From Pelagomonas calceolata (lineage: Eukaryota; Sar; Pelagophyceae; Pelagomonadales; Pelagomonadaceae), in the NCBI GenBank assembly GCA_918797485.1, contig CAKKNE010000001.1, positions 4,340,001-4,404,000 on the forward strand: DNA of 64,000 nt, written 5' to 3'. A program made the translations under genes and the position numbers. A model generated the notes under the pieces. The model was not told where the DNA came from, did no database searches, and saw only the letters and a list, made by a program, of their open reading frames with translations. Below are positions 1 to 64,000 of the stretch, piece by piece. The stretch's first letter is position 1. Each line of letters begins with the position of its first letter.

Positions 1-1201
1 ACTTGACCGCAGCCGACATGGCCGCGGCCGAGGCGGCGACGCTCGTCGCGCCGGCCGTCGCCGCCGCCTTTTGCGCCGCGGTCTGGACGGCGGGCGCGGC
101 CGCGGCGTAAGCTTTTGTCACGACGGGCGCCGCGGCCGAGTACACCTTCGTCACGGCGAGTGCGGCGGCCGAGTAGGCCGTCGAGAGCGTCCGCACCGCC
201 GGGGCGCTCCGCTCCGCGACGACGGAGACGGCCTGCGCACTTTGTTCCTTGAGCGCCGCGGCGCGCTTCGCGGCCGCTTGAGTAGCGCGCTCCTTGAGCA
301 ATTCCGCGTAGGGCCCGCCGCGCGCCGCCGCGCGTTTAGCCGCCTCCTGCGCGGCCTTCTGCGTCTCCTGGGCTTTCTTGGAGAGGGCGGACTGGGCCTG
401 CTGGCTTAGTTTGGCGGAGACGGCGGGCGCGTCCTTGTAGGCCTTTTCCAGGGACCGCTTGGCGGTCTCGGTGTACGTCGGGGCCTTTTTCGCGGTAGAA
501 TCGATGGTCTTGTAGATAGTGACCGCGGACGAGGCGATGGGCTTGACGGCGTCCTCGACGGCCTTGGACTTGAGGGGCGTGTAGGGTCGCCCCTGCACGA
601 CCTCGAACAGATCCAAAGCGCCGGAAAGTGCCTTCTTTGCTCCTACGGCAGCCTTCTCCGCGGGCGTGGGCGGCGGCGGCGGCGGCGGGGTGGCCTGCTT
701 CTTGATCGTGGCGACCGTGAGGAAGAGCGCGATGGTCGTCGCACCGGCGAGCTCAATGTCCGTCCAGCCCGCGGCATGTCCTGCGTCGACGACCGCGGCG
801 AACGCGCCGCTCGCTGTGGAAGCGCCCGTTGATAAGGCTGCTTCGACGGCCGGTTTCAGCGCATCGCCGCCCTCTTTCAGGGCCGGCACGACTTTCGTAG
901 AGAACGCCTCCGAAGCCTTGCCCGCGAGTTCGCCGAGCGCGGCCGCCTCGGCGCCGAGCGCGGGGCCCACTTTCGTTGTAATGAATTCGGAAACGCCACC
1001 GGCCGCGCCGGCCACGGCGTCGGGCGCGTTGTAGAGGGCTGCCAGCTGCTCTGCACTTAATGAATTAACAACGTCGTCGGGCAGGAGGTCCGCGACGGCT
1101 TGTACTTGGATCGCGCGGCGCGCTGTCGCGGCTTTCGTCGTTGGTTGGAGGAAGGCGTACGCGGCGGTCGCGCACGCGAGCTGTAACCAAAAGCGCGCCA
1201 T
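1..1201 (-). CDS. Plastid-targeted Ala/Lys-rich helical protein, 3' end outside window
   Basis: A reading frame opens at an ATG (1201-1199) and runs to the window edge without a stop, giving at least 400 residues. The first ~16 residues are hydrophobic (MARFWLQLACATAAYA) and are followed by FLQPTTKAATARR, which fits the heterokont bipartite plastid leader with the cleavage-site Phe. A hydrophobic stretch near residues 148-165 is followed by a run of six prolines around residue 172. The rest is Ala/Lys/Gln-rich and probably long amphipathic helix (many AKKA, QKAAQEAAK-type segments), as in plastid or lipid-surface helical proteins. I do not recognise a family. It shares a 476-bp upstream region with the divergent PDH gene. 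Confidence 0.7.
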   Translation of the reverse strand, partial: MARFWLQLACATAAYAFLQPTTKAATARRAIQVQAVADLLPDDVVNSLSAEQLAALYNAPDAVAGAAGGVSEFITTKVGPALGAEAAALGELAGKASEAFSTKVVPALKEGGDALKPAVEAALSTGASTASGAFAAVVDAGHAAGWTDIELAGATTIALFLTVATIKKQATPPPPPPPTPAEKAAVGAKKALSGALDLFEVVQGRPYTPLKSKAVEDAVKPIASSAVTIYKTIDSTAKKAPTYTETAKRSLEKAYKDAPAVSAKLSQQAQSALSKKAQETQKAAQEAAKRAAARGGPYAELLKERATQAAAKRAAALKEQSAQAVSVVAERSAPAVRTLSTAYSAAALAVTKVYSAAAPVVTKAYAAAAPAVQTAAQKAAATAGATSVAASAAAMSAAVK

Positions 1202-1677
1202 TCTGTTGTTTTGGGTATGGCTGGAGTCTGGGAGAGCTTGTTTGTTGCGCACAGAGTGCCGTTATCAGCGCTGATTGCCGAGCAGCCAAGTTGTGATCTG
1301 TTTTGTGCACTGTTGATTTCTTGTGCCCCAAGATTTGGCAGCGGCTGTGAAAATCCCCCCGCCGATTTCGAGCACGATGGCGCGTGGCAGGGCTGCGGCG
1401 AGTTCAGCATTTGGGACACGTAGTCGTCCGGATGCCGGTTGGAGGACCCTCAAAGAACCTCCTACCGGACCTTTCCTTCCCAAAACCCGAATTGCGCGAA
1501 AAACCCGTCGCAGAAGGCGTCTTTGCTAGCATGCTAGCCACCGACTTTCAGCCGTCATAAGCGCATCGTTGCTGCACGCAGACGCGTTACGGCTGGTCCA
1601 TATCGTCCCGCGGGCAGTCAGCTGCAATCGCTGCGTCAAACCCCGCATCTTACGAGCCAGTAGACCTCATATAGAAC
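1202..1677. promoter_or_regulatory. Shared divergent upstream region with GCTAGC palindrome
   Basis: This 476-bp gap lies between the starts of two divergent genes. It holds a perfect 14-bp palindrome, GCTAGCATGCTAGC, at 1525-1538. Short overlapping frames here are not supported by composition or homology. I see no RNA gene. Confidence 0.4.
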
Positions 1678-2911
1678 ATGCTCCGCACCGCCATCCGTCG
1701 CGCGGCCAGCGCGCGCCCTGCGCGACGCACCCTCTCCGAAGCGTCCATCACCGTCGACTTCCCGGGCGCCTACACGGCCCACCTGGGCGACGAGCCCGCG
1801 GCGACGGCCGAGACCAATAAAACCGAGCTCCTCGAGTACTTCAAGACCATGTACACGATGCGCCGCATGGAGATTACGTGTGATAACGAGTACAAGGCCC
1901 GGACGATCCGCGGGTTCTGCCATTTGTACGACGGCCAGGAGGCGATCGGCACGGGCGTGCAGGCGGCCCTGTCCCCGGAGGACTCGTGGATCACGTCCTA
2001 CCGATGCCACTGCATCGCCTTGGCGCGAGGCGGTACGGTCGAGGGCGTCTTAGCGGAGCTCATGGGCCAGTCGCACGGCCAGACGGGCGGCAAGGGCGGG
2101 AGCATGCACTTCTACAACAAGGAGCACAACTTCTTCGGGGGCCAGGGCATCGTCGGCGCGCAGGTGCCGGTGGGCACGGGTCTAGCCTTCGCGAACAAGT
2201 ACAAGACGCCCCTGGGCGAGCCGATGCCGGTGGCGATCGGCTGCTACGGCGACGGCGCGGCGAACCAGGGCCAGATCTGGGAGTCCATGAACATGGCTGC
2301 TTTGTGGAAATTGCCCATGATTTTTTGCATCGAGAACAACCAGTACGGCATGGGCACGTCCATCTCGAGGTCGTCGTGCAACAACGACTACTACACGATG
2401 GGCAACGTCATCCCCGGGCTGAAGATGGCGCGTTGCCGTGCGAAAACAAAAATTCACGCCATCGACGCGACGGTTTATTTCCACACAGGACGGCATGAAC
2501 GTGTTGTCGGTGCGCGAAGGCATGAAGCACGTGCGGGACTACGTCTCCCAGGGCAACGGGCCCATGGTCGTCGAGATGTCGACGTACAGATACCACGGCC
2601 ATAGCATGTCCGACCCCGGCACGACGTACAGAAACCGCGACGAGATCGCGGCGATGCGCCAGACGCGCGATCCGATCGAGTTCGTGAAGAACTTATTATT
2701 AGAACACACGGACGCGACGGAGGACGAGCTCAAGGCGATCGAGAAGGACGTGCGGGCGGAAGTGGCCGCTGCCTGCGACCGCGCGAAAGCTGGCAGCCCG
2801 CCGTCCTCCATCGACGAGCTCGTGGGCAACATCTACCTCGACGCCGAGGGCAAGGACGTGCCGCAGCCGTACATCCGCATGCCCGACTACGAGAAGAGCA
2901 TCCGCGCCTAG
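1678..2911 (+). CDS. PDHA: Pyruvate dehydrogenase E1 component alpha subunit, copy 1 (one introner)
   Basis: This is the thiamine-diphosphate-dependent E1-alpha subunit of the mitochondrial pyruvate dehydrogenase complex, which decarboxylates pyruvate for acetyl-CoA formation. Joining 1678-2427 to 2489-2911 gives 390 residues, the normal length. The N-terminus (MLRTAIRRAASARPARR) is a typical Arg-rich mitochondrial presequence. The ThDP/Mg motif GDGAANQG...NN is intact, as is the YRYHGHSMSDPG loop that carries the regulatory serine in this family. The 61-nt intron 2428-2488 is shown directly by alignment to the tandem copy at 3151-4326, which reads GLKM-DGMN without interruption. Unspliced, the frame would diverge from the family after GLKM. 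It lies 239 bp upstream of copy 2 in the same direction. Confidence 0.95.
2428..2488 (+). mobile_element. Introner (transposon-like GC-AG intron) in PDH copy 1
   Basis: The intron starts GCGCGTTG and ends TTCCACACAG. After the first 8 nt the left end reads CCGTGCGAAAACAAA, close to the reverse complement of the right end, CTGTGTGGAAATAAA, so it has terminal inverted repeats. The centre holds CACGCCATCGACGCGACG, shared with other introns in this window. The donor is GC, not GT. No clear 8-bp target duplication survives. Confidence 0.85.
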
Positions 2912-3150
2912 GTCCTTTCTTCCCCCCTCATCGCATAAGTCTGTAAACTACGGACGCGCGCGCGCGGCGTCTAGTGTGCGGGGTTTTTAGAGCTGGCCTC
3001 GTGAAATGCGCTCTGGATTGCTGCAACGCCTCGGTTCCTCGCGCGTTGAGTCCTGGCGCGATCGTGGGATCTAGGTGCGGGGTAAGAGCTTTCCGAAGCG
3101 CCGCCGCGTGCATTGCATTGGCTGCCCGAGGCTGCGAATGCTTCAGTAGG

Positions 3151-4326
3151 ATGCTCCGCACCGCCCTGCGCCGCGCCGCGGCTGCGCGCCCCCATGCGCG
3201 AAGCCTATCTGCCGAAGCGTCGATCACCGTCGAGTTCCCGGGAGCATACACTGCCTACCTCTCCGAAGAACCCGCCGCAGCAGCGGAAACAACTAAGGCC
3301 GAACTGCTTGAGTACTTCAAGACCATGTACACGATGCGCCGCATGGAACTTATGTGTGACGATCAGTACAAAAAGAGGGAAATCCGAGGCTTCTGCCATT
3401 TGTACGACGGTCAGGAGGCTGTCGGGACCGGCATCCAGGCGGCCCTGTCCCCAGAGGACTCGTGGATCACTTCGTATAGATGCCACTGCATCGCGCTGGC
3501 GCGCGGCGGCAGCGTCGAGGGCGTTCTCGCGGAATTAATGGGCCGATCACATGGCCAGACGGGCGGCATAGGGGGCTCCATGCACTTCTACAACAAAAAG
3601 GAAAACTTCTTCGGCGGGCAGGGCATCGTCGGCGCGCAGGTGCCGGTGGGCACGGGTCTAGCCTTCGCGAACAAGTACAAGACGCCCCTGGGCGAGCCGA
3701 TGCCGGTGGCGATCGGCTGCTACGGCGACGGCGCGGCGAACCAGGGCCAGATCTGGGAGTCCATGAACATGGCTGCTTTGTGGAAATTACCGATGATCTT
3801 CTGCATCGAGAACAACCAGTACGGCATGGGCACGTCGATCGCTCGCCACAGTTGCAACAACGACTACTACACCATGGGAAACGTCATTGCCGGGTTAAAA
3901 ATGGATGGCATGAACGTGCTGTCAGTGCGCGAGGGCATGAAACACGTGCGGGACTACGTCTCCCAGGGCAACGGGCCGATGGTCGTCGAGATGTCGACGT
4001 ATAGATACCACGGCCATAGCATGTCCGACCCAGGCAAGATCTACCGCGACGGGGCCGAGGTCAAGGCCATGAGGGAGAATAACGATCCGATCAAGAACGT
4101 GAGGCAGTTGCTCCTGGGGCACACGGACGCCACCGAAGATGAATTGAATACGATTGAGAAGAACATCAGGGCGGAGGTCGAGGCCGCGCGCGACCGGGCA
4201 TTGGCTGGGAGCACGCCTTCGTCAACCGACGACCTCGTGCGGAACATCTATCTTGATGAACACGGCAAGGACGTGCCGCAGAGCTATATCCGCCTGCCCG
4301 ACTACGAGAAGTCTATTCGCGCTTAG
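3151..4326 (+). CDS. PDHA: Pyruvate dehydrogenase E1 component alpha subunit, copy 2 (intronless)
   Basis: This is the tandem paralog of the gene at 1678, with the same role in the mitochondrial pyruvate dehydrogenase complex. The ATG at 3151 is chosen over an earlier in-frame start (2974) because it gives MLRTALRRAAAARPHARS, matching the presequence of copy 1, and a 391-residue product. The ThDP motif GDGAANQG and the YRYHGHSMSDPG loop are present. No intron interrupts the position where copy 1 has its introner. The two genes differ at many synonymous and some nonsynonymous sites but are identical over 170 bp (2143-2312 versus 3619-3788), which suggests recent gene conversion across the ThDP-binding region. 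Confidence 0.95.
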   Translation: MLRTALRRAAAARPHARSLSAEASITVEFPGAYTAYLSEEPAAAAETTKAELLEYFKTMYTMRRMELMCDDQYKKREIRGFCHLYDGQEAVGTGIQAALSPEDSWITSYRCHCIALARGGSVEGVLAELMGRSHGQTGGIGGSMHFYNKKENFFGGQGIVGAQVPVGTGLAFANKYKTPLGEPMPVAIGCYGDGAANQGQIWESMNMAALWKLPMIFCIENNQYGMGTSIARHSCNNDYYTMGNVIAGLKMDGMNVLSVREGMKHVRDYVSQGNGPMVVEMSTYRYHGHSMSDPGKIYRDGAEVKAMRENNDPIKNVRQLLLGHTDATEDELNTIEKNIRAEVEAARDRALAGSTPSSTDDLVRNIYLDEHGKDVPQSYIRLPDYEKSIRA

Positions 4327-4516
4327 TCGCTCCCTTTTTTCTCAATACGTATTGGATATGACGCTCCGCGAGTTCTACCGCGGCTGAAGCAGTGAGCGCG
4401 TTTATCATTTTCCCCCCGTCGCGCATAAGTACGTTCTTCACAAATGCCCCATTTACGCCGTCGACGCGCATCAGATACAACAGGAATCTTATTCGAATGA
4501 ATTGGGGGACAACGGC

Positions 4517-5596
4517 TCACGCACTCCCCGTGCGACCGCGGCTCTCGGGCCAGCCGAAGAACTGGCGGAGGCCCGCTGCGCGCTCGGACAGGCCCGAGTG
4601 CGAGCGCTGCCGCGCGCCGCCCGCGGCCGCGCGCGAGCTTTGGGTGCGGTTGTGGAGGCGCGCTGGTGGTGGTGGTGCCTGCTGCGCCCTCCTACCAGAA
4701 ATGAACGCCGCCGTGCGCTCCTGCACCGACGGCCGCCGCGGCGCCGCGAGGCGATCGATAACTTGCGCCGGCGCCATTTCTTCATTGGACCCGGGGTCCC
4801 ACGGCACGCTCACGGAGTACCTTCCAGAAGGGTTCCAGGCGTCGAGCTCGCGGAAGCACCGCACGACCTCGTCAACCGCGACGTCCCCAAACTCGACCCG
4901 CAAGGCCACGAGTTCCGGGTCGTCGCGATCTACAACATCCTTCGCCTCTCCATTCTGATCAACTATCACGCGTGTGGGCTGGAACTCGTGGCACCGCAGC
5001 CGCTCCTGCAGCTCCGAGATCTGCAGCATCGTCATGCCTCTCTGTGTGAGTCGTCTGACATCGAGCTGGCCCATGACCTTGATGGGGATGGACTCGTTGG
5101 TTTTGGACGCCTCGACGGCGGCCTTCCTTGCTGCTACTAACTGTTTTTGTGCTTCCCTTTGAGCCTCGAGCGTGGGTTCAAAGGTCGCATAAGCCAGGTC
5201 CAATTCAGCTTTTGTGGCCTCTAAATCAGACTCCTGGGGAGCTGTCGATTGGAGGGAAGCCCGCCTTCTCAACTCAAAACGCGCCGCCTCGGACGCGTAG
5301 CGGTCGTCGGCGCGGCGCGAGGCCTCCTGCAGCGCGGTTTCCAAATCATCGCGCATCTTCCGCTCGGTCTCGGCCCATCTTCTATCATGCGCGGCCTTTT
5401 CCTTGGCGAAGCGCTGTTCGAAGGTGCTCCTTAGTGAAGAGCAGGCCCGTTCCACGTCTCGCGCGCAGTCGGCGCGTAACCTTAACAACTCGTTGGCGTC
5501 GTCCTTTTCTGGCGTCGGGATGCGCACGGCTTTGACGGGCTTTTCCTCCGTCTCGGCGGCCACGACGACGTCCTCCGGCGCCGCGGCGCTGTCCAT
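4517..5596 (-). CDS. XH-domain coiled-coil protein (FDM/IDN2-like)
   Basis: This 359-residue protein has a charged coiled coil at about residues 30-165 followed by a segment (about 168-287) that matches the plant XH domain: IPIKVMGQLD at the start, a DDPEL...LRVEFGD motif, and ELDAWNPSGRYSV near residues 250-262. In plants, XH domains occur in IDN2/FDM proteins, which bind and dimerise in RNA-directed DNA methylation. The XS RNA-binding domain usually found upstream in those proteins is not visible here, so only the dimerisation part is supported. The C-terminal ~70 residues are disordered and rich in Arg, Ala and Pro. It is convergent with PDH copy 2. Family assignment is by motif reading; the function in this alga is inferred. 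Confidence 0.7.
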   Translation of the reverse strand: MDSAAAPEDVVVAAETEEKPVKAVRIPTPEKDDANELLRLRADCARDVERACSSLRSTFEQRFAKEKAAHDRRWAETERKMRDDLETALQEASRRADDRYASEAARFELRRRASLQSTAPQESDLEATKAELDLAYATFEPTLEAQREAQKQLVAARKAAVEASKTNESIPIKVMGQLDVRRLTQRGMTMLQISELQERLRCHEFQPTRVIVDQNGEAKDVVDRDDPELVALRVEFGDVAVDEVVRCFRELDAWNPSGRYSVSVPWDPGSNEEMAPAQVIDRLAAPRRPSVQERTAAFISGRRAQQAPPPPARLHNRTQSSRAAAGGARQRSHSGLSERAAGLRQFFGWPESRGRTGSA

Positions 5597-6188
5597 TTTC
5601 TTGTTTTTGTGGGCTGGAGGCGCTGCGGTCCTGTCGCTTTCCGCCTTCGGTCTCTCGTCTGAGAGAGCACTCGGGTCACAGAGACGAAATTGGACCTCCT
5701 ACCGTCGGTTTTTCTACCCACGACCGGGTCAGGCCTTGAAGAGAGATCGTGTGCGCTCTCGCGCGGCCCGCAACGGGCGTGGATCGTACGCCGCCGCCGA
5801 ATGTGACGCGCTCCGCAGCCAAGTGCTGAGACCCAGGCCTCGGCGCCCGATCAGCCGAAAAGCAAGCCAGCGACGCGTCCAGGCGTCTTCGGAGAGCCTT
5901 GGGACGGCCCCTGACTCTGGTTTGCAATATCTGACAAAGGTCGCGGGGCACCACCAAGCTACAGCTCGCATGCAAGGGCAAAGCAAGGATTCAGCCCGGT
6001 CGGCTATCGCTGGTGCTTTAGATTCATTGCTGGTAGACCTTTGTCTCGGCACAGCACGATCCGCAAGCTTGAGCTAACGCTAAGCAGCCGCGTATCCCAA
6101 TTGCCAAGCAAACTGCTATAGCCTCGCTACACTGCTAGACGCGCGATCGACCGAACGACGGGCTCCAGGCGCCGCACGAGCAGCTAAC
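5597..6188. promoter_or_regulatory. Divergent upstream region of XH gene and SQD2
   Basis: This 592-bp head-to-head spacer contains overlapping frames in several directions, none with recognisable protein character. No GCTAGC element is present. I see nothing else in it. Confidence 0.3.
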
Positions 6189-7742
6189 ATGAGGCGGCTC
6201 AGCGACGCGCCCCGCCTTTTGCTCCTCTTAGCGCTCGCGCGCGCCTTCCACCGGCCGCTTCGCTCCCGCAATTGGCTGCGGCCGGGCGCCCAGGCCGACT
6301 CTATTGACAAAAAACCTAGAAGGAACGTGGCCAAAGCGGCCCAGAGAGCCGCTTCGACTATTCGGGGCGGCGTGGGCGATGTTGCGAAAGGCGTCGCTAA
6401 TAGGTTACCAGGCAGACGAAAGGGACCCCTCAGGATAGCTCTGTTAGTAGAACCGACGCCCTTCACGCACGTTTCTGGCTATGCCAACAGGTTCAAGGAA
6501 CAACTCAAGTACCTGAAGGAGTTTGGGGACGAAGTCGCAGTCGCGACGCCTGATGACAAACCGGAGGCACCAGACGAGTTCATGGGCTACCCCATTACCA
6601 CGCTCGAAGGTTTTAGGTTTCCCCTGTATGCCCACCTCTGCTTGACCGGCGACTTCAAGGGCGAGGCCAGGAGGATGGTCGAGAAGTTCAAGCCCGACGT
6701 CATCCACGCGTCGTCGCCCGGTTTTTTTGCGTTGGCGGCGACTGGTATTGCGAAGGCCTTGGACGTGCCCCTGGTGCTGTCGTACCACACGCACCTACCC
6801 GTGTATGCCGAACGGTACGCGTCGTGGCTTCCGTTCTCTAGAAGTAGTGCCTGGCTGGCCATCAAGGCCGCCCACGCCTTCGCCGACGTGACACTCGTCA
6901 CCTCACCACAGATCATGGACGAGTTCAAGCAGCACCACATCCGCAACGTGAAGGTATGGCAGAAAGGGATCGACGTCGACATCTTCAATCCCGAGTTCCG
7001 GGATAGCGCGACGAGGAACGTATTGGCCCCGAAGAACCCGTCGAAGACCATCCTGCTCTATGTCGGGAGAATATCGGTAGAGAAGAGACTCGAGGACGTG
7101 GCGGAAGTGTTACGGGCGAGGCCCGAGACCGTCTTTTCGATCGTTGGGGGCGGCCCGCACGAGGCGGAGCTGCGCAAGTTCTTCGCGGAGTTCGGCGATC
7201 GCGTGCATTTTGTCGGGGTCTTGCGAGGAGAAGCTTTGTCGAAGGCGTACGCGTCGGCGGACATGTTCGTCATGCCGTCCGACAGTGAGACGCTGGGCTT
7301 CGTGGTGATTGAGGCCATGGCGTCGGGCCTGCCTATTGTCGCTGCCGATGCTGGAGGTATTCCGAGCATCGTGGACCATGAGTCGAATGGTATATTGGTC
7401 AAGCCCGGGGACACGAAAGCTTTTGCGGCGGCGTGTGGGCGGGTCCTTGATGATGCGTCCATGCGGGAACGACTCACGACGCGCGGAAGGAGTGACGCCG
7501 AGGGCTGGTCGTGGCGCGCGGCCACGAAAAACCTGCGCGAGGAGCATTATTATTCTGCTATTAGGCGACATGCAGCTTTGAAGAGAGAACGGGACAATGG
7601 CGGCGCCGGCATCCTCTCCTACATCTGGCCGCGGCGCATGCGGCTCTGGACGGGCCAGCTGCGGCGCTACTTCTCGTTCGTCTTCCTGAAGTTCTACGCG
7701 CTGGCCGCGTGGGTGCCCCTGCGCGGCATGAGCGCCGGTTAG
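6189..7742 (+). CDS. SQD2: UDP-sulfoquinovose:diacylglycerol sulfoquinovosyltransferase
   Basis: This GT4-family glycosyltransferase transfers sulfoquinovose to diacylglycerol, the last step of plastid sulfolipid (SQDG) synthesis. Diagnostic motifs run in order: FTHVSGYANRF (near residue 90), KPDVIHASSPGF, LSYHTHLPVYAERY, WQKGIDVDIFNP, VGRISVEKRLEDV, and SDSETLGFVVIEAMASGLP near residue 365. All fit SQD2 rather than a generic GT4 enzyme. The N-terminus is a signal peptide ending LARA before FHRPLRSR, the heterokont plastid leader pattern, and ~90 residues of basic linker precede the enzyme. The C-terminal ~50 residues (SYIWPRRMRLW onward) include a hydrophobic stretch that may bind membrane. 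Its 3' end faces a sugar-nucleotide transporter. Confidence 0.93.
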   Translation: MRRLSDAPRLLLLLALARAFHRPLRSRNWLRPGAQADSIDKKPRRNVAKAAQRAASTIRGGVGDVAKGVANRLPGRRKGPLRIALLVEPTPFTHVSGYANRFKEQLKYLKEFGDEVAVATPDDKPEAPDEFMGYPITTLEGFRFPLYAHLCLTGDFKGEARRMVEKFKPDVIHASSPGFFALAATGIAKALDVPLVLSYHTHLPVYAERYASWLPFSRSSAWLAIKAAHAFADVTLVTSPQIMDEFKQHHIRNVKVWQKGIDVDIFNPEFRDSATRNVLAPKNPSKTILLYVGRISVEKRLEDVAEVLRARPETVFSIVGGGPHEAELRKFFAEFGDRVHFVGVLRGEALSKAYASADMFVMPSDSETLGFVVIEAMASGLPIVAADAGGIPSIVDHESNGILVKPGDTKAFAAACGRVLDDASMRERLTTRGRSDAEGWSWRAATKNLREEHYYSAIRRHAALKRERDNGGAGILSYIWPRRMRLWTGQLRRYFSFVFLKFYALAAWVPLRGMSAG

Positions 7743-7911
7743 AAAGTCCCTTCCCCCCTTGCCCCGTGACATAAACGCATGGCTGGTTTATATCTCTCGG
7801 CGCCACCCCTGCGCCATCGCCGCCGCGACCCGATACACACTCCAATCGCGTCGCGGCGACGGCGTTGTAGAACGAGCTCGAAAGACGAAACTTATATCAT
7901 ATGGAACACAC

Positions 7912-8874
7912 CTACTTCGTCACGGGCAGCGCCTTGCCCGCCTTGTCGGCCTTGGCCGACTGCTGGTAGGCCACCGACGCGAGGATGCAGACGACGATGG
8001 AGAACTGCGCCTCGATGGACGCGTGGTGCGACCAGGCCAGCACGTTGATGGCCACCGTCGCCAGCTTGCAGGCCACGCCGAGCACCGTGAACTGCGTGGC
8101 GCTCACGGCTGAGCGAGTCCCCCACGCGCTGAACGAGATGCCGATGGCCAAAACGCACGACAATAATAAAGGTACTAACGTCGTCATCGTCATGAGCGGT
8201 TCCGACTCGGCCTCCGGCGTCTGGACCAAGAGTCGCAGGGACTGGAACTCGCCTGATACCAACGAAGCAAAGGGCCAGAGGAATAACGCGATCGTGTTCT
8301 GGTAGAGCACCAGCGACCACGTCGACAGTTGAATCGTGGCCGTGACGTGCTTGGCGTAGACCATCTCCGTCACGATGATGCTCAGGTAGACGACGCCCCA
8401 GGCGTAGCCGGCCGGCGTGATGCGCGCGTCGTTGTGCGCGTAACTCGCCGCGCCCAGCGCGATAGCACAAAGACAACACAGCGTGCGCCGCGAAGGGGCT
8501 GGTTCTCCCCTTACCACGGTGTCTAGAGCGGAGACCAATAACGGCGTCAAACTTCGAAAGGCGATGAACGTTTCTACCGTCGCATATTTCAGCACTTGGC
8601 CATTGGTAAAAATGGCGAGGTAGAACACGATGTTTATCGGCGCCATCTGCATGAGCTTATCCTTTCTCAAAGGTTCTACGTCGATGTATTTCAGAGTGCC
8701 CGCGATGCTAACGACCACGGCCGTCGTGAGAAACTGGCAGGCCGTGACGAGGCCCGGGTAGGGGAGGCCCAGTAGCGCCCACTTGTTCACTATGCTGAGG
8801 GTGGAGGAGCAAACAGCATATAAAGATGCCATGAGCGCGACGTACGCGGCGCTCGGCGGCGGCGGCGGCGCCAT
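7912..8874 (-). CDS. Nucleotide-sugar/triose-phosphate transporter family protein
   Basis: This 320-residue multi-pass protein belongs to the drug/metabolite transporter superfamily, TPT/nucleotide-sugar branch. About ten hydrophobic helices are seen; the first (YVALMASLYAVCSSTLSIVNKWAL) carries the conserved N-K-W of the family. FRSLTPLLVSALD and the C-terminal half (VVYLSIIVTEMVYAKHV, STWSLVLYQNTIALFLWP) resemble GDP-mannose/GONST-type Golgi carriers. No plastid leader is evident, so Golgi or ER antiport of a nucleotide sugar is the likelier role. The substrate cannot be read from sequence. It is convergent with SQD2 (170 bp apart). The frame remains open upstream of the chosen ATG through a tandem repeat; the chosen start places the first helix normally. 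Confidence 0.8.
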   Translation of the reverse strand: MAPPPPPSAAYVALMASLYAVCSSTLSIVNKWALLGLPYPGLVTACQFLTTAVVVSIAGTLKYIDVEPLRKDKLMQMAPINIVFYLAIFTNGQVLKYATVETFIAFRSLTPLLVSALDTVVRGEPAPSRRTLCCLCAIALGAASYAHNDARITPAGYAWGVVYLSIIVTEMVYAKHVTATIQLSTWSLVLYQNTIALFLWPFASLVSGEFQSLRLLVQTPEAESEPLMTMTTLVPLLLSCVLAIGISFSAWGTRSAVSATQFTVLGVACKLATVAINVLAWSHHASIEAQFSIVVCILASVAYQQSAKADKAGKALPVTK

Positions 8875-8953
8875 GGCGGCCTCGTCGTCGAGGAGCTTGC
8901 CGGCGGCCTCTTCGTCTGCCTTGCTGTCAGCCAGCTTTCCTGGCCCCGGCGTG

Positions 8954-9080
8954 TGGCGCCGGAGACGGATGCTGGTGGGAGGCTGCGTCGTCGGCCTCGC
9001 TTGTCCGCGTCGGCTGGTGGCGCCGGAGACGGATGCAGGTGGGCGGCGTCGTCGGCCTCGCTGTCAAGCTGTCGGCTTGC
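8954..9080. repeat. Imperfect 64-bp tandem duplication
   Basis: Two units start at 8954 and 9018 (period 64), each with GGCGCCGGAGACGGATGC and later GTCGTCGGCCTCGC. They lie just upstream of the transporter start, in its 5' leader or promoter. Confidence 0.8.
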
Positions 9081-9294
9081 GTCGCAGAAAGTTGCCTCGC
9101 TGCAAGTTCTGCTGCAAATTGCCTTTATGATAGCTAGCCTGGCAGCTTGGATGCAGCTAGGGTGGTGTATATTCGATCGAGCGGTCGACGCGAAAAAAAT
9201 TGAGGCGTTTAAGTGTGTCTATACTCCGCTAGCCCAACTCACAATAATCTCTCAATTGTGGGCTTAGTCCGGCTGGTAAATACGAGAAAACAAG
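9081..9294. promoter_or_regulatory. Divergent upstream region with two GCTAGC sites
   Basis: The spacer between the transporter and the carrier (8875-9294 overall) contains GCTAGC at 9133-9138 and 9228-9233. It is AT-richer than its surroundings, as expected for a promoter. Confidence 0.35.
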
Positions 9295-10272
9295 ATGAAC
9301 ACACGCACCGAATGGCATTTCTGCATACTAATCGTATGCCAGGCTTTGACGCCCCAACCACCGCCTACCAAGCAGCAGCACAGGCCACAGCCATGCACCA
9401 CAGCTAGGCGCGGCGCGCTGCAAGCGTTAGTGGCGGCACCCGTCGTCAGAGCCATCGCGGCCAGCGCGGCAGAAACGCCACAAACGCCGACGGTCTCGCG
9501 CGAAGTCCTCTCGGGCCTCGCCGGCGGCGCCGCGCAACGAATCACCAAGGATGTGGTGTTGTACCCCATCGACACGGTCAAGGTCCGACTCCAGACGGTC
9601 CAGGGACGAACATTGAGCCGGCGCGTCTTCGTGGACCCCTACGCGGGCGTTTTGGCCCCGCTCGTCGTCGGCGTGCCGGCCGCGGCGCTCTTCTTCGGCG
9701 TCAAGGACGGGCTGGGGGAGCTCGCGGCGGAGCGAGGACTCACAGATCCGTTTTTAGTGGAGGCAGTGACAGTATGTCTGGCGAACGCCCCGTACTGGCT
9801 CGCCCGCGCGCCGATTGAACTCATCAAGACGCGGCAGCAGCTCGCCAACACTACGATGGAGAAGCCCTGGGCCGTCGCACAAACAATCATCGAGAGCGAC
9901 GGCCTCGCCGGCCTCTGGACGGGTTTCCGGGAGAGCTACTGGCACGCGGTGCCCGCGGACGTCCTCAAGTTTTCGGTCTATCGAGCGCTGAAGGACAGGT
10001 ACGGCGGCGCCGGCATCTTCAGAAAAGCTCTGTTGGGGTCCGCCGCGTCCGCGGTGGCATTGTCCGCCACCACACCTCTCGACGTCGCCAAGACGCGAAG
10101 CATGGAGCGCGGCGCCGCCAGCGAAGATATCATCAAGCGCCTCGGTGCTATCCTGGATACGGAGGGCGTCGGGGCGCTGTACGCGGGTTTGGGTCCGCGC
10201 GTCGCGCGCGCCGCGGTCTCCGGTGGCTTGCAGTTCGGGTCGTACGAAGCGGCGAAGAGGCTCTTCGGTTGA
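9295..10272 (+). CDS. Mitochondrial carrier family (SLC25) protein, SAMC-like
   Basis: This 325-residue protein has the three-fold repeat of the SLC25 family. The P-x-[DE]-x-x-K signatures are PIDTVK (repeat 1), PIELIK (repeat 2) and PLDVAK (repeat 3), each in a pair of transmembrane helices. The overall pattern (LSGLAGGAAQRITKDVVLYP, then ANAPYWLARAP) resembles S-adenosylmethionine carriers and their plastid relatives, but the substrate is inferred only. About 75 residues precede repeat 1 and begin with a hydrophobic segment (FCILIVCQA) followed by LTPQPP, a possible plastid signal-plus-transit leader, so plastid-envelope rather than mitochondrial location is possible. Confidence 0.8.
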   Translation: MNTRTEWHFCILIVCQALTPQPPPTKQQHRPQPCTTARRGALQALVAAPVVRAIAASAAETPQTPTVSREVLSGLAGGAAQRITKDVVLYPIDTVKVRLQTVQGRTLSRRVFVDPYAGVLAPLVVGVPAAALFFGVKDGLGELAAERGLTDPFLVEAVTVCLANAPYWLARAPIELIKTRQQLANTTMEKPWAVAQTIIESDGLAGLWTGFRESYWHAVPADVLKFSVYRALKDRYGGAGIFRKALLGSAASAVALSATTPLDVAKTRSMERGAASEDIIKRLGAILDTEGVGALYAGLGPRVARAAVSGGLQFGSYEAAKRLFG

Positions 10273-10615
10273 ATTATTTAATAACGTGTGTTGTTGACTT
10301 GTCTCGTGGTCTACTCGACCAGCTTACCACGCGGCGGAGGCGACGCGCCCGGGTCGCCGGCCGCGTTTCCGACCATGAAGGGTCCGGATGTCTCCGGCGA
10401 TGCGTCGCCCGCAAGGCTCCCCAGCAAAGAATGTCGGCCTTCGTGTCGGGGGCAAGGCTCTGCAGCTGATGAATTAGCGGAGTGTGGAGACACGCAGCGC
10501 TGCCCCGGCGCGGTCCGACCGAGCGGGAAGCGGTCGGGCAGCCCCCCCTTGGGACGAGCCGCGGAGGCGCCGCGGGGCGGGGCCCGGGCGCCCGGGCCCA
10601 CAACACAGAGCGACC
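10273..10615. other. Intergenic, GC-rich 5' leader region
   Basis: This 343-bp co-directional gap becomes very G/C-rich just before the next start (10540-10600). Frames through it lack protein character. I see no element or RNA gene. Confidence 0.3.
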
Positions 10616-11722
10616 ATGCTCCGCTGGGCTCTCGCCGCCGCCGCCCTGAGCGTTTGTGTGAACGGGCAGTGCGCCGAGAACTGCCGGACCTGCAAGTCTG
10701 TGAGTTCAACGGACTGCGAGACGTGTAGCGACGGCTACGTCTTGATCGACGAGGACCTGGACGGCGTCGGCGCGTGCGCGCCGCTGAGCGTGGACTGGGA
10801 CTTCAACGCCGGGGCGTGTAGCTCGTCATTGAGCGATCATGTGGGCTTGGCCTCGGATCTAGAAGGGTGCTGGGCGCTCTGCAGCGAGCGGTACGGCGCG
10901 AACCTCAAGGCCATCGACTTGGATTCCAACAACTGGTGCACGTGCCAGGACGCCTGCGAGTGCATGGATCCCGGGAATGGGGGGGGCTACTACGTGATGA
11001 CTTCGTTGGATTTCGCGAACGGCCTGCCTGCGGCGTGCGAGACCGACGAGGCGCCCTTCGTGTGCGAGGCGACGTGCCCCGACGGCAGCGCCGCGACGTG
11101 CTGCGATGACGACGGCAGCTGCGAGGACGGTGACGACGACTGGTGCTGCGGCGACGACTACCTGTGTTCGAACGACAGCAAGGAGTGGGCGGTCTCGATG
11201 GGCGGCGAGCTCTGCTGCGTCTTGGACACGATCAAGTGGGGCGCCACGGGCACCTGGTGCAGGTCCGATCTGGATCATCTCGTGGGGCTGGCGGCGACCT
11301 TGGAAGACTGCTGGACCTTCTGCGTCGAGGCCTATCCGGACGTTCTGGCAGCCGTCGACTTGAACGACCGGGGCGAGTGCTTTTGTCAAGACGCGTGCAC
11401 GTGCCTCGACACCCGGGATGGGATAGAGGCGCAGCTCATGACGACGGCAAATATCGCATACTTGCCGGAGGCGTGCCCCGGCTGGGATCCATGCGTCGGC
11501 TGCGTCGACGTCGACGACGGCGACGATAAAGGGGCAAGGCGGGAGGTCGAGCTCCTGGTCTTCGCGATGGCCGCGACGGTCGTCGTCTGCTGCTGCTTCG
11601 CGGCGGCGGTGCTCGCCGTGGCGGCGCGCGTCATCTATCGGCGGAAGCCGCTGGCCGAGCCGCCGCGCGCGACGGCCGTCGAGTGGCCGAACGTCCCGCA
11701 CGAGGCCGTCGTCGTGCTCTGA
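10616..11722 (+). CDS. Cys-rich single-pass surface protein with two WSC/PAN-like repeats
   Basis: This 368-residue secreted or plasma-membrane protein starts with a clear signal peptide (MLRWALAAAALSVCVNG). The ATG at 10616 is preferred over an upstream alternative because it puts the signal peptide at the N-terminus. Two ~85-residue repeats follow, each with the order C...GLA..LE.CW..C......AIDL.....C.CQDAC.C (first near residue 65, second near 215). The spacing resembles PAN/WSC-type carbohydrate-binding modules, but I cannot assign one. Between them lies a Cys/Asp-rich stretch. A transmembrane helix (VFAMAATVVVCCCFAAAVLAV) and a short cytoplasmic tail ending PNVPHEAVVVL close the protein. 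The next gene is a paralog. Confidence 0.75.
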   Translation: MLRWALAAAALSVCVNGQCAENCRTCKSVSSTDCETCSDGYVLIDEDLDGVGACAPLSVDWDFNAGACSSSLSDHVGLASDLEGCWALCSERYGANLKAIDLDSNNWCTCQDACECMDPGNGGGYYVMTSLDFANGLPAACETDEAPFVCEATCPDGSAATCCDDDGSCEDGDDDWCCGDDYLCSNDSKEWAVSMGGELCCVLDTIKWGATGTWCRSDLDHLVGLAATLEDCWTFCVEAYPDVLAAVDLNDRGECFCQDACTCLDTRDGIEAQLMTTANIAYLPEACPGWDPCVGCVDVDDGDDKGARREVELLVFAMAATVVVCCCFAAAVLAVAARVIYRRKPLAEPPRATAVEWPNVPHEAVVVL

Positions 11723-12197
11723 GCCTCGCGACAAAAAAAGCATCTTTCGCAAGTCCTCCATGACCCCCTTCCGTCGCTCCTTTGTGTGATAATCTCCTTT
11801 TTGCTCTTGAATCTGAGCTTTCTATTGTTACGGTGCTAGGACTAGTGTAGAGGACTAGTGGGCGGAGCCCCTGCCCAGGGCGGGGGGGGAGGACACCGCG
11901 CGTTCGCCGATTCATCGGCGGCGGGCGCGTGCCGCGTTTTTCATAACAGCACACCTTCTTCTAAGCAGAACCGCCTCGGAAAATCTCCCCGAACAATCTC
12001 CTTGAATGCGGCTAGTGTGACACTACTAGGGCGTCTAATAAAGCCATCATATTTTGCACGCGCTAATTCTCAGGGTCTGGAGCAGAAAGGGCAGCCCGTA
12101 CAGGGGGCAGAGTCTCCCTGGGGTCGCTCAGGGCGTGTGCAAGCGCCTCCTCCGCATACCCCGCTTCCAGCCGGATATCTAAGGTGCTTTGCACCAA
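11723..12197. other. Intergenic between Cys-rich paralogs
   Basis: This 475-bp gap holds a G-run (11878-11890) and an imperfect inverted repeat, CTAGTGTGACACTACTAG, at 12012-12029, which resembles half of the promoter element described elsewhere in the window. I see no gene. Confidence 0.35.
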
Positions 12198-13583
12198 ATG
12201 CGGCGCGTCGTCCTGACGGCCGCCGTCGCCGGCGGCGTCAAAGCCGACCGGCCGCGGAAGCAGATTGTGGAGACTGCACACCCGCGGCTCCGGGAGGCCT
12301 GGGCGGCCACCGGCGTACTCACAGAAGCGGACTTTGCAGCGGCGCGCGCCGACGACGTGCCGTATTCAGTAAGAAGGAGCCTCCTCGGCGACGTCGACGA
12401 CATCCCCGCGTCCGACTGCGGCGACGACCGCAAGCGCGCCGGTGCCGAGTGGTGCTTCAACGGCACGGACCCGGGGGACATGGACGACGACTGGGCCCGC
12501 ACGGACCTGATGGGGCTGAACCCGGGCGCGTGCGCGATCTGCGGCTTCGTGGACGGCCCGCTGAACAGCAACGGACTGCCCGCTGGGTTGACTGATCCGT
12601 GGACGCCCGCCACGTGGCCCTTCGACTGGCCCTACGACTGCGTCACGTGCGAGGACCCCACGGACCAGCTGGTGGTCTTCTTCCGGGACTGCACGGGCGC
12701 CTGCGTGGACGCGGCGGGCGTCGAAGAGCTCCGGGCGCTCGGCTTCGGGACGCTCGACGAGTCGGGCTGCTACGCCAAGCGCGGCTGCTACCCCGAGGGT
12801 TTTCTGGATGCGTACTCGGTCGAGGGCGTCAACAACCATTTTTTCGAGGACCGCGTCGCCGTCGTACAGACGTGCGTCCCGACCTGCCCCGACGGTTCCA
12901 CTGGTATCGCATCGGGCGACGACTATTTTTGTGGCGGCGCCTACGTCTGCTCGAACGATGGCACGAAGTCCCCAAAATGCTGCGATCTTAATACGATGTG
13001 CTGGGGCAACGTCCGGGCCTACTGCGTGTCGCCCCTCGACGAGCGGCTGGGGTACCTGCCGGACAGCCGGGACTGCTGGGCGGCGTGCGTCCAGCGCGAG
13101 GGCGACCGGGTCGTCGCCATCGACGTGAACGTGGCCGGCGAGTGCTACTGCCAGACCGACTGCACCTGCATGCGCGAGGGCGACGGTCTGAACGGGGCGC
13201 GCACCTACCTCGTGACGCGCGATTCGTTGGCGGAACTGCCGGGCCCGTGCAACGAGGACGGCCGCGCCGTCGACACGGAGCCCGTGCCGTGCACCCAATA
13301 TCTGGGCGACGGGCCCTACCCGGCGGGGCCGCCCCGGGCCGGGACGAAGAAGAGCGGGCCTGCTACTGCTGCTGGCGGTCTGGCGATAAAGGTGTTGATC
13401 GCCGCGGCCGTCGTCGTCGCCGCCTGCTGCTGCTGCGCGATGGCGGTGGGGCTCGGGACGGCCGCCACGCTGGGCCGCGAGGAGGACGACGACGACCCGC
13501 CCGAGCAGGTGCGCGAGATCCAGCTCCACGGCCTGCGGCCCTGGAAGGCCCCCGACGGCGACAACGTCGTCGTCGGCGGCTAG
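12198..13583 (+). CDS. Cys-rich single-pass surface protein, paralog of 10616
   Basis: The ATG at 12198 begins MRRVVLTAAVAGGVKA, a short signal-like segment; the protein has 461 residues. One copy of the repeat seen twice in the upstream paralog is clear: GYLPDSRDCWAACV, VVAIDVN..GECYCQTDCTC and SLAELPGPC near residues 275-355. The N-terminal half has extra Cys pairs (CAICGF, YDCVTCED, RDCTGACVD) and a CPDGSTG segment also present in the paralog as CPDGSAA. A Cys-rich transmembrane helix precedes an acidic tail that ends WKAPDGDNVVVGG, echoing W-P-N-V-P-H-EAVVVL of its neighbour. They are probably a tandem duplication. The function is unknown; surface adhesion or carbohydrate binding is a guess. 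Confidence 0.75.
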   Translation: MRRVVLTAAVAGGVKADRPRKQIVETAHPRLREAWAATGVLTEADFAAARADDVPYSVRRSLLGDVDDIPASDCGDDRKRAGAEWCFNGTDPGDMDDDWARTDLMGLNPGACAICGFVDGPLNSNGLPAGLTDPWTPATWPFDWPYDCVTCEDPTDQLVVFFRDCTGACVDAAGVEELRALGFGTLDESGCYAKRGCYPEGFLDAYSVEGVNNHFFEDRVAVVQTCVPTCPDGSTGIASGDDYFCGGAYVCSNDGTKSPKCCDLNTMCWGNVRAYCVSPLDERLGYLPDSRDCWAACVQREGDRVVAIDVNVAGECYCQTDCTCMREGDGLNGARTYLVTRDSLAELPGPCNEDGRAVDTEPVPCTQYLGDGPYPAGPPRAGTKKSGPATAAGGLAIKVLIAAAVVVAACCCCAMAVGLGTAATLGREEDDDDPPEQVREIQLHGLRPWKAPDGDNVVVGG

Positions 13584-13690
13584 TATCGCCGCGGCGCCCA
13601 CGCGCCGCGGCCAAGTTAGTTTAACTGTATGTATATTCCTATCTTTTTGCTGGGACTAGCTGGGGCCGCGCGTTCTCGCTCAGGCTCAGG

Positions 13691-13790
13691 CTCAGGCTAG
13701 CTACGTCGCAGGGTTCCCCGTGCCCCTCCCGATTGCTCAGGCTCAGGCTAGTTACGTCGCGGGGTCCCCCGTACCCCTACCGCTCCCCGC
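13691..13790. repeat. 51-bp imperfect tandem repeat
   Basis: Two units (13691 and 13742) each run CTCAGGCTAG-TACGTCGC, then a CCCCGT-C-CCCCT stretch. The first is preceded by extra CTCAGG copies. It lies in the upstream region of the beta-glucuronidase gene. Confidence 0.75.
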
Positions 13791-13792
13791 TG

Positions 13793-13811
13793 CTAGTGTC
13801 TTACAGCTAGC
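13793..13811 (+). promoter_or_regulatory. CTAGTGTCTTAC...GCTAGC element, short form
   Basis: CTAGTGTCTTACAGCTAGC is the same as four other copies in this window except that four bases of the spacer are missing. It sits 148 bp upstream of the beta-glucuronidase start. Confidence 0.5.
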
Positions 13812-13958
13812 TTGAAATCGTCTCTCGCGCGCGCGCCTAGCGGTAGTGGGGCAGCTGCACTACGCACGCCGTCGCAGCGTTGCATTAGTTCAGAGGAGTT
13901 GTGCTGCGCGCATCGCTCTCGGTGCCCAGGACCAAGCTCTCCCTGGTGAAGGGCAGCC

Positions 13959-15929
13959 ATGCTCTACCCCCAGCTCACGCCGACGCGCTGCGTCGTGTCC
14001 TTGAATGGCATGTGGGAGCTAGCGCGCGAGCACGAGCCAGGCAACCACCACAAAGGCTTCAAGGCGGAAAAGCATGTGGCCGTGCCGGCGTCCTATAACG
14101 ACCTGTACGCCGAAGAAGGCTTCCGCATGTGGAAGGACGGCATGTGGTACCAGCGGACCTTCGCGGTGCCGAAGACGCTGCAAGGCGAGCGCCTCGTGCT
14201 GCGGTTCGGCGCCGTCGCGTACCGAGCGCGCGTCTTCGTGAACGGCAGGGAGGTGGGCGGCCACGAGGGCGGCCACCTGCCCTTCGAGTGCGAGGTCACG
14301 GACGTCGTCGATTGCACGGGACTGAATGTGCTCTGCGTGCGCTGCGAGAACCGACTGAGCGCGACGACGGTGCCCATGGGAGAACTGCGCAACGCCGGCG
14401 AGAACGGGCAGTTCGCGGGCCAGTACCCCGACGTGCCCTTCGACTTCTTTCCCTACGCGGGCATCCAGCGCGACGTCTGCCTGTACACGACACCAAGGGC
14501 GGCGTGGTTGGAGAGCGTCCGGGTGACGACGGCGGTAAGTGCCGATGGTGTCGCGACAGTCACCGTCGCAGGGCGCGTCGGTGGCGTCGGCGAAAATTTG
14601 TCCGTCATTGTCGGGTGCATGTCACGCCAGACGCCCAAAGTTATCGCCGGTGGACACGAGTCCATCAGTGATAACTTCACCGTGGACATCCGGATTCCCG
14701 ACGCCGAGCTGTGGGACGTCTTCCGGCCGAACCTCTACGACGCCGACATAACGCTCCTTAGTGGAGAAGACGTCGTGGATACCTACAAACAGCGCTTCGG
14801 CATCCGCACGATACGCGTGACCGGGAATCGACTCCTCCTGAACGGCAGGCCCGTCTACCTCCAGGGCTTCGGGCGCCACGAGGACTTCCCGATCATAGGA
14901 AGGGGTTTGTGTCACGCGGCGAACGTTCGCGACCACGAGTTATTGAAATGGGTCAACGCCAACAGCTATAGGACGACGCACTACCCCTACTCCGAGGAGC
15001 TGGTCCGGCTCGCCGACGAGCAGGGCATTTTGTTAATTGCTGAGGCGCCCGCCGTGAGTGTGAACTTCGACCACCTCCAGGACGAAAATGTGAGAAGGGA
15101 GCTCTACGACCGCCATTCTACAGCGCTGACGGAGCTCATCGACCGAGACTTCAATGCGCCGTCAGTCATAGCCTGGAGCGTGGCCAACGAGGCGACGACG
15201 AATAGACCCGCGGCCCGGGACTACTTCGCGACCTTGGCCGGTCACGTGCGACGGTTGGACGCCACGCGGCCCGTGACCATGGTCACGTGCAAGGTGGAAG
15301 ACGACCTGGTGATGGACGCCTTCGACATGGTGGGCGTGAACTTTTATCCGGGTTGGTACCACGAGCCCGGCTTGGGCTTGGGCGAGCCCTTCGCCAGCGC
15401 GAAGGCGTCGATGCGGCACGCGCTGGAGACGCTGCACCAAAAATTCAACAAGCCCATACTCGTCGCGGAGTTCGGCGCCGACTGCCTCGCCGGCCTGCAT
15501 TCATTGCCAGCCGAGCAGTGGAGCGAGGAGTACCAAGCCGATTTAATAATGACGCTGATCGACGTCATCCGGGAGTGCGACTTTGTGATTGGGGAGCACG
15601 TCTGGAACTTCGCGGACTTCCGAACGGCCCAGAATTTTCCGCGAGCCGGCGGGAATAGGAAGGGCGCGTTCACGCGCGACCGCCAGCCGAAGATGGTCGC
15701 GCACTTCCTGCGGCGGCGGTGGGCGGTGCCTCGTTACCCCGTTACAGAGCCCGTTACCGATCTCGAATCGATGATGCGGGTCTTTTTGGACCCGGCAGCG
15801 CGGGGGAACCGGCATCTCGCGCCGCAGCCGGGAGATCCCGACTTCGGCGACGACGGCGGGCTGGGGGCGTTACAGGCGCGCTGGCGCGCGCAGCTCAACG
15901 CCGGGGCCCCACCGCCGCCGCCTCGATAG
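13959..15929 (+). CDS. uidA-like: Beta-glucuronidase, glycoside hydrolase family 2
   Basis: This 656-residue enzyme would hydrolyse beta-D-glucuronides. It has the full GH2 layout: sugar-binding jelly roll (residues ~1-175, with SLNGMWELA, WYQRTF, FVNGREVGGHEGGHLPFE), immunoglobulin-like domain (~176-270), and TIM barrel (~271-600). The acid/base glutamate lies in WSVANEATT (about residue 410) and the nucleophile in VAEFGAD (about 503), matching the spacing in bacterial GUS. WNFADFRTAQNFPRAGGNRKG and FTRDRQPK are characteristic of the bacterial/animal enzyme rather than of beta-galactosidases. There is no signal peptide at the chosen start, so it may be cytosolic. Close similarity to bacterial GUS motifs raises the possibility of ancient transfer, but its base composition fits the neighbours. 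Confidence 0.93.
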   Translation: MLYPQLTPTRCVVSLNGMWELAREHEPGNHHKGFKAEKHVAVPASYNDLYAEEGFRMWKDGMWYQRTFAVPKTLQGERLVLRFGAVAYRARVFVNGREVGGHEGGHLPFECEVTDVVDCTGLNVLCVRCENRLSATTVPMGELRNAGENGQFAGQYPDVPFDFFPYAGIQRDVCLYTTPRAAWLESVRVTTAVSADGVATVTVAGRVGGVGENLSVIVGCMSRQTPKVIAGGHESISDNFTVDIRIPDAELWDVFRPNLYDADITLLSGEDVVDTYKQRFGIRTIRVTGNRLLLNGRPVYLQGFGRHEDFPIIGRGLCHAANVRDHELLKWVNANSYRTTHYPYSEELVRLADEQGILLIAEAPAVSVNFDHLQDENVRRELYDRHSTALTELIDRDFNAPSVIAWSVANEATTNRPAARDYFATLAGHVRRLDATRPVTMVTCKVEDDLVMDAFDMVGVNFYPGWYHEPGLGLGEPFASAKASMRHALETLHQKFNKPILVAEFGADCLAGLHSLPAEQWSEEYQADLIMTLIDVIRECDFVIGEHVWNFADFRTAQNFPRAGGNRKGAFTRDRQPKMVAHFLRRRWAVPRYPVTEPVTDLESMMRVFLDPAARGNRHLAPQPGDPDFGDDGGLGALQARWRAQLNAGAPPPPPR

Positions 15930-16162
15930 CGTTCGTAGTATCGCCTAAGTCCGTGTGGTGATTACCCGAGACGCGCCGTGCTCGTCCGACGGCGCGGCGC
16001 CGTGATGGCGTTCATATCGCCTACATAACTCCGGTCACTCCTACTTGCGTTCCTTCGAGGCCTGCGGGGTCCCGCGAGTGGGGGTCGAGCGCGGCTGCTC
16101 TCGCAAACAACGCCAGCGGCCTCTCCCTGCCAAAGCAGGCCGCGGGCAGCCCAAACGCCGAC

Positions 16163-16951
16163 ATGAGGCCAGAACCTGGTACTAACCCCGAGTGGGACGC
16201 GAGGGTCCTGTCCTGGCAGCAGAAACGGGACGACATCACGCAGCGGTTCCGGTGGAGGCGGCACCACAACCAGCGCCAGGCGACGCGCTACGGCCAGGCC
16301 AACGGCTGGCATAGTTCGGGGCGGCCGCCGCGAGAAGAGGCGCCGCGGCCCCTGCCGCACGCCGTCGGCGCCATCAAGGACTGGCGCTACTATAGAAGAG
16401 CGGCGTCGGGCCTCCAGACGGGCGGCGCCATCTGGACGGACCTGTACAACGCGCCCCTAAGGAACGTCAAAAAGCTCGGGTTAGTAAACAAAAAAGTGCT
16501 CCAGGAGGACATTAATGGGTTGGAGCACATCTGTGCCATCGTGGCGCGGGAGCAGGACGCGCAGCAGGCCGAACATGACCGGATTAAAGCGCAAGCGGAA
16601 GAAATACGAGCCGACTTCGTCCAGACGTTAAGAGAAAACAGGGACAAGCCCGGCGGCGTCGACTACACGCGACGGATCATGGGCAAGGAGGTCCTGCCTC
16701 CCACGCTACTCGGGCCGCCCCGCGTGACGGCGCGCACCGAAAGGTTGTCGCACGGCCACAAGGGCGTGGCCGCGCGGCGCGAACTTTTTGAGAGACTGGG
16801 CTGCCAGGACATGAAGGGCCTGCTCGTGACGGACCGGGGCCTGGCGGAGCACATGCACGAGCTCGCGGCGCTCGTCGACATCGAGCTGCCCAAGAACAAG
16901 TTCATCCCCAAGAAAGATGATTCTTTCCAAGGGCCGCGCGTGAAGACGTGA
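16163..16951 (+). CDS. Conserved-looking hypothetical protein, basic, 262 aa
   Basis: The protein starts MRPEPGTNPEWDARVLSWQQ and is basic and largely helical. Residues ~75-165 (YYRRAASGLQTGG ... LREN) look like a helical bundle with a charged segment HDRIKAQAEEIRAD. The C-terminus has LPKNKFIPKKDDSFQGPRVKT. I do not recognise a family; there are no membrane helices or cofactor motifs. Codon use matches its neighbours and its 3' end closely faces the lumen-protein gene, with 43 bp between the stops, typical of real genes in this window. Confidence 0.6.
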   Translation: MRPEPGTNPEWDARVLSWQQKRDDITQRFRWRRHHNQRQATRYGQANGWHSSGRPPREEAPRPLPHAVGAIKDWRYYRRAASGLQTGGAIWTDLYNAPLRNVKKLGLVNKKVLQEDINGLEHICAIVAREQDAQQAEHDRIKAQAEEIRADFVQTLRENRDKPGGVDYTRRIMGKEVLPPTLLGPPRVTARTERLSHGHKGVAARRELFERLGCQDMKGLLVTDRGLAEHMHELAALVDIELPKNKFIPKKDDSFQGPRVKT

Positions 16952-16994
16952 AGACTAAGTAAGTACGAAACGAACGACCTTACACAGATAAGCA

Positions 16995-17534
16995 CTACTT
17001 CTTCTCCTGGGGCCACTTGTTGCCGTCGGGCCAGACGATGGCCGTCGCGCCGGGCCGGCCGGGCGTCGGCAGCGTGAGGACGCCCGTCAAGTTCGGCGGG
17101 CCACCCTTGGGCGGCACGGAGAAGTCGACGGTGATGCGGTTCGCGTCGACGAGGCCGGGGAGGATGTACTCCGAGGGCTCGCCGCGGCCGCCGCCGCCTA
17201 CGACCTTGACCAGGCGGTACTCCCCTATATAAGTGTCCGTCAAGGAAATATCACGGATGCCGCCCGGGTGATTGATCGGATCCGTGTAGCGGCCGACGAA
17301 GGCGTCCTCGGCCCAAGCCTCAGGCGGCGGTTCGCCCGCTTTGCTCCGGTAGGTGAGCTTGGCCGTCTTCGCGGCCTTGTAGAGCGGTTTCAGCGAGGCC
17401 TGGAAGTCCTCGGCGACCGCTGGCGCTGCGATGAGGCCCGTCGCGATTGCTGGCGCTGCTTGCAACAGGTGTCGCCGTGAGGCTGGCTTGAGGGCAGAGA
17501 CAGCACCAGTGAGCAAGACCGCTGCTCGCAGCAT
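16995..17534 (-). CDS. Predicted thylakoid-lumen protein with twin-arginine signal
   Basis: The start at 17534 gives MLRAAVLLTGAVSALKP, a signal peptide, followed by a second targeting element, RRHLLQAAPAIATGLIAAPAVAED, with a twin-Arg and a hydrophobic core ending A-V-A. This order (ER signal, transit, Tat-type thylakoid signal) is how lumenal proteins are sorted in heterokont plastids. An upstream in-frame ATG at 17630 would bury the signal peptide and would lie against the promoter element at 17633, so it is rejected. The mature ~145 residues contain YTDPINHPGGIRDISL and YRLVKVVGGGGRGEPSEYILPG; I recognise no enzyme motif. It may be a small photosynthesis accessory protein. Confidence 0.7.
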   Translation of the reverse strand: MLRAAVLLTGAVSALKPASRRHLLQAAPAIATGLIAAPAVAEDFQASLKPLYKAAKTAKLTYRSKAGEPPPEAWAEDAFVGRYTDPINHPGGIRDISLTDTYIGEYRLVKVVGGGGRGEPSEYILPGLVDANRITVDFSVPPKGGPPNLTGVLTLPTPGRPGATAIVWPDGNKWPQEKK

Positions 17535-17632
17535 CGTGCCTTGCAGTTGTGGCTCTATTGCGAGCACTGCAGGGTCGCGTTGGCCGCCAGACGGCTGCAG
17601 CAGTGCCGCAGAGCTGGTTTTTGCTTGCATCC

Positions 17633-17655
17633 CTAGTGTCTTACATGCCGCTAGC
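17633..17655 (+). promoter_or_regulatory. CTAGTGTCTTAC...GCTAGC element
   Basis: A 23-bp copy reading CTAGTGTCTTAC then ATGCCGCTAGC. It lies 99 bp upstream of the lumen-protein start (minus strand) and 236 bp upstream of the DENN gene, in the shared spacer 17535-17890, which also has an AT run near 17767. Confidence 0.55.
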
Positions 17656-17890
17656 TAATTGGGCCGCGCCGCCGCATCTCCTCGGCGTTTGGCCGCCAGA
17701 GCTGATCAACGAGTGGGAGCGACTGTACGCAACCCTCAAATTCGCTGTGAGCCGCTGCGCCGATCAATATATATATTGGCACTCACTCACCAAAACAGTT
17801 GATTGGGCCTGTCAGCTGCTCGTCGCGCAACAGTAGTGTGGGCAACAGTAGTGTGGAGCGCATAGAAATCAACGAGCAGAGCGCAGAGAA

Positions 17891-19702
17891 ATGGAGCGCG
17901 TCGAACCGGTACCGGCAGGAATCATCGAGGACGCCGTCGTCGTCGGCTGCGCCGCGTTCCGCGAGGACGCCAATACCAATCCACCGGCGCGGCGGCCCGC
18001 GGAGATCCTGGAGAGACTCCCAGACCGCGCGCCCGTGAACGGCGGCATCGCGGGCGGGCCGCGGCCGCCGCTGCCGAACCGCTTGGAATGGTTTTGTTTT
18101 CCGGATGGGGACGTCGCGCCCGTTTTACGAAGACGTCGCCCGCCCGACAGCGTGCACTGGTTCACGCTGCACGACGAGCGGACGCGGCCGCTGCGGGGCT
18201 GCGTGCTGACGTCGTGGCGGCGGTGTGCTTCCAACGCGGACGGGTCCAAAGCGCTCTGGGTGCCGACGGCGCTCTGCGTGCTGAGTAGGGTGGGAGTGGG
18301 CCCGGCGCTGGAGCTCTGGCTCCGCCAGGCCGCCGTCGTGTTGCGAGAGGACGCAACGTGCGATGTGTCGCTTCGAAGAAGGCTCGTCCAGCTCGCCGAC
18401 GAGGCGCCGAAGCCGGCGCGGGGCATCTTATCGATCGACGTGACGGGTCCGCTCGGCCGGGTGATTTCGGTGAGGGAGCACCGCTGCGGCACGCGCGGGA
18501 ATGTGGGAGGCGAGGGCGCGTGCCCGCCGCCCCGGGGCGGCGGCGGATCGATCCGATTGGCAGTGCTGCTGCTCGGCGTGGACGGTTTAAATGCGGCGCT
18601 CGCGGCCGTGCTTCTGGAAAGGCCGTTGGTGCTGCATTCTTGTGAATGCGACTCGCTCACGAGGGTCGCCGAGGCGCTCGTGTCGCTCATCGCGCCCCTG
18701 GAGGTGGCGGGTGCTTACGTGCCGGTCCTGCCGAAGCCCCTGCTGGATTTGTTAGACGCACCGCAGGCGTACGTGCTCGGCGCGAAGAGCGCGTGGCTGC
18801 CGCGCGACGAGAATCGGAAAATGGCGCTGGCCAAGGGCGTTGTGTGTGTCGATTTGGACTCCCAACGAATAGACACGGCCTACCCGGCGTTACCGCCGGC
18901 GATGCGTGCTGAGGTGGAGGCGGCGACGCGGCGCGTCCGCGCGCTGGCCCACGAGGCGCTCGGCGAAATCGTCGACGAGGACGCGGCGTCGCGCGACATG
19001 GCGCTCGTCGCGGCCGAAGCTAGGTTGCAGGCGACGGTCGCGCGGCACATCGTGGCTTTGCTCGATCCGCCGCGGCGGCCAGGCGAACCCAAGGGGAGCG
19101 CCCTGGACCCGCGGACGCGGGGCGTGGCCGCGGTGGCGCGGTGCGCGCCCGAGGCGCGGCCCTTTGCGCGGCAGCTCGTGGATACCCAACATGTTCAACA
19201 GCTATTCGAGCTTCGGCCGAACGCTCTTGTCAAGGCGCGCGATGCGCTCTTCGAGGATGCGGACGAGCTCGAGTGCTGCGACGTCGTTTTGCGGTGCCAC
19301 GGGCCGCGCGCCGACGCGTACACGTACCGAGTGCCGCCTCCGCTAACGGGCGGCGACGCGACGGACGACGAGTCGACCGACGAGGAGACGGCCGACGACG
19401 GCTTCGCGTGGCGGCCGCGGCGCCTGTTTGGCTCGTCTATGACTCCGCCGCCGACGCGCGTCTACCGCTACGGCGTGCTTGCTGATTTATTGGGCGCGAC
19501 GGTCGGGGACTTGCGCTGCGCGCTCGAGCCGCCCATTGAACCGCCGGTGTTGGTCGACACGCCTCGCGCCCCTGCGGTGCCGCCGCCGCCGGGCGCCGCG
19601 GGGACTCGGGACGCGGCGCCGACGAAGCCGCTGCGGGAGTTCACGCCGCCCAAGGCGCCGCGGGAGAACGGGAAGGGTGGGAAGGGGCGTAAGACGAGGT
19701 AG
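17891..19702 (+). CDS. DENN-domain protein (predicted Rab guanine-nucleotide exchange factor)
   Basis: This 603-residue protein has the tripartite DENN arrangement. An upstream segment includes RLEWFCFPDG and HWFTLHDERTRPLRGCVLTSW (residues ~60-110) and WVPTALCVLSRVGVGPALE. The core has VLLERPLVLHSCECDSLTRVAEALVSLIAPLEVAGAYVPVLPKPLLDLLDAPQAYVLGAK, described here by its ends, at ~235-300. Downstream helices follow to ~430. DENN domains activate Rab GTPases in membrane traffic; the partner is not predictable. The last ~150 residues are disordered, with an acidic patch (TDDESTDEETADD) and a Pro-rich, Lys-rich end (NGKGGKGRKTR). It is convergent with the TPR gene, 35 bp apart. Confidence 0.85.
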   Translation: MERVEPVPAGIIEDAVVVGCAAFREDANTNPPARRPAEILERLPDRAPVNGGIAGGPRPPLPNRLEWFCFPDGDVAPVLRRRRPPDSVHWFTLHDERTRPLRGCVLTSWRRCASNADGSKALWVPTALCVLSRVGVGPALELWLRQAAVVLREDATCDVSLRRRLVQLADEAPKPARGILSIDVTGPLGRVISVREHRCGTRGNVGGEGACPPPRGGGGSIRLAVLLLGVDGLNAALAAVLLERPLVLHSCECDSLTRVAEALVSLIAPLEVAGAYVPVLPKPLLDLLDAPQAYVLGAKSAWLPRDENRKMALAKGVVCVDLDSQRIDTAYPALPPAMRAEVEAATRRVRALAHEALGEIVDEDAASRDMALVAAEARLQATVARHIVALLDPPRRPGEPKGSALDPRTRGVAAVARCAPEARPFARQLVDTQHVQQLFELRPNALVKARDALFEDADELECCDVVLRCHGPRADAYTYRVPPPLTGGDATDDESTDEETADDGFAWRPRRLFGSSMTPPPTRVYRYGVLADLLGATVGDLRCALEPPIEPPVLVDTPRAPAVPPPPGAAGTRDAAPTKPLREFTPPKAPRENGKGGKGRKTR

Positions 19703-19737
19703 TGGTCATTTTCATATGCTACTTAGTGCGTGCGAGC

Positions 19738-20355
19738 TTAATCCGCGTCCTCGACTTCGTCCAGTTCGTCCGGAGGCGATTCGCGGGCGCGGAGCGCGGC
19801 TCGCGCAGCTGCTCGCGCGCTTTGTAGGGATTGCTCAATCTGCATTGTGACCGGGTTCGCGCTACCCATCACGCGCCGCGCGGTCCGTTCCGTCTCTTCG
19901 AGCGTTCTCACGGCCTCCCGGAGATCGTCGAGCGTGGCGGCGGTGTCGAGGTAGAGCATTCGTCCGTGATTCGCCCTCATCATGAGTGTGAGTTCATGCG
20001 AATTCCCAAAAACGCGTCGCGCCGCGGGTATTAGTTTGCTTAGTAGCACATTGGCTTCTTTGAAACGCCGTAGATTACGAAGGGCCTCCGCGTAGTTATT
20101 GGCCGCCACGAGGGTGTGTCTATGTTCTTCGCCATATATCTTCGAAAATCCATTATATACATCCCGGTTGGTACATAGTGCCTCTTCATGTCGCCCAAGC
20201 CTGTCATACGTGATCGCAAGATTGCTCTGAGTAGCGAGGAATCTTTCTACGAGCCCCGCCGAGCTGTCGCTCTTTGATTTGGCCGGCGAGGCCCGTCCGC
20301 CGCCGCCGCCCCTGCCTCCGCGCCGACGGCCGCCACCGCCTCCCCCGCCGCCGCT
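19738..20355 (-). CDS. TPR (kinesin-light-chain-like) protein, 5' end unresolved
   Basis: The frame encodes about four TPR units of the TPR_10/12 type: TQSNLAITYDRLGRHEEAL, VAANNYAEALRNLRRFKEAN, MMRANHGRML and a C-terminal LQSARAAARAALRARE helix. Loops such as YGEEHRHTL and FGNSHELT are typical of kinesin-light-chain-like repeats. There is no upstream ATG in frame: the open frame begins at a GTG inside a GGC-rich stretch, and GTGAGC near 20358 could be a splice donor. The true gene therefore probably has one or more 5' exons in 20359-20820, where a Cys-bearing frame (SCCTECYV) lies on the same strand. In related proteins here (31923, 39801) such TPR tails follow a zinc finger. Confidence 0.6.
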   Translation of the reverse strand, partial: SGGGGGGGGRRRGGRGGGGGRASPAKSKSDSSAGLVERFLATQSNLAITYDRLGRHEEALCTNRDVYNGFSKIYGEEHRHTLVAANNYAEALRNLRRFKEANVLLSKLIPAARRVFGNSHELTLMMRANHGRMLYLDTAATLDDLREAVRTLEETERTARRVMGSANPVTMQIEQSLQSARAAARAALRARESPPDELDEVEDAD

Positions 20356-20500
20356 CACTCGAGTCGTCGAGGTGTTGCCTCCTTTTTCTCGGCCGCCGCC
20401 GCCTCCACCGCCGGCCCGGCGTCCGCCGCCTCCGCCGCCGCCGCCGTCCGGTGCTCGCGCGCCGCCGCCGCCTCCTCCTCAGCTCGTGGAGGAGGCTTCG
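20278..20500. repeat. Low-complexity GGC/CCG-rich tract
   Basis: An extended run of CCG/GGC-type triplets with GCCGCCGCC blocks. It makes long but meaningless frames in several directions and obscures the 5' end of the TPR gene. Confidence 0.7.
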
Positions 20501-21029
20501 CAGGAGGGCATGGTGTAATGTCATTTTAGTGCCCGCGCGCGCTTTTATTTTGTTTCTGTTGCCCTGACGTAGCACTCGGTGCAGCAGCTCCAATGCCGTC
20601 CTTTTATCGCTCTTAAAGCCGGCAAGTCAACCGACCTCAAGTTGGAACCAAGTGGCATCAGGTCTGTGTCGTGGCGCCAATCAACAAACGTATTCACGTA
20701 ATCTCGCATCACTCGTCGCAGCAGCGTCCGCAAACATCCGCATCTGGTCCAACGTGCTGTGCAGCGCATTCGTGCAACGCGCGCGAAGCTCGCGTGATGC
20801 GTACGCCGCGCACGCATTCACGCGGCCGCCTCGGCAGCCAACAGAAAACGCGCAGCGCAATCGCCGCGCGCTCGCGCGTTGTGCATAGCACTGCACAGCA
20901 CATGCGCGGGCGTTGCGCAACGTTGCATGCTGTGCGGCCGCGCTCCGCTCGACCGCGGCCGCGCGCGTGTCGGGCGCAACATTGCAGCTGACCTGACCCG
21001 CGCCACCGCCCGCAGACAAACTCACAACA
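20501..21029. promoter_or_regulatory. Upstream region of the antenna gene
   Basis: This non-annotated stretch contains the possible 5' exon of the TPR gene (minus strand, about 20545-20720) and then the upstream region of the light-harvesting gene. Around 20880-20945 there is a cluster of short inverted repeats such as GTTGCGCAACGTTGC. No GCTAGC motif is present. Confidence 0.3.
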
Positions 21030-22047
21030 ATGGCCCTCTCCAAGCTCGCCCTCGCCCTCGCCGTCGCGCCCTCGGCCGCCCTCGTCGCGCCGTCGGCCAA
21101 GGTCTCCTCGACGAAGCTCGCCGCGGAGGGCAAGCTCGACGAGATCCCCGAGGCGGAGAACCGCTTCACGTCCCGCCTCGCCACCCAGGAGGGCTTCTGC
21201 CTCGACCTGCCCGGCGCGCTCGCGCCCATGGGCCAGTGGGACCCGGCCGGCTTCACGTCCCAGGCGTCGGACAACGACATCCGCCGCTACCGCGAGGCCG
21301 AGACCCAGCACGGCCGCGTCGCCATGCTCGCCGTCCTCGGCTTCCTCGTCGCCGAGTCGTGGCACCCCCTCTTCGCCGACGTGACGGGCCCGGCCATCGA
21401 TCACCTGACCCAGGTCCGCCAGGAGTACCCGGCGTTCTTTGAAATCGGCGCGCTCGTCATCGGCGGCCTCGAGGTGAACCGCGCCCTCGTCGGCTGGGCG
21501 TTCCCGGACTCGCGCGAGAAGGTGCGCGCGCCGCGTCCTTTGTCAATTTGACGGCGTCGCGTCGAAAGCGTCGATGCTTGGAAGCTCACCTGTCTCTCTC
21601 AACGCAGGCGGGCGTTCTCAACGAGGACTACTACCCGGGCGACGTCGGCTTCGACCCGCTCGGCCTCAAGCCCACGGACCCGGCCGAGTTCGCCGAGATG
21701 CAGACGAAGGAGCTCCAGAACGGCCGCTTGGCCATGCTCGCGGCCGCGGGCTTCCTCGCCCAGGAGCTCGTCAACCACAAGCCGATCCTCGAGACCCTCA
21801 AGCTCCTCATCCTCCTCGACGACTCGGAGATCTCCAAAAACCTCGGCATCAACCAGTGCATAAATCAAATGACGCGACGCATCGCCATCGACGCGACGCC
21901 AGCTCGACGGCGTGGTGGTGTGGGTCTCTCGCGTCTCGTGCACCCGACTCACCGGTTGATTTGCGCACAGGCATCAACCTCCCGACGGGCGACATCCCGA
22001 CGCTGGAGCTCGAGCTCGAGACCTCGGCGAAGGACACGTTCTTCTAA
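21030..22047 (+). CDS. Fucoxanthin chlorophyll a/c-binding protein (LHC family), three exons
   Basis: This is a thylakoid antenna protein that binds chlorophyll a/c and carotenoid. Exons 21030-21521, 21608-21845 and 21971-22047 join in frame to 268 residues. The start [24 protein letters not shown] is a signal peptide plus transit start. Helix 1 carries the chlorophyll motif [21 protein letters not shown]; helix 3 carries [21 protein letters not shown]; a central hydrophobic helix ([14 protein letters not shown]) lies between. The loop [15 protein letters not shown] is typical of the family. Intron 1 (21522-21607, GT-AG, 86 nt) and intron 2 (21846-21970) are placed by frame and by family continuity. 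Exon 3 encodes the C-terminus [20 protein letters not shown] and ends KDTFF. Confidence 0.95.
21846..21970 (+). mobile_element. Introner with perfect 8-bp target duplication in the antenna gene
   Basis: The 125-nt GC-AG intron begins with GCATCAAC, which is repeated exactly at the start of exon 3. The left inverted repeat CAGTGCATAAATCAA pairs with the right end, whose reverse complement is CTGTGCGCAAATCAA. The centre carries CGCCATCGACGCGACG and, near the right end, TGCACCCGACTCAC, shared with the intron at 24427-24635. Confidence 0.92.
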
Positions 22048-22164
22048 GCGCGAACACACGGTTTCCGCTCGTAGACTCTGTGAACGTCGCCGCTCACAAG
22101 AGTGGCGGCCAGCACGCGTCCTGTTTATCGTCTCGTTTAAGAAAAGATTGTCATTAATATGTAT

Positions 22165-23025
22165 TCATTCGAGCTCCCCGCTCTGCTCGGCGACGAAGCG
22201 ATCCCAGCCCTCCTCGACGTCGTCGTCGCGCGCCTGCTTTCTTCCCCGCTCTTCCGCGGCGACGAGCGACTCGATGTCGCCCTCCTTCGTTTCCTCGTCG
22301 TCGCGCGAGGCGACCGGAGAGGCGGGGGGCTCGTTGTCCTTCCAGCGCCGGACGTCCCACAGCGGCGCCGCCAAGAATAAGATCGAGTAGATGAGGCAAT
22401 ATGTACACCACTTGCTGCCAAGCGCCAGCGTACCCTCCGTCGTCCAGAGAATCGTGATCACGCAGAGGAACGGCACGACGAGGACCGCGAGCACGATGCG
22501 ATCGTCGACGACCACGAAAAAGTTCGCAATCGTCGCCGCGGCGACCAAGAGGATGGGCAAGGCAGGCGTTCGAGTGCCGCCCCACCGCAGCGTCGAGTGC
22601 GGCTCCGGAAATTTTGCCCGGATCACGTCCGTGCAGCCGCTCGTGTAGCACATGACGACTCCGGCGCAGACATAGCCCAGCAGCATGACCTTGCGCAAGC
22701 GCGGGTTTCGCGACGAGGGGTAGGCCAGCTGCGCCGCGTACTGGATGATGACAACGGCCGGGATCGCGTACTTGGAAACAATTAAGTTCTCGAGTTGGCC
22801 GTCCGGCGCTCCCACGGCGAAGGACATTTGCCGCCCGTCGCACGCCTCGAGGCCGCGATCGTACTGCAGGCTCCACAGCACGGCGTCGATGACTTGCGTC
22901 AGCGTAAAGGTGAAGAGGTAGAGGGCGTACCAGCGGTCGTTGCGGCCCCCGCGGTATGCCAAGAGAGCACACGCGACCCAGCCCCAAACGGCGGCTACTA
23001 TCGAGACGTTGCGGTTCCAACACAT
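22165..23025 (-). CDS. Multi-pass membrane protein, unknown family
   Basis: This 286-residue protein has about seven hydrophobic helices between residues ~5 and 220 (e.g. [108 protein letters not shown]). The loops contain conserved-looking Cys pairs ([15 protein letters not shown]). The C-terminal ~65 residues are acidic and soluble ([15 protein letters not shown]). The helix count and length recall small seven-helix proteins, but there is no retinal lysine context and no receptor motif I can name. It is convergent with the antenna gene. Confidence 0.65.
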
Positions 23026-23416
23026 CCTGACACTGAGGTGACGCGACGGCGGCGTGAGGGCTGACGTTACCCTTAGGAGTTCATCTGTCGTCTACGGCCG
23101 CGCGGCGCGACTCGTTGGACCGGTCAATCTCGGGCCAACAATGAGGGTCCTGGTCCCCCTCTTGGGATGCTCAGTTGTGTCGTAACGTCCCTAGGCGTAG
23201 ACTTGCCACTGCTCAATCCTGAAACCTGTTTTGGACCAGAGCCTGAATTTGCGGCCCGGGGACGCGCAGAGCGATTAGCGTCGACCTGGCTTCGCATTCA
23301 TCGCGCACGATACAGCCACAGTGCGTCCAGTACGCCTCGCTCCGCCCGGACACCCCGTTTTCAAGAAGTGACCCATTGGTCAGGAGTCGGGTTCAGGACC
23401 CCACAGACGCGAGGAC
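23026..23416. promoter_or_regulatory. Divergent upstream region
   Basis: This 391-bp spacer separates divergent starts. It contains no GCTAGC element, repeat or RNA gene that I can see. Confidence 0.3.
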
Positions 23417-24100
23417 ATGGCAAAGAAGAAGTTTTACGCCGTTGCGTCGGGCAAAAGGACCGGCATCTTCGAATCGTGGGAGGAGGTCAAGCCCTTGGTG
23501 TACGGCGTCGCCGGCGCGCTACACAAAAGCTTCGCGACGCGCGAGGAGGCGGAGCGCTGGCTCGCGGAGGCGTCTGGCGGCGGAGGCGCGGACCCGGCGC
23601 CGGCGCCGCCCAAGAAGAAAGCCCGGATCGCCGCGCCGGCGCCGGCGCCGGCCATCGTGCAGCCGCCCAGAGGAATCACGGGGGACGAGGCCGCACTGGC
23701 CCGTTATCCGGCGCACGAGCAACGCCTGCTTGAGGCGAGAGACTTATTTGGTGCTATTGACGCCCACCCTTATGAAGACAGCGACGAAGACGGCGAGCCG
23801 CCGCAGCAGATGACGGGCTACTTTCCTCCATGGGAGAACGAGATCTACCTCAATCTCCTCAACAAGTACGGCCAGCCCCTGAAAGAAAACCACCGCGCGG
23901 TTATGGCGTTCCAACAGGAATTCAACTATCGCGTGTGGTCGTCGGTGACGGCGCACCCCAACAAGTTCAACGGGGGCCAGACGACGCACAAGACGGGGCC
24001 CCGGGGCGGGAAGATCAAAAGCACGGTGTACAGGGACTGGGTCGAGGCGAACGGGGGCAAGTGGGTCGGCTTCCAGTGGCAGCTGCTAGACTCGGCCTAG
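23417..24100 (+). CDS. RNase H1 N-terminal (viroplasmin-type) domain protein lacking RNase H
   Basis: Residues 1-50 (KKFYAVASGKRTGIFESWEEVKPLVYGVAGALHKSFATREEAERWL) form a hybrid-binding/viroplasmin domain: the Y-A-V-..-G-..-GI-..-W-E-..-G-..-FKSF-type pattern that binds RNA/DNA hybrids in RNase H1. The protein is 227 residues and does not continue into the RNase H fold; none of its Asp/Glu catalytic motifs appear. After a Pro/Ala linker with a basic cluster (PPKKKARI, a possible nuclear signal), the C-terminal ~120 residues (EIYLNLLNKYGQPLKENHRAVMAFQQEFNYRVWSSV ... KWVGFQWQLLDSA) are an unfamiliar domain with many aromatic residues. A hybrid- or dsRNA-binding accessory role is inferred. Confidence 0.75.
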   Translation: MAKKKFYAVASGKRTGIFESWEEVKPLVYGVAGALHKSFATREEAERWLAEASGGGGADPAPAPPKKKARIAAPAPAPAIVQPPRGITGDEAALARYPAHEQRLLEARDLFGAIDAHPYEDSDEDGEPPQQMTGYFPPWENEIYLNLLNKYGQPLKENHRAVMAFQQEFNYRVWSSVTAHPNKFNGGQTTHKTGPRGGKIKSTVYRDWVEANGGKWVGFQWQLLDSA

Positions 24101-24119
24101 AGTGAGTCGTAAGTACACG

Positions 24120-26014
24120 TTATATCATCTGATTGCGCGAGCTGCCCGGCGTGAGCTCGAGCTGTGCCGACGCCTTGTAGCGCGGCAGCTCGACGAAGTA
24201 CACGTAGCTGAACGCCGCGCCGAGCGCCAATATGATAATGATGAGCAATGATAAAGTCGCGGCCTCCACGGGGTCCTCGAACTCGCCGTCGTCGTCGTCG
24301 CCCGGCGCCGCGCCGGGCCGCGGCAGGACGTAGACCGTGACGCGCTGGCCGTTCTGGCAGTGGTCCCCGACCTGGCAGACGAAGTGGATGTTTACGGCGC
24401 CGCTCAAGGCCGTGTGTGCCTCGAACCTGTGTGGAAATCAACCAGTGAGTCGGGTGCACGATAATTCTTCACTAAGTCATTTCTCGGCGAGGACGCGGTC
24501 GTGCTGGCTCCGTCGAGCGGCGAGGAACCGGCATCGCCACGCCATCGAGCAGGCGTCGCGTCGATGGCGTGGAAGACGACACGATGATTCAGCGCGAACG
24601 CGCCGTAAAATTTTGATTTCCACACCGCCTCGAACAACTCATCTGCCCCGGAGTTGCCATCACCTACCCACGACTGCGTTGGCTGATCTCGTACCAAGAC
24701 CGCGTCGGGGTCTTCGAGCGAGAGCACATATTCATAACCTGATGAGTCCTTAATGCAGGTGTCGCCGACCCAGGCGTCTCCAGCGGGCTTCTCGTACTGA
24801 ACTATTCCACAGACCGCCTTCTCGCCGGCGGCGTCGTGCACGACCACGACGCGACCGACGGCATCCGCCAAGCTCAAGCCGAATTCCGCCGGGACCTCGA
24901 CGTCGATCGGCGCCATATTACCCTGAGCCGTCCACGTAGTGCCCGTCACCCCGCCGTCCTTCCATATGTCCCGCGGCACCGGCGTCGGCGAAGGCGTCGT
25001 CCACGGCGCCCGACCCGGGGCGCCGGCGTAGTCCTTGGAATAGTGGTCGCCCGGGTCGGCGCACGAGTGGCCCTCGTGCAGGTGGATTTCGCCGTTCTCG
25101 ATGGCGTCCGTGAGGTCGCCGCGGATCCGCAGCGCCCCGTCGTCCTCGCTCAGCGTTAGGCCAGCGCCTCCGCCCGTACTATCATCCACCGCCTTGATAT
25201 TCGCAGCATCTTCATTATAGCCGCTTATCGGCGCAAAGTTGACCCACGCCCGGCCCGCCCGGCTCCCCCACGGCCCCAAGGAATCATCCTTGCCACACCC
25301 GCCGCCCGCGTCCCGGCCGGAGACCTCGGTCATTTTTTTCATCTCGCAGTGGCGCGACGCCGCGTAGTCCGGCGCACGCCAGACGTTGTGGTGCGAACTG
25401 TACTTCCACATCAAACTATCGCCCTCGAAGGCCCAGATCGACGTCAGGCCGTGGGGCCGGTGCACGCCGTCGTCGAAGCGGGCTCCCATGCTTTCACAGA
25501 AGCCAAAATCGTCCGTCCACGCCGGCACCACGATCTTCCGCGCGCCGGACGCGCGCTCCGCGACGCGTTCACTTACAATATTCACGGCGAGCTTGACGCC
25601 GCCCAGACAGTGCGACCGGGAACACGCCAGCCACAGACCGCCCGCGGCTTTATCGGCTTCTGTGACCTCGATCTGCTTGCCCGGCGTCGAGGCCAGGCAG
25701 AAGAAGTCGTGGCTCGTCGCGCAGCCGCCGCCGTCCTCCTCGGCTGTCGTGAGCAGCGTGGACTTGCTCTCGTCGCAGGCCAACCACGATTCTTCGTCCG
25801 GGTACTTGCGCACGTCGTGGCCGCTCATGGCGCCCGCGGCGGCGTACCGCACATCAATGATGTCGCCGACCTCGGCAGACACAGGCTCGAGCTGCTCGCG
25901 CCGCAGCCACGGCGCGGCGGCCTTGCAGTAGCCATAGTCCAAGCTCCAGTCCATGATGGGAATCACACTCTTGCCGGCCGACCCAGCCGCGAGGAGAAGT
26001 GCTGTGCGCGCCAT
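24120..26014 (-). CDS. Membrane-anchored cupredoxin-like / Cu-Zn SOD-like fusion protein
   Basis: Exons 26014-24636 and 24426-24120 join to 561 residues. After a short N-terminal hydrophobic segment, the first cupredoxin-like domain (about 18-150) has VGDIIDVRYAA, HDVRKYPDEESWLACD and a late C-x(n)-H (LWLACSRSHCLGG) resembling a type I copper site. A second (about 158-250) has FEGDSLMWKYSSHHNVWRAPD and HCEM. Next is a Cu/Zn-SOD-like domain (about 295-425): GEIHLHEGHSC, PGDHY, GNMAPIDVEV, VGRVVVVHDAAGEKAVCGIV, which keep the H-x-H, H and later H of the copper site and both disulfide cysteines, though zinc ligands are uncertain. A transmembrane helix (TLSLLIIIILALGAAFSYVYF) near the C-terminus anchors it. 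An extracellular copper or superoxide role is inferred. Confidence 0.75.
24427..24635 (-). mobile_element. Introner with perfect target duplication in the cupredoxin-SOD gene
   Basis: This 209-nt GT-AG intron starts GTTCGAGG, repeated exactly at the start of the next exon. The left inverted repeat CGGTGTGGAAATCAA pairs with right end TTGATTTCCACACAG (14 of 15 bases). Inside, CACGCCATCGACGCGACG is followed by an inverted copy (CTGCTCGATGGCGTGG), so the middle can form a hairpin. It is the best-preserved member of the family here. Confidence 0.94.
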
Positions 26015-26598
26015 TGTATTTGTGCCTGGGGCTGGGAGATGGTTCTAGGGTGGCTTCGCTCTGTCCGTTCACAAGGGCAGCGTGCGCGTTTGTCGAGTGG
26101 TTCCGTTGCGCCGTCTCCGCTGCCCGGTTTGCGCCCCCGCCGGCCAGCTGCTGTGCAAAACAGCAAAATCTGATGGGAGAGCATGGAGCTTGGGCTTTCG
26201 ACGGGGCCCCGCACGTGCCTGGCGGAGCCGTCGAAGACCGGGTCCGGGACGTGTGCTACGCAAACGGACCGGTCGTCGAAGGGCGACCGAGCTCTGATGA
26301 CGAGCGTAGCCGCGGCCGCGCGGGGCAACGCCGATGGCCCTGGCTGGCAAAGCGGCGTGAGTAAACTCCTCTCTGCGGAGATATCTTCACCGGCAATGAG
26401 ACACGGTTTTTATCGCACGGATCGCACATCGGTCAGAGCTAGTGCACACCGGCTCTAGCGTGCAAACATCTCGGCTCCAGGCCAGGCAAGCCAGGGCCAA
26501 GCATCCAGCATTCGTGCGCGTGCGCTGCGATTACGATTCGTTCATTCGCAGCAATCCGCTCTCTCGCGGCAATCATCGCTGCGGCAGCCGTACGCCGC
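26015..26598. promoter_or_regulatory. Divergent upstream region
   Basis: This 584-bp head-to-head spacer lies between the copper-protein and NMNAT-like genes. A weak inverted repeat, CTAGTGCACACCGGCTCTAGC near 26441-26460, resembles the promoter element seen elsewhere but is not a clear copy. No gene is supported. Confidence 0.3.
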
Positions 26599-27336
26599 AT
26601 GGCGGCGCTCAGCGGCGCGGCCACCCCACCGCAAAAGGTGCGCGTCGCGGTCTTCGGCGGCGCCTTCGACCCGCCGACGGTCGACCACGTGCGCTGCTGC
26701 GCGCAGATTTTAAGGAGTCGGCGCGTCGACGAGGTCTGGCTGACGCCCTGCGGGCCGCGGCCCGACAAGCCCAACCTTGAGACGCCGACGCTGAAAAGAT
26801 GGGCCATGTGCGAGATTGCTGTCAATAGCGCCTTGCCGCCGACGGCGAAGGTGCGAGTGTGTGATGTCGATGTCAATCGAGAGCGGGCCTATTTTACGTA
26901 TGACTTACTCACGCACCTAAACAAAACCAGAGGAGACACGCACGAGTTCTCCTTCGTTATTGGTACTGATTGGCTCACGAAAGAAACGAACATAAGGGAG
27001 TGGGAGTCGGACGTCGGTGGCAAACGGGTGGTCACGGGGCACAAGCTCATCGAGGAGTTCGACTTTTTGGTCCTCAAGCGGCCGGGGCACCCGGCCTACG
27101 GCGAACTCTCGGACTACGGTCCTCGATTCAGCTATTTGGACGTGGATGGCGACTCCACAAAGTTCATCGAGGGCGCCGGTTCTTCAACAGATGTGCGCAA
27201 CTGCCTGAAGGACACGCACGACTACGACGCCGTCGCGGGTTTGGTTCCTGCCGCTGTTTTAGCCTTCATGCGGCGGCACCGGTTATATATCGGGCCCGCG
27301 GAGACGCGCATCGCGCGGGCGTCGTCAGGGCTCTAG
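26599..27336 (+). CDS. Nicotinate/nicotinamide mononucleotide adenylyltransferase-like protein
   Basis: This HIGH-superfamily nucleotidyltransferase of 245 residues probably makes NAD or its deamido form from the mononucleotide and ATP. The N-terminal loop VAVFGGAFDPPTVDH (residues ~16-30) matches GGxFDPxHxGH, with TVDH in place of the usual (H/T)xGH. SFVIGTDWL matches the family's central GxD motif, and GAGSSTDVRNCL matches the late SSTxxR ATP motif. LVPAAVLAFMRRHRLY matches the C-terminal helix. The order and spacing fit NadD/NMNAT better than other family members. The Gly-to-Asp change in the signature is odd and may alter activity. No targeting peptide is obvious. Confidence 0.82.
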   Translation: MAALSGAATPPQKVRVAVFGGAFDPPTVDHVRCCAQILRSRRVDEVWLTPCGPRPDKPNLETPTLKRWAMCEIAVNSALPPTAKVRVCDVDVNRERAYFTYDLLTHLNKTRGDTHEFSFVIGTDWLTKETNIREWESDVGGKRVVTGHKLIEEFDFLVLKRPGHPAYGELSDYGPRFSYLDVDGDSTKFIEGAGSSTDVRNCLKDTHDYDAVAGLVPAAVLAFMRRHRLYIGPAETRIARASSGL

Positions 27337-27431
27337 CATCGATCGCTCGTGTTGCCTCGGGCGTTAGCTCGGAGGCCGTCTTTTTTCGTCGGACGTCTAA
27401 AACATAGTTCTCAAACAAATAGGTTTTATCA

Positions 27432-29099
27432 TCATGCGAACAGGTCCTCCAATTCGTCCGCATGTGGTGCGGCAGGAGCGACGGCCTCGCCGCCGGTTTC
27501 GACCGCCGGTGCTGACGCCCCTGAAGGCGCCTCCCCGTTGGCATCCTCGGCCGCGGCAAGTCTCTCGCTGAGCGCAGCGGCCTCCTCGAGCCGTTTTTCT
27601 AATTGAGCAGCGGCGGCTTCGGTGCGCTTGACGGCGTCGGCGCCGTCGTCGGCTATCCGTCGCGTCGTATCCCTCTCGGACGACGCCGCGTCGAGCTCGT
27701 CGAAAATTTCACCCTCGACGGCGGGCGTGGCGGGTGATTCCGCGAGCTCGGCGAGGCCCGAGGCGAACTCCTCGGGCGTGATGACGCCGTCGCCGTCCTT
27801 ATCGAATTTTCTAAACGTGTCCTCGACGAAAAACTCGCCGTCCCTCTCCACAACGTCGGCGTCGGTGCGCCACGCCTGGACGTCGGGCAGCGCCGCCGTC
27901 GCCTTCTCGGCTGCTTCAGCTAAAGCAGCGAGCTCCCGCGCGCGCTTCGCATCAGCGCCGGCCGCGCCGGACGCCGGCCCGCGCCACTGGTCGCGCTCCT
28001 CCGCGGCCAAAGCTCTGGCTTTCTGCGCCAGGTCGCGCTGCGCCGTGATGCGCTGCTCGGCAGCCCTAGCGAGCTGCTCCAGCCGCAACGAGCGCTGTTC
28101 TGACGATTCGGCGCGCTGCTGCGTCGCCGTGAGTTTCGACGTCAGCGAGTCCGCCCGACTTCGTTCGTAGGTGAGCTGGCTCCGCGCCTCGGACGACGCC
28201 TCGGCGAGCTCCCGGAAGTCCCCCTCCAGCTTCGCGCGTGCCGCTTCAAATTCATCGGACCGTTGTCTCATATTTGCTTCATATTCCGCGGTTAATTCGC
28301 GACGCGTATTGTCCACCGCTAATCTCTTAGCAACAGCACCTTTCTCCTTCTCGGCTTGTTTCACCTGGTCCAGCTTCCTTTCTAAATCCGACTGGAACTG
28401 CTCGTTCATGGCCTGCGAACTTTGCTCGAACTCCACATCCAAGTTGAAAATCTCATCTTGTAACGCCTCGGACGCTCGTTCGAACTTCTCGGCTTCTTCC
28501 GTGGCCTTGTCGCGCTCGGCCTCGGCCTCCGCGACGCGCGCTTCGAGCGTCGTCACTTCGCTTTCAAACCGTTCCGCGAGTGACCGTACATCTAACTCTA
28601 GTTGAGTCGCGGCCTCCGTCGCTTCGACGGCCTTGATGCGGTTCGCCTCCCTCTCCGACGTCGCCGTCTGTAAGGCCTTTCTTATGGTGCTAAGTTCTTC
28701 GCTATAAGACGCCTGGACCTCCTCGACGACCTGCCTTCGTTGCGCGGCGGCGTCGGCCTGGGCCTGCACGATCTCCGCTCGTTGTAATGCCAGGGCCTCG
28801 GCCTGGGCTTCGCGTCGCGCCTCCTCGACGCGCTGGTCCGCCTCGCGCTTCGCCTCGGCTTTTGCTTCTGCGACTGCTTGCCTTAACTCTTCTTCTTGTT
28901 TTGCTTTTCTCCGTTTGAGTACTTTCTTCGTCCGTCGCACGCCGAACGCGGCGCTGACGCCTAATGCTAAACCGACGACGCCGGCGGGCAGGATCTCGAC
29001 CTGGACTTGGCGGCGCTGCGGTGCTTTCAGCGGCGGGACGGCTTGGAAGGTCGTGGCTTGCTGCGCGAGCGCTAACAATAGCAGCTTCGCGGGCGCCAT
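27432..29099 (-). CDS. Plastid-targeted coiled-coil membrane protein with EF-hand
   Basis: This 555-residue protein starts MAPAKLLLLALAQQATTFQAVPP, a signal peptide with a Phe near the predicted cleavage site, as in heterokont plastid proteins. A transmembrane helix (ILPAGVVGLALGVSAAFGV, ~36-54) is followed by a very basic stretch and then ~330 residues of uninterrupted coiled coil rich in A, E, R, Q and K. An EF-hand loop (KFDKDGDGVITPEEFASGL, near residue 430) has all the Ca-ligand positions. A second, shorter coiled coil and an acidic tail (DELEDLFA) follow. The layout suggests a membrane-tethered scaffold, possibly plastid envelope, responsive to Ca2+. No family is recognised. Confidence 0.75.
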   Translation of the reverse strand: MAPAKLLLLALAQQATTFQAVPPLKAPQRRQVQVEILPAGVVGLALGVSAAFGVRRTKKVLKRRKAKQEEELRQAVAEAKAEAKREADQRVEEARREAQAEALALQRAEIVQAQADAAAQRRQVVEEVQASYSEELSTIRKALQTATSEREANRIKAVEATEAATQLELDVRSLAERFESEVTTLEARVAEAEAERDKATEEAEKFERASEALQDEIFNLDVEFEQSSQAMNEQFQSDLERKLDQVKQAEKEKGAVAKRLAVDNTRRELTAEYEANMRQRSDEFEAARAKLEGDFRELAEASSEARSQLTYERSRADSLTSKLTATQQRAESSEQRSLRLEQLARAAEQRITAQRDLAQKARALAAEERDQWRGPASGAAGADAKRARELAALAEAAEKATAALPDVQAWRTDADVVERDGEFFVEDTFRKFDKDGDGVITPEEFASGLAELAESPATPAVEGEIFDELDAASSERDTTRRIADDGADAVKRTEAAAAQLEKRLEEAAALSERLAAAEDANGEAPSGASAPAVETGGEAVAPAAPHADELEDLFA

Positions 29100-29309
29100 C
29101 CTGGACGTACCGGGCTCGCGCGGGCGTCTTATGGCAGTCTTGGTAATAGGATTTCCACGTGACGTGGCTGACGGCGTGTGGGTCGTCTCGCGGCCTGCAC
29201 AACTGCAGCGCTGCAGCGCTAGTACACTGGCTTGTGCAACGGAGTGTGTAACGTTGTGTCAGCTTGCAAAACAGCTGGCTTGCCGCGCTTTTTTGGGCTT
29301 AACTATAAA

Positions 29310-29332
29310 GCTAGCGGCCCGTAAGACACTAG
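29310..29332 (-). promoter_or_regulatory. CTAGTGTCTTAC...GCTAGC element, reverse orientation
   Basis: On the minus strand it reads CTAGTGTCTTAC then GGGCCGCTAGC. It lies in the 587-bp divergent spacer 29100-29686, 211 bp from the coiled-coil start and 355 bp from the next gene. I see no gene in the rest of the spacer. Confidence 0.55.
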
Positions 29333-29686
29333 CAAGCAGTAAAACCGTGCGACAGTTGCCGCGTATCGTTCTCCTGGCGTGTGATGATCCCTATGCGCAA
29401 GCGCACCGCTCCTGCGAAACAGTTCGGGTTTCACTGTCCACCTGATGATCAGCGCCAACTTTTTAGGCGCTGTGCGAATCTCGCGCAGTTGGACGTCGTC
29501 GGAACGGCCAGAGCCGGCCACGGCTCTGCTGCGTCGCCAGCACGCAATCCTACGGTGGGCACACGGGGCAGCCCCACCATGCAGCACAATTTCTGATGGT
29601 GAGGCGCTTAGTCTCGTGAACGCGCACACCATACCGGCACAACGCTTCTGGTCCGTCTGAGAAACGCACCGGTCCAGGGATAAGCC

Positions 29687-30316
29687 ATGGACGTCGTAAA
29701 GCGCCTGCGAAACGCCCTGGGCAACAACCGGCCCAGCGACGCGACGGCGTCGAGCGGCGGCCTCGCGGACGCCGACGCCGACGACGTCGAGTCGCTCGAA
29801 CGGCTGAGAGACGAGGCGCGGCGCGCGTGCCTCGAGCAGATGGACTCGCACCTCACCCAATACTTGTTCGAAGAACAAGACCGGCTGCCGCCGCCGCACT
29901 ACGAGGAGTGGATCGCGGCGCTGCATCCCGAGAACGCGACCGTGACCGCGGGCGTCGTGACGAAGCTCGATGCGCGGTTCTACAAGGACCAGTCGGACCA
30001 TCGGCGCCTCTGGAACAAGTACCGGCCGGACGCGCGCGTCGACGCCGTCGAGACGATCGACGCGCCGCTCTCGCCGAAGGATCTTATGAGTGCGGAGGAC
30101 TTGTCCGGGCTCCAGAGCGAGCTCGAGGAACTTGAAGAATTACGAAAGCTCCTCGTCCACGTCCAGGGCGTGCGGCAGAGGCAACAGTCGCCGCATGGCT
30201 CGAAACGTCAGTCGTTCACGCCGCACCCGACGCCGCGCGTGAGCGACAACGCCGAGGCACCGCGCCTGAGCGAGGAGGAAATCGCCGTCTTCGACCCGTT
30301 CGCTTCGACCCGATGA
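29687..30316 (+). CDS. Hypothetical acidic protein, 209 aa
   Basis: The product begins MDVVKRLRNALGNNRPSD. Its middle (residues ~40-130) is helical and has a compact aromatic segment, PPPHYEEWIAALHPENATV, followed by RFYKDQSDHRRLWNKYRPDA, which looks like a small folded domain. A helical ELEELEELRKLLVHVQ segment and a disordered, Ser/Pro-rich tail follow. No known domain is recognised. Support comes from a normal ATG, gene-like composition and close convergence (15 bp) with the next gene. Confidence 0.6.
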   Translation: MDVVKRLRNALGNNRPSDATASSGGLADADADDVESLERLRDEARRACLEQMDSHLTQYLFEEQDRLPPPHYEEWIAALHPENATVTAGVVTKLDARFYKDQSDHRRLWNKYRPDARVDAVETIDAPLSPKDLMSAEDLSGLQSELEELEELRKLLVHVQGVRQRQQSPHGSKRQSFTPHPTPRVSDNAEAPRLSEEEIAVFDPFASTR

Positions 30317-30331
30317 CACGCTGTGTAAAGA

Positions 30332-31555
30332 CTATGATAGTACTCGTGCCGTCGCTAGCCCGAGGAACGTCGCCAGCGCGTAGCCGATCGTTCCCACCGC
30401 GACAGCTGGTGCTGTCGCGCCGTCCCACCCCTTGCCGGCGCACAACGCAGCAGCCGTCGCGGGGCCGCCGATTGCCGCGTTCGAAGCTACAGCCAGAATC
30501 GATCGCGGTAGCCTCAGAATCCGCGCGCCGATGCCGTAGACGACCAGCGTGTGTCCGGCGTACAGGAAGCCGAGGAACGCGAGGAGCGCCGGTCCCGCGT
30601 CGACCAAGCACGCGCCGGCCGCGCCGCCGGCCGCGCCCGCGCCCGCGAAGAAGAGATAGAGCAGCGTCTCGGAGAGCACGTTCGCCGCGCGGTCCAGGCG
30701 CCGGCGGTTCCGGCTCTCCTTCGCGGAGGGCAACACCGCCGCGAGACCGAGGGCACACAACGTCGCGGCCGGCAGCGGCGCGCGCGGGCTCAGGCGCGAC
30801 GCCACTGCGAGGATGCCGAGCGCCGTACCTAATGCGGCGAGCAAGGAGCCGGCGTCGACGACGGCTACCGTTTCGTCCCCAGATTCCCCAGATGCCGCAT
30901 CGGGCGACGGGTCGCGGTCGCCGGCCAGCCAGTTGCAGAGCGGGAAATAGACGAGGGCCATGACGTTGTCCGCCGCGAGCGCGACGGACTGCGCGACTGC
31001 GCCCACCCGTAACGTCGCCGCCACCGCGCAAAAATTCACCCCTCCGCCGATGTTCTTCGCGGATAGCGATGCGATGGAGCCGACGGCGTCGCCGCGGCCC
31101 AGCGCCGACGCGAGCGCCGGCAGGACGAAACGCGCGCCAATAGCCGTCGCACAGAGTGTGCCCACCACGGCGACGGCGAAGGCCTTCACGTAGGGCTTCG
31201 ACGTCTCTAGCAGCGCGCGCGGGTCCGCATCCAAGAGCAGTAGCGGCGTCGCGAGCTGGACCGCGGCGTCGCGGATGCCGCTCACGGCGCGCGCGTTCGC
31301 GGGGAGCGCTCCTATTGATGAGGCGGCGAAGGTAATGGCCATTGCTGCGACAGGGCCACCCAGCGCCCTCCCGACCTTGGTCCGCGTGCCGAGGCTGCGT
31401 CCGGCTAAAGCCGCGCCGACGAGCGCACAGGCGTTGCCGACGTCGTCCGTGGGTGCAACGATTGCTGCTCGCGGTGTCAATTTGTGGTGCCGCAGCGGTG
31501 GTTGTTGCAGCGCTCCGACCACTGCTGCGACGAATATTAGGCGTGCGCGTGGCAT
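30332..31555 (-). CDS. DUF819-like multi-pass membrane protein, plastid-type leader
   Basis: Starting at the ATG at 31555, MPRARLIFVAAVVGALQQPPLRHHK gives a signal-like N-terminus; a GTG-initiated extension upstream is not credible in a eukaryote. About ten hydrophobic helices follow in 407 residues. The pattern LSAKNIGGGVNFCAVAATLRV near the middle and AVASNAAIGGPATAAALCAGKGWD near the end are the two inverted-repeat signatures of the DUF819 family, found in bacteria and in plant plastid-envelope proteins. Its transport substrate is unknown. It is head-to-head with the MYND-TPR gene, with a promoter element midway between them. Confidence 0.75.
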   Translation of the reverse strand: MPRARLIFVAAVVGALQQPPLRHHKLTPRAAIVAPTDDVGNACALVGAALAGRSLGTRTKVGRALGGPVAAMAITFAASSIGALPANARAVSGIRDAAVQLATPLLLLDADPRALLETSKPYVKAFAVAVVGTLCATAIGARFVLPALASALGRGDAVGSIASLSAKNIGGGVNFCAVAATLRVGAVAQSVALAADNVMALVYFPLCNWLAGDRDPSPDAASGESGDETVAVVDAGSLLAALGTALGILAVASRLSPRAPLPAATLCALGLAAVLPSAKESRNRRRLDRAANVLSETLLYLFFAGAGAAGGAAGACLVDAGPALLAFLGFLYAGHTLVVYGIGARILRLPRSILAVASNAAIGGPATAAALCAGKGWDGATAPAVAVGTIGYALATFLGLATARVLS

Positions 31556-31726
31556 TGTTGCAGCAATGTGCTCTGAGAGCACCGTCTGCTGCTGCACCAC
31601 CCAACGCTTTTCGATTCTGCTATTTTTTATCGCAGCGCTCCAGGCTATGTCGTGAGAGACTACGACAGGTCAAAATTCGATCGCTGCTTGCTCGTAGGCC
31701 AAAAACGCGTCGAGCAGCAGCGCTCC

Positions 31727-31749
31727 CTAGTGTCTTACAGGCCGCTAGC
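31727..31749 (+). promoter_or_regulatory. CTAGTGTCTTAC...GCTAGC element
   Basis: The consensus copy: CTAGTGTCTTAC followed by AGGCCGCTAGC. It sits almost exactly midway between divergent starts, 172 bp from the minus-strand ATG (31555) and 174 bp from the plus-strand ATG (31923). The rest of the spacer 31556-31922 shows nothing else. Confidence 0.6.
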
Positions 31750-31922
31750 AACTAGTTTTACGGCGCGACCTCGACCGACGGACCAGGACGCCCGAAAGTT
31801 GATATAATTGACTCAAACGAACGCCGACATCGAGCTTTCACTGAGCCTCGCGCGCGACAACCGCAGAAACGCGCTTGAAGGCCTTGACCACAGATTGGGT
31901 CAATCGCCTGTTTTCAGAGATA

Positions 31923-33175
31923 ATGACCCTCCCCCAAAACTGCGCGACGTGCGGCAAGTCCCTCGAGGACCGCCAACCGCCGACCTGCCCCCGCTGCAAG
32001 ACGCTCTACTGCGGTAGCGACTGCCAGCGCGCCGACTGGAAGGCGGGTCACAAGAAAATCTGTAAGGCCATCGCCGAGGAGGGCGGCGCCGCGCAACGCC
32101 ACGCCAATGAGAAGGCGGCCGCGGCCGTCGCCGCGCTCTTGAAGGAGCGAGCCGCGCCCGCGAAGACGGCGTGTCGCCTCTGCAAGAAGACGACCACCGA
32201 TGAGTTCGTCGCGGTGTGGTGCGAAAAATGTCAAACGAAGGACCGCCTCGCGCACGCCTCGTGCCTCGCGAAGTACGCCGCGCGCGTCGCGGAGGGCGTC
32301 GACGATTTCCGCGGCTGGGAGCGGTGCAAGGGCTGCACCCAGGAGTTCACGGGCGCGGCGAAGGTCGCGGCCGCGCGACTCTGCTGGAAGGAGTACGCGA
32401 GCCGGGACGAGAGCGACCAGCTCCGGTGCTGGGCCGCGGAGGCGCTGGGGTGCGCGCTGTACGCCGACGGTCCGTATCCGCGTCGACCCCCACACCATCG
32501 ACGCAACTCTGCGCCTCACCGGTCGACGCCAACGCAGGTCAGTACGAGGACGCGCGCGACACCTTCCTCGCCCACCTGAAGGTGATCAAAAGCGCCGGCG
32601 TGAACTGGCAGGACACCGAGACGCCCCTCGCGATGACCCGTGAAAATTTGGCGAAATGCGCGCACGCGCTCGGGCGGCTCGACGAGCTACTTGCCATGCG
32701 ACGGGAGATGTACGCGGAGACCCAAGCGAAGCACTTCGTCACCGACCAGCGCACGATCGACGCGGCGCTGAACCTGGCGTCGGCGTTGCTCAGCTCCGAC
32801 GAGACCGAGGAGGCGCAAAAGTTCTGCCGGGAGACGCTGAGGAAGCTCAAGCGCGGCTGCCCTCCCAACGACGTTCGCGTTGTGACATTGACGTGCGCGT
32901 TGGCACAGACGCTGTATGATCCCGCGGCCGAAGACCGCGACTATCTGATGTCAGATGTGCAGGAGGCGGAGACGCTACTGATGGAGGCTTTCCAGGCGTC
33001 GCGGCAGGCATTTGGCTCGGACCATCCCCAGACCGCGCGCGTGCGGCAGGAGCTCGACGCGGTGCGCGCGGCGCGCAAGGGCGACGCCGTCGACGGCTCG
33101 AAGCTGGAGCGGGGGCCCATTGTCCTGGACAAGCCCAATGACCGTGACGAGAAGACGATAGACAGCATAGACTAG
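31923..33175 (+). CDS. MYND zinc finger - TPR protein, two exons
   Basis: The ATG at 31923 gives MTLPQNCATCGKSLEDR; exons 31923-32469 and 32538-33175 join to 394 residues. An N-terminal MYND-type zinc finger (CATC...CPRCKTLYCGSDCQRADWKAGHKKIC, residues 7-42) is followed by a second Cys cluster (CRLCKK...WCEKCQTKDRL...CKGC). After the intron, TPR-like repeats of the kinesin-light-chain type follow (NLAKCAHALGRLDELLAMRREMY, ALNLASALLSSDETEEAQKF, LTCALAQTLYD). MYND fingers bind Pro-rich partners; with TPRs this suggests an adaptor. The frame across the intron (ALYADG-QYEDARD) is restored exactly by splicing. Confidence 0.85.
32470..32537 (+). mobile_element. Introner (68-nt GT-AG intron) in MYND-TPR gene
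   Basis: It starts GTCCGTAT against GTCAGTAC at the start of the next exon (6 of 8 bases). The ends CCGCGTCGACCCCCA and the reverse complement of the right end, CTGCGTTGGCGTCGA, are related. The core CACACCATCGACGCAAC matches the introner core. Confidence 0.82.
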
Positions 33176-33329
33176 GACTCTTGTCTAAGGTACTCGTGAA
33201 TTTACCCACAAGCACTTGCCTTGCCGCGCGGCGGCGCAAAAGCGCTCGCTGTGCAGAGCAGAGACAAGCGCGAGACAGCGTGAAGGCGCGACAGAAGGTG
33301 TAGAAAATCGATTGGGCGTGTCGACACGC

Positions 33330-34112
33330 TCAGTACAACAGGCCCGTAAAAGCTTGCCCGAAGAGCTCGGCGGCGGCGGGCTCGGCGGCGAGAAAGTCCG
33401 TGACGTATTTTGTGATCCGTTCGGGCGCCTCAAAGCCCGTTTTTTCCTTTACCTTCGGAGAGACGGCTACGTACAGTATGGCCACCGCGCAATAATCCGC
33501 GATCGTCAGCGCGTCGCCGCAGACGAACGTGCCCTGGAGATACAAGCCCGCCCACTTATTGAGCGCATCGACGAAGCCCGCGTTGGCCGCCGGCTGGTCC
33601 GATGGGTAGGGCCACATCGGGATGCCCATGACGTCGCCCAGGACGCAGTACGACACGCCGACGTAGCCGTTGCTCGAATCTTTACCCAAATGCCACGGCT
33701 CGTATACGAATTCCTTGAACTGGGCGATCGCCATCTCAATGCGCGCCCGCTCGGCAATGGAACCAGGATACAACGACGGCTTGTACTGCTGCGCGAGGTA
33801 CCGCAGGATGGCCGTCGACTCGCCGAGGTTGAGCCCGTTGCTCTCGTCGGACATGCCCGGCACCTGACCATAGGGATTCACGGCCACGAACTCAGGTCCC
33901 TTCTGCTCGCCCGTCAGCTGGATCACTTTCAGCTCGGCACAGCCGATGGATGAACCCATGATAGCGCAACTAAGCGAGTTGGAGCTGCCTGGATTGTAAA
34001 ACACCGTCACCGGCTTCTTTTCAAGTGATGCGAGATGGGCAGCAATGTCTGCTTCCGAGACGCCGGCCGCGAGGGCGGCCGTGGCGCTCTCATGCGACGC
34101 ACCGGAGCCCAT
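33330..34112 (-). CDS. Glutathione S-transferase, predicted N-myristoylated
   Basis: This 260-residue cytosolic-type GST joins glutathione to electrophiles. An extra N-terminal ~35 residues precede the thioredoxin-like domain (VTVFYNPGSSNSLSCAIMG ... VNPYGQVPGM ... LGESTAILRYL), which keeps the cis-Pro (QVPGM) and the E-S glutathione contact (GESTAIL). The helical C-domain has GTFVCGDALTIADYCAVAIL, the N-capping box of GSTs. The chosen ATG (34112) gives MGSGASHES, a good N-myristoylation signal (Gly2, Ser6), so it may sit on membranes; the longer frame begins at a non-ATG codon. The catalytic residue may be Ser (GSSNSLS). Confidence 0.88.
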   Translation of the reverse strand: MGSGASHESATAALAAGVSEADIAAHLASLEKKPVTVFYNPGSSNSLSCAIMGSSIGCAELKVIQLTGEQKGPEFVAVNPYGQVPGMSDESNGLNLGESTAILRYLAQQYKPSLYPGSIAERARIEMAIAQFKEFVYEPWHLGKDSSNGYVGVSYCVLGDVMGIPMWPYPSDQPAANAGFVDALNKWAGLYLQGTFVCGDALTIADYCAVAILYVAVSPKVKEKTGFEAPERITKYVTDFLAAEPAAAELFGQAFTGLLY

Positions 34113-34250
34113 AGCCGCAAACAATTGCAGACTGCGTTGCAAAGGGCTGCCCTATACAGAGCGAGAGCAGCACCAAATTCGCAGCGCCGGAGAATTTGGA
34201 TCGCAGCGCCGGCGCGCCGCGCGCCATCCGCGCGAGAGCAGGCGTCCACC

Positions 34251-34271
34251 CCCACGCCATCGACGCGACAG
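34251..34271 (+). mobile_element. Stray introner core outside a coding region
   Basis: CCCACGCCATCGACGCGAC matches introner cores, and the bases before it match the intron at 32470. It lies in the 189-bp gap between two minus-strand genes, in the antisense direction, and no splice role is visible. Confidence 0.5.
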
Positions 34272-34301
34272 ATACCCGATGCTTATGCGATAGGAGGACA
34301 A

Positions 34302-35828
34302 CTAGTCGAACGCCCCCGTGCAGCCCCAGATGTTCGGCTCGGTGTAGTCGAACTGGTGGATCCAGGCGTTCGCCGCGAATTTGGTTCCTTTGATGACCGG
34401 CAGGGCCGCGTGGCGCGTGCGCGGATCTTGCGCGGTGGGGTCGTCGTTCTTGACCGAGGGCCAGACTAATGCGGTTCCTCTTGTGGGTTTGACCTTGATG
34501 GTCGTGCCCGACGGCCGCTTGATGAGGGGGAACTCCGTCTCGCCCCCCTCCTCGACGTCCGACAGGTAGAGGAAGAAGGTGTAGACGCGCGGTCCGCACG
34601 CTAGTCTATTATCCGTGCGCGACATGTCGTGGTGCGCTCGGTACTCCTGGCCGAGCTGATATCTCAACACCTGAAATGATTCATAGTTCTCGGTGGGGAT
34701 ACCCGTAACTTTCTCGATCCGAGACATGACCTCGACGGTCGAAGGATGAGACTCGCAGTGGCCCGTGCACCACGCGTTCTCGGACGTCCTACTCTTGGAC
34801 ACGATCTTCGACTGCTCGCCGTACTTGTCGACGGAGCCTTGGTCCGTCGACCGCGCGAACTGCGACGACACGGTAGCTAGGATGTTCCTACCGTCCTCCT
34901 CTGTGACGAAGTTCGCGAGCGTGGCGACCCAGGGCCCGTCGGCGACGTCCTTTGTTAGATCCGGATCGCCGCCCGGCCTGCTGTGAATCGTAACATTGTA
35001 CTCTTGTGATGACAGTAAAGACTGGAAGAAGGCTTCCACCCCGCCCGGTGTGAGGGCGGGCGTCTGCTTCACGTTCAATAAATCTCTTCGACACCGCACT
35101 TGAGGATCGCGTAAATGGCACGCTTCACAGGATCGCGAACACTTCATGACCATCCAGCCTGGGGCATTTACGCAATCATTTCTCCCAGCTCTATCTGGGC
35201 AAGATGGATCGGAGTCGCGGCACATCTCCTCATCATTATAAGCTTCTATTCCTTCGTCTGTTAAATGGAATGTGGGGCGGTGGGGCATCACGCGGAAGGA
35301 GGCAAGAGTCTTTCCTGACGTATCAGCTAGTCGGAAGACGTGTCCTAAAAAGGTGCCCACTCTCCTACTTTCGCCCGCGTTCAGGCGGAACATCAGTGAA
35401 CCAACGGCTCCTTCGTCCCTCGTGGAGCCGTCCGACAACCAGTACACGTCCACCGGTCCTACCGATGCGCTGTGGTAGAGATCGACACTTACACCGTCGG
35501 ACTCCGTCCGCTCCATCGCCGCGAGAGGATTTCTGATCAGCGACGTCCACTTCCGCTGCGGGTCCGGCACGTCGCCATGTAAGTCATCCATCGCCTCCAT
35601 AACAGCAGTCCCGTCGACGCCGACCTCCAGGGTCGCGTTGCGGCTGCACTGCGAACAGGTCAGGGGGCAGCTCTTGGCCATGTAGGGCGCGTTGCGCTCG
35701 CACTCGCCCTTCCAGCCCCACTCGAGGCACTGGTTGTGCGTGTCGACGCAGTCGTGGCCGTCGCTCGCGGCGGCGAGCGTGGCGAGGACGAGGGCCGCGC
35801 GGAGCGGCTCGCGCGCTATCCTGAGCAT
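34302..35828 (-). CDS. Prolyl 4-hydroxylase with ShK-type domains, secretory
   Basis: This is a 2-oxoglutarate/Fe(II) dioxygenase that hydroxylates peptidyl proline in the secretory pathway. The ATG at 35828 gives MLRIAREPLRAALVLATLAAAS, a signal peptide, and 508 residues; an upstream extension lacks an ATG. An ShKT-like six-Cys domain lies at ~25-62 (CVDTHNQCLEWGWKGECERN...SCPLTCSQC) and a second at ~210-250. The catalytic domain occupies the last ~190 residues: iron ligands H399-x-D401 (HHDMS) and H473, with the 2-oxoglutarate lysine K483 in GTKFAANAW. A central segment (DLYHSASVGPVDVYWLSDG) resembles a VHL-beta-like fold that binds hydroxyproline in related proteins; this last point is tentative. 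Confidence 0.9.
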   Translation of the reverse strand: MLRIAREPLRAALVLATLAAASDGHDCVDTHNQCLEWGWKGECERNAPYMAKSCPLTCSQCSRNATLEVGVDGTAVMEAMDDLHGDVPDPQRKWTSLIRNPLAAMERTESDGVSVDLYHSASVGPVDVYWLSDGSTRDEGAVGSLMFRLNAGESRRVGTFLGHVFRLADTSGKTLASFRVMPHRPTFHLTDEGIEAYNDEEMCRDSDPSCPDRAGRNDCVNAPGWMVMKCSRSCEACHLRDPQVRCRRDLLNVKQTPALTPGGVEAFFQSLLSSQEYNVTIHSRPGGDPDLTKDVADGPWVATLANFVTEEDGRNILATVSSQFARSTDQGSVDKYGEQSKIVSKSRTSENAWCTGHCESHPSTVEVMSRIEKVTGIPTENYESFQVLRYQLGQEYRAHHDMSRTDNRLACGPRVYTFFLYLSDVEEGGETEFPLIKRPSGTTIKVKPTRGTALVWPSVKNDDPTAQDPRTRHAALPVIKGTKFAANAWIHQFDYTEPNIWGCTGAFD

Positions 35829-36244
35829 GGCGGAGCTGCGAGTTTCACGCCGCGTCGGCAGCGTTTTTTGCTGCCGTTTTGCTGCTGGCCCGCTGTCGGC
35901 CAATCCAAGGGTTTCGCACGTGCGGCCAGCTTATGCGCTGGGATTTCTGCAATTTCGACCTTGTGCGATGCTTTGAAAACTCTTGAGCGCGCTGGAACCA
36001 ACGCACGCGTCTGTTGCTTTGGATGGCTGCCGTGAATTTTTTCAGCCTAAAACAAATAATCATAGCGCGTAAGGTACTAGGAACGCGAAGACATCTCCTG
36101 GCGCCGGGAGGGGTCCAAAAAACCGTTTGGCCATGGATTGCTTGGCTAGGCAAGCCCCAGCGCTCCCAGAAACCGCCACCGTGACGCCACCGCCGCGACG
36201 GACGACGGACAAAAAGAAAACTACTAGTACTATGGTCGAATTTA
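35829..36244. other. Intergenic between P4H start and channel 3' end
   Basis: 416 bp upstream of the P4H gene and downstream of the channel gene, both on the minus strand. Short frames only; no repeat or RNA gene is seen. Confidence 0.3.
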
Positions 36245-38653
36245 TCACGCGTCCCCTTCCAAGAACATCGCCTTGTAGACGTCGTCGCGCGCAGAATGAC
36301 GGATGCAGACGATGCGGTAGCCGTCGCCCGCGCGACTCTGATCTAGCGTCGACGCCTCCGCGTCGCCCCGCAGCGCCCGGCCTTCTTCGTACTGCGACAG
36401 GAAGGCATCAATGACGAACGCGGAAAAAACATTCACCGCCACCAGGCACCCGACGACGTAGAAGGACACGAAGTAGATACACCCGAGGCCCGAAATACCA
36501 GTAACGGCATAGCTCATCTCGATAAATTCGGTAAAGGGCCCGCCCGTCGCGATCATGGCGAAGAGGGGCACGTAGCCGTTCGCGAAGTCGTTGAAGTTCA
36601 ATACGTCGTAGTGCGCGTCGACGTACGTCGTCTCGGCCAGTCGCGGGTTGTCCTCGTAGACCTTTCCTCCGTACAGTTGCACGCCCGCAGCATTCCACAA
36701 AGAAGCGGAGCAGTAGAGGAGCCCGACGGCGCCCGCCGACGCGGGGATGATCCGTGTGATGGACGCCGTCACTAACTTAAACCGCTGGACTTCTCGGAGT
36801 CTAGCTACGAGTCGTAGCAACCGTAGGATGGTCAACCGGTGCAAGGTCGCCCTAGAGATATCAATGAAAGGCAGGCACCAGAAGAAGGCCACTACAAATA
36901 AAATTGTGGTGACGAAGGCGTCGAACCTATTGGTCGGCTCGAGCCAAAACTCGTCGAAGGGAATCACGGCCAGTTGCGCCACCAGCAAACCCATGTAGAC
37001 TATACTAAAAAGGCACTCGCAGACGGCGAAGGCCTCTTCTCCTGTAGGTGATAGGGTATCGCTCAGGTCGAGCCACGACTCGGCGAAGACGAGTAGCGTG
37101 TTTGCGGCCAGGACTAGGGTAGTTGTTCTCGCGAAGGCGTCGGAATGCACGAAGTCTGATAACTGATGATACCTATCCGAGGCCGCCCAGTCCGGCTTAT
37201 TCCTCTCAAGCCAAGTAGTCGTCCGTATCTTCACGAAGCTATATTGCAATATATCGACAAAATCAAAAAATTCACTCTTGGAGATCGTGCCGCTCCGATC
37301 ATCATCTAAGACATCGAAGAAGAAGTCGACCTCGTCCTTTTTTATTTGCGGGAGCTTTTCCACCCGATTCGTTTCTTTCACTAACTCTTCAAAAGTTTTG
37401 CGTGAGATGCAGTCATCTTGAGCGAGTAGGGCGAAGGCCGCCTTGAGGCCCTCGACCCTTCTTTCATTCTTCCGCCGGATCTCGTTCTTGATCGAGGCCG
37501 AGTACCTGCGTGCCGGTTGTGTAGGTGTTTGTTCGTGCGAGCCTCGCGGCGATGGCGTCGAGCCGACCCCAGCGAGTCACTCGGTGCTGCGAGCGACCTC
37601 CGCGACCCTCCACGCCGTCGAGCAGCATGTGCGAAGGGGACAACGTCGCGTCGATGGCGTAGAACCTCCACGCCATCGAGCAGAATGTACGGACACAGCA
37701 AAGGACTCGTTGTAGACGACCGCAAGAATCAGGTTGAGGAAGATGAAGCACGCTAACAGCACGTAGAACGCAAAAAATAGCCCAAATGATCTAGATGAAG
37801 CGTACGACGCCAGCATCTGGTCGGGAAAGTTGGCAGTTGTAGAAACGAAGAACATCGTATAGATGCCTTCACCCAAACTCGTGAAGCCCTCGTTCACCGG
37901 CAGGCCGTCCTTGACCGTCTCCACGTCATCTAGAGTTATCGCCGCGAGCCAGCCGAAGAACAGTATGCATAATGTCAGTAATAGGGAGACGTCGAGGAAC
38001 GACGGGATCATCGTCAGACAAGCTCTGCCCGCCGCCCAGACCTCCTTCGTGTTCGCCGCTAACAGGACTACGCGAAGGTAGGGCCCTAATCTGAATGCTG
38101 GTGGGTAGTCTATAGCTAGGCGTAGGGCAAAGATAACGAGGTCCAGGGCCGCGAGTCCCGTTGTTAACAACCGTGTCTGCAATTTAATGTCTCTAGGTCT
38201 TCCAAAGCCGACTTCCAGGCCACACAACGTCGCTAGATATCCCAAGGCGCAGGCCTCGACCAGCAACGTGGCTATGTATGGTACGTATTCGATACCAGAC
38301 AAGTATAGGTCGTGCTTCCGACAGACCTCGGACCCGCCCACCCAGAACAAATTATTTCGTCCCTGAAGACACCAGAGCGGCACCTCGATCAACGACACCA
38401 GCGCCAGTGCGACGACGCACACTAACCTCTCGGGGTGCACGAGGCTTTCGTACCTGACATAAGCGTCGCGCTGCGCGTTTGTTCTTGAATCCATGTCCTC
38501 CTCGAAGTTGCCGCTGAACGCGTCTTCGACGTACCACGCGGCTCTGGCTACGGGACTCAATTGGTCGCTGTCGCGCTCGCGCGTCGGCGCGGAACCGTAG
38601 CGCGCCGATTGCGCTCTTATATGTTCCATGCCAGCGTGGTAGTAGGAGGTCAT
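36245..38653 (-). CDS. TPC1: Two-pore cation channel (TPC1-like), two exons
   Basis: Exons 38653-37707 and 37505-36245 join in frame to 735 residues, the usual TPC length. There are two six-helix channel domains. Domain I (residues ~60-315) ends in a pore segment with TMFFVSTTANFPDQM and helix S6 FFAFYVLLACFIFLNLILAVVYN. A cytosolic linker then holds an EF-hand (FDVLDDDRSGTISKSEFFDFVDIL) and a degenerate partner, as in plant TPC1. Domain II has an Arg-bearing S4 (LTILRLLRLVARLREV) and a pore with LFAMIATGGPFTEF, then S6. Vacuolar Ca2+-regulated cation release is the known role of the family. The splice junction E-YSASIKNEI restores the family's post-S6 sequence. Confidence 0.9.
37506..37706 (-). 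mobile_element. Introner (201-nt GT-AG intron) in the TPC gene
   Basis: It starts GTCCTTTG against GTACTCGG at the next exon (5 of 8). The left repeat CTGTGTCCGTACATT faces a right end ending GGCACGCAG. Cores are present as CTCGATGGCGTGGAG and ACGCCATCGACGCGACG in opposite orientations, plus a third variant, GCTCGACGCCATCG. Confidence 0.85.
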
Positions 38654-38656
38654 GCT

Positions 38657-38728
38657 GCTCTCGCGCCGGTGGCGTTTCGGGCAGCCCTATATGCTCTCGC
38701 GCCGGTGGCGTTTCGGGCAGCCCTATTT
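38657..38728. repeat. 36-bp near-perfect tandem repeat
   Basis: Two units starting at 38657 and 38693, each GCTCTCGCGCCGGTGGCG then TTTCGGGCAGCCCTAT. It lies immediately upstream of the channel ATG. Confidence 0.85.
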
Positions 38729-39137
38729 GTACAGCTCTGTGTGCCGAGAATCTCTTGAGTATTGCCTACACAGATGCTCGGCGGCTGCCCAACTTTTTGC
38801 TTATTTTATGCGTTGCCCGGAGACGCCTTCTGCAAGTGCACGAGTACTTCCCGCGGACGCGCGGCGCGCACAGCGAGTTGCTCTCTTTTTGTCAATCTCA
38901 GTCAAACTAACTCAGGGCCTGTGTCTCGTCGGAAATCTCGCGCCGAGGCCTCGGAGGCGTGTGCTAGCGCTGCTTGCTGACACGTTTTGCTGCCCGGCTA
39001 GCGTCTCGACACACTAGCTGCTCTTCAGAGCCTGGATTTGCAGGACCTGCTGTGTCCCCGGGAGGCAAGAACAGCCGCTGCCAAATCACTGACAGCACAT
39101 TCTTGATTGGTGCATTCATCGACCCAAAGCTAGCGCG
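38729..39137. promoter_or_regulatory. Divergent upstream region with three GCTAGC sites
   Basis: The spacer between the channel and the next gene contains GCTAGC near 38956, 38997 and 39129, the last 9 bp before an ATG. One pair flanks ACACACTAGC, so this may be a diverged form of the promoter element. Confidence 0.35.
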
Positions 39138-39650
39138 ATGCCGCGCGCCTTATTCCTCTCCCTGGCAGCCTGTGCCACAGCCCTGCATGTGCAGCGGCGC
39201 GCACTGATCGGGCCAGCCGTCGCCAGCGCCATCGTTGCGCCGCCCGCACACGCGAGCCTCATCGACTTTGATCCTGAAGCGGCTAAGGCCGCGGGCCGCG
39301 CGCGCGCCGAGCAGCGCCGCGCCGAGCAGAAGGCTTTCACCGATAAATTGGGCACGCTAGGTGGTGTGGAGGGCCAGGTGTCGACGGTCGGTGGAGCCGC
39401 AGCTCAGGACTCGCGCGAGAAGGGCTCGGGCGGCATCATCAAGATGAAGCGCGAGCCGGACCGGAAAGGCGAGGGCCTCCCCGAGCCGGAGCTGGGGCTC
39501 AAGGAGGCCTTGTCGGATGTTGGTATTGACGTGCCCGAGATCAAATATCAGCAGAAGCGGTCGTTCAACGGCAAGGCCGAGGACGACAATTCGTCCAACG
39601 GCATCTTCAAGATGAAGCGCGGCATCGGGAAGCCGCTCGGCTTCGAGTAG
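39138..39650 (+). CDS. Predicted plastid-lumen hypothetical protein with KMKR repeats
   Basis: The 170-residue product begins MPRALFLSLAACATALHVQRRALIGPAVASAIVAPPAHASLIDF: a signal peptide, a short transit and then a second hydrophobic segment ending AHA, which fits delivery to the thylakoid lumen. The mature part is charged and probably unstructured. A motif recurs: SGGIIKMKREP and SNGIFKMKRGIG. No domain is recognised, but similar short G-I-x-K-M-K-R motifs in plastid proteins would be the first thing to compare. Confidence 0.65.
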   Translation: MPRALFLSLAACATALHVQRRALIGPAVASAIVAPPAHASLIDFDPEAAKAAGRARAEQRRAEQKAFTDKLGTLGGVEGQVSTVGGAAAQDSREKGSGGIIKMKREPDRKGEGLPEPELGLKEALSDVGIDVPEIKYQQKRSFNGKAEDDNSSNGIFKMKRGIGKPLGFE

Positions 39651-39800
39651 TCCTCCCCCGGTCTAAGTACTGGAAGAGGTTTCTGAGTACTATGTACGAT
39701 GGTGTTAATTTCCGACGAGGGATTCCCGCGGCGCCGTTGCGCCTACGGATCAAAACGGCCGTGTTTCACATGCGAGAGGACCGAGCACAGGATCGATTGA

Positions 39801-40838
39801 TCAGGCGGCTTGCGCGGCGAGGCCCGCCCGGACGTGGCCCACGAGCTCGAGCGCGGCGGCCGCGTTGGGATGGGCGGCGCCATACACACGATTCTGCAGA
39901 ATCAAATTCTCCTCGGCGAGCGCCTCGGCCTCGCCGTGATTCCCCGTCGCGCAGAGCGCGTGCGCGATGTTGTACGTGAGGCGTAATCTGACGTCCGAGT
40001 CGCGCGCGAGGCCGGAGGCGTTCCGCCGCGCCTCGCGCAGGAGCCCCAACGCCTCGGCGGCGTTCCCGCGGGAGAGCAGGAGGCCGGCGAGGTTGCTCGC
40101 CGCCAGGAGCGTCTCGGGGTGGCGCGGCCCCCGCAGGCGCCGCTGCTCGCGGAAGACCGCCCGCGTCAGCTGCAGGGCGTCCTCGGCGCGGCCCTCGAGG
40201 TGGTAGGACAGCGCGAGGTTCGCCGTCACGACCAGGGCCCGCGCGTCGTCGCCGACGCGGGCGCACGTCTGCAGGCCCGCCTCGAGCTTCGGGCGCGCTT
40301 CCGCGAAGCGTCCTGCCGCGAGTAGCTGCCCGGCAAGCTCGACCTGCGCCGAGAGGCGCCGGTCGTCGTGCTCCGGCGCGCTCACGTACGTCGCCCACGC
40401 CGCCGTCGCCAAGGCCATCGCGGTCGCGCCCTGGTAGGCGTTTTTGCAGAGGCCGCAGGCCTGCCAGCGTGCGAACGTGTGCGCGCTCCGCGCGTGCGCC
40501 GCGAGGCACCCGACGTGCGCGTAGCCGGCCGTCCCGCGGCACGCGCATCCGCGCACCAGGCCCGGGCCGCCCTCGAGACAGATGTAGCACCTGGCGCCCT
40601 CTGGGGCCGTTCCGGCGAACTCGGCCGCCGCCGCCCGCGCTGCGGCTGTGGCGGCTTCGTTGGCGTCGTCCTGGTTGCAGTCGGCGGCGGTCGGCTCCTT
40701 CGGTCCGAGGAGCCGCGCGAGGTGCGGCGGGGAGAGCCGCGGCGTGCCGGCCGCCGCCTCGGGGGCGGCCCCGGTAGCCGCGGCGCCGCGGGTGGAACAG
40801 GGCGCGTCGTCGATTACTTCGAGCCGCAACTTGGACAT
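39801..40838 (-). CDS. RING-CH (MARCH-type) zinc finger - TPR protein
   Basis: This 345-residue protein has an N-terminal disordered region, then an RING-variant-like zinc finger, RCYICLEGGPGLVRGCACRGTAGYAHVGCLAAHA...WQACGLCKNAY (residues ~90-145), with the C4HC3 spacing of RING-CH E3 ubiquitin ligases. About five TPR units of the kinesin-light-chain type follow (VELAGQLLAAGRFAEARPKLE, TANLALSYHLEGRAEDALQL, ASNLAGLLLSRGNAAEALGLL, YNIAHALCATGNHGEAEALAE). A role in substrate-specific ubiquitination is inferred. A longer frame in another register on the same strand is Arg-rich and is the shadow. Proteins combining a small zinc finger and TPRs occur three times in this window. Confidence 0.85.
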   Translation of the reverse strand: MSKLRLEVIDDAPCSTRGAAATGAAPEAAAGTPRLSPPHLARLLGPKEPTAADCNQDDANEAATAAARAAAAEFAGTAPEGARCYICLEGGPGLVRGCACRGTAGYAHVGCLAAHARSAHTFARWQACGLCKNAYQGATAMALATAAWATYVSAPEHDDRRLSAQVELAGQLLAAGRFAEARPKLEAGLQTCARVGDDARALVVTANLALSYHLEGRAEDALQLTRAVFREQRRLRGPRHPETLLAASNLAGLLLSRGNAAEALGLLREARRNASGLARDSDVRLRLTYNIAHALCATGNHGEAEALAEENLILQNRVYGAAHPNAAAALELVGHVRAGLAAQAA

Positions 40839-41270
40839 CGTGGGCCAAAATTGATCGCTTTTTCGGCGTCGAGGGGCGCTCTATGAGGGGTTTAAAACTC
40901 CTGTGGGCGCGATATCTAACTTTCCAGTGGAAAGAAGGGCAAACAGCTGAGGATGCAGTTGAGCAGCAGGAGGGCTGTATGTCGTACGTACGTCTTCAAC
41001 CGAAGTGTGACCAAGCGCACGAATTCTTGAGCACTTAAGGGAACCTCTCGCGTTGTCGTTGCGAGAATTTATGGGGCGTCGCGTGCGTGGGGGCTTTTAG
41101 GAGTTTGGAATACCGCAAAGCGTGCAGGCTGGGCCGACCTCCGCAGCATCCATAGACCCGTCCTTGCCCGCCTCGGGAGACGTCTCCTACGGCAAAAATA
41201 CCTGGCTTATTCAAAATAAAATTTGACGCCCGGCCGACGCGCCAGAACACCAGAGACTAACAGACTAAAC
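40839..41270. other. Intergenic, upstream of RING-CH/TPR gene
   Basis: 432 bp between the start of the RING-CH gene and the stop of the WDR74-like gene on the same strand. No coding frame, repeat or RNA gene is supported. Confidence 0.3.
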
Positions 41271-42745
41271 TTAATCATCCCAATCGATCTCATCCCCGTC
41301 GCTATCCTCTTCCTCCTCCCCGAACGCCATCGCCTCGTCCTCGTCCTCGTCGTGCTCCTCCTCGACGCGAGCCTCGTCCTCGTCGTCCCGCGGGGCCAAC
41401 GCGGGCACCCACCGCGCATCCATCAAACGCTGCTTGCAGTACACGCTTGCTAAAGGCGCCTGGATCCGCGACGACAGGTTCCAGCACATGACATGGCGGT
41501 CGTAGCCCGCGCCCGCGACGCGGTGCTCCCACTCGCCCTCAAATTCACAAACGTCCAAGGCCCACACGGCCCCAGCAGGACCCGCCAGCCGCTTGCACAT
41601 GCGTCTTGTCCTAGCATCGACGCACGAAATGTCCCCGCCGACGTCGGCTCGACAAACCCCCGGGAACGGCTCCCGCGTCAAACACAGCGCCGAGATGCCC
41701 CGGTCGCATTCCTGGTGGCCGCCCTTGTCCCCGGAAATGCCCTTCACTTCACATTGGGGCCGCCGCGACGCGCGCAAATCATAAAAGCGGAGCTCGCCGT
41801 ACTTCGTGCCGATGACGACCTGCGTGACCAACCAGTGAGTCCGTTATCCTGAGAACGCCAACGCCGCGTCGACGGCGTGGAATCTCCACGCCATCGAGCA
41901 GGCGCAGTCACGGGCGTCGATGGCGCGGGGCGCCTGAAGTTTGATTCTCGCGCAGATCAGGACCTCGTGCGCCGACGGCGCCGCGATGGCCGAGACCCAG
42001 ACGGGCCGTCTCATATCTAAGTTGTCTCTGCGGACATTGCGCGCCTGTGTGTGGGAGACTATTATCGAGCTCTCGTGACGACGGCGTCGGAGATAGCGTG
42101 AAAGGCGGCGCTCGGACATCCAAGGAAGTACATCTTTCGCCCCAATGCATCAGAGAGATGCGTCGGCGGTTACTGCGAATGTTTATGGGATCATGGCTTT
42201 CATCATCGCGCTGCTTCATCAAAAGGACACTGGTGTGAAAAAAGGACCTTCCACGACGGCTGCCGCGTTTCGAGGTCCCACCTCGTCAGCTCGCACTCCC
42301 GGCCGCCCACAAATAATGTATCATCGACGACGCAGCCGCAACTCACATCGTAGTTGTTTTGACCCTGCGCCAGGTCCCAGGTCCCGACGTCGCCCGCCCG
42401 CCTCGAATTTAGAGAAGTGAGCTGCGCTCTGCCTTGTGCAGAGCACGTCAAGAGGCCCCGGTCGATTGATGCGAGGAAAGTTGTCGAGGGCGCGAGGCCC
42501 GCCGCCGTACTTTGTCGAGAGAAGGGCTCTTCCGTCGCGTTGCGGCGCCACGTCTCGAGCGCGCCGTCGCGCCGCGCGGCGTGGAACGTCGTCGCGCCCG
42601 TCGTCGCGTCGACGGCGGACGTGGCTATTTTTAGGATGCCGCGGCTCCGCGCTTGCACCTCGTGCTCGTCGATGCGCGTCGCGGTGTTGCGGTGCAGGTC
42701 CGCGAGTTTCAGCAGGCCGCACTCGTCGCCGGTGACGAGGGCCAT
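41271..42745 (-). CDS. WDR74: WDR74/NSA1-like ribosome biogenesis WD40 protein, three exons
   Basis: Exons 42745-42248, 42044-41964 and 41819-41271 join to 375 residues with no frame loss. The protein is a WD40 beta-propeller. Exon 1 ends ELTRWDLETRQPSWK, and exon 2 continues ARNVRRDNLDMRRPVW, which matches the W-K-A-K-N-V-R-x-D-x-L-D-L-R-x-P-V-W signature of WDR74 (yeast Nsa1). That factor recruits the Rix7/NVL2 AAA ATPase during nucleolar 60S assembly. Exon 3 has VVIGTKYGELRFYDLRASRRP, ISCVDARTRRMCKRLAGPAGAVWAL and GAGYDRHVMCWNL, further blades. The C-terminus is a highly acidic tail (DEDEDEAMAFGEEEEDSDGDEIDWDD). Intron 1 (42045-42247, 203 nt, GT-AG) has no clear introner ends. Confidence 0.9.
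41820..41963 (-). mobile_element. Introner (144-nt GT-AG intron) in WDR74-like gene
   Basis: It starts GTCCTGAT against GTCGTCAT at the next exon (6 of 8). The left end TGCGCGAGAATCAAAC is related to the reverse complement of the right end, TGCGTGACCAACCAG. Inner cores: CGCGCCATCGACGC and CTCGATGGCGTGGAG. The segment GGACTCACTGGTTG is shared with the intron at 24427-24635. Confidence 0.9.
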
Positions 42746-43153
42746 GGCGGTTCCGGCGGTAGTGCGCTGCTGTCTGCGCGTTTCTTGTGCTGCAAAGCGG
42801 ATTTATGCGACTGTGCTGCCAATATCGCCGCTCTGTGTGCAATGCCTTTTTGCGCGCGGTATGCGGCTAGCGATGCCAATTGCCGCCTTGCTCGCGTCGA
42901 TGGCGTGCCGCTGCTTTGTTTTAATGCGGTGCACGCGTGTATGTTTGCGCAAGCACCGAGTACAAGCCGCCTGGAGGTGGCACTGCGGCCCAGCCAGTGG
43001 CAGCAGCTAGCATCGGCAGTGGCCGAAAGCAACGCGAGGTGAGGAGACGCAAGCCCAGACCACTGCATTACGCACTCCCGGAAGACCTGACAGCTGACAA
43101 AAAAGTCACCACGCCGCGGCAGTCGGACGAGTAGCACAGGCCATCGGCTAGCA
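42746..43153. promoter_or_regulatory. Divergent upstream region with GCTAGC sites and a possible 5'-UTR introner
   Basis: The spacer holds GCTAGC near 42864, 43006 and 43147 (the last just before the ATG at 43154). On the WDR74 strand it also has CGGCACGCCATCGACGCGAG near 42890-42909 and, downstream, TTGCACACAG near 42833-42842, which could be an introner in the 5' leader. Confidence 0.35.
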
Positions 43154-45793
43154 ATGCTGCTGTCGGCTCTTTGTCTCCTCGCCGCGGCGACGGCGGCGGC
43201 CGCGGAGGACCTCCCGGAGACGACGAGCAGCCAGAAGAGCCGCCTCCTAGTCGTCAACGGTTTAGATCACGACGCGCAGATCGACGTCTACTTCGCCGGC
43301 TCGCGCGGCGAGGGCCTCTGGAGCGCCGGGCCGCCGCCGAGCATCAAGCCGGGCACGATGGTCTGCGTCGCGTCCTCGGTCAAGGCGGGTTTTGAATTTG
43401 AGGTCCACGTCGGCGAAATCGACGACGAGTTCGTCGTCACACTGTCAAACAACAATGCAAGGCAAGGCGAGACCTACGGCCAGATTGATGGATTGATCCG
43501 CTGGCGCCACACTCGTAATGAAGACGCCACCATCTATCTGACGGGTGACGAGGACGCCCACGCCGTCTGGCGCGACGACCTCGATGAAATTTCGCAATTG
43601 GCCTGGAAAGACGGGGTAGGGGCGCTCTTCGAGGACGCGGACCGCTTTCTGGTGAGGGGCGACCGTACCAATGCGATGAGGGCGTTCGCGACGGCTCGGA
43701 GGTCGCTGGGACTGGCCGTGGCGACGGACGGCGCGGCGCCGCTGGTCTGGCCGCTGGCCGTGCTCGCGGGCGTCGCTCCTGCAAATAACACACATATTCC
43801 ATCGATCGAGGATGCTCAACCCCTCTCAGAAGAAGGTTCATCCTCGTATGTCGATACGATACGTAAACGAGCCTTACACCACGGCTGCTGGCTCGCGCGA
43901 CTGACGCTAGGGAGCTGGCGCGCCCACGGGAAACGTGGTATGGAAGAGGACTGTAATCGTGCTTGTGATGTCTGGACTTTGTTATTAAGAGACGTGGCGC
44001 CGTTCGGGGGCGGCTCGCCGCGACGAGCTCTGGTCAAGACGCGGCACGTCAATCTAAGACAAGCGGAGCTGCTCGTGGACCACTGGTTAAGAGCTGATGG
44101 CATGGCTACGTTGAGGGACGACGCTATGCAACAGTTCGACGAGGTAGAAGACGAGGAGGACGTCGTCGCGCCGGAGATAATAGACGCACCTGCACCGGCA
44201 GCGCCAGGGGGCTTCTTCCGGCGATTATTACATGGCCCTGACGACCTCTATGATGAGGTCGTGTTTGATGGAGCGCCCATGGAGGACGGCGGGAGAGTCA
44301 TAGACGACGCGGGCGCCGCTTACTTGGAAAGAAGAGCTGTGAACGGCGACGGCCACGCCGCGTTACAACTAGGCGACGCGTGGTTGGACGGTCGCGTAGC
44401 GAGGAGGCGCCCGTCGGCCGCAGCAGCAGCTAGATTCTACGCCGAGGGCCTCAAGTCGAAGGACGCGCACGCCTCTGCTGATTCAGCAGCAGCTCTGGCG
44501 GAGCTGTGGCTCGGGGGGCACGATGGCGTCCCGGCGCGGTTATCGAAAGCCTTGGAGATTCTGGAGACCAGTGCGTCCACACCGCTAGGGGATCATCTGT
44601 TAGGTCACTTGTACGACGTTATCGATATGCCTCCTCGTTTACCGAACAGGTCATTGGCCATCCAACGGTGGGAGCGGGCCGTAGAACAACATCACGCGGA
44701 TTCATTTGTGAGTCTCGCGAGGGCGCTGCGGGATACGGATCCAGAACGCGCTTCAGCGTTACTAAGTGATGCTCTGAAAGAAGGCGACTCGCTCACGGCT
44801 GCTCTACTATTATCACAGATGCACCTGCGTGGCTTGCTCGACGGCGACTGGGAGCTGCACACGACGAACCTGGAAGAAATGCGGTGTTCCCGAGCGCGAG
44901 AAGTCCTGGAGGAAGGCATCCAACAGGCGTGGGACGCCGCATTGCCCGGTTTCGGCGTCGGCGACGCCGTCGCCGCCGGGCGCGCGGCGTGGGAAACTTC
45001 TACCTGGTTTTCGTCCACGTCAAAAGCCGAGGAGGACCTCTACACTGATGATGTACAAGGGGACGACTTGCTCGAGGCGCTTCGTACACGTGTCGACGCG
45101 AGGAACGACCGACGTCTCAAAGATCATACTTCCGGATTAAACGCGCCGGCGCGAGCTAGAGGCGCGTACCGCATGCTCGCGACGCTCGGCGAAGCCGGTC
45201 TAGGCGCCGCCCACGTCAACGCTGGATTTGTTTTAGAGAGATTAGGACGAGGCAACCCCGCCCTGTTGAAGCGGGCGAAGTGGCACTACGAACAAACTTT
45301 AGCGGGACGGGAGACGAATTCTTCTGAAATCGCGCGGGCGGCGCGGAAGCTGGAGTTCGCGGAGGCGCGGCGAGCTTTAGCTTCCTGTAGGAGGGACGGC
45401 TGGGCCGGGGCGTGCGACCAGACCTGTGCTCAAGACGACTCGTTATTCGAGGCGGCGAAGCGGGGCTCGGAGTGGGCCGCGCTTGAATCAGCTTTGGACG
45501 CGTACCGCGGTGGTGCTTATAGAAGGGCGACTGTTTTAGCTTCGGACTGCTCCTACCGCTTCGTATGGCCGCACAGGGTGCCCTGCGCGCTCGTGGCGGC
45601 CTTGCTGTCGGCGCGCGCGATGGTACTTGATTTGTCGTGGTATGTGACGTGGGCGCGGCGGGACCGTTTGAGGCATACTGATCAAACGGTCGACGAGCTG
45701 TTGGCGGAGTTCGCCCCTGAGGTCCCGCAGCTCCAAGGTAAGACGCGCGAGGAGCGCGTGCGGAGCCTCTGGGCCGCTCTCGGTCACAACTGA
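43154..45793 (+). CDS. SEL1-repeat ER protein (SEL1L/HRD3-like)
   Basis: This 879-residue protein begins MLLSALCLLAAATAAAAEDLPE, a strong signal peptide. The N-terminal ~110 residues look like a beta domain (VVNGLDHDAQIDVYFAGS, GTMVCVASSVKAGFEFEVHVG). From about residue 230 it has spaced SEL1-type helical repeats: ALHHGCWLARLTLGSW, GDGHAALQLGDAWLDGRVARR, ASTPLGDHLLGHLYD, HADSFVSLARALRDTDPERA, GLGAAHVNAGFVLERLG. A possible C-terminal transmembrane helix (VPCALVAALLSARAMVLDLSWYV) follows. This layout (lumenal SEL1 repeats plus C-terminal anchor) resembles SEL1L/Hrd3, the ERAD adaptor of the HRD1 ubiquitin ligase, but the repeats are degenerate and the match is by architecture. Confidence 0.65.
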   Translation: MLLSALCLLAAATAAAAEDLPETTSSQKSRLLVVNGLDHDAQIDVYFAGSRGEGLWSAGPPPSIKPGTMVCVASSVKAGFEFEVHVGEIDDEFVVTLSNNNARQGETYGQIDGLIRWRHTRNEDATIYLTGDEDAHAVWRDDLDEISQLAWKDGVGALFEDADRFLVRGDRTNAMRAFATARRSLGLAVATDGAAPLVWPLAVLAGVAPANNTHIPSIEDAQPLSEEGSSSYVDTIRKRALHHGCWLARLTLGSWRAHGKRGMEEDCNRACDVWTLLLRDVAPFGGGSPRRALVKTRHVNLRQAELLVDHWLRADGMATLRDDAMQQFDEVEDEEDVVAPEIIDAPAPAAPGGFFRRLLHGPDDLYDEVVFDGAPMEDGGRVIDDAGAAYLERRAVNGDGHAALQLGDAWLDGRVARRRPSAAAAARFYAEGLKSKDAHASADSAAALAELWLGGHDGVPARLSKALEILETSASTPLGDHLLGHLYDVIDMPPRLPNRSLAIQRWERAVEQHHADSFVSLARALRDTDPERASALLSDALKEGDSLTAALLLSQMHLRGLLDGDWELHTTNLEEMRCSRAREVLEEGIQQAWDAALPGFGVGDAVAAGRAAWETSTWFSSTSKAEEDLYTDDVQGDDLLEALRTRVDARNDRRLKDHTSGLNAPARARGAYRMLATLGEAGLGAAHVNAGFVLERLGRGNPALLKRAKWHYEQTLAGRETNSSEIARAARKLEFAEARRALASCRRDGWAGACDQTCAQDDSLFEAAKRGSEWAALESALDAYRGGAYRRATVLASDCSYRFVWPHRVPCALVAALLSARAMVLDLSWYVTWARRDRLRHTDQTVDELLAEFAPEVPQLQGKTREERVRSLWAALGHN

Positions 45794-46098
45794 CGGGAAG
45801 GCGTTCTCGGGTAAGTGTGTCTGTTGTTGTGGTATCCTTTGCTTTGCTTAGAGCTAGGCCTGGCATGCCGACAAAACCCGGCTGTTTTTGGCCAGCACCA
45901 TTGCACATTTCGCGCGAGGCCTGCGAGCCACGTGAGCCTTACGCGAGGAAGTAATTGAGATAGGTAATTGCTGGGGAGCCTGGGACCCATCTGTGTGTTG
46001 ACGCCAGACAAGGGCCAAAGGCTTGCAGTAATTGCAGGATTTCATTCAGGGAGGTTACGCGCGAGGTTAAGCGCAAGGTTAAGCGCAAGGACGCTAGA
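45794..46098. other. Intergenic with short GTTAAGCGCAAG-type repeats
   Basis: This 305-bp convergent spacer contains three GAGGTTA/AAGGTTAAGCGCAAGG-like units at 46053-46091. Otherwise nothing is seen. Confidence 0.4.
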
Positions 46099-46560
46099 TT
46101 AACAACGTACGCAAGCGCAATGCAAAGCGCCACAGAGCCGCAGCAAAATGACCTGGAACTCTTCCGCGCGGTGCGATCGGATCAAGTCCTCCGCGGGTGC
46201 GGAGATGACCAGGAGGCGGTGGGGGCGCCCGCCCGGCGTCGTGTCCTTCGTGAGGCGGAACGACACGGACTTCTTCTGGAGTAGTAAGGACCGCGTCTGT
46301 TGGAGGGGCGACGGTCCCTGGTCGGGCTCATCTTCTGCATCCTCGCCGTCGCCGTTGCTGCCGGACCAGACCTTGGCCAGCTCTCTTACACCATCCTCGG
46401 AATTCAATTTGGACAGGGTCTTAAAACTCACCTGCTTGCGCATCGCGAGCCTCTGTTTTTCCTTGCCCTCAGGCGCTGTTCTGGCCACGAGCAGCGGCGA
46501 GACGCTCGCGCCGGTCGAGCGCGAGGAGCTGAGAACTACTTTGAGGGCCTGGGTCATCAT
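46099..46560 (-). CDS. Small hypothetical protein
   Basis: This ATG-initiated frame of 153 residues (MMTQALKVVLSSSRSTG) has a gene-like, charged composition with two similar segments, MRKQVSFKTLSKLN and LQKKSVSFRLTKDT, resembling R/K-x-V-S-F phosphatase-docking motifs (PP1 RVxF type: KQVSF and KSVSF). The C-terminal end (EEFQVILLRLCGALHCACVRC) looks like intron read-through: CAG|GTCATTTT there could be a splice donor, so the real 3' end may lie elsewhere. An opposing frame on the plus strand (46148-46633) is less convincing. PP1 binding is a speculative reading. Confidence 0.4.
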   Translation of the reverse strand: MMTQALKVVLSSSRSTGASVSPLLVARTAPEGKEKQRLAMRKQVSFKTLSKLNSEDGVRELAKVWSGSNGDGEDAEDEPDQGPSPLQQTRSLLLQKKSVSFRLTKDTTPGGRPHRLLVISAPAEDLIRSHRAEEFQVILLRLCGALHCACVRC

Positions 46561-46968
46561 TCTGTTCCGAGCGTTTCTCCGCGTACGCAGCTTCGCCGAC
46601 GCAAGAGTTAGTCTAGCGTTCGTGACCGCTTAAGTACTCTCTCTCTCCTCCAGTGGAGTGAATTGCCCGGCCGAGACGCGGCGCTGGGCGATTGATTGCG
46701 GCGCGTCGGCGGGGTTAACAGTGGCTCGTTCCGGTGTGGGATTACCTGTTAATCACCGGTGGCGTCGGCCAGGCGGAGCGGCGTAGCGGCGGGCCGCAGA
46801 CAGAGAGCGATGCTAAATCAAAATGGGCCAGTTTACGTCGTCCGCTTCAGAGCGTCGCCGCGTGGCCGCGGTTGGCCTGTTCTGAAGTTCACGTATCGCA
46901 GAGGTGCCCGTATGCCCAGGTCTCGCCAAGCGCCCAATCACCCCAATCACGCAAGCTCCCGGAGCAAG
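46561..46968. other. Intergenic flank left of the mobile element
   Basis: About 400 bp with no supported gene, between the small minus-strand gene and the target-site repeat of the large element. Confidence 0.3.
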
Positions 46969-46975
46969 CACAAGG
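46969..46975. repeat. Left target-site duplication CACAAGG
   Basis: Immediately outside the left inverted repeat; identical to 54537-54543. Confidence 0.75.
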
Positions 46976-47004
46976 CTTGCCTATTTTTTAGCTATTAATT
47001 AAAT
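46976..47004 (+). repeat. Left terminal inverted repeat (29 bp)
   Basis: AT-rich; exact reverse complement of 54508-54536. Confidence 0.95.
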
Positions 47005-47967
47005 CGGTCCGTTTGGCCCAAACCCGAACCTTCGAAATTCCCCTTTTGCTCGGCGCACGCGGCATGGTTGCAGCTTCGGCCGCGCAGGCGTCGTTTCGGG
47101 TCCCTTGGCTTGCGCCTCGTCGCTTACAGCGCTTAAAACGGTGCCGGATTCGCTCGTATTCGAACCTGGGCTCTGCGACGCGAGGCTCCGTAACGCGCCG
47201 CGCTCGCCGCTGAGGGGCGCGCGGGCCGCGCTGACGGCGCGGAGGGGAGGCCCAGGGTCATGTGCGTCGACGCTGCGACCGGCGGCTCCCCTAGGTCTAC
47301 GGCCGGCGACATATCCGTCGGGGCCGAAACGCCGGTTTCGGTCGGACGCGGCCGACGCAGCAGGAGCTGCATTACGGCTGGACGCGACGGTGCCGCGCGA
47401 AGCGTCGCATGTCGGCCGGCAGTCCGACGGCCCGTGAAGGTCGGCGGTGACCGAGGGTCACTTTCCCGCCGTGACCATGGCCTACGAGCGCGAGAAACGG
47501 GTCGCGCGGCGCGCGGGCGGCGACTTCGAGGCGCGGCTCCACGTCGTCGAGCTGGCGACGCGTCGCGTACTGTTCGGGCTCGAGTGAGGGCCACTCGAAG
47601 TGCATCCAAATCCGCGCGGAACGGGTCGCGGTTTCATGACGGTCCCGGCGGAGTCGTTCTGAGGAGCGTGCGTCTGTGCGGAGCAACGTCGGGTGACGGA
47701 AGCCCCACCGCAAGCTGTAGAAACCGCTCGGGTACTTACGGGAGTCGATCGGCCTTGGGCGGGCCGAGGCCGCGAGGGTGTTTTCGGGCGACGGCGTCGG
47801 GCCACGTACTGGCCGTCTTCGCGCCGCAAACCCGTCCCGCGGCCATGGGCTCGTCGGAAGACCGTGGCGCGCGGCTTTGGCAGGGCCGGGCCGCCGCCGC
47901 GCGCGGGGGCCGCGCCCTCTGTAGTTGTGACCCCACTAATTGTATAGAAAGACGTCACAAGAACAGT
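47005..47967. other. Left subterminal region of the mobile element
   Basis: 963 bp of high-GC sequence with overlapping Arg-rich frames in all directions and none convincing. It probably holds the 3' UTR of the 773-residue gene and subterminal binding sites for a transposase. Confidence 0.4.
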
Positions 47968-50289
47968 TTAATCGGCTGGTATGTAGCCAGCCATGCGGCC
48001 GGATTTCGTTGGGCGTTGGTAGATAGGCTCTGGTGGTGGCGTTGGCGGCGGCGGTGGCGGCTCGACGATTGGTGGCGGCGCGGGCGCGGGAACAGGAGCT
48101 GGCGGCGGCGTAGGAGCGGGCGCGGGCGCGGGCGCGGCGCGACCGGCCGGCGGGTTCGAGTAGAGCTGTGTAAAGGCCATGGGATCGTAAACTCGGGTGG
48201 CGGCGCGCGGCGGCGGCGCCTCGGCGGCGATGGTCGCGAGGCCCGCGCCGCGCGCTAACGCGTTGATGGTGTGTGTGGAGATCTCCAGCTCTAGGTGGCC
48301 GCGGTCTCCCACGGCGAAGAGCTCCGGGCGCTTCAGCAGGCTCCGCTGGGACGCCATGCGTCGGCACGCGAGGCGCTCCGCCGCGTCGCGACACGCGACG
48401 ACGAGCGCGTCGCCCGGCGACCGCGAGAGGTAGTCCGCGCGCACGGTCTGCGTCGTGGCGCCGAGGCCCAAGCAGCCCGGCCGCATGACGTGGGTCTCGA
48501 GGAGCATCGCGGCCGTCGCCGTCTGGCGGGCGGCCGGCGCATCTGGAAACAGAGCCTCGGACGCCAGCTTTGTCGCCGTGGCCTCGTCGACCCGCGCGCG
48601 CGCGAGGGCCGCGTCGTAGGCCGCCTGCTCTCGCTCGACGGCGTCCGCGGAGGCCTGGGCTTCCGCGCGCGCCGCGACCTTCCGCGGGTGGTTGTCTGGC
48701 AAAGACCACCAGAGCAGCGAAGCGTCGGACATGCGCTTGCTCGACGCGAGGCGCCCGTCGATGGCCGTGTCCAGCTCGCCTCGGGCCACAAAACACAACC
48801 AGACGTTCGTCGGCTTCGTGACGGGCCTCGCAAGTAGGAAGTGTCGCGGCACGTGCGTCTTGAGCCGCGCGGCGAGCGCCAGCGCGTGGGACACGGCGTC
48901 ACCGGCCCATGCCATCGCGCAGCGGGGCGGCATCCCCGCCGCCAGGTGACCGGAGATCAAAACGACGGTGAACTTCAGGCCAATACCCTTGCTCGCGACC
49001 GTCGTCGAGCCGCCGTCGTGGATGATGCAGAAGTTCTCGCACCGGCGGGCGACCTTGCCGAGCGCCTGGGACCGGATACAGTCGAGGACGCGCAGGGCCT
49101 GGTGTCCCCACGACCCCGAGAACTTCATCTCCTTCGTCGCGCACTTGTCCCGTAGGACAGCCGTCGCCTTGCTCGCGGAGAGCCCGTACGAGGTCAGCAG
49201 GCGGTCCAGCTCGACGATATGGACCACGGGGATCGGCGTCCGCCCGTTCAGTAACGCGTCCGTGGGCAGACCGTCCGTAGGCTGGCGCCGCGCCAGCACG
49301 GCGGCCGCCGTGGCGGCGGCGACGTCTCGCCGTAGGCCGAGAAGCGCTCGTCGAAAGTCGACGATGGGCAAGTTGGACGGAAGCATCGGGAGCCACCCGT
49401 TCGACGCCGCGGCGCGGTCTTTGTAGGTCTTGCGCGCGGCTCGAATGGCTCGGGCCGCTGGTCTCGTGACCCTCCGTTGATTCGGCACCGCGTCCGCGAA
49501 GATCTCCTCGAGTTGCGACCGCGTCATTGCCCAGCCCGTATTCACAAAGTAACGCCGCGCCTCGGCTTCGGCGCGGCCCACGTTCCAGCGTTTTTCCAGG
49601 GCGTGTAGCACAAATTCGTAGGCGGCGGCGGCCTCGAGCGGCGCGCAGACCGACGACGCCGTCGCGAGCGGCGCGGCGCCCGGCGCCTCGGGCGGGACCG
49701 GCGCGATCACGGCGAGCCCTGGTCTTCCGCTCCGCGGCGCGCCCGCGGCCGACGCGGCCGGCGCCCGGGCAACAGGTTGCTGCTGGCGCTGGGCGCCGGT
49801 CGCGGTGGCCTGAGACCGCTTCGGCGCGGTCGTGCGGCCGTCGCGCGCGTTTGGCGCGATCTCGCCCAGCGACTGGCGCCGGGGCGTGGCCGCCGCCCGT
49901 GTTCCGGAAGCGGCAGGCGCGCCCGCGGGTGTAGGCGTCTGCCCCGGGGCGCGCGGCGCGTTCTCGTCGACGCCGCCGCAGCGCGCGAGCGCTCGACTCA
50001 GAACGGCGCGCGTGGCGTCCCAGCAGCGCGTCGTGCTGTTCGTATGAAAGTCCGCCCCGCTCGCCATCACCTCGCCGGGAAAGTTTGCGCCGCACTCCTT
50101 GGAGTGACTTTGTCTGCAAAACCACGACATCCACGCGCTGTAGGCGCCGGGCGAACTGGTGTTCAGTCGCGCCGCGTCGAGGGACACGAGGAGGGCCTGG
50201 CAGCGGTCCTTAGCCCTCATCCGCTGCGGCAGGTCTACGAGCTGCGGGCTGGCGCCAGGACTGAACGGCGTCCCGCTTCGGAGTGCCAT
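47968..50289 (-). CDS. Mobile-element protein A, 773 aa, no known family
   Basis: The ATG at 50289 begins MALRSGTPFSPGASPQL. Near the N-terminus is a Cys/His cluster (WFCRQSHSKECGANF ... FHTNSTTRCW) that could bind zinc. A low-complexity Ala/Pro linker (residues ~100-210) follows. The ordered middle (~215-560) has RRYFVNTGWAMTRSQLEEIF, KEMKFSGSWGHQALRVLD, CENFCIIHDGGSTTVASKGIGLKFTVVLISGHLAAGMPP and NVWLCFVARGELDTAIDGRL. HDGGSTT with surrounding beta-rich sequence could be part of a nuclease fold, but I cannot place a full DDE or tyrosine set. The C-terminus is strongly Pro-rich and ends SGRMAGYIPAD. It is divergent from protein B and inside the TIRs. Confidence 0.75.
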   Translation of the reverse strand: MALRSGTPFSPGASPQLVDLPQRMRAKDRCQALLVSLDAARLNTSSPGAYSAWMSWFCRQSHSKECGANFPGEVMASGADFHTNSTTRCWDATRAVLSRALARCGGVDENAPRAPGQTPTPAGAPAASGTRAAATPRRQSLGEIAPNARDGRTTAPKRSQATATGAQRQQQPVARAPAASAAGAPRSGRPGLAVIAPVPPEAPGAAPLATASSVCAPLEAAAAYEFVLHALEKRWNVGRAEAEARRYFVNTGWAMTRSQLEEIFADAVPNQRRVTRPAARAIRAARKTYKDRAAASNGWLPMLPSNLPIVDFRRALLGLRRDVAAATAAAVLARRQPTDGLPTDALLNGRTPIPVVHIVELDRLLTSYGLSASKATAVLRDKCATKEMKFSGSWGHQALRVLDCIRSQALGKVARRCENFCIIHDGGSTTVASKGIGLKFTVVLISGHLAAGMPPRCAMAWAGDAVSHALALAARLKTHVPRHFLLARPVTKPTNVWLCFVARGELDTAIDGRLASSKRMSDASLLWWSLPDNHPRKVAARAEAQASADAVEREQAAYDAALARARVDEATATKLASEALFPDAPAARQTATAAMLLETHVMRPGCLGLGATTQTVRADYLSRSPGDALVVACRDAAERLACRRMASQRSLLKRPELFAVGDRGHLELEISTHTINALARGAGLATIAAEAPPPRAATRVYDPMAFTQLYSNPPAGRAAPAPAPAPTPPPAPVPAPAPPPIVEPPPPPPTPPPEPIYQRPTKSGRMAGYIPAD

Positions 50290-50508
50290 GGGTCACAGAG
50301 CCGCCGCTACGCACAAATGGCCCCCCAGCGGGGCCCCTGCGGCCGTGAGAGCTGACAACGGAGAGAGCAAATACCCGTCCCGAGTCAAACGGCCGCGCGG
50401 AGCACGCAGGCTTCGACAGAGGCGTCCGAAGGACGCGTCTGAACGCGTGGCTTCGTCGTTGCTGCCGAACGGGAGGCAGGAAAAAATGAGGCCAAGCTTT
50501 GCAGGACA

Positions 50509-53500
50509 ATGCAGGACCCCACCGACGCTCCTGAGGCACCGGGGTACGAAGTGCGAGTCGTAGTCGTCGGTCCGAACGTCGTGCTACGCCTGAAAGCCAT
50601 CCCTAGTTGGCCTGTGTCGTTTCTGAAGCAGGTCCTAGCCAATGCTCTCGTGGAGATTGCGGAGTTGCCCGGCCTCGAAACAGCCGAAAATGTGGTCCCG
50701 AGGATGCGCCTTGGGCGCCTGGAGTACAGCTTCAACGACGCCAACCAGCTTTGGATGTATGGACTGGGCACGGCTCCGGGACGGCCGCTCTGGATCGAGC
50801 TGCGCGGCGTCGGCGCGCAGTCTTATACCGTGGGTTCGAACGAGCCGGGCGAGTCCAGCTTCTGGGCGCCTCTGGCCGGGCGCGTCCATCGAGGCGGCAC
50901 CGAGACCGGCCAGAGCATTACCGACAACATCGTCGAGGCGTGCGACGCCGTTCTAGGTACCGAAGAGATGGACTGGGTTCTGGCGGAAACGGTGGCGGTC
51001 ACGGCGGACGGCGCGGCCACCGCTCAAAAAGCGCGGTACTGGTTGGAAGCGATGAAGGCCAACGGGTCCACGGAAGCTAGCTCTGGAGTTATGGGCATCG
51101 TGGCCGTCCGCGTCCGCGACGCGCCCCTGCGCGACGACGATCCTCCGCAGGTATGTGGCTGCCACATCGTGCACGACGGTGTGTGCTACGCATGTGTGGC
51201 CGGCTCGCATCGCCACCCGACGTGGAACCGCCAGAACAACAATTCGGTCCTCGTTTACAACCTCGAGTACGTCGCCCCGTGTAAACGGAACTTCGACGTG
51301 TCGCCGCGACGCCGCGACGGCGTCCGCGCGACGCCACGCCACGAAGACGCCGCGCGCAACTTCAATGAGAGCGCGCCGCTACGGATTGGCGCACGCGCGC
51401 GTCCGACGCGAGGCCGACGCAGGCATGTTTCCAACTATCTCCACAACAACTTCCCCGAGCTCGAGCTCGAGGGCATCATCCCGTACTGCCCCATGGGCCA
51501 AGAAACGCGCTGGGGCACGTTCATCTCCGTAGCGTGCTACCTCGTCTCGTTTCGCTCCCTGCTCATCGCGGCCGTCCGGGGCCTCTTCGCGCGGCGCGGA
51601 ACCACCAGCGTCGCGTCCGACGCGAACGCCCGGCTCCTGGAGGTCATGCTCACGGACCCCTCCATGTACATGCAGCTCGTGGTCCTCGCGGAGTTCGGCT
51701 TAGGCGTCGCGATGCCTTTTATTATGTGGATGCAGCAACGGCACGGCCACCGCGCGATGGTCGCCCCACCGGCGTTCAAGCTCGAGTCGCCTTCACATTG
51801 GGAGTCACACTCCCCGCCGTCGACGCGACGGCGCGATCGCCCTGACTGCGTCCGTTCGAATGCTCGGGGTTTTCCAGGACCGCGGTCGACGTACCACAGG
51901 AGATCCACTCCCAAATCCTCAAGCACCTCACATTGTGTGGGAGCGTGCTCGCAGAGCCCGCCAATTTCTTCGCGAACGCGTACCACGAGGCCGCGGCCGT
52001 CGGGTTCTCCGCCGCGGCGCTCGCCGCGGTCGTCAAGAGCATCGTCCAGCCCTACGAGAAGTACATCTCGAACCGCCTCTCGTTCTGGTTTCGCTTGCCC
52101 TTCGCCTGGCCGCTCCTCTGCGACGAGGACTACGGCCTCGGCTTCGCCAAGGCCCTCGTGGACTTGGTCGCGAAAGGGGTCCTCAAGGGCGTCACGGGCA
52201 CCAAGGTCGACCAGTGCGGCATCCTCGGCGACCAGGCCCTCTGGGGCATGGTCTGCCGCTTCGCCGAGGGCCACGAGGCCCTCGCGGAGGAGGCCCGCGA
52301 CAGAGTCATTCTTACACCGCGGCCCGCGCCATCGACCATGCCTGCTCGATCTCTCCGCACTCACACACAAAAACGCGACGCGCGCGCGCGACGCGCGCGC
52401 GCACGCCTCGAAAAACGCCACCGCGACGCGCGGCTTCCCCCGCCCGAGGCGCGGCCGGCCATCACCGCGACGTCGCGCAGGTCGTCTCCGCCATCATCAA
52501 GGTCTTCGACCACATCCCCATCCACTCGGCGCTCGCGGAGATCGCCGTCAAGGCGTGCCGCAACGCGGACATCAACGAGCTCCTGCACCAGGTCGGCTTC
52601 GGCGCCGCCATGCGACGCGCCCTCCTCGAGTTCCGGCTCGACGATTTTGTCACGGAGAAGGCCGCGTCCGACGCGCGCCGCGACCTCACGCGCCAGGATC
52701 TCGACCGGCGCTCCGTCTTGGAGAAGCGCCAGGCCGAGGTGCGCGACGCGCTGTGCACCACGCACGAGGCGCTCTTCGGCGACAACGCGGACCCGGTCGC
52801 CGTGTGCGAGCGCCTCGCCCAAGAGAGCAGCGCGTACTACCGCGGCGACGCGGCGTCCGTCGAGGGCCAGCTCGACCGCCTCGGCCTCGACGACGCCGCC
52901 GCGGCGCCCCCGACCAACAGGGAGGCGAGGGAGGCGGCGTTCCAGGCGTCGTCGTGGCGCCTGCTCGAGCCGCTCGCGCCGGTGCTCCTCTTCGTCTTCC
53001 AGCAGCTCGTCCTCGACCGCTGCATCAACAACAGCGACGTTCCGGCGCATCTCGCGTGGGTCCTCGCGCGGGCGCCGGCCGCGGAGGACGACACCCCCGA
53101 CAAGGTGACGTGCCGCTTCTGTTCGCGGGCCTGGACATCGGCACGCGGCGCCCGCGGCGCCTGTGCGCACGTCCTCAAGGACCACATCCACCTCAAGGGC
53201 CCGCGCGCCCTCGGCTTCTTCCAGCTCCTCGTCGGCGACGGCCTCGAAGCGTACGAGCTGCCCGAGACCACCGTCGTCCACGTCTTCGACTACGCCACGG
53301 CCACCCCGCTCACGTTCCTGGACGCCTACGTCGTGCCCAAGGTCCTGCCGGCGCTGATCACGGTCTTCGGCCAGGCGCGGGCCCACCACCAGTCCGACGC
53401 GACCGAGCCGCTGGACCTGGTCGCCGCCCTGCGCGCCCAGTTCCCGCCGGCGCCCCCCGCGAAGCCGCCGACGCGGTCGTACCTCGACGCGCTCGTCGCG

Positions 53501-53764
53501 CGCCACGCCGCCGCCGGAGATGATCTCGAGGAACCGCCCCGAGCCGCCCTCGTGGACGTCGTGAAGTTCCTGCCCGCGCTCGTCATCACGAAGCTCGTCG
53601 GCGCCGCCGACCCAGCCGCGCCGCTGGCGCCGGCCCAAGTCCGGGACCGCGAGACCCTCCTGACGCTCAACGCCGGCGTCAATGAGGACCTGGCGCACCC
53701 CGAGCACCGCGCGCTCACACCTAGCGTGAGCCCGGCCGACCGCTTCCCGGCCGACCGGCCTTAG
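50509..53764 (+). CDS. Mobile-element protein B, ~983 aa, three exons, no known family
   Basis: Exons 50509-51771, 51900-52304 and 52481-53764 give 983 residues in one frame. The N-terminal ~100 residues (YEVRVVVVGPNVVLRLKAIPSW) look folded and beta-rich; AETVAVTADGAATAQKARYW follows near 165-185. A Cys/His cluster, CGCHIVHDGVCYACVAGSHRH, lies near 218-240. After it come predicted helices (SVACYLVSFRSLLIAAVRGLF). Exon 3 has a likely BED/C2H2-type finger, CRFCSRAW ... CAHVLKDHIH, near residue 765. Such fingers are common in transposases, but no catalytic triad is obvious. Intron 2 (52305-52480, GT-AG) is clear by frame and removes a GC-rich stretch; intron 1 (51772-51899, GC-AG) is tentative. 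Confidence 0.65.
51772..51899 (+). mobile_element. Possible introner (GC-AG) in mobile-element gene B
   Basis: This 128-nt segment shifts the frame and ends CCACAG before GAGATCCAC. GCGTTCAA at its start matches 5 of 8 bases of the following exon. It has the GCCGTCGACGCGACGG core. The donor is inferred from phase. Confidence 0.5.
52305..52480 (+). mobile_element. Intron with introner core in mobile-element gene B
   Basis: A 176-nt GT-AG intron in phase 0 joins ARDR to VVSAII. It carries CGCGCCATCGACCATGCC-type core sequence and long CGCG runs, but its ends are diverged (4 of 8 for the duplication). Confidence 0.6.
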
Positions 53765-54507
53765 CTCCCTCCCGCGCGCCTCGTCCAAAGCCCCGTGATC
53801 AAATCCGGCCGGCAAGCGCCCCCGACGGGGGGTTAGACCCGCGCGGGGCCAGTAGGGTAATTGTTGTTTCTTTGAGTACAGCTGTCGGCCACGGTGAGAG
53901 GCGCGCGCGGCCGGCGCGCGCGGTGCTCTCCTCGAGGAAGACTCCGCGACCGCGAACAGCACGATCACGGCCACCGCGGCGCCCGAACTCATTTGCGCCC
54001 TCGACGCCTTCGCCATCGCGGCCGCCGTAGCGCCGCGGCTCCGCCGCCGAGCCCGGCTCACACCCTGGACCGTCGGCGCGGCACGCGCTGGCGCGATTCA
54101 ATCCCCGCAGGAGGCCTCGCCGCCCTCGTCCGCCGTCGCCGCCGCTCCGCCGCAGGGCGCACGCAAAAAGCCCGAGCCGGCGCCGGCGGCCGTTTCGAGG
54201 CGACACACGCTCGCGCGCAGCCGCGGAACCGCTCGCGCCCAGCCCCGGCGACGTGGTCAACCCACGGTATCGGTCCTGGGGTCGCGCGACGCTCCTAGGC
54301 TAAGGCCGGCGGCAGCGCAGGCGTCGCACACGAGAATGGCTCGTTCTCGGCGTCCGCCGCCGCAGATCTCACAAAACTTTGACGGAGGCTCGTCGAGAGG
54401 TCAAAGATGACGATCCCAATCGCTCATCCCTCTACGATGCGCAGCGGCCGTGAACGGGACGTTTTTGTCAAAAGCGAGGCGGCAGCGAGCCGCAGCGAAA
54501 CCACGCA
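53765..54507. other. Right subterminal region of the mobile element
   Basis: 743 bp after the stop of gene B. It has several Arg/Ala-rich frames of low quality and a small inverted repeat, CGAGAA...TTCTCG, near 54329-54347. No gene is supported. Confidence 0.4.
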
Positions 54508-54536
54508 ATTTAATTAATAGCTAAAAAATAGGCAAG
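54508..54536 (-). repeat. Right terminal inverted repeat (29 bp)
   Basis: Exact reverse complement of 46976-47004. Confidence 0.95.
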
Positions 54537-54543
54537 CACAAGG
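54537..54543. repeat. Right target-site duplication CACAAGG
   Basis: Directly follows the right inverted repeat; identical to 46969-46975. The rest of the gap to 54853 shows no gene. Confidence 0.75.
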
Positions 54544-54853
54544 TTAGACAAGTTAACTTTTTCTTCATCCATGCTTACCGCGACGGACGTATGCTATCTC
54601 AGTTTGATCCAATGGACGGCGTCCCGCGAAACCCGCACCCACCCAAAAAACGCTCGAGCTCAGCGCCAGGCTGTGGGCCTGTGGCCATCCAGCAGCGCTC
54701 CGGACGCGCAGCCGTCGAGGCGAACGGTTCCAAGGGAAATCGTTCGAAGGGCCTCCGTGCGAACGGTTGGCTGTCCGACGGGTAGTACTACCCGAGCTCA
54801 TTGGGCAGCCCCATCACACAACGACCACCGGACGGCACGGCACGTAAACCAGG

Positions 54854-57043
54854 ATGGGCTTCGCCGGCATCGAGAACCCCGCCCCGCCGCCCACCCAAGA
54901 AGAACAAGCGACCTTCGCTAGACTCATCAGAGAGACGCACATGGAGACCACAACGGTAGGTACATTATTGAAAGCAAAAACGTGGCCCGGCCTCCTCTTC
55001 TCCACCCTCACGGAACTCAAGCGCGCCACGAAACAAAAGAAGCTCGACCCGAACTCCTACATGGCCCACGCCTTCCACGAGGACGGCGGCGACTCCGACT
55101 CCGAGGACGAAAAGGCCTCGGCCTTATTGATTACCGACGATAAAGAGGAGGAAAAACAATGTGAATTGGCGTGGGACTGGCCGCGGCGCCGCGACAAGGT
55201 CCTCAAGACCATGGAGGAGAAGATGGCCGTGCCTAACTTGTTGGCGATCGACCTGGTGAACGAATGGACGCGAGCGGCGAAGCTCGAGAACGACTCGATG
55301 AACCGAAGGATGGCGGCCTACATGGCTCGGGAGCGACCAGCACCGAAGTCCTTGAAACCGCGGGATCTGCTACGGTCTTTGTCGGATTTGGCCCTGGCAG
55401 ATGCTACGATGGAGTCTCCAAATGACGCATCAACGGTAGATGTCTTGGTGGGTGCGGCCTGGGCCTTAGATCGAAGTAAAGATGACGCGAAAAGTGCAGC
55501 GATGCACGCGGCCTTCCATGCGGCGGCGTTTGCCTTTGATCATAGGAGGATGCCGCGTTCACCACCTTACTCGGATGATGACGTGTTTGATCTCGCAAGA
55601 CATTTGCTCACTTTAAGGCGGGGCTTCCCCGTGCGGCTCAAGGATGATCCTCGGGACGTGGCGTGTGAAGGTGCACAGGGTGTATTGAGGGAGCTCTTGG
55701 GGTCGGAGTCTCCAGCGGCGCGATGTGCCGCGTGCGCGGCTTTAGCTGATTGTGCGCGCTACGGCGACGGCGCGCGATCACTCGGCCCCGCGCTCGCCGT
55801 GTTTGTGGCGCCGCTCATACCGTCGCCCGCCGTCGCCTGTCGACGGAAAGGTTCACATAGTAAAGGTGCCGGCGACCTCGGACCCTTGTTGGCGTGTGCC
55901 GCTGTTGGAGAATTAGCAGCAAGGGACCATACATCTACAAGACCGTCACTCATAAAAGCCGGGTGCGTCGAGAATCTGGTGCGGGCCATCCTCGACGCTC
56001 TACAAGATTCGAAGGATCTTGGGGGTGATTCGTCAGCGGCATCGCGCTTGGTACCGCGATATGCGTTGAAAGCTTTATGTTTCCTGTGCGAGGACGCGAA
56101 AGCACGACGACGAGCCATTGATGCCGGCGCGGTGGAAGGCTGCAAACGCTTGGTGCAGCGAGATGTTGACTCGAGAAGTTCGACAGTGAGAATTGCCAAG
56201 CGGGACGCTCTACGGTTCCTAGCGTCGTGCATGACCTTCGAGGAGGGCCATTCCCTAGATGTTTGCATGGTGCCGGGAGCTATCCAACTCACTGCTGCGA
56301 AAGAAGTGCAGACGAGGAACGCCGCGTTTAGATCCTTGTTATATATCGCACAACATACGGAAGAACCGAGCTATCTGGTACATGACACGGGCTTGTTAGA
56401 AGCCATGGAGGACGGCCTCAACCAGTACACGCTGCGAGGTACGGTACTAAGGTTACTCTTAGTACTCGCCAAACACCCAGAAGCGCAAGCCGAACTAAAG
56501 AGGTGCGGGTTTGCCGATATAGTAACAGATCAAGCGGAGGACGAGTCGAACAGCATCATGAACAAGGGAATAGCGGTAAGAATTATGTTCACGATGGGCG
56601 AGGAGGCCTTCTTTAATGATGGGTTGGCCTTCGCGTGCGCCGGCAAGGATAAAGATTTCCGATTTGAGGTCAAGGAGTTCGAGAAACTCATTAGGGAGCG
56701 GAAGATGCAGGTCGCGTATCAATGTCGACCGGAGGAGGAGCACATGTTCGAAAAACACCAGTTAAAGGCTTACAAGCGCTTATTTAACATCTACTCGGAG
56801 GGTAGCGGCCAGGAGCGGTCGGTAGATACGAAAACTATAAGGGATCTACTACGAAAATGCTGCGCCGAGTTCAAGGACTGGAAGGCTCGTAGAGCGATGA
56901 CGAAGAAGAACGTGGCGCGCGTCGTCGCGATCTACGACGCGGACGGTTCAGGAGAAATAGAATGGGACGAGTTCCTGAACATCATGCACGACATGACGCA
57001 AGGGAGCTTCTTGGATCGGGTGACGGGCTGGGGCTTCTTCTAA
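54854..57043 (+). CDS. Armadillo-like repeat protein with C-terminal EF-hand
   Basis: The 729-residue product starts MGFAGIENPAPPPTQEEQA. From about residue 255 to 590 it has ARM/HEAT-like helical repeats (GAQGVLRELLGSESPAARCAACAALADCA, RYALKALCFLCEDAKARRRAIDAGAVEGC, AAFRSLLYIAQHTEE, TVLRLLLVLAKHPEAQAEL). The last ~80 residues contain a canonical EF-hand loop (IYDADGSGEIEWDEFLNIM) and, upstream, a degenerate partner (FNIYSEGSGQERSVDTKTI). The N-terminal part has an acidic patch (GGDSDSEDEKASAL). A Ca2+-responsive scaffold is inferred. It starts 317 bp to the right of the mobile element, which therefore may lie in or near its promoter. Confidence 0.8.
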   Translation: MGFAGIENPAPPPTQEEQATFARLIRETHMETTTVGTLLKAKTWPGLLFSTLTELKRATKQKKLDPNSYMAHAFHEDGGDSDSEDEKASALLITDDKEEEKQCELAWDWPRRRDKVLKTMEEKMAVPNLLAIDLVNEWTRAAKLENDSMNRRMAAYMARERPAPKSLKPRDLLRSLSDLALADATMESPNDASTVDVLVGAAWALDRSKDDAKSAAMHAAFHAAAFAFDHRRMPRSPPYSDDDVFDLARHLLTLRRGFPVRLKDDPRDVACEGAQGVLRELLGSESPAARCAACAALADCARYGDGARSLGPALAVFVAPLIPSPAVACRRKGSHSKGAGDLGPLLACAAVGELAARDHTSTRPSLIKAGCVENLVRAILDALQDSKDLGGDSSAASRLVPRYALKALCFLCEDAKARRRAIDAGAVEGCKRLVQRDVDSRSSTVRIAKRDALRFLASCMTFEEGHSLDVCMVPGAIQLTAAKEVQTRNAAFRSLLYIAQHTEEPSYLVHDTGLLEAMEDGLNQYTLRGTVLRLLLVLAKHPEAQAELKRCGFADIVTDQAEDESNSIMNKGIAVRIMFTMGEEAFFNDGLAFACAGKDKDFRFEVKEFEKLIRERKMQVAYQCRPEEEHMFEKHQLKAYKRLFNIYSEGSGQERSVDTKTIRDLLRKCCAEFKDWKARRAMTKKNVARVVAIYDADGSGEIEWDEFLNIMHDMTQGSFLDRVTGWGFF

Positions 57044-57058
57044 CTATATGTGTTTTTA

Positions 57059-57628
57059 TTATTCCTTAGACTCCTCCACACCCTCTTCCTCTTCGACCTC
57101 TCCATGTAAGTCCACCACGAAGACGTTCAGCGTGCAATAAATGGTCCCCGTCGTCTCCGTGGCCATGCCGAACCTTTCGGCCGCACTCACGACCAGTTGC
57201 GGTCGCACCAGTCGAGGATACCCACCGATAAATTTCGCACTCAAATTCTCGTACCAGCTCCCGGCGGGCCGCCAGCAGTGGATCTCGAGGGCGTGCGTGC
57301 CCGTTGAGAGCGGGAGGTGGACCATGCCGTAGCCCGCGATATCTAACCGATCCAGTTCGTCCAGTTGATAGACCTCGACCTTGATCCGCGGCGCCGCGGC
57401 CTTCGCTAAAGCATCGCAATGCAGCCGCACGTCGAGAGGATGGTCAAACGTACACAGCGGGTCGGCTCCTTTACTCATATGTATTTGAGAGGTCCCTTCT
57501 CCAGCACCCTCAAGTAATTGCCAATCGTCCGACCGCTCGAGACTCCAGCGCATCTGCAACCCATACGCTTCGCTCGGGAAGTCGGCGCCGGTCTCTAAAC
57601 AGCCGATGCAGTGGACCTGGGCCGCCAT
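57059..57628 (-). CDS. B9D2: B9 domain-containing protein 2 (ciliary transition zone)
   Basis: The ATG at 57628 gives MAAQVHCIGCLETGADFPSE and a 189-residue protein. It is a single C2-like B9 domain with the B9D2 motifs: MRWSLERSDDWQLLEGAGEGTSQ, FDHPLDVRLHC, VEVYQLDELDRLDIAGYGMVHLPLSTGTHALEIHCWRP (described here by its ends) and GSWYENLSAKFIGGYPRL. B9D2 forms a transition-zone complex with B9D1 and MKS1 at the base of cilia and flagella. Its presence implies a flagellated stage or a retained flagellar gene set. The C-terminus is acidic. A longer frame starting at a GTG is rejected. Confidence 0.9.
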   Translation of the reverse strand: MAAQVHCIGCLETGADFPSEAYGLQMRWSLERSDDWQLLEGAGEGTSQIHMSKGADPLCTFDHPLDVRLHCDALAKAAAPRIKVEVYQLDELDRLDIAGYGMVHLPLSTGTHALEIHCWRPAGSWYENLSAKFIGGYPRLVRPQLVVSAAERFGMATETTGTIYCTLNVFVVDLHGEVEEEEGVEESKE

Positions 57629-57924
57629 CGTTGTTCTTCGATTGCGCTGCGCGCGGTGGCGCGGTTGTGCTGGGCTCCTTGTCCAAGGGCTGCCCCTCGC
57701 GGCGGTGATGTGCGGCAGAGCGTGTGTGAGGCGTGCGAGGGTCACTACGCGTGTGTCCCAAGTCGTCTGATGGCCTACCGGTCACAGTGTGGCGGCGGCG
57801 GGTGGGGTGTTTTGCTGCCCAAAAAGCGGGCCGGACGCGCGGCGGGCATCCGTCCCGTGGCTGCTTGTAGGCCTCTTCTGTGCTCGTTGGGCGACTAGGG
57901 ATCCCTTATTCGGACGGCCGCTTG

Positions 57925-57947
57925 CTAGTGTCTTACAGCACGCTAGC
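57925..57947 (+). promoter_or_regulatory. CTAGTGTCTTAC...GCTAGC element
   Basis: Reads CTAGTGTCTTAC then AGCACGCTAGC and is followed by another TAGC. It lies in the divergent spacer 57629-58061, 115 bp upstream of the aldo-keto reductase start and 297 bp from B9D2. Confidence 0.55.
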
Positions 57948-58061
57948 TAGCTCATTTGTGCCAGTCTTTTCAGGGGGCTAGTGGTGCGAGCGGTCGTGCA
58001 AGGATAAGTTTTCGCTGCCGAGAGCATCTGTGTACCACGGCCGCACGCCGTCGACGCCAAA

Positions 58062-59357
58062 ATGCCGCCACCCATGCTCCTCAACGACGGCACGGAGATG
58101 CCGCAGATCGCCTATGGGCTGTACCAAGTCAAAAAGGACGAAGCCACGCGCTGCGTCGCCGACGCGATCAAAGCCGGCTACGCCCATTTCGACGGCGCGG
58201 CCTTCTACGACAACGAACGGGAGGCCGGCCGATCACTCACGGAGGAGTGCTGGTACACGACGAAGGTCTGGACCACCGATTCAACTTTTGAGGACGCCGT
58301 CGCGTCCGTGAAGAGGTCTCGAAGTGAACTAGGCCGCGACCTGGATTTGGCACTGGTGCACTGGCCAGTCCCTGGAAAACATGTGGACATGTATCGGGCG
58401 TTAGTTCATTGCAAAGAAGAATTGAAAATAGTGAAGCGTATCGGTTTATCGAACTACACGGAAGATGACTACGAGGAGTTAGAAAAGTCTGGTTTAGTTA
58501 AGGTCTGTCGGCCGGTCGTCAATCAAATAGAAGTGAGCCCCTTCCTGTATCGTAAGGAATGTGTTGATTACTTTCAAGAGAAACATATTGTTGTACAAGC
58601 CTTCAAGCCGTTGCAGAGGGGGGCGGCATTGCAGAATGATACTGTGAAGGCTATCGCTCGGAAGCATTCCGTAACAGAAGCGCAGGTCCTCATCAAGTGG
58701 GGCCTCCAGAAGGGCTTATGTGTTTGTGTCAAATCATCAAACGCGACGCGGATGGCCGAGAACCTCAAAGAGTGGTGGGGCCTCGACATGGACGACGTGA
58801 GTGCATTGGACGCGCTGACGACGGAGGAGGCTTTAGCAGCGTGGCGGGCACATTATGAAAAACGGAGAGCGGGGACGGCCGGGCCCTGGGGGCCGGGGCC
58901 GCGGCCTATCCTTGAGGACGTCGCGCCGCCCGCGCCGGAGCCCTCCCCCGACGCGCCTTCGCCGTCGCCCGAACCGGCCGCGGTGCCGCCCATCGAGCCG
59001 GTGCCTGCGTACGAGGCGGCCGCCGACGCGCCGGCGCCGGAGCCCGCGGCCGTCGCCGACGCGGACACGGAGACCTGCCGCGTGGATTCGTCCACGGTCG
59101 AGATCCCCGCGCAAGCGCTCGAGGAGCCTGGCGATCCCCGGCCGTCTCCGAAGCGCGCGCGCGTCGACGAGGCGCCCGCAGTCGCGGAGCCCGAGCCGGC
59201 ACCCGCGCCCGCGCCGACGGCGGCGCCGGAGCTCGACGCGGCAACCGTCAAGAAGATGACGGTGGCCAAGCTCCGAGCCGCCCTGGCCGCGCGGGGCCTC
59301 GACACGAAGGGCCTCAAGGCGGCGCTCCAGGCGCGGCTCCTGGAGGCGATCGCATAG
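58062..59357 (+). CDS. Aldo-keto reductase with C-terminal SAP domain
   Basis: Residues 1-260 form an AKR barrel: catalytic tetrad D44, Y49 (HFDGAAFYDNE), K68 (YTTKVW) and H100 (LALVHWP), then IGLSNYTEDD, NQIEVSPF, and the NADPH site near KSSNATRMAENL. The N-terminal LNDGTEMPQIAYG is typical of the family. A disordered Pro/Ala/Glu-rich linker (~280-395) with SPKRARVDE, a possible nuclear signal, leads to a 36-residue SAP motif (VKKMTVAKLRAALAARGLD then KGLKAALQARLLEAI) at the C-terminus, which binds DNA or chromatin in other proteins. An AKR-SAP fusion is unusual. The barrel seems complete apart from a short loop. Confidence 0.88.
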   Translation: MPPPMLLNDGTEMPQIAYGLYQVKKDEATRCVADAIKAGYAHFDGAAFYDNEREAGRSLTEECWYTTKVWTTDSTFEDAVASVKRSRSELGRDLDLALVHWPVPGKHVDMYRALVHCKEELKIVKRIGLSNYTEDDYEELEKSGLVKVCRPVVNQIEVSPFLYRKECVDYFQEKHIVVQAFKPLQRGAALQNDTVKAIARKHSVTEAQVLIKWGLQKGLCVCVKSSNATRMAENLKEWWGLDMDDVSALDALTTEEALAAWRAHYEKRRAGTAGPWGPGPRPILEDVAPPAPEPSPDAPSPSPEPAAVPPIEPVPAYEAAADAPAPEPAAVADADTETCRVDSSTVEIPAQALEEPGDPRPSPKRARVDEAPAVAEPEPAPAPAPTAAPELDAATVKKMTVAKLRAALAARGLDTKGLKAALQARLLEAIA

Positions 59358-59405
59358 CTAAGGATGATGTATTTGGAATTAGGCGTGGGTAGGGGTTCGA
59401 ACGAT

Positions 59406-59645
59406 CTACTCCGACGCGGCCTCGGCCTCCTCGGCCTCCTCGGCCTCCTCCTCGGCCTTGGGCTCCTCGGCGGGCTTGTCGTCGCCGCCGCCGAAGTCGG
59501 GGAGCCACGAGGGCTTCTCGAAGCCGAGGTCCTTGAGGAAGCCCGGGCCGAGCGGGCGGCCGCCGCGGACGATCTTGCGGGGCGCCACGGCCGGCGTGAA
59601 GGCGACGGCCGGGGCCGCGAGCGCGAGGGCGAGGAGGGAGCGCAT
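59406..59645 (-). CDS. Small plastid-targeted protein (79 aa)
   Basis: MRSLLALALAAPAVAFTPAVAPRK is a textbook heterokont plastid leader: hydrophobic signal, A-V-A cleavage, then Phe. The mature ~60 residues contain GPGFLKDLGFEKPSWLPDFGGG and an Ala/Glu-rich acidic tail. No family name is certain; small proteins of this type occur near photosynthesis genes in algae. It is convergent with the aldo-keto reductase gene. Confidence 0.75.
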   Translation of the reverse strand: MRSLLALALAAPAVAFTPAVAPRKIVRGGRPLGPGFLKDLGFEKPSWLPDFGGGDDKPAEEPKAEEEAEEAEEAEAASE

Positions 59646-60147
59646 GGTTGTTCGGCCTGCGCGGGGATTCGGCTCCGGTCATCGCGGCGCGTCGGCCGGC
59701 CGGGCGGCGCGGAGTGTGATAATCGGTGCTATTTGTCGTAACTCGTAGGCTTTTTGCGTCTGGTGGCTGTATCGCAGCGCCAGCGCTCTCCGGCGGCCCT
59801 GGCTCCCAGCGCCGGCGCGCGATAGAGTTCCCAACAGAGCAGGGCTGGGCCAGAAAGTCATTTCTCTGCGCGCTCGGCTAATTTCGCTGAAAAAAAGTGC
59901 GCTCCCGGGAGCTATGGTATGTCGGGCAGCTCATGCTTAACGCCGTCCTTTAACAACGCGGTCGCATTACTTTTGGAGCTTCGGCGTCGCGGACGAGATC
60001 TAGATTTGTTCCACGCCGGACCCGCCCAAATGAGCTATTCAGGCGTACAGGCGGTCCATTAACGTCTGGGTTCAGTCCCAGAGGGGTTCCGGTGTCCGGG
60101 GCGGGCCGCCAAAGCGGAAACGCGGCACGCGACGACAATAGATAAAG
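59646..60147. other. Intergenic between small plastid gene and uL4m
   Basis: About 500 bp with no supported frame. The left part is the upstream region of the small plastid gene; a TTCGAA sequence near 59395 is not part of a tRNA. No repeat is seen. Confidence 0.3.
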
Positions 60148-60954
60148 TTAGCGCCCCACCAACCGCCCCGCCAACGAGAAAGCCGCGCTCTCGGACAGCA
60201 CGAGATGGTCGCGGCGCAGGATGTCGTAGACGTTCGCGCCGATCTGCGGCAGCGCGTCGACGCGCGGCGCGTTCGCGACGGCCCGCCGCAGGCCCTCCTC
60301 GATGACGTCGTCGACGAACAGCGCCGAGGCCATGTCCCGCTTCCGCAGGGCCGCGGCCACGACCCGCGTGCGCGGCTCCACATTTAATGAAGGCACGACG
60401 GTCAACCTCCCTTCCCTTAGCTTCTGCGAGAGGACAACTCTCAACGCCATCTTGCGCTGGCGTCGATTGAACGAAGTAGCGAAGTCGCGACGCGTCGGCC
60501 CGTGCGCCTTGCCGCCGCCTCTCCTAATAGGTGCCCGCGCGCTCCCCACGCGAGCCCGCCCCGTGCCCTTCTGCTTGTAGAGTTTCCGCGTGCTCCCTCT
60601 GACATCGCCCCGCCGCTTCGAGGCCCGGTGGATTTGCCTCCTATTATTCCGCTGCCATTTCACGCAATCGTGGACGATATCCCGCCGGAACGGCTCGCCG
60701 AAGACGGCCGCCGGCAGCGCGCAGACGCCATTAGTCGCGCTGTCCTCAGTGAAGAAGTCCGCCTCGACCCAGACGTTCAGCGTGTCTCCGTCAAGGTCCC
60801 AGTTCTTGCGCGGCGGCGGCGCGGGCGGCGGCGGCGGCTCGGCGAGCGTCAGGTTGGCCGGTGCGGCCGAGAAGAGGCGCGGGTGGAGTGTAGGGGTGCG
60901 TCGCGTCGCCGTGAGCGCGCGCGCGCCGACGGCGCGCGCCCGTAGCAGCATCAT
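60148..60954 (-). CDS. MRPL4: Mitochondrial large-subunit ribosomal protein uL4
   Basis: The product, from the ATG at 60954, is 268 residues: MMLLRARAVGARALTATRRTP is a mitochondrial presequence, and the uL4 fold follows. Diagnostic motifs are RKLYKQKGTGRARVGSARAP and GGGKAHGPTRRDFATSFNRRQRKMALRVVLSQK, the basic loop that contacts 23S rRNA near the exit tunnel. It is encoded in the nucleus and imported. A plastid-type leader is lacking, so it is assigned to the mitochondrial ribosome. A non-ATG start further upstream is rejected. Confidence 0.92.
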   Translation of the reverse strand: MMLLRARAVGARALTATRRTPTLHPRLFSAAPANLTLAEPPPPPAPPPRKNWDLDGDTLNVWVEADFFTEDSATNGVCALPAAVFGEPFRRDIVHDCVKWQRNNRRQIHRASKRRGDVRGSTRKLYKQKGTGRARVGSARAPIRRGGGKAHGPTRRDFATSFNRRQRKMALRVVLSQKLREGRLTVVPSLNVEPRTRVVAAALRKRDMASALFVDDVIEEGLRRAVANAPRVDALPQIGANVYDILRRDHLVLSESAAFSLAGRLVGR

Positions 60955-61307
60955 AGTGGTCGCTGAGGGCAGTGAAGGTGGCAAAGGGGCGTCGCAGCGA
61001 TGGCGTGCGGTGAAGCAGCCACTGTGGCTGTGCAGCAGTGGTCAAAGAGAATTCCTAGGGGCTTGCGCAGCTTCGCCAACGCAACATATAGCTTGTCGGG
61101 CCTGGTCCGCTAGCGCCTTTGTTGCGCTAGCTCGCAGTCGAGCGCGCGCGGGCTTGAAACGACGCGCTACGGGCAGCGGTTGATCCACCACGGGAGTCAC
61201 AGCGAACTCACAGTCCACGCATACCAAAAGTTGCCGCTCGATTCGACGCGATATTCGTGTTTCAGTGCCAACTGCAGTGCCAGCACAAAAGTGCCAGCCA
61301 TACAAGG
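60955..61307. promoter_or_regulatory. Divergent upstream region with paired GCTAGC sites
   Basis: Between uL4m and the exonuclease gene, CCGCTAGCGCC and GCGCTAGCTC near 61109-61133 form an inverted pair. A related introner-core sequence, GCACGCCATCGCTGCGAC on the minus strand near 60991-61008, lies in the uL4m leader. Confidence 0.4.
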
Positions 61308-62525
61308 ATGGCCAAGAAGCGCAAGTCCCAGGGCCAGGGCGGCAAGTCCACGAAGGAGGCGAAGAAGCGTTCGAGAGCGAAATCCAAAAAGCACGCTTTA
61401 CGAAGCGCCACGTACGCCGTTAAGAAGCTGATAGACTCCGCCTTGGCCGAGGGCCAGCCGCAAAACGCTGTCGACCCCGAGGCGCAACAGCGGCGCAAGA
61501 AGAAGTCCATCAGGAGGGCGGCCGCCGCGACGGCGCGGCTCGTCGAGGCGGCCGTCGCCGAGGACGTCGAGGGGAGGCGTAGGCGGTCGCACGAAACGAA
61601 CCAGATGGAGGACGAGAGCGATTCTGATGAGAGCGACGAAGCGCAGGACGCCGCGGCGGCCCTGGCGCCGTTTGTTGGGAGGGGTTTGGCTGGCGCTATT
61701 GACGAGACACTACGAACAACAAGAGACGAGGCCCAGTCCCTGGCTTTGCTGGAAGGCGCTACCTTAAATGCCGAGGATAGTGATGATGCGGCGCCTACCT
61801 ACTTGGAGGACGCCTTCTCCCAGCAGGGCGGCGAGTTCGTCGACGAATCTAGTGAGAGATGGGCCGAGTTCTGGGCGTCGTCGCCGTCCGTCGTCGGCGT
61901 CGACGCCGAGGGCACGCACTTCTCTCCTCCCTTATTAGTGCAGATTGCGGCGGACACGATGAGAGGTAGGGTGTTGTTATGCGCGCCGGGCAATTCTATA
62001 AGTCCGGATTTACAAAGGCTCATGGGCGATGCCGACATCCGCAAGGCCTTCTTCGGCGATCCTCGACGAGAACGCCTGGGCTGCGCCATCCGAAATGGTG
62101 TGGATACGCAAGTCGCGGAACGAGCGTCTTCCGGGCTAGAGGGCGACGCGCCGCAGCGCGGCCTCGCCGACGTCTGCGGGCGGCTCCTGCAGGGCGCGCC
62201 CTACGCCAAGAGGAAACGGCTGCAGAAGTCCTTCGGCTTCTACCGGCAGCGCGCGGAGGCCTCGCTGCGCCACAGCCGCCACTGGCTGTCCACGGACCAG
62301 CGGCGCTACGCGGCGGCGGACGCGTGGGCGACGCTGGCGGTCTATAAAAAGCTGGAGACTTGCGGGGCGACGTTCGAGCTCCACGACGTCGCGGCGGAGG
62401 CGCCGTCGCCGGACCGGCAGCGCGGGCGGCCCGTCGCCCACACGTCGCGCGCCGACGACCTGCGGGCGTTTGTTAATAGAAGCCTCGCCGGCCAGACCGG
62501 GACGCATACACGTTTCAATGAGTAA
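61308..62525 (+). CDS. DEDD-family 3'-5' exonuclease domain protein
   Basis: The ATG at 61308 begins MAKKRKSQGQGGKSTKEAKKRSRAKSKKH, a highly basic, probably nuclear or nucleolar N-terminus; an upstream GTG start is not used. The product is 405 residues. The C-terminal half (about 190-365) is a DnaQ-like fold: VVGVDAEGTHFSPPLLVQIA (Exo I, D and E), an internal CAIRNGVDTQV segment, then GLADVCGRLL and YAAADAWATLAVYKKLE (Exo III, where Y-x3-D marks the DEDDy type). The pattern is that of WRN-exo/EXD-like proteins. The middle third is acidic and low-complexity. The substrate is unknown; RNA trimming or DNA repair are both possible. Confidence 0.8.
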   Translation: MAKKRKSQGQGGKSTKEAKKRSRAKSKKHALRSATYAVKKLIDSALAEGQPQNAVDPEAQQRRKKKSIRRAAAATARLVEAAVAEDVEGRRRRSHETNQMEDESDSDESDEAQDAAAALAPFVGRGLAGAIDETLRTTRDEAQSLALLEGATLNAEDSDDAAPTYLEDAFSQQGGEFVDESSERWAEFWASSPSVVGVDAEGTHFSPPLLVQIAADTMRGRVLLCAPGNSISPDLQRLMGDADIRKAFFGDPRRERLGCAIRNGVDTQVAERASSGLEGDAPQRGLADVCGRLLQGAPYAKRKRLQKSFGFYRQRAEASLRHSRHWLSTDQRRYAAADAWATLAVYKKLETCGATFELHDVAAEAPSPDRQRGRPVAHTSRADDLRAFVNRSLAGQTGTHTRFNE

Positions 62526-62544
62526 AGAACAACTGTTGACTTAA

Positions 62545-64000
62545 TCACATGACGAGCCGCATGAGCGCCTCCTCGAGCTCCTCCGGCGGCACCCCCGCGT
62601 CAATTTGCCTCTGGAAGTCAGCTCTCAGGTCCGGCGGGAGCTGTGCCAGGATCTCCCCCACAACATCACCACCACCACCTCCACCCCGGAACACGACGCG
62701 GCCCTGCTGCTGCTGTTGCGCGCGCTGATAAGCCTCAACAGTCAACAACGAATCATCAAACCCCTCGGCGGCGTCGGGCCCGAGCTGCGGGAGGTCGTCG
62801 GCGAAGACTTCGACCGGCACGCGCGCGTACTTCACGAGCGCCGTCCGCGACCACGCGGCGTCGACGACCGCCAGCGTTTGCGTGGAGGCCTTGCCGGGCC
62901 CCAGCCGCTTGATGAGTGCCGCGGCGCCGTCGTGGAGCAATTTCAGAGCGTCCGGCTCGGCCCACAATTTTCTCCCCCTGATACACGCGGCGTCCAACGC
63001 GAGCTCGTATGCGCCCACGGCGTAGGCCTGGGCTAAGCAATTTCTACGTGTCTGCTTCCGGAAGTGCTCGTGCAGCACGACCTCGCGGAAATCATAAGAA
63101 GTCGTGAAGTCCTGGTTCGGGTTCACGCCGCACGCGCCGAGCATGTTCGTCAGGAGGTGAGGATGTGCTGCTAACGCATCAGCGACGGCGTTCACCGCCC
63201 TGGTTCTTTTTGCTTTGCGGTCACCCGGCACTCTCAACAAAGCTAGCGCCCTATTTAACGCGAGGCCCGGCAGTAATCTTGTACTAGAATCGTGCGTGAC
63301 GTGCGGTGACATGTGTTTACGTGGCGCATCGTCAAACACGTCGGCCGGCGGCATGGATACTACAGTGAGCGGACTCTCGAACAAAGCCAGGACCGCTTCG
63401 GCGTCGCCCGCCTGCAGTAAATCCGCGTCCAACCTCAACAAAACGCCGCAGGGGTCGCCCCACGGATCCAGCGCGAGCAGGAAGCGTAGTAAATTCGCCG
63501 CCGTCTCCGGCGCGCCGCTCGACGATGCCACTCTAGCTCGGACATGCAAAGCCTTGAAGAATAGTGCTGACTCGCCGGCACAAGCATCAACACGTAATTT
63601 GACGCTCTTGACCAAATCTCTAGTTCGCTCGGAGCCCGCGTTGAGCGCGACCTCGTACGCCGTCGTCGCTCGCCGCAGAAGCGGCTCGGCGAGCTCCTTG
63701 CGCCCGACGCGGAGCGCAAAGGTCGCCAATGCTACGAGGGGCGGCGCGTGGTACGGCCGTTCGGCGACGCGCTGGGCGAGGTAGTTCGGGTCACCCGCGG
63801 TCGACTCGGCGGTAGCTTGGGCGTAGGCGTCGGAGGCCTCGAAGACGTGCCACTGTTCGTGCGGCCGCGCCCGGCCGGGACTCCGTTTGACGCAGCGCAG
63901 GCCGCCCTTGCCGTAGGTCGGAGCTATGCCGTAGCCGTCGGGCGGCGCGCCGAGCAGGCTCCGTCTTGTTTGTAAGCCGCGCCGCTTGCCGACGCTCGAG
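62545..64000 (-). CDS. TCF25: TCF25/RQC1-like protein, 5' part outside window
   Basis: The frame runs from the stop at 62545 to the window edge without interruption, so the N-terminus lies beyond 64000. Reading inward from the edge it has SLLGAPPDGYGIAPTYGKGG, WHVFEASDAYAQATAE and GDPNYLAQRVAERPYHAPPL, aligning with the TCF25 segment before its helical repeats; then ATFALRVGRKELAEPLLRRATTAYE, TAANLLRFLLALDPWGDPCGVLL and LEA-type helices. TCF25 (yeast Rqc1) acts with Ltn1 in ribosome-associated quality control. The C-terminus is QQQQQGRVVFRGGGGGG followed by a short helical end (LEEALMRLVM). An internal TTG start at 63729 is rejected because the frame continues. Confidence 0.87.
   Translation of the reverse strand, partial: SSVGKRRGLQTRRSLLGAPPDGYGIAPTYGKGGLRCVKRSPGRARPHEQWHVFEASDAYAQATAESTAGDPNYLAQRVAERPYHAPPLVALATFALRVGRKELAEPLLRRATTAYEVALNAGSERTRDLVKSVKLRVDACAGESALFFKALHVRARVASSSGAPETAANLLRFLLALDPWGDPCGVLLRLDADLLQAGDAEAVLALFESPLTVVSMPPADVFDDAPRKHMSPHVTHDSSTRLLPGLALNRALALLRVPGDRKAKRTRAVNAVADALAAHPHLLTNMLGACGVNPNQDFTTSYDFREVVLHEHFRKQTRRNCLAQAYAVGAYELALDAACIRGRKLWAEPDALKLLHDGAAALIKRLGPGKASTQTLAVVDAAWSRTALVKYARVPVEVFADDLPQLGPDAAEGFDDSLLTVEAYQRAQQQQQGRVVFRGGGGGGDVVGEILAQLPPDLRADFQRQIDAGVPPEELEEALMRLVM

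Follow-up and report, generated by a model that had tools for sequence, protein, structure and literature searches.

A low-copy two-gene element family of Pelagomonas calceolata, a candidate DNA transposon with a hAT-like motif string in one of its proteins

In the window, a stretch of 64,000 nt from the pelagophyte Pelagomonas calceolata, two divergent genes lie between perfect inverted repeats. Do these genes and their flanks form a mobile element, and if so, of which kind? The answer we prefer, with a probability of about 0.57, is that the locus is a cut-and-paste DNA transposon, autonomous and of a low-copy pelagophyte family not described before, in which protein B is a hAT-like DDE transposase and protein A its partner. 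The features of the locus are listed in Table 1.

Table 1 Features of the window element, with positions in the window.
Feature	Position	Strand	Basis or remark
Direct repeat CACAAGG, left copy (target site duplication)	46969..46975		sequence
Terminal inverted repeat (TIR), left arm, 29 bp	46976..47004	+	29/29 complementary to right arm
Left subterminal non-coding region	46976..47475		63% identity to C5 element
Gene A, 773 aa, one exon	47968..50289	-	open reading frame; 36% aa identity to C5 copy
Space between divergent start codons, 219 bp, presumed two-way promoter	50290..50508		gene models, presumption
Gene B exon 1: ubiquitin-like N-terminus (roughly residues 1-102), D167 as candidate for the second catalytic Asp	50509..51099	+	
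Gene B exon 2: CxxH (C199, H202)	51151..51266	+	preceding 51-nt intron inferred from C5 copy
Gene B exon 3: ETRWG (R265, W266)	51423..51759	+	
Gene B exon 4	51900..52304	+	
Gene B exon 5: Glu candidate E533, CCHH (BED-like) finger residues 694-718, stop	52481..53764	+	
Right subterminal non-coding region	53850..54536		75% identity to C5 element
TIR, right arm, 29 bp	54508..54536	-	pairs 29/29 with left arm
Direct repeat CACAAGG, right copy	54537..54543		sequence

Both terminal features described in the initial annotation were found again: the inverted repeats are complementary in all 29 positions, and CACAAGG flanks them on either side, a 7-bp match that would abut both ends by chance with a probability of ~6e-5 (4^-7). 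Just beyond the TIR arms lies one further complementary G/C pair, and the ends could possibly be read instead as a 5-bp duplication, ACAAG, with a 30-bp TIR.

We searched the genome (32.4 Mb, 8 contigs) for the TIR and for relatives of the element. A TIR 23-mer was found, allowing up to 3 mismatches, at six sites (four exact, two with 3 mismatches), four of which lie outside the window element (two exact, two with 3 mismatches). The same pattern read backwards matched 0 sites, which rules out that the TIR is a chance repeat. Two of the six sites bound a second element of 7.5 kb (C5:3387497-3395022) that has the TIR core of the window element and two divergent genes, and three end-only relics are found elsewhere in the genome. 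Because the C5 element carries both the TIR core and the two genes, and because of the three relics, the window and C5 elements are a real, old, low-copy, two-gene family. The search for further copies with the TIR end, proposed initially, thus yielded a complete element and relics in the same genome, which together with the CACAAGG flanks bear out the claim of an inserted element in the window.

The window and C5 copies share 36% amino acid identity in protein A and 42% in protein B. Identity at codon positions 1 and 2 is 0.52-0.62 against 0.26-0.29 expected from composition, and at position 3 it is 0.49-0.51 against 0.36-0.41 expected. The left subterminal DNA is 60% identical over 46976-47965, while the right subterminal DNA (75%) is better conserved than third codon positions and shows no codon periodicity between the two elements. 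That the family is old is seen from third codon positions with 49-51% identity and from the C5 copy, in which one end is damaged and no target duplication is visible. The recent movement suggested initially fits the window copy, with its perfect ends and direct repeat, and not the family as a whole; comparing target duplications between copies gave 7 bp at the window insertion and none visible at the C5 element.

Gene A is an open frame on the minus strand with the 773 residues first reported. Its conserved blocks are WLP..LPIVDFRR, FCIIHDGGSTT (Asp 425), and PPRCAMAWAG, of which the HDGGSTT block is invariant and strand-like (FCIIHDGGSTT and YVIHDGGSTT). The C-terminal half appears HMG-box-like, judged by eye only. 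No Pfam model matched gene A at its cut-off, and the one relative that the protein database held for either A or B was a gene A protein, 95% identical, from a JGI contig. Protein A probably binds DNA; more weakly, we infer that it is a required partner of B, since both elements have retained it. The HDGGSTT block might supply the first catalytic Asp that is apparently missing from B.

For gene B, the initial estimate of ~983 residues gives way to a predicted five-exon gene of 910 aa, based on comparison with the C5 copy, whose introns also rule out a single-exon frame of 1004 aa. The BED-like finger is present as CCHH in both B copies and sits at the C-terminus; a C2H2 model weakly matches B of the C5 copy (E 0.1), and the finger alone drew three finger or unknown Pfam models below cut-off (E 0.1-0.18). 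The whole protein matched no Pfam model at cut-off, with DUF7525 (E 1) and NirdL-like_HTH (E 0.19) below it. PDB searches with B profiles gave no match at E<=10, and two AlphaFold models failed, with mean pLDDT values of 44.8 and 33.9 (4 rows each).

Both B proteins contain the motif string D-CxxH-RW, spanning 101 and 100 aa, as do both hAT proteins of the same genome, spanning 98 and 90 aa. The pattern was composed after sight of the sequences and occurred in 55 and 47 of 100,000 shuffled B proteins. As its order and spacing are those of hAT enzymes, the earlier statement that no known transposase core is visible was too strong. As to the RNase H-like DDE core that the initial annotation proposed to seek by profile searches and structure prediction, this motif string is what was observed, next to no Pfam match at cut-off and no PDB match at E<=10. 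Judged from its sequence, gene B probably encodes the transposase of the element.

A C4 gene, B′, is a distant homologue of B (E 3.3e-13 among 1084 ORFs). The scored stretch begins at CxxH and takes in RW; the second Asp and E533 lie outside it and are invariant in all three B proteins by multiple alignment only. The N-terminus of B′ matches ubiquitin (PF00240) below cut-off, alone with E 0.0029 and within the whole frame with E 0.16. On the same strand, 0.2-0.4 kb upstream of B′, lies a gene with the motif TITSDAGSQT, which the HMG-box model PF00505 matches weakly, with E 8e-4 and 2e-4, both below cut-off. Gene A profiles gave no match to this neighbor at E<=100, and shuffle tests of A against it returned 1 of 300 (suggestive) and 70 of 300 (not).

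The first catalytic Asp precedes the second by 67 residues in Kat1 (D310/D377; PMC4763223), by 68 in Dada (D567/D635; PMC3706591), and, from our own reading of the sequences, by 72 in one hAT protein of the genome and by 68 in the other. No column is acidic in all three B proteins 67-72 residues before the second Asp. Upstream of D167, columns 60, 77, 112, 143, and 146 are acidic in all three, the nearest to the usual distance being D77 (86-93 residues away, in the ubiquitin-like stretch) and the E/D/D column 112 (49-57 away). D77 of B was rejected as the first Asp, since the alignment places it on the ubiquitin motif of B′. Lone acids near the distance occur in window B (E97, 70 away) and in B′ (D77, 74 away); C5 B has no acid between 57 and 78 residues before its second Asp.

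In the preferred reading, protein B would be a DDE enzyme working like hAT, with D167, the CxxH residues C199 and H202, RW at 265-266, and E533 as Glu candidate. Its C-terminal CCHH finger would bind the long subterminal ends, and B would cut at the TIR tips and join these to the target with a 7-bp stagger. Protein A, as a DNA-binding partner, may complete the active site of B with the first Asp (HDGGST).

How much A contributes divides the possible explanations. We give close to an even chance to B being sufficient by itself, as a full hAT-like (or P/Dada/MuDR-like) transposase that has diverged very far and whose first acid is shifted or poorly conserved (E/D112, or, in the window copy, E97). 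A would then be just an accessory protein that binds DNA or chooses targets. The remaining motifs are present in B, and PIF/Harbinger, CACTA, and MuDR are likewise two-gene DNA transposons in which an accessory protein accompanies the transposase; however, a spacing of 49-57, with the window copy having Glu for Asp, would be unusual, and E97 is not common to the B proteins. Rather unlikely, in our estimate, is a split transposase, an RNase H-like core shared by two divergently transcribed genes, in which A would provide the first strands and first Asp, the ubiquitin-like B the second Asp, CxxH, RW, and Glu, and cutting would need both. The spacing of 67-72 in Kat1, Dada, and the genome's hAT proteins, with no shared acid there in B, the invariant strand-like block of A, and the TITSDAGSQT gene preceding B′ argue for it. 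Against it stand the acids that single B proteins do have near this distance and the poor agreement between A and the C4 neighbor in profiles and shuffles; moreover, the Asp of A could fit any fold, and the two C4 frames might form one spliced gene.

The element could also be mobile without a DDE enzyme, for instance through a tyrosine recombinase or as a virus-like element. That no Pfam transposase model matched would agree with this, but the TIR with its 7-bp direct repeat and the hAT-like motif string in B make it improbable, and Pfam scans of A and B listed no capsid, polymerase, or recombinase model at E<=10. Least credible of all is that there is no transposon and that two conserved host genes happen to lie between chance repeats. 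Only two full copies were found, and their genes are open, yet two gene pairs that are unlinked and strongly diverged are each bounded on both sides by the same TIR, and the end-only relics and the empty backward control contradict this reading as well.

With this element, the eukaryotic DNA transposons gain an unassigned family with two genes, in an alga that is among the most abundant in the ocean. Should the split core be true, it would show that two proteins encoded by separate genes can jointly form the active site of a transposase, and transposition would be under a natural two-key control. Introner elements are mentioned in the genome paper of P. calceolata (PMC9481584), and the element might bear on which transposases drive these.

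Among the listed titles and abstract openings on pelagophyte transposons, surveys of superfamilies, hAT motifs, transposases that are split or of two subunits, and the combination of domains, none describes the element. The initial view that it belongs to no recognized family stands insofar as no Pfam model exceeds its cut-off for A or B; of the affiliations then considered, similarity to hAT is not significant and CACTA differs in its termini. CACTA elements begin with CACT(A/G) and have a 3-bp duplication, whereas the window element has termini CTTGCC and a 7-bp repeat. PIF/Harbinger, CACTA, and MuDR resemble it in combining a transposase with a second protein; they differ in their TIRs and duplication lengths (3, 3, and 9 bp), and the Pfam listings of A and B contain no model of theirs. 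The KDZ domain PF18758 had no match in the genome, but no positive control matched either. Dada shares a DxxH (CxxH-type) core, 6-7 bp duplications, and a C-terminal zinc finger, but compared by description, Dada-U6 and Dada-U1 have no TIRs, unlike the 29-bp TIR here, and all Dada with clear termini were inserted in small RNA genes (PMC3706591). Neither the window nor a second locus scanned with it has an Rfam match at gathering score.

The two hAT genes of the genome exceed the cut-off of PF05699, the C-terminal dimerization domain, which the Pfam scans of the element's proteins did not list at E<=10. Similarity of A, B, and their C4 counterparts to these hAT proteins was not significant in 8/8 and 12/12 comparisons (in the best, 82 of 1000 shuffles scored as well), and hhalign of B against one of them gave 0.7% probability. 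The element also differs from hAT in its 7-bp (or 5-bp) duplication instead of 8 bp, seen at one insertion, in the C-terminal finger of B (694-718 of 910) instead of an N-terminal BED finger, in its second gene, and in the lack of a shared first acid at 67-72. From its sequence, it would be a DDE transposon variant without superfamily placement. What it has in common with Hermes and Kat1 is the second Asp, CxxH, RW(G/D/N), and a distant Glu candidate, in the same order. The catalytic Glu of Hermes is E572, and W and Glu are 253 residues apart there (W319-E572) against 267 in window B (W266-E533). A zinc finger and long subterminal regions are likewise shared, the ~450-bp ends of Hermes containing subterminal repeats that are bound by its own BED finger (PMC10368747).

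The window (C1:4340001-4404000) belongs to a genome of 32,445,274 bases in 8 contigs; the published Pelagomonas calceolata genome is described as 32.4 Mb in six nuclear contigs, with the plastid and the mitochondrial genome on one further contig each (PMC9481584). Outside the terminal inverted repeats (TIRs) of the window element, one extra base pair (G/C) also matches, so that its TIR could possibly be 30 bp long and the duplication 5 bp (ACAAG). A 7-bp duplication appears preferable because the seven bases outside the tip, read toward the TIR, resemble CCTTGnG at three ends (CCTTGTG at the window right end, CCTTGAG at the C4 relic, CCCTTGG at the C5 right end). This informal comparison of three sites suggests that targets resembling CCTTGnG are preferred. 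At the C5 left end and the C1 place, CTTG has been lost from CTTGCC, and neither follows this pattern.

Positions of the element ends, related copies and comparison genes
Feature	Position	Description
Left TIR, window element	starts at 46976	29 bases agree with right arm; outer flank CACAAGG
Right TIR, window element	ends at 54536	29 bases agree with left arm; outer flank CACAAGG
Conserved right end, window element	53850-54536	
C5 element	C5:3387497-3395022 (L014)	own gene A and gene B
Intron of C5 gene A	L014:2847-2976	GC-AG type, within HDGGST motif
C4 relic	C4:3270480 region (L015:7850-8490)	end only
C1 place	C1:4866007 (L016:8484-8511)	orphan TIR fragment without subterminal similarity
C2 relic	C2:4965245-4965391 (L056/L057)	right subterminal region without TIR
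C4 gene pair	C4:3367404-3372421 (L054:5404-9591 and L055:768-3421)	neighbor with TITSDAGSQT, then B' (ubiquitin-like N-terminus, hAT-like motifs); terminal repeats not recognized
hAT genes	C4:4499982 (L032); C5:1221320 (L033)	open genes above the PF05699 cut-off

A search of this genome for further copies yielded a second element on C5 and relics on C4, C1 and C2. Genome-wide, a 23-base TIR pattern (≤3 mismatches) occurred at six places: the window pair, a C5 pair separated by 7.5 kb, and single places on C4 and C1. A TIR 19-mer found the same six exactly and four more with 3 mismatches; only exact places were counted, because a backward control gave five. Beyond its TIR, the C4 relic resembles the left end of the C5 element for 383 bp at 91% identity, and the similarity stops there. 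The 12-mer CCCCCCCTTGAG lies just outside its tip and, by eye, again ~0.6 kb further inside, past a short open frame. The C1 place matches the TIR over 25 bp only; an ATG ~0.25 kb downstream reads, by eye, like the start of an actin-related protein. The right-end search added the C2 relic (147 bp, 75% identity). A 243-aa piece of gene A was found in the window and C5, and pieces of gene B in both and in a distant homolog on C4 (B'); copy numbers from these piece and end searches are lower bounds. The element described initially is real; its ends, the direct repeat, the second element, the conserved gene pair and the motif string described below were directly observed. Its family carries no name in the sources searched.

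Gene A of the window is a single exon of 773 aa, and the C5 gene A has one intron absent from it. The window gene B is interrupted by four introns (51, 156, 140 and 176 nt), all GT-AG; the C5 gene B model has three, the last uncertain. The A proteins of the two elements are 36% identical in amino acid sequence over 713 aligned codons, and the B proteins 42% over 881. Third codon positions are 49% (A) and 51% (B) identical, with 36-41% expected from composition, and first and second positions 52-62%, with 26-29% expected. Hence both genes are under constraint, and the elements are related from long ago rather than recently duplicated. A database protein from a JGI contig (P0001) is 95% identical to protein A, indicating that another variant occurs in nature.

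The non-coding ends are also conserved. The right 688 bp are 75% identical (678 aligned), far above third codon positions and without clear codon periodicity (mismatch by phase 0.26, 0.26, 0.22). At the left end, identity is 60% across 990 bp and 63% in the outer 500 bp. Either the conserved ends are long putative binding regions or a binding array, for which the ~450-bp ends reported for Hermes (PMC10368747) offer a parallel, or recombination between elements has swapped their right ends.

When 1084 ORFs from the retrieved loci were searched with a gene B profile, B' scored E 3.3e-13. The scored stretch, profile positions 215-453, starts at CxxH (215) and extends past RW (282); it leaves out the ubiquitin-like part (up to 115) and the candidate second catalytic Asp (D2; 183) on one side and E533 (551) on the other. 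In the multiple alignment, all three B proteins share D167 (D2 in the window protein), G168, C199, H202, H205, D206, E263-T264-R265-W266-G267 and E533. The string D[GNS][AGS][AGS]..C..H..R[WF][GDNS] occurs in both element B proteins and in the genome's two hAT proteins; when the two B proteins were shuffled, 55 and 47 of 100,000 versions also contained it, figures that flatter since the pattern was written post hoc. Hairpin formation by Kat1, with the triad D310, D377 and E895, needs CxxH (PMC4763223). Taken by itself, the N-terminus of B' gives a match to the ubiquitin family over positions 6-67 of 72 at E 0.0029, and the whole frame one at E 0.16, both below the Pfam cut-off. Nine positions (V, V, L, K, L, D, L, Y, G) are invariant when the window and C5 proteins are aligned to this N-terminus, and the gene B N-terminus is probably a ubiquitin-like domain.

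First and second Asp are 67 residues apart in Kat1 (PMC4763223) and 68 in Dada (PMC3706591); for the genome's two hAT proteins we read spacings of 72 and 68. No acid common to all three B proteins lies at this distance from D2. The nearest shared acids are E/D/D at 112 (49-57 residues away) and D77 (86-93, within the ubiquitin-like stretch). Lone acids lie 70 residues from D2 in window B (E97) and 74 residues from it in B' (D77), and C5 B has no acid 57 to 78 residues from D2. Gene A contains a block reading FCIIHDGGSTTVASKG, of which the window and C5 copies both retain I, H, D, G, G, S, T and T. A C4 gene 0.2-0.4 kb upstream of B' on the same strand carries DVTITSDAGSQTIAG. This pair may be a relative that is older or has been domesticated; alternatively, the two may form a single spliced gene. 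In whole-length alignments with this neighbor, 1 of 300 shuffles was as good for C5 gene A and 70 of 300 for window gene A, and gene A profiles did not find the neighbor at E ≤ 100; given these mixed shuffle results and the profile miss, the likeness is a lead, not demonstrated homology. The neighbor matches the HMG box weakly (PF00505; E 8e-4 for the frame, 2e-4 for a fragment, below the cut-off). Gene A appears HMG-like by eye, and Pfam gave no HMG match for it.

Protein B most likely recognizes the conserved ends and, as a DDE enzyme, would cut and join them, leaving the 7-bp duplication, with A as its presumed required partner. Protein A may complete the active site, forming a split core, or may only assist. 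In 20 direct tests (8 + 12), neither A, B nor their counterparts on C4 were significantly similar to the hAT proteins. In its motifs the element is like a hAT-type cut-and-paste transposon, but it lacks defining hAT features that were tested and is therefore not filed under hAT.
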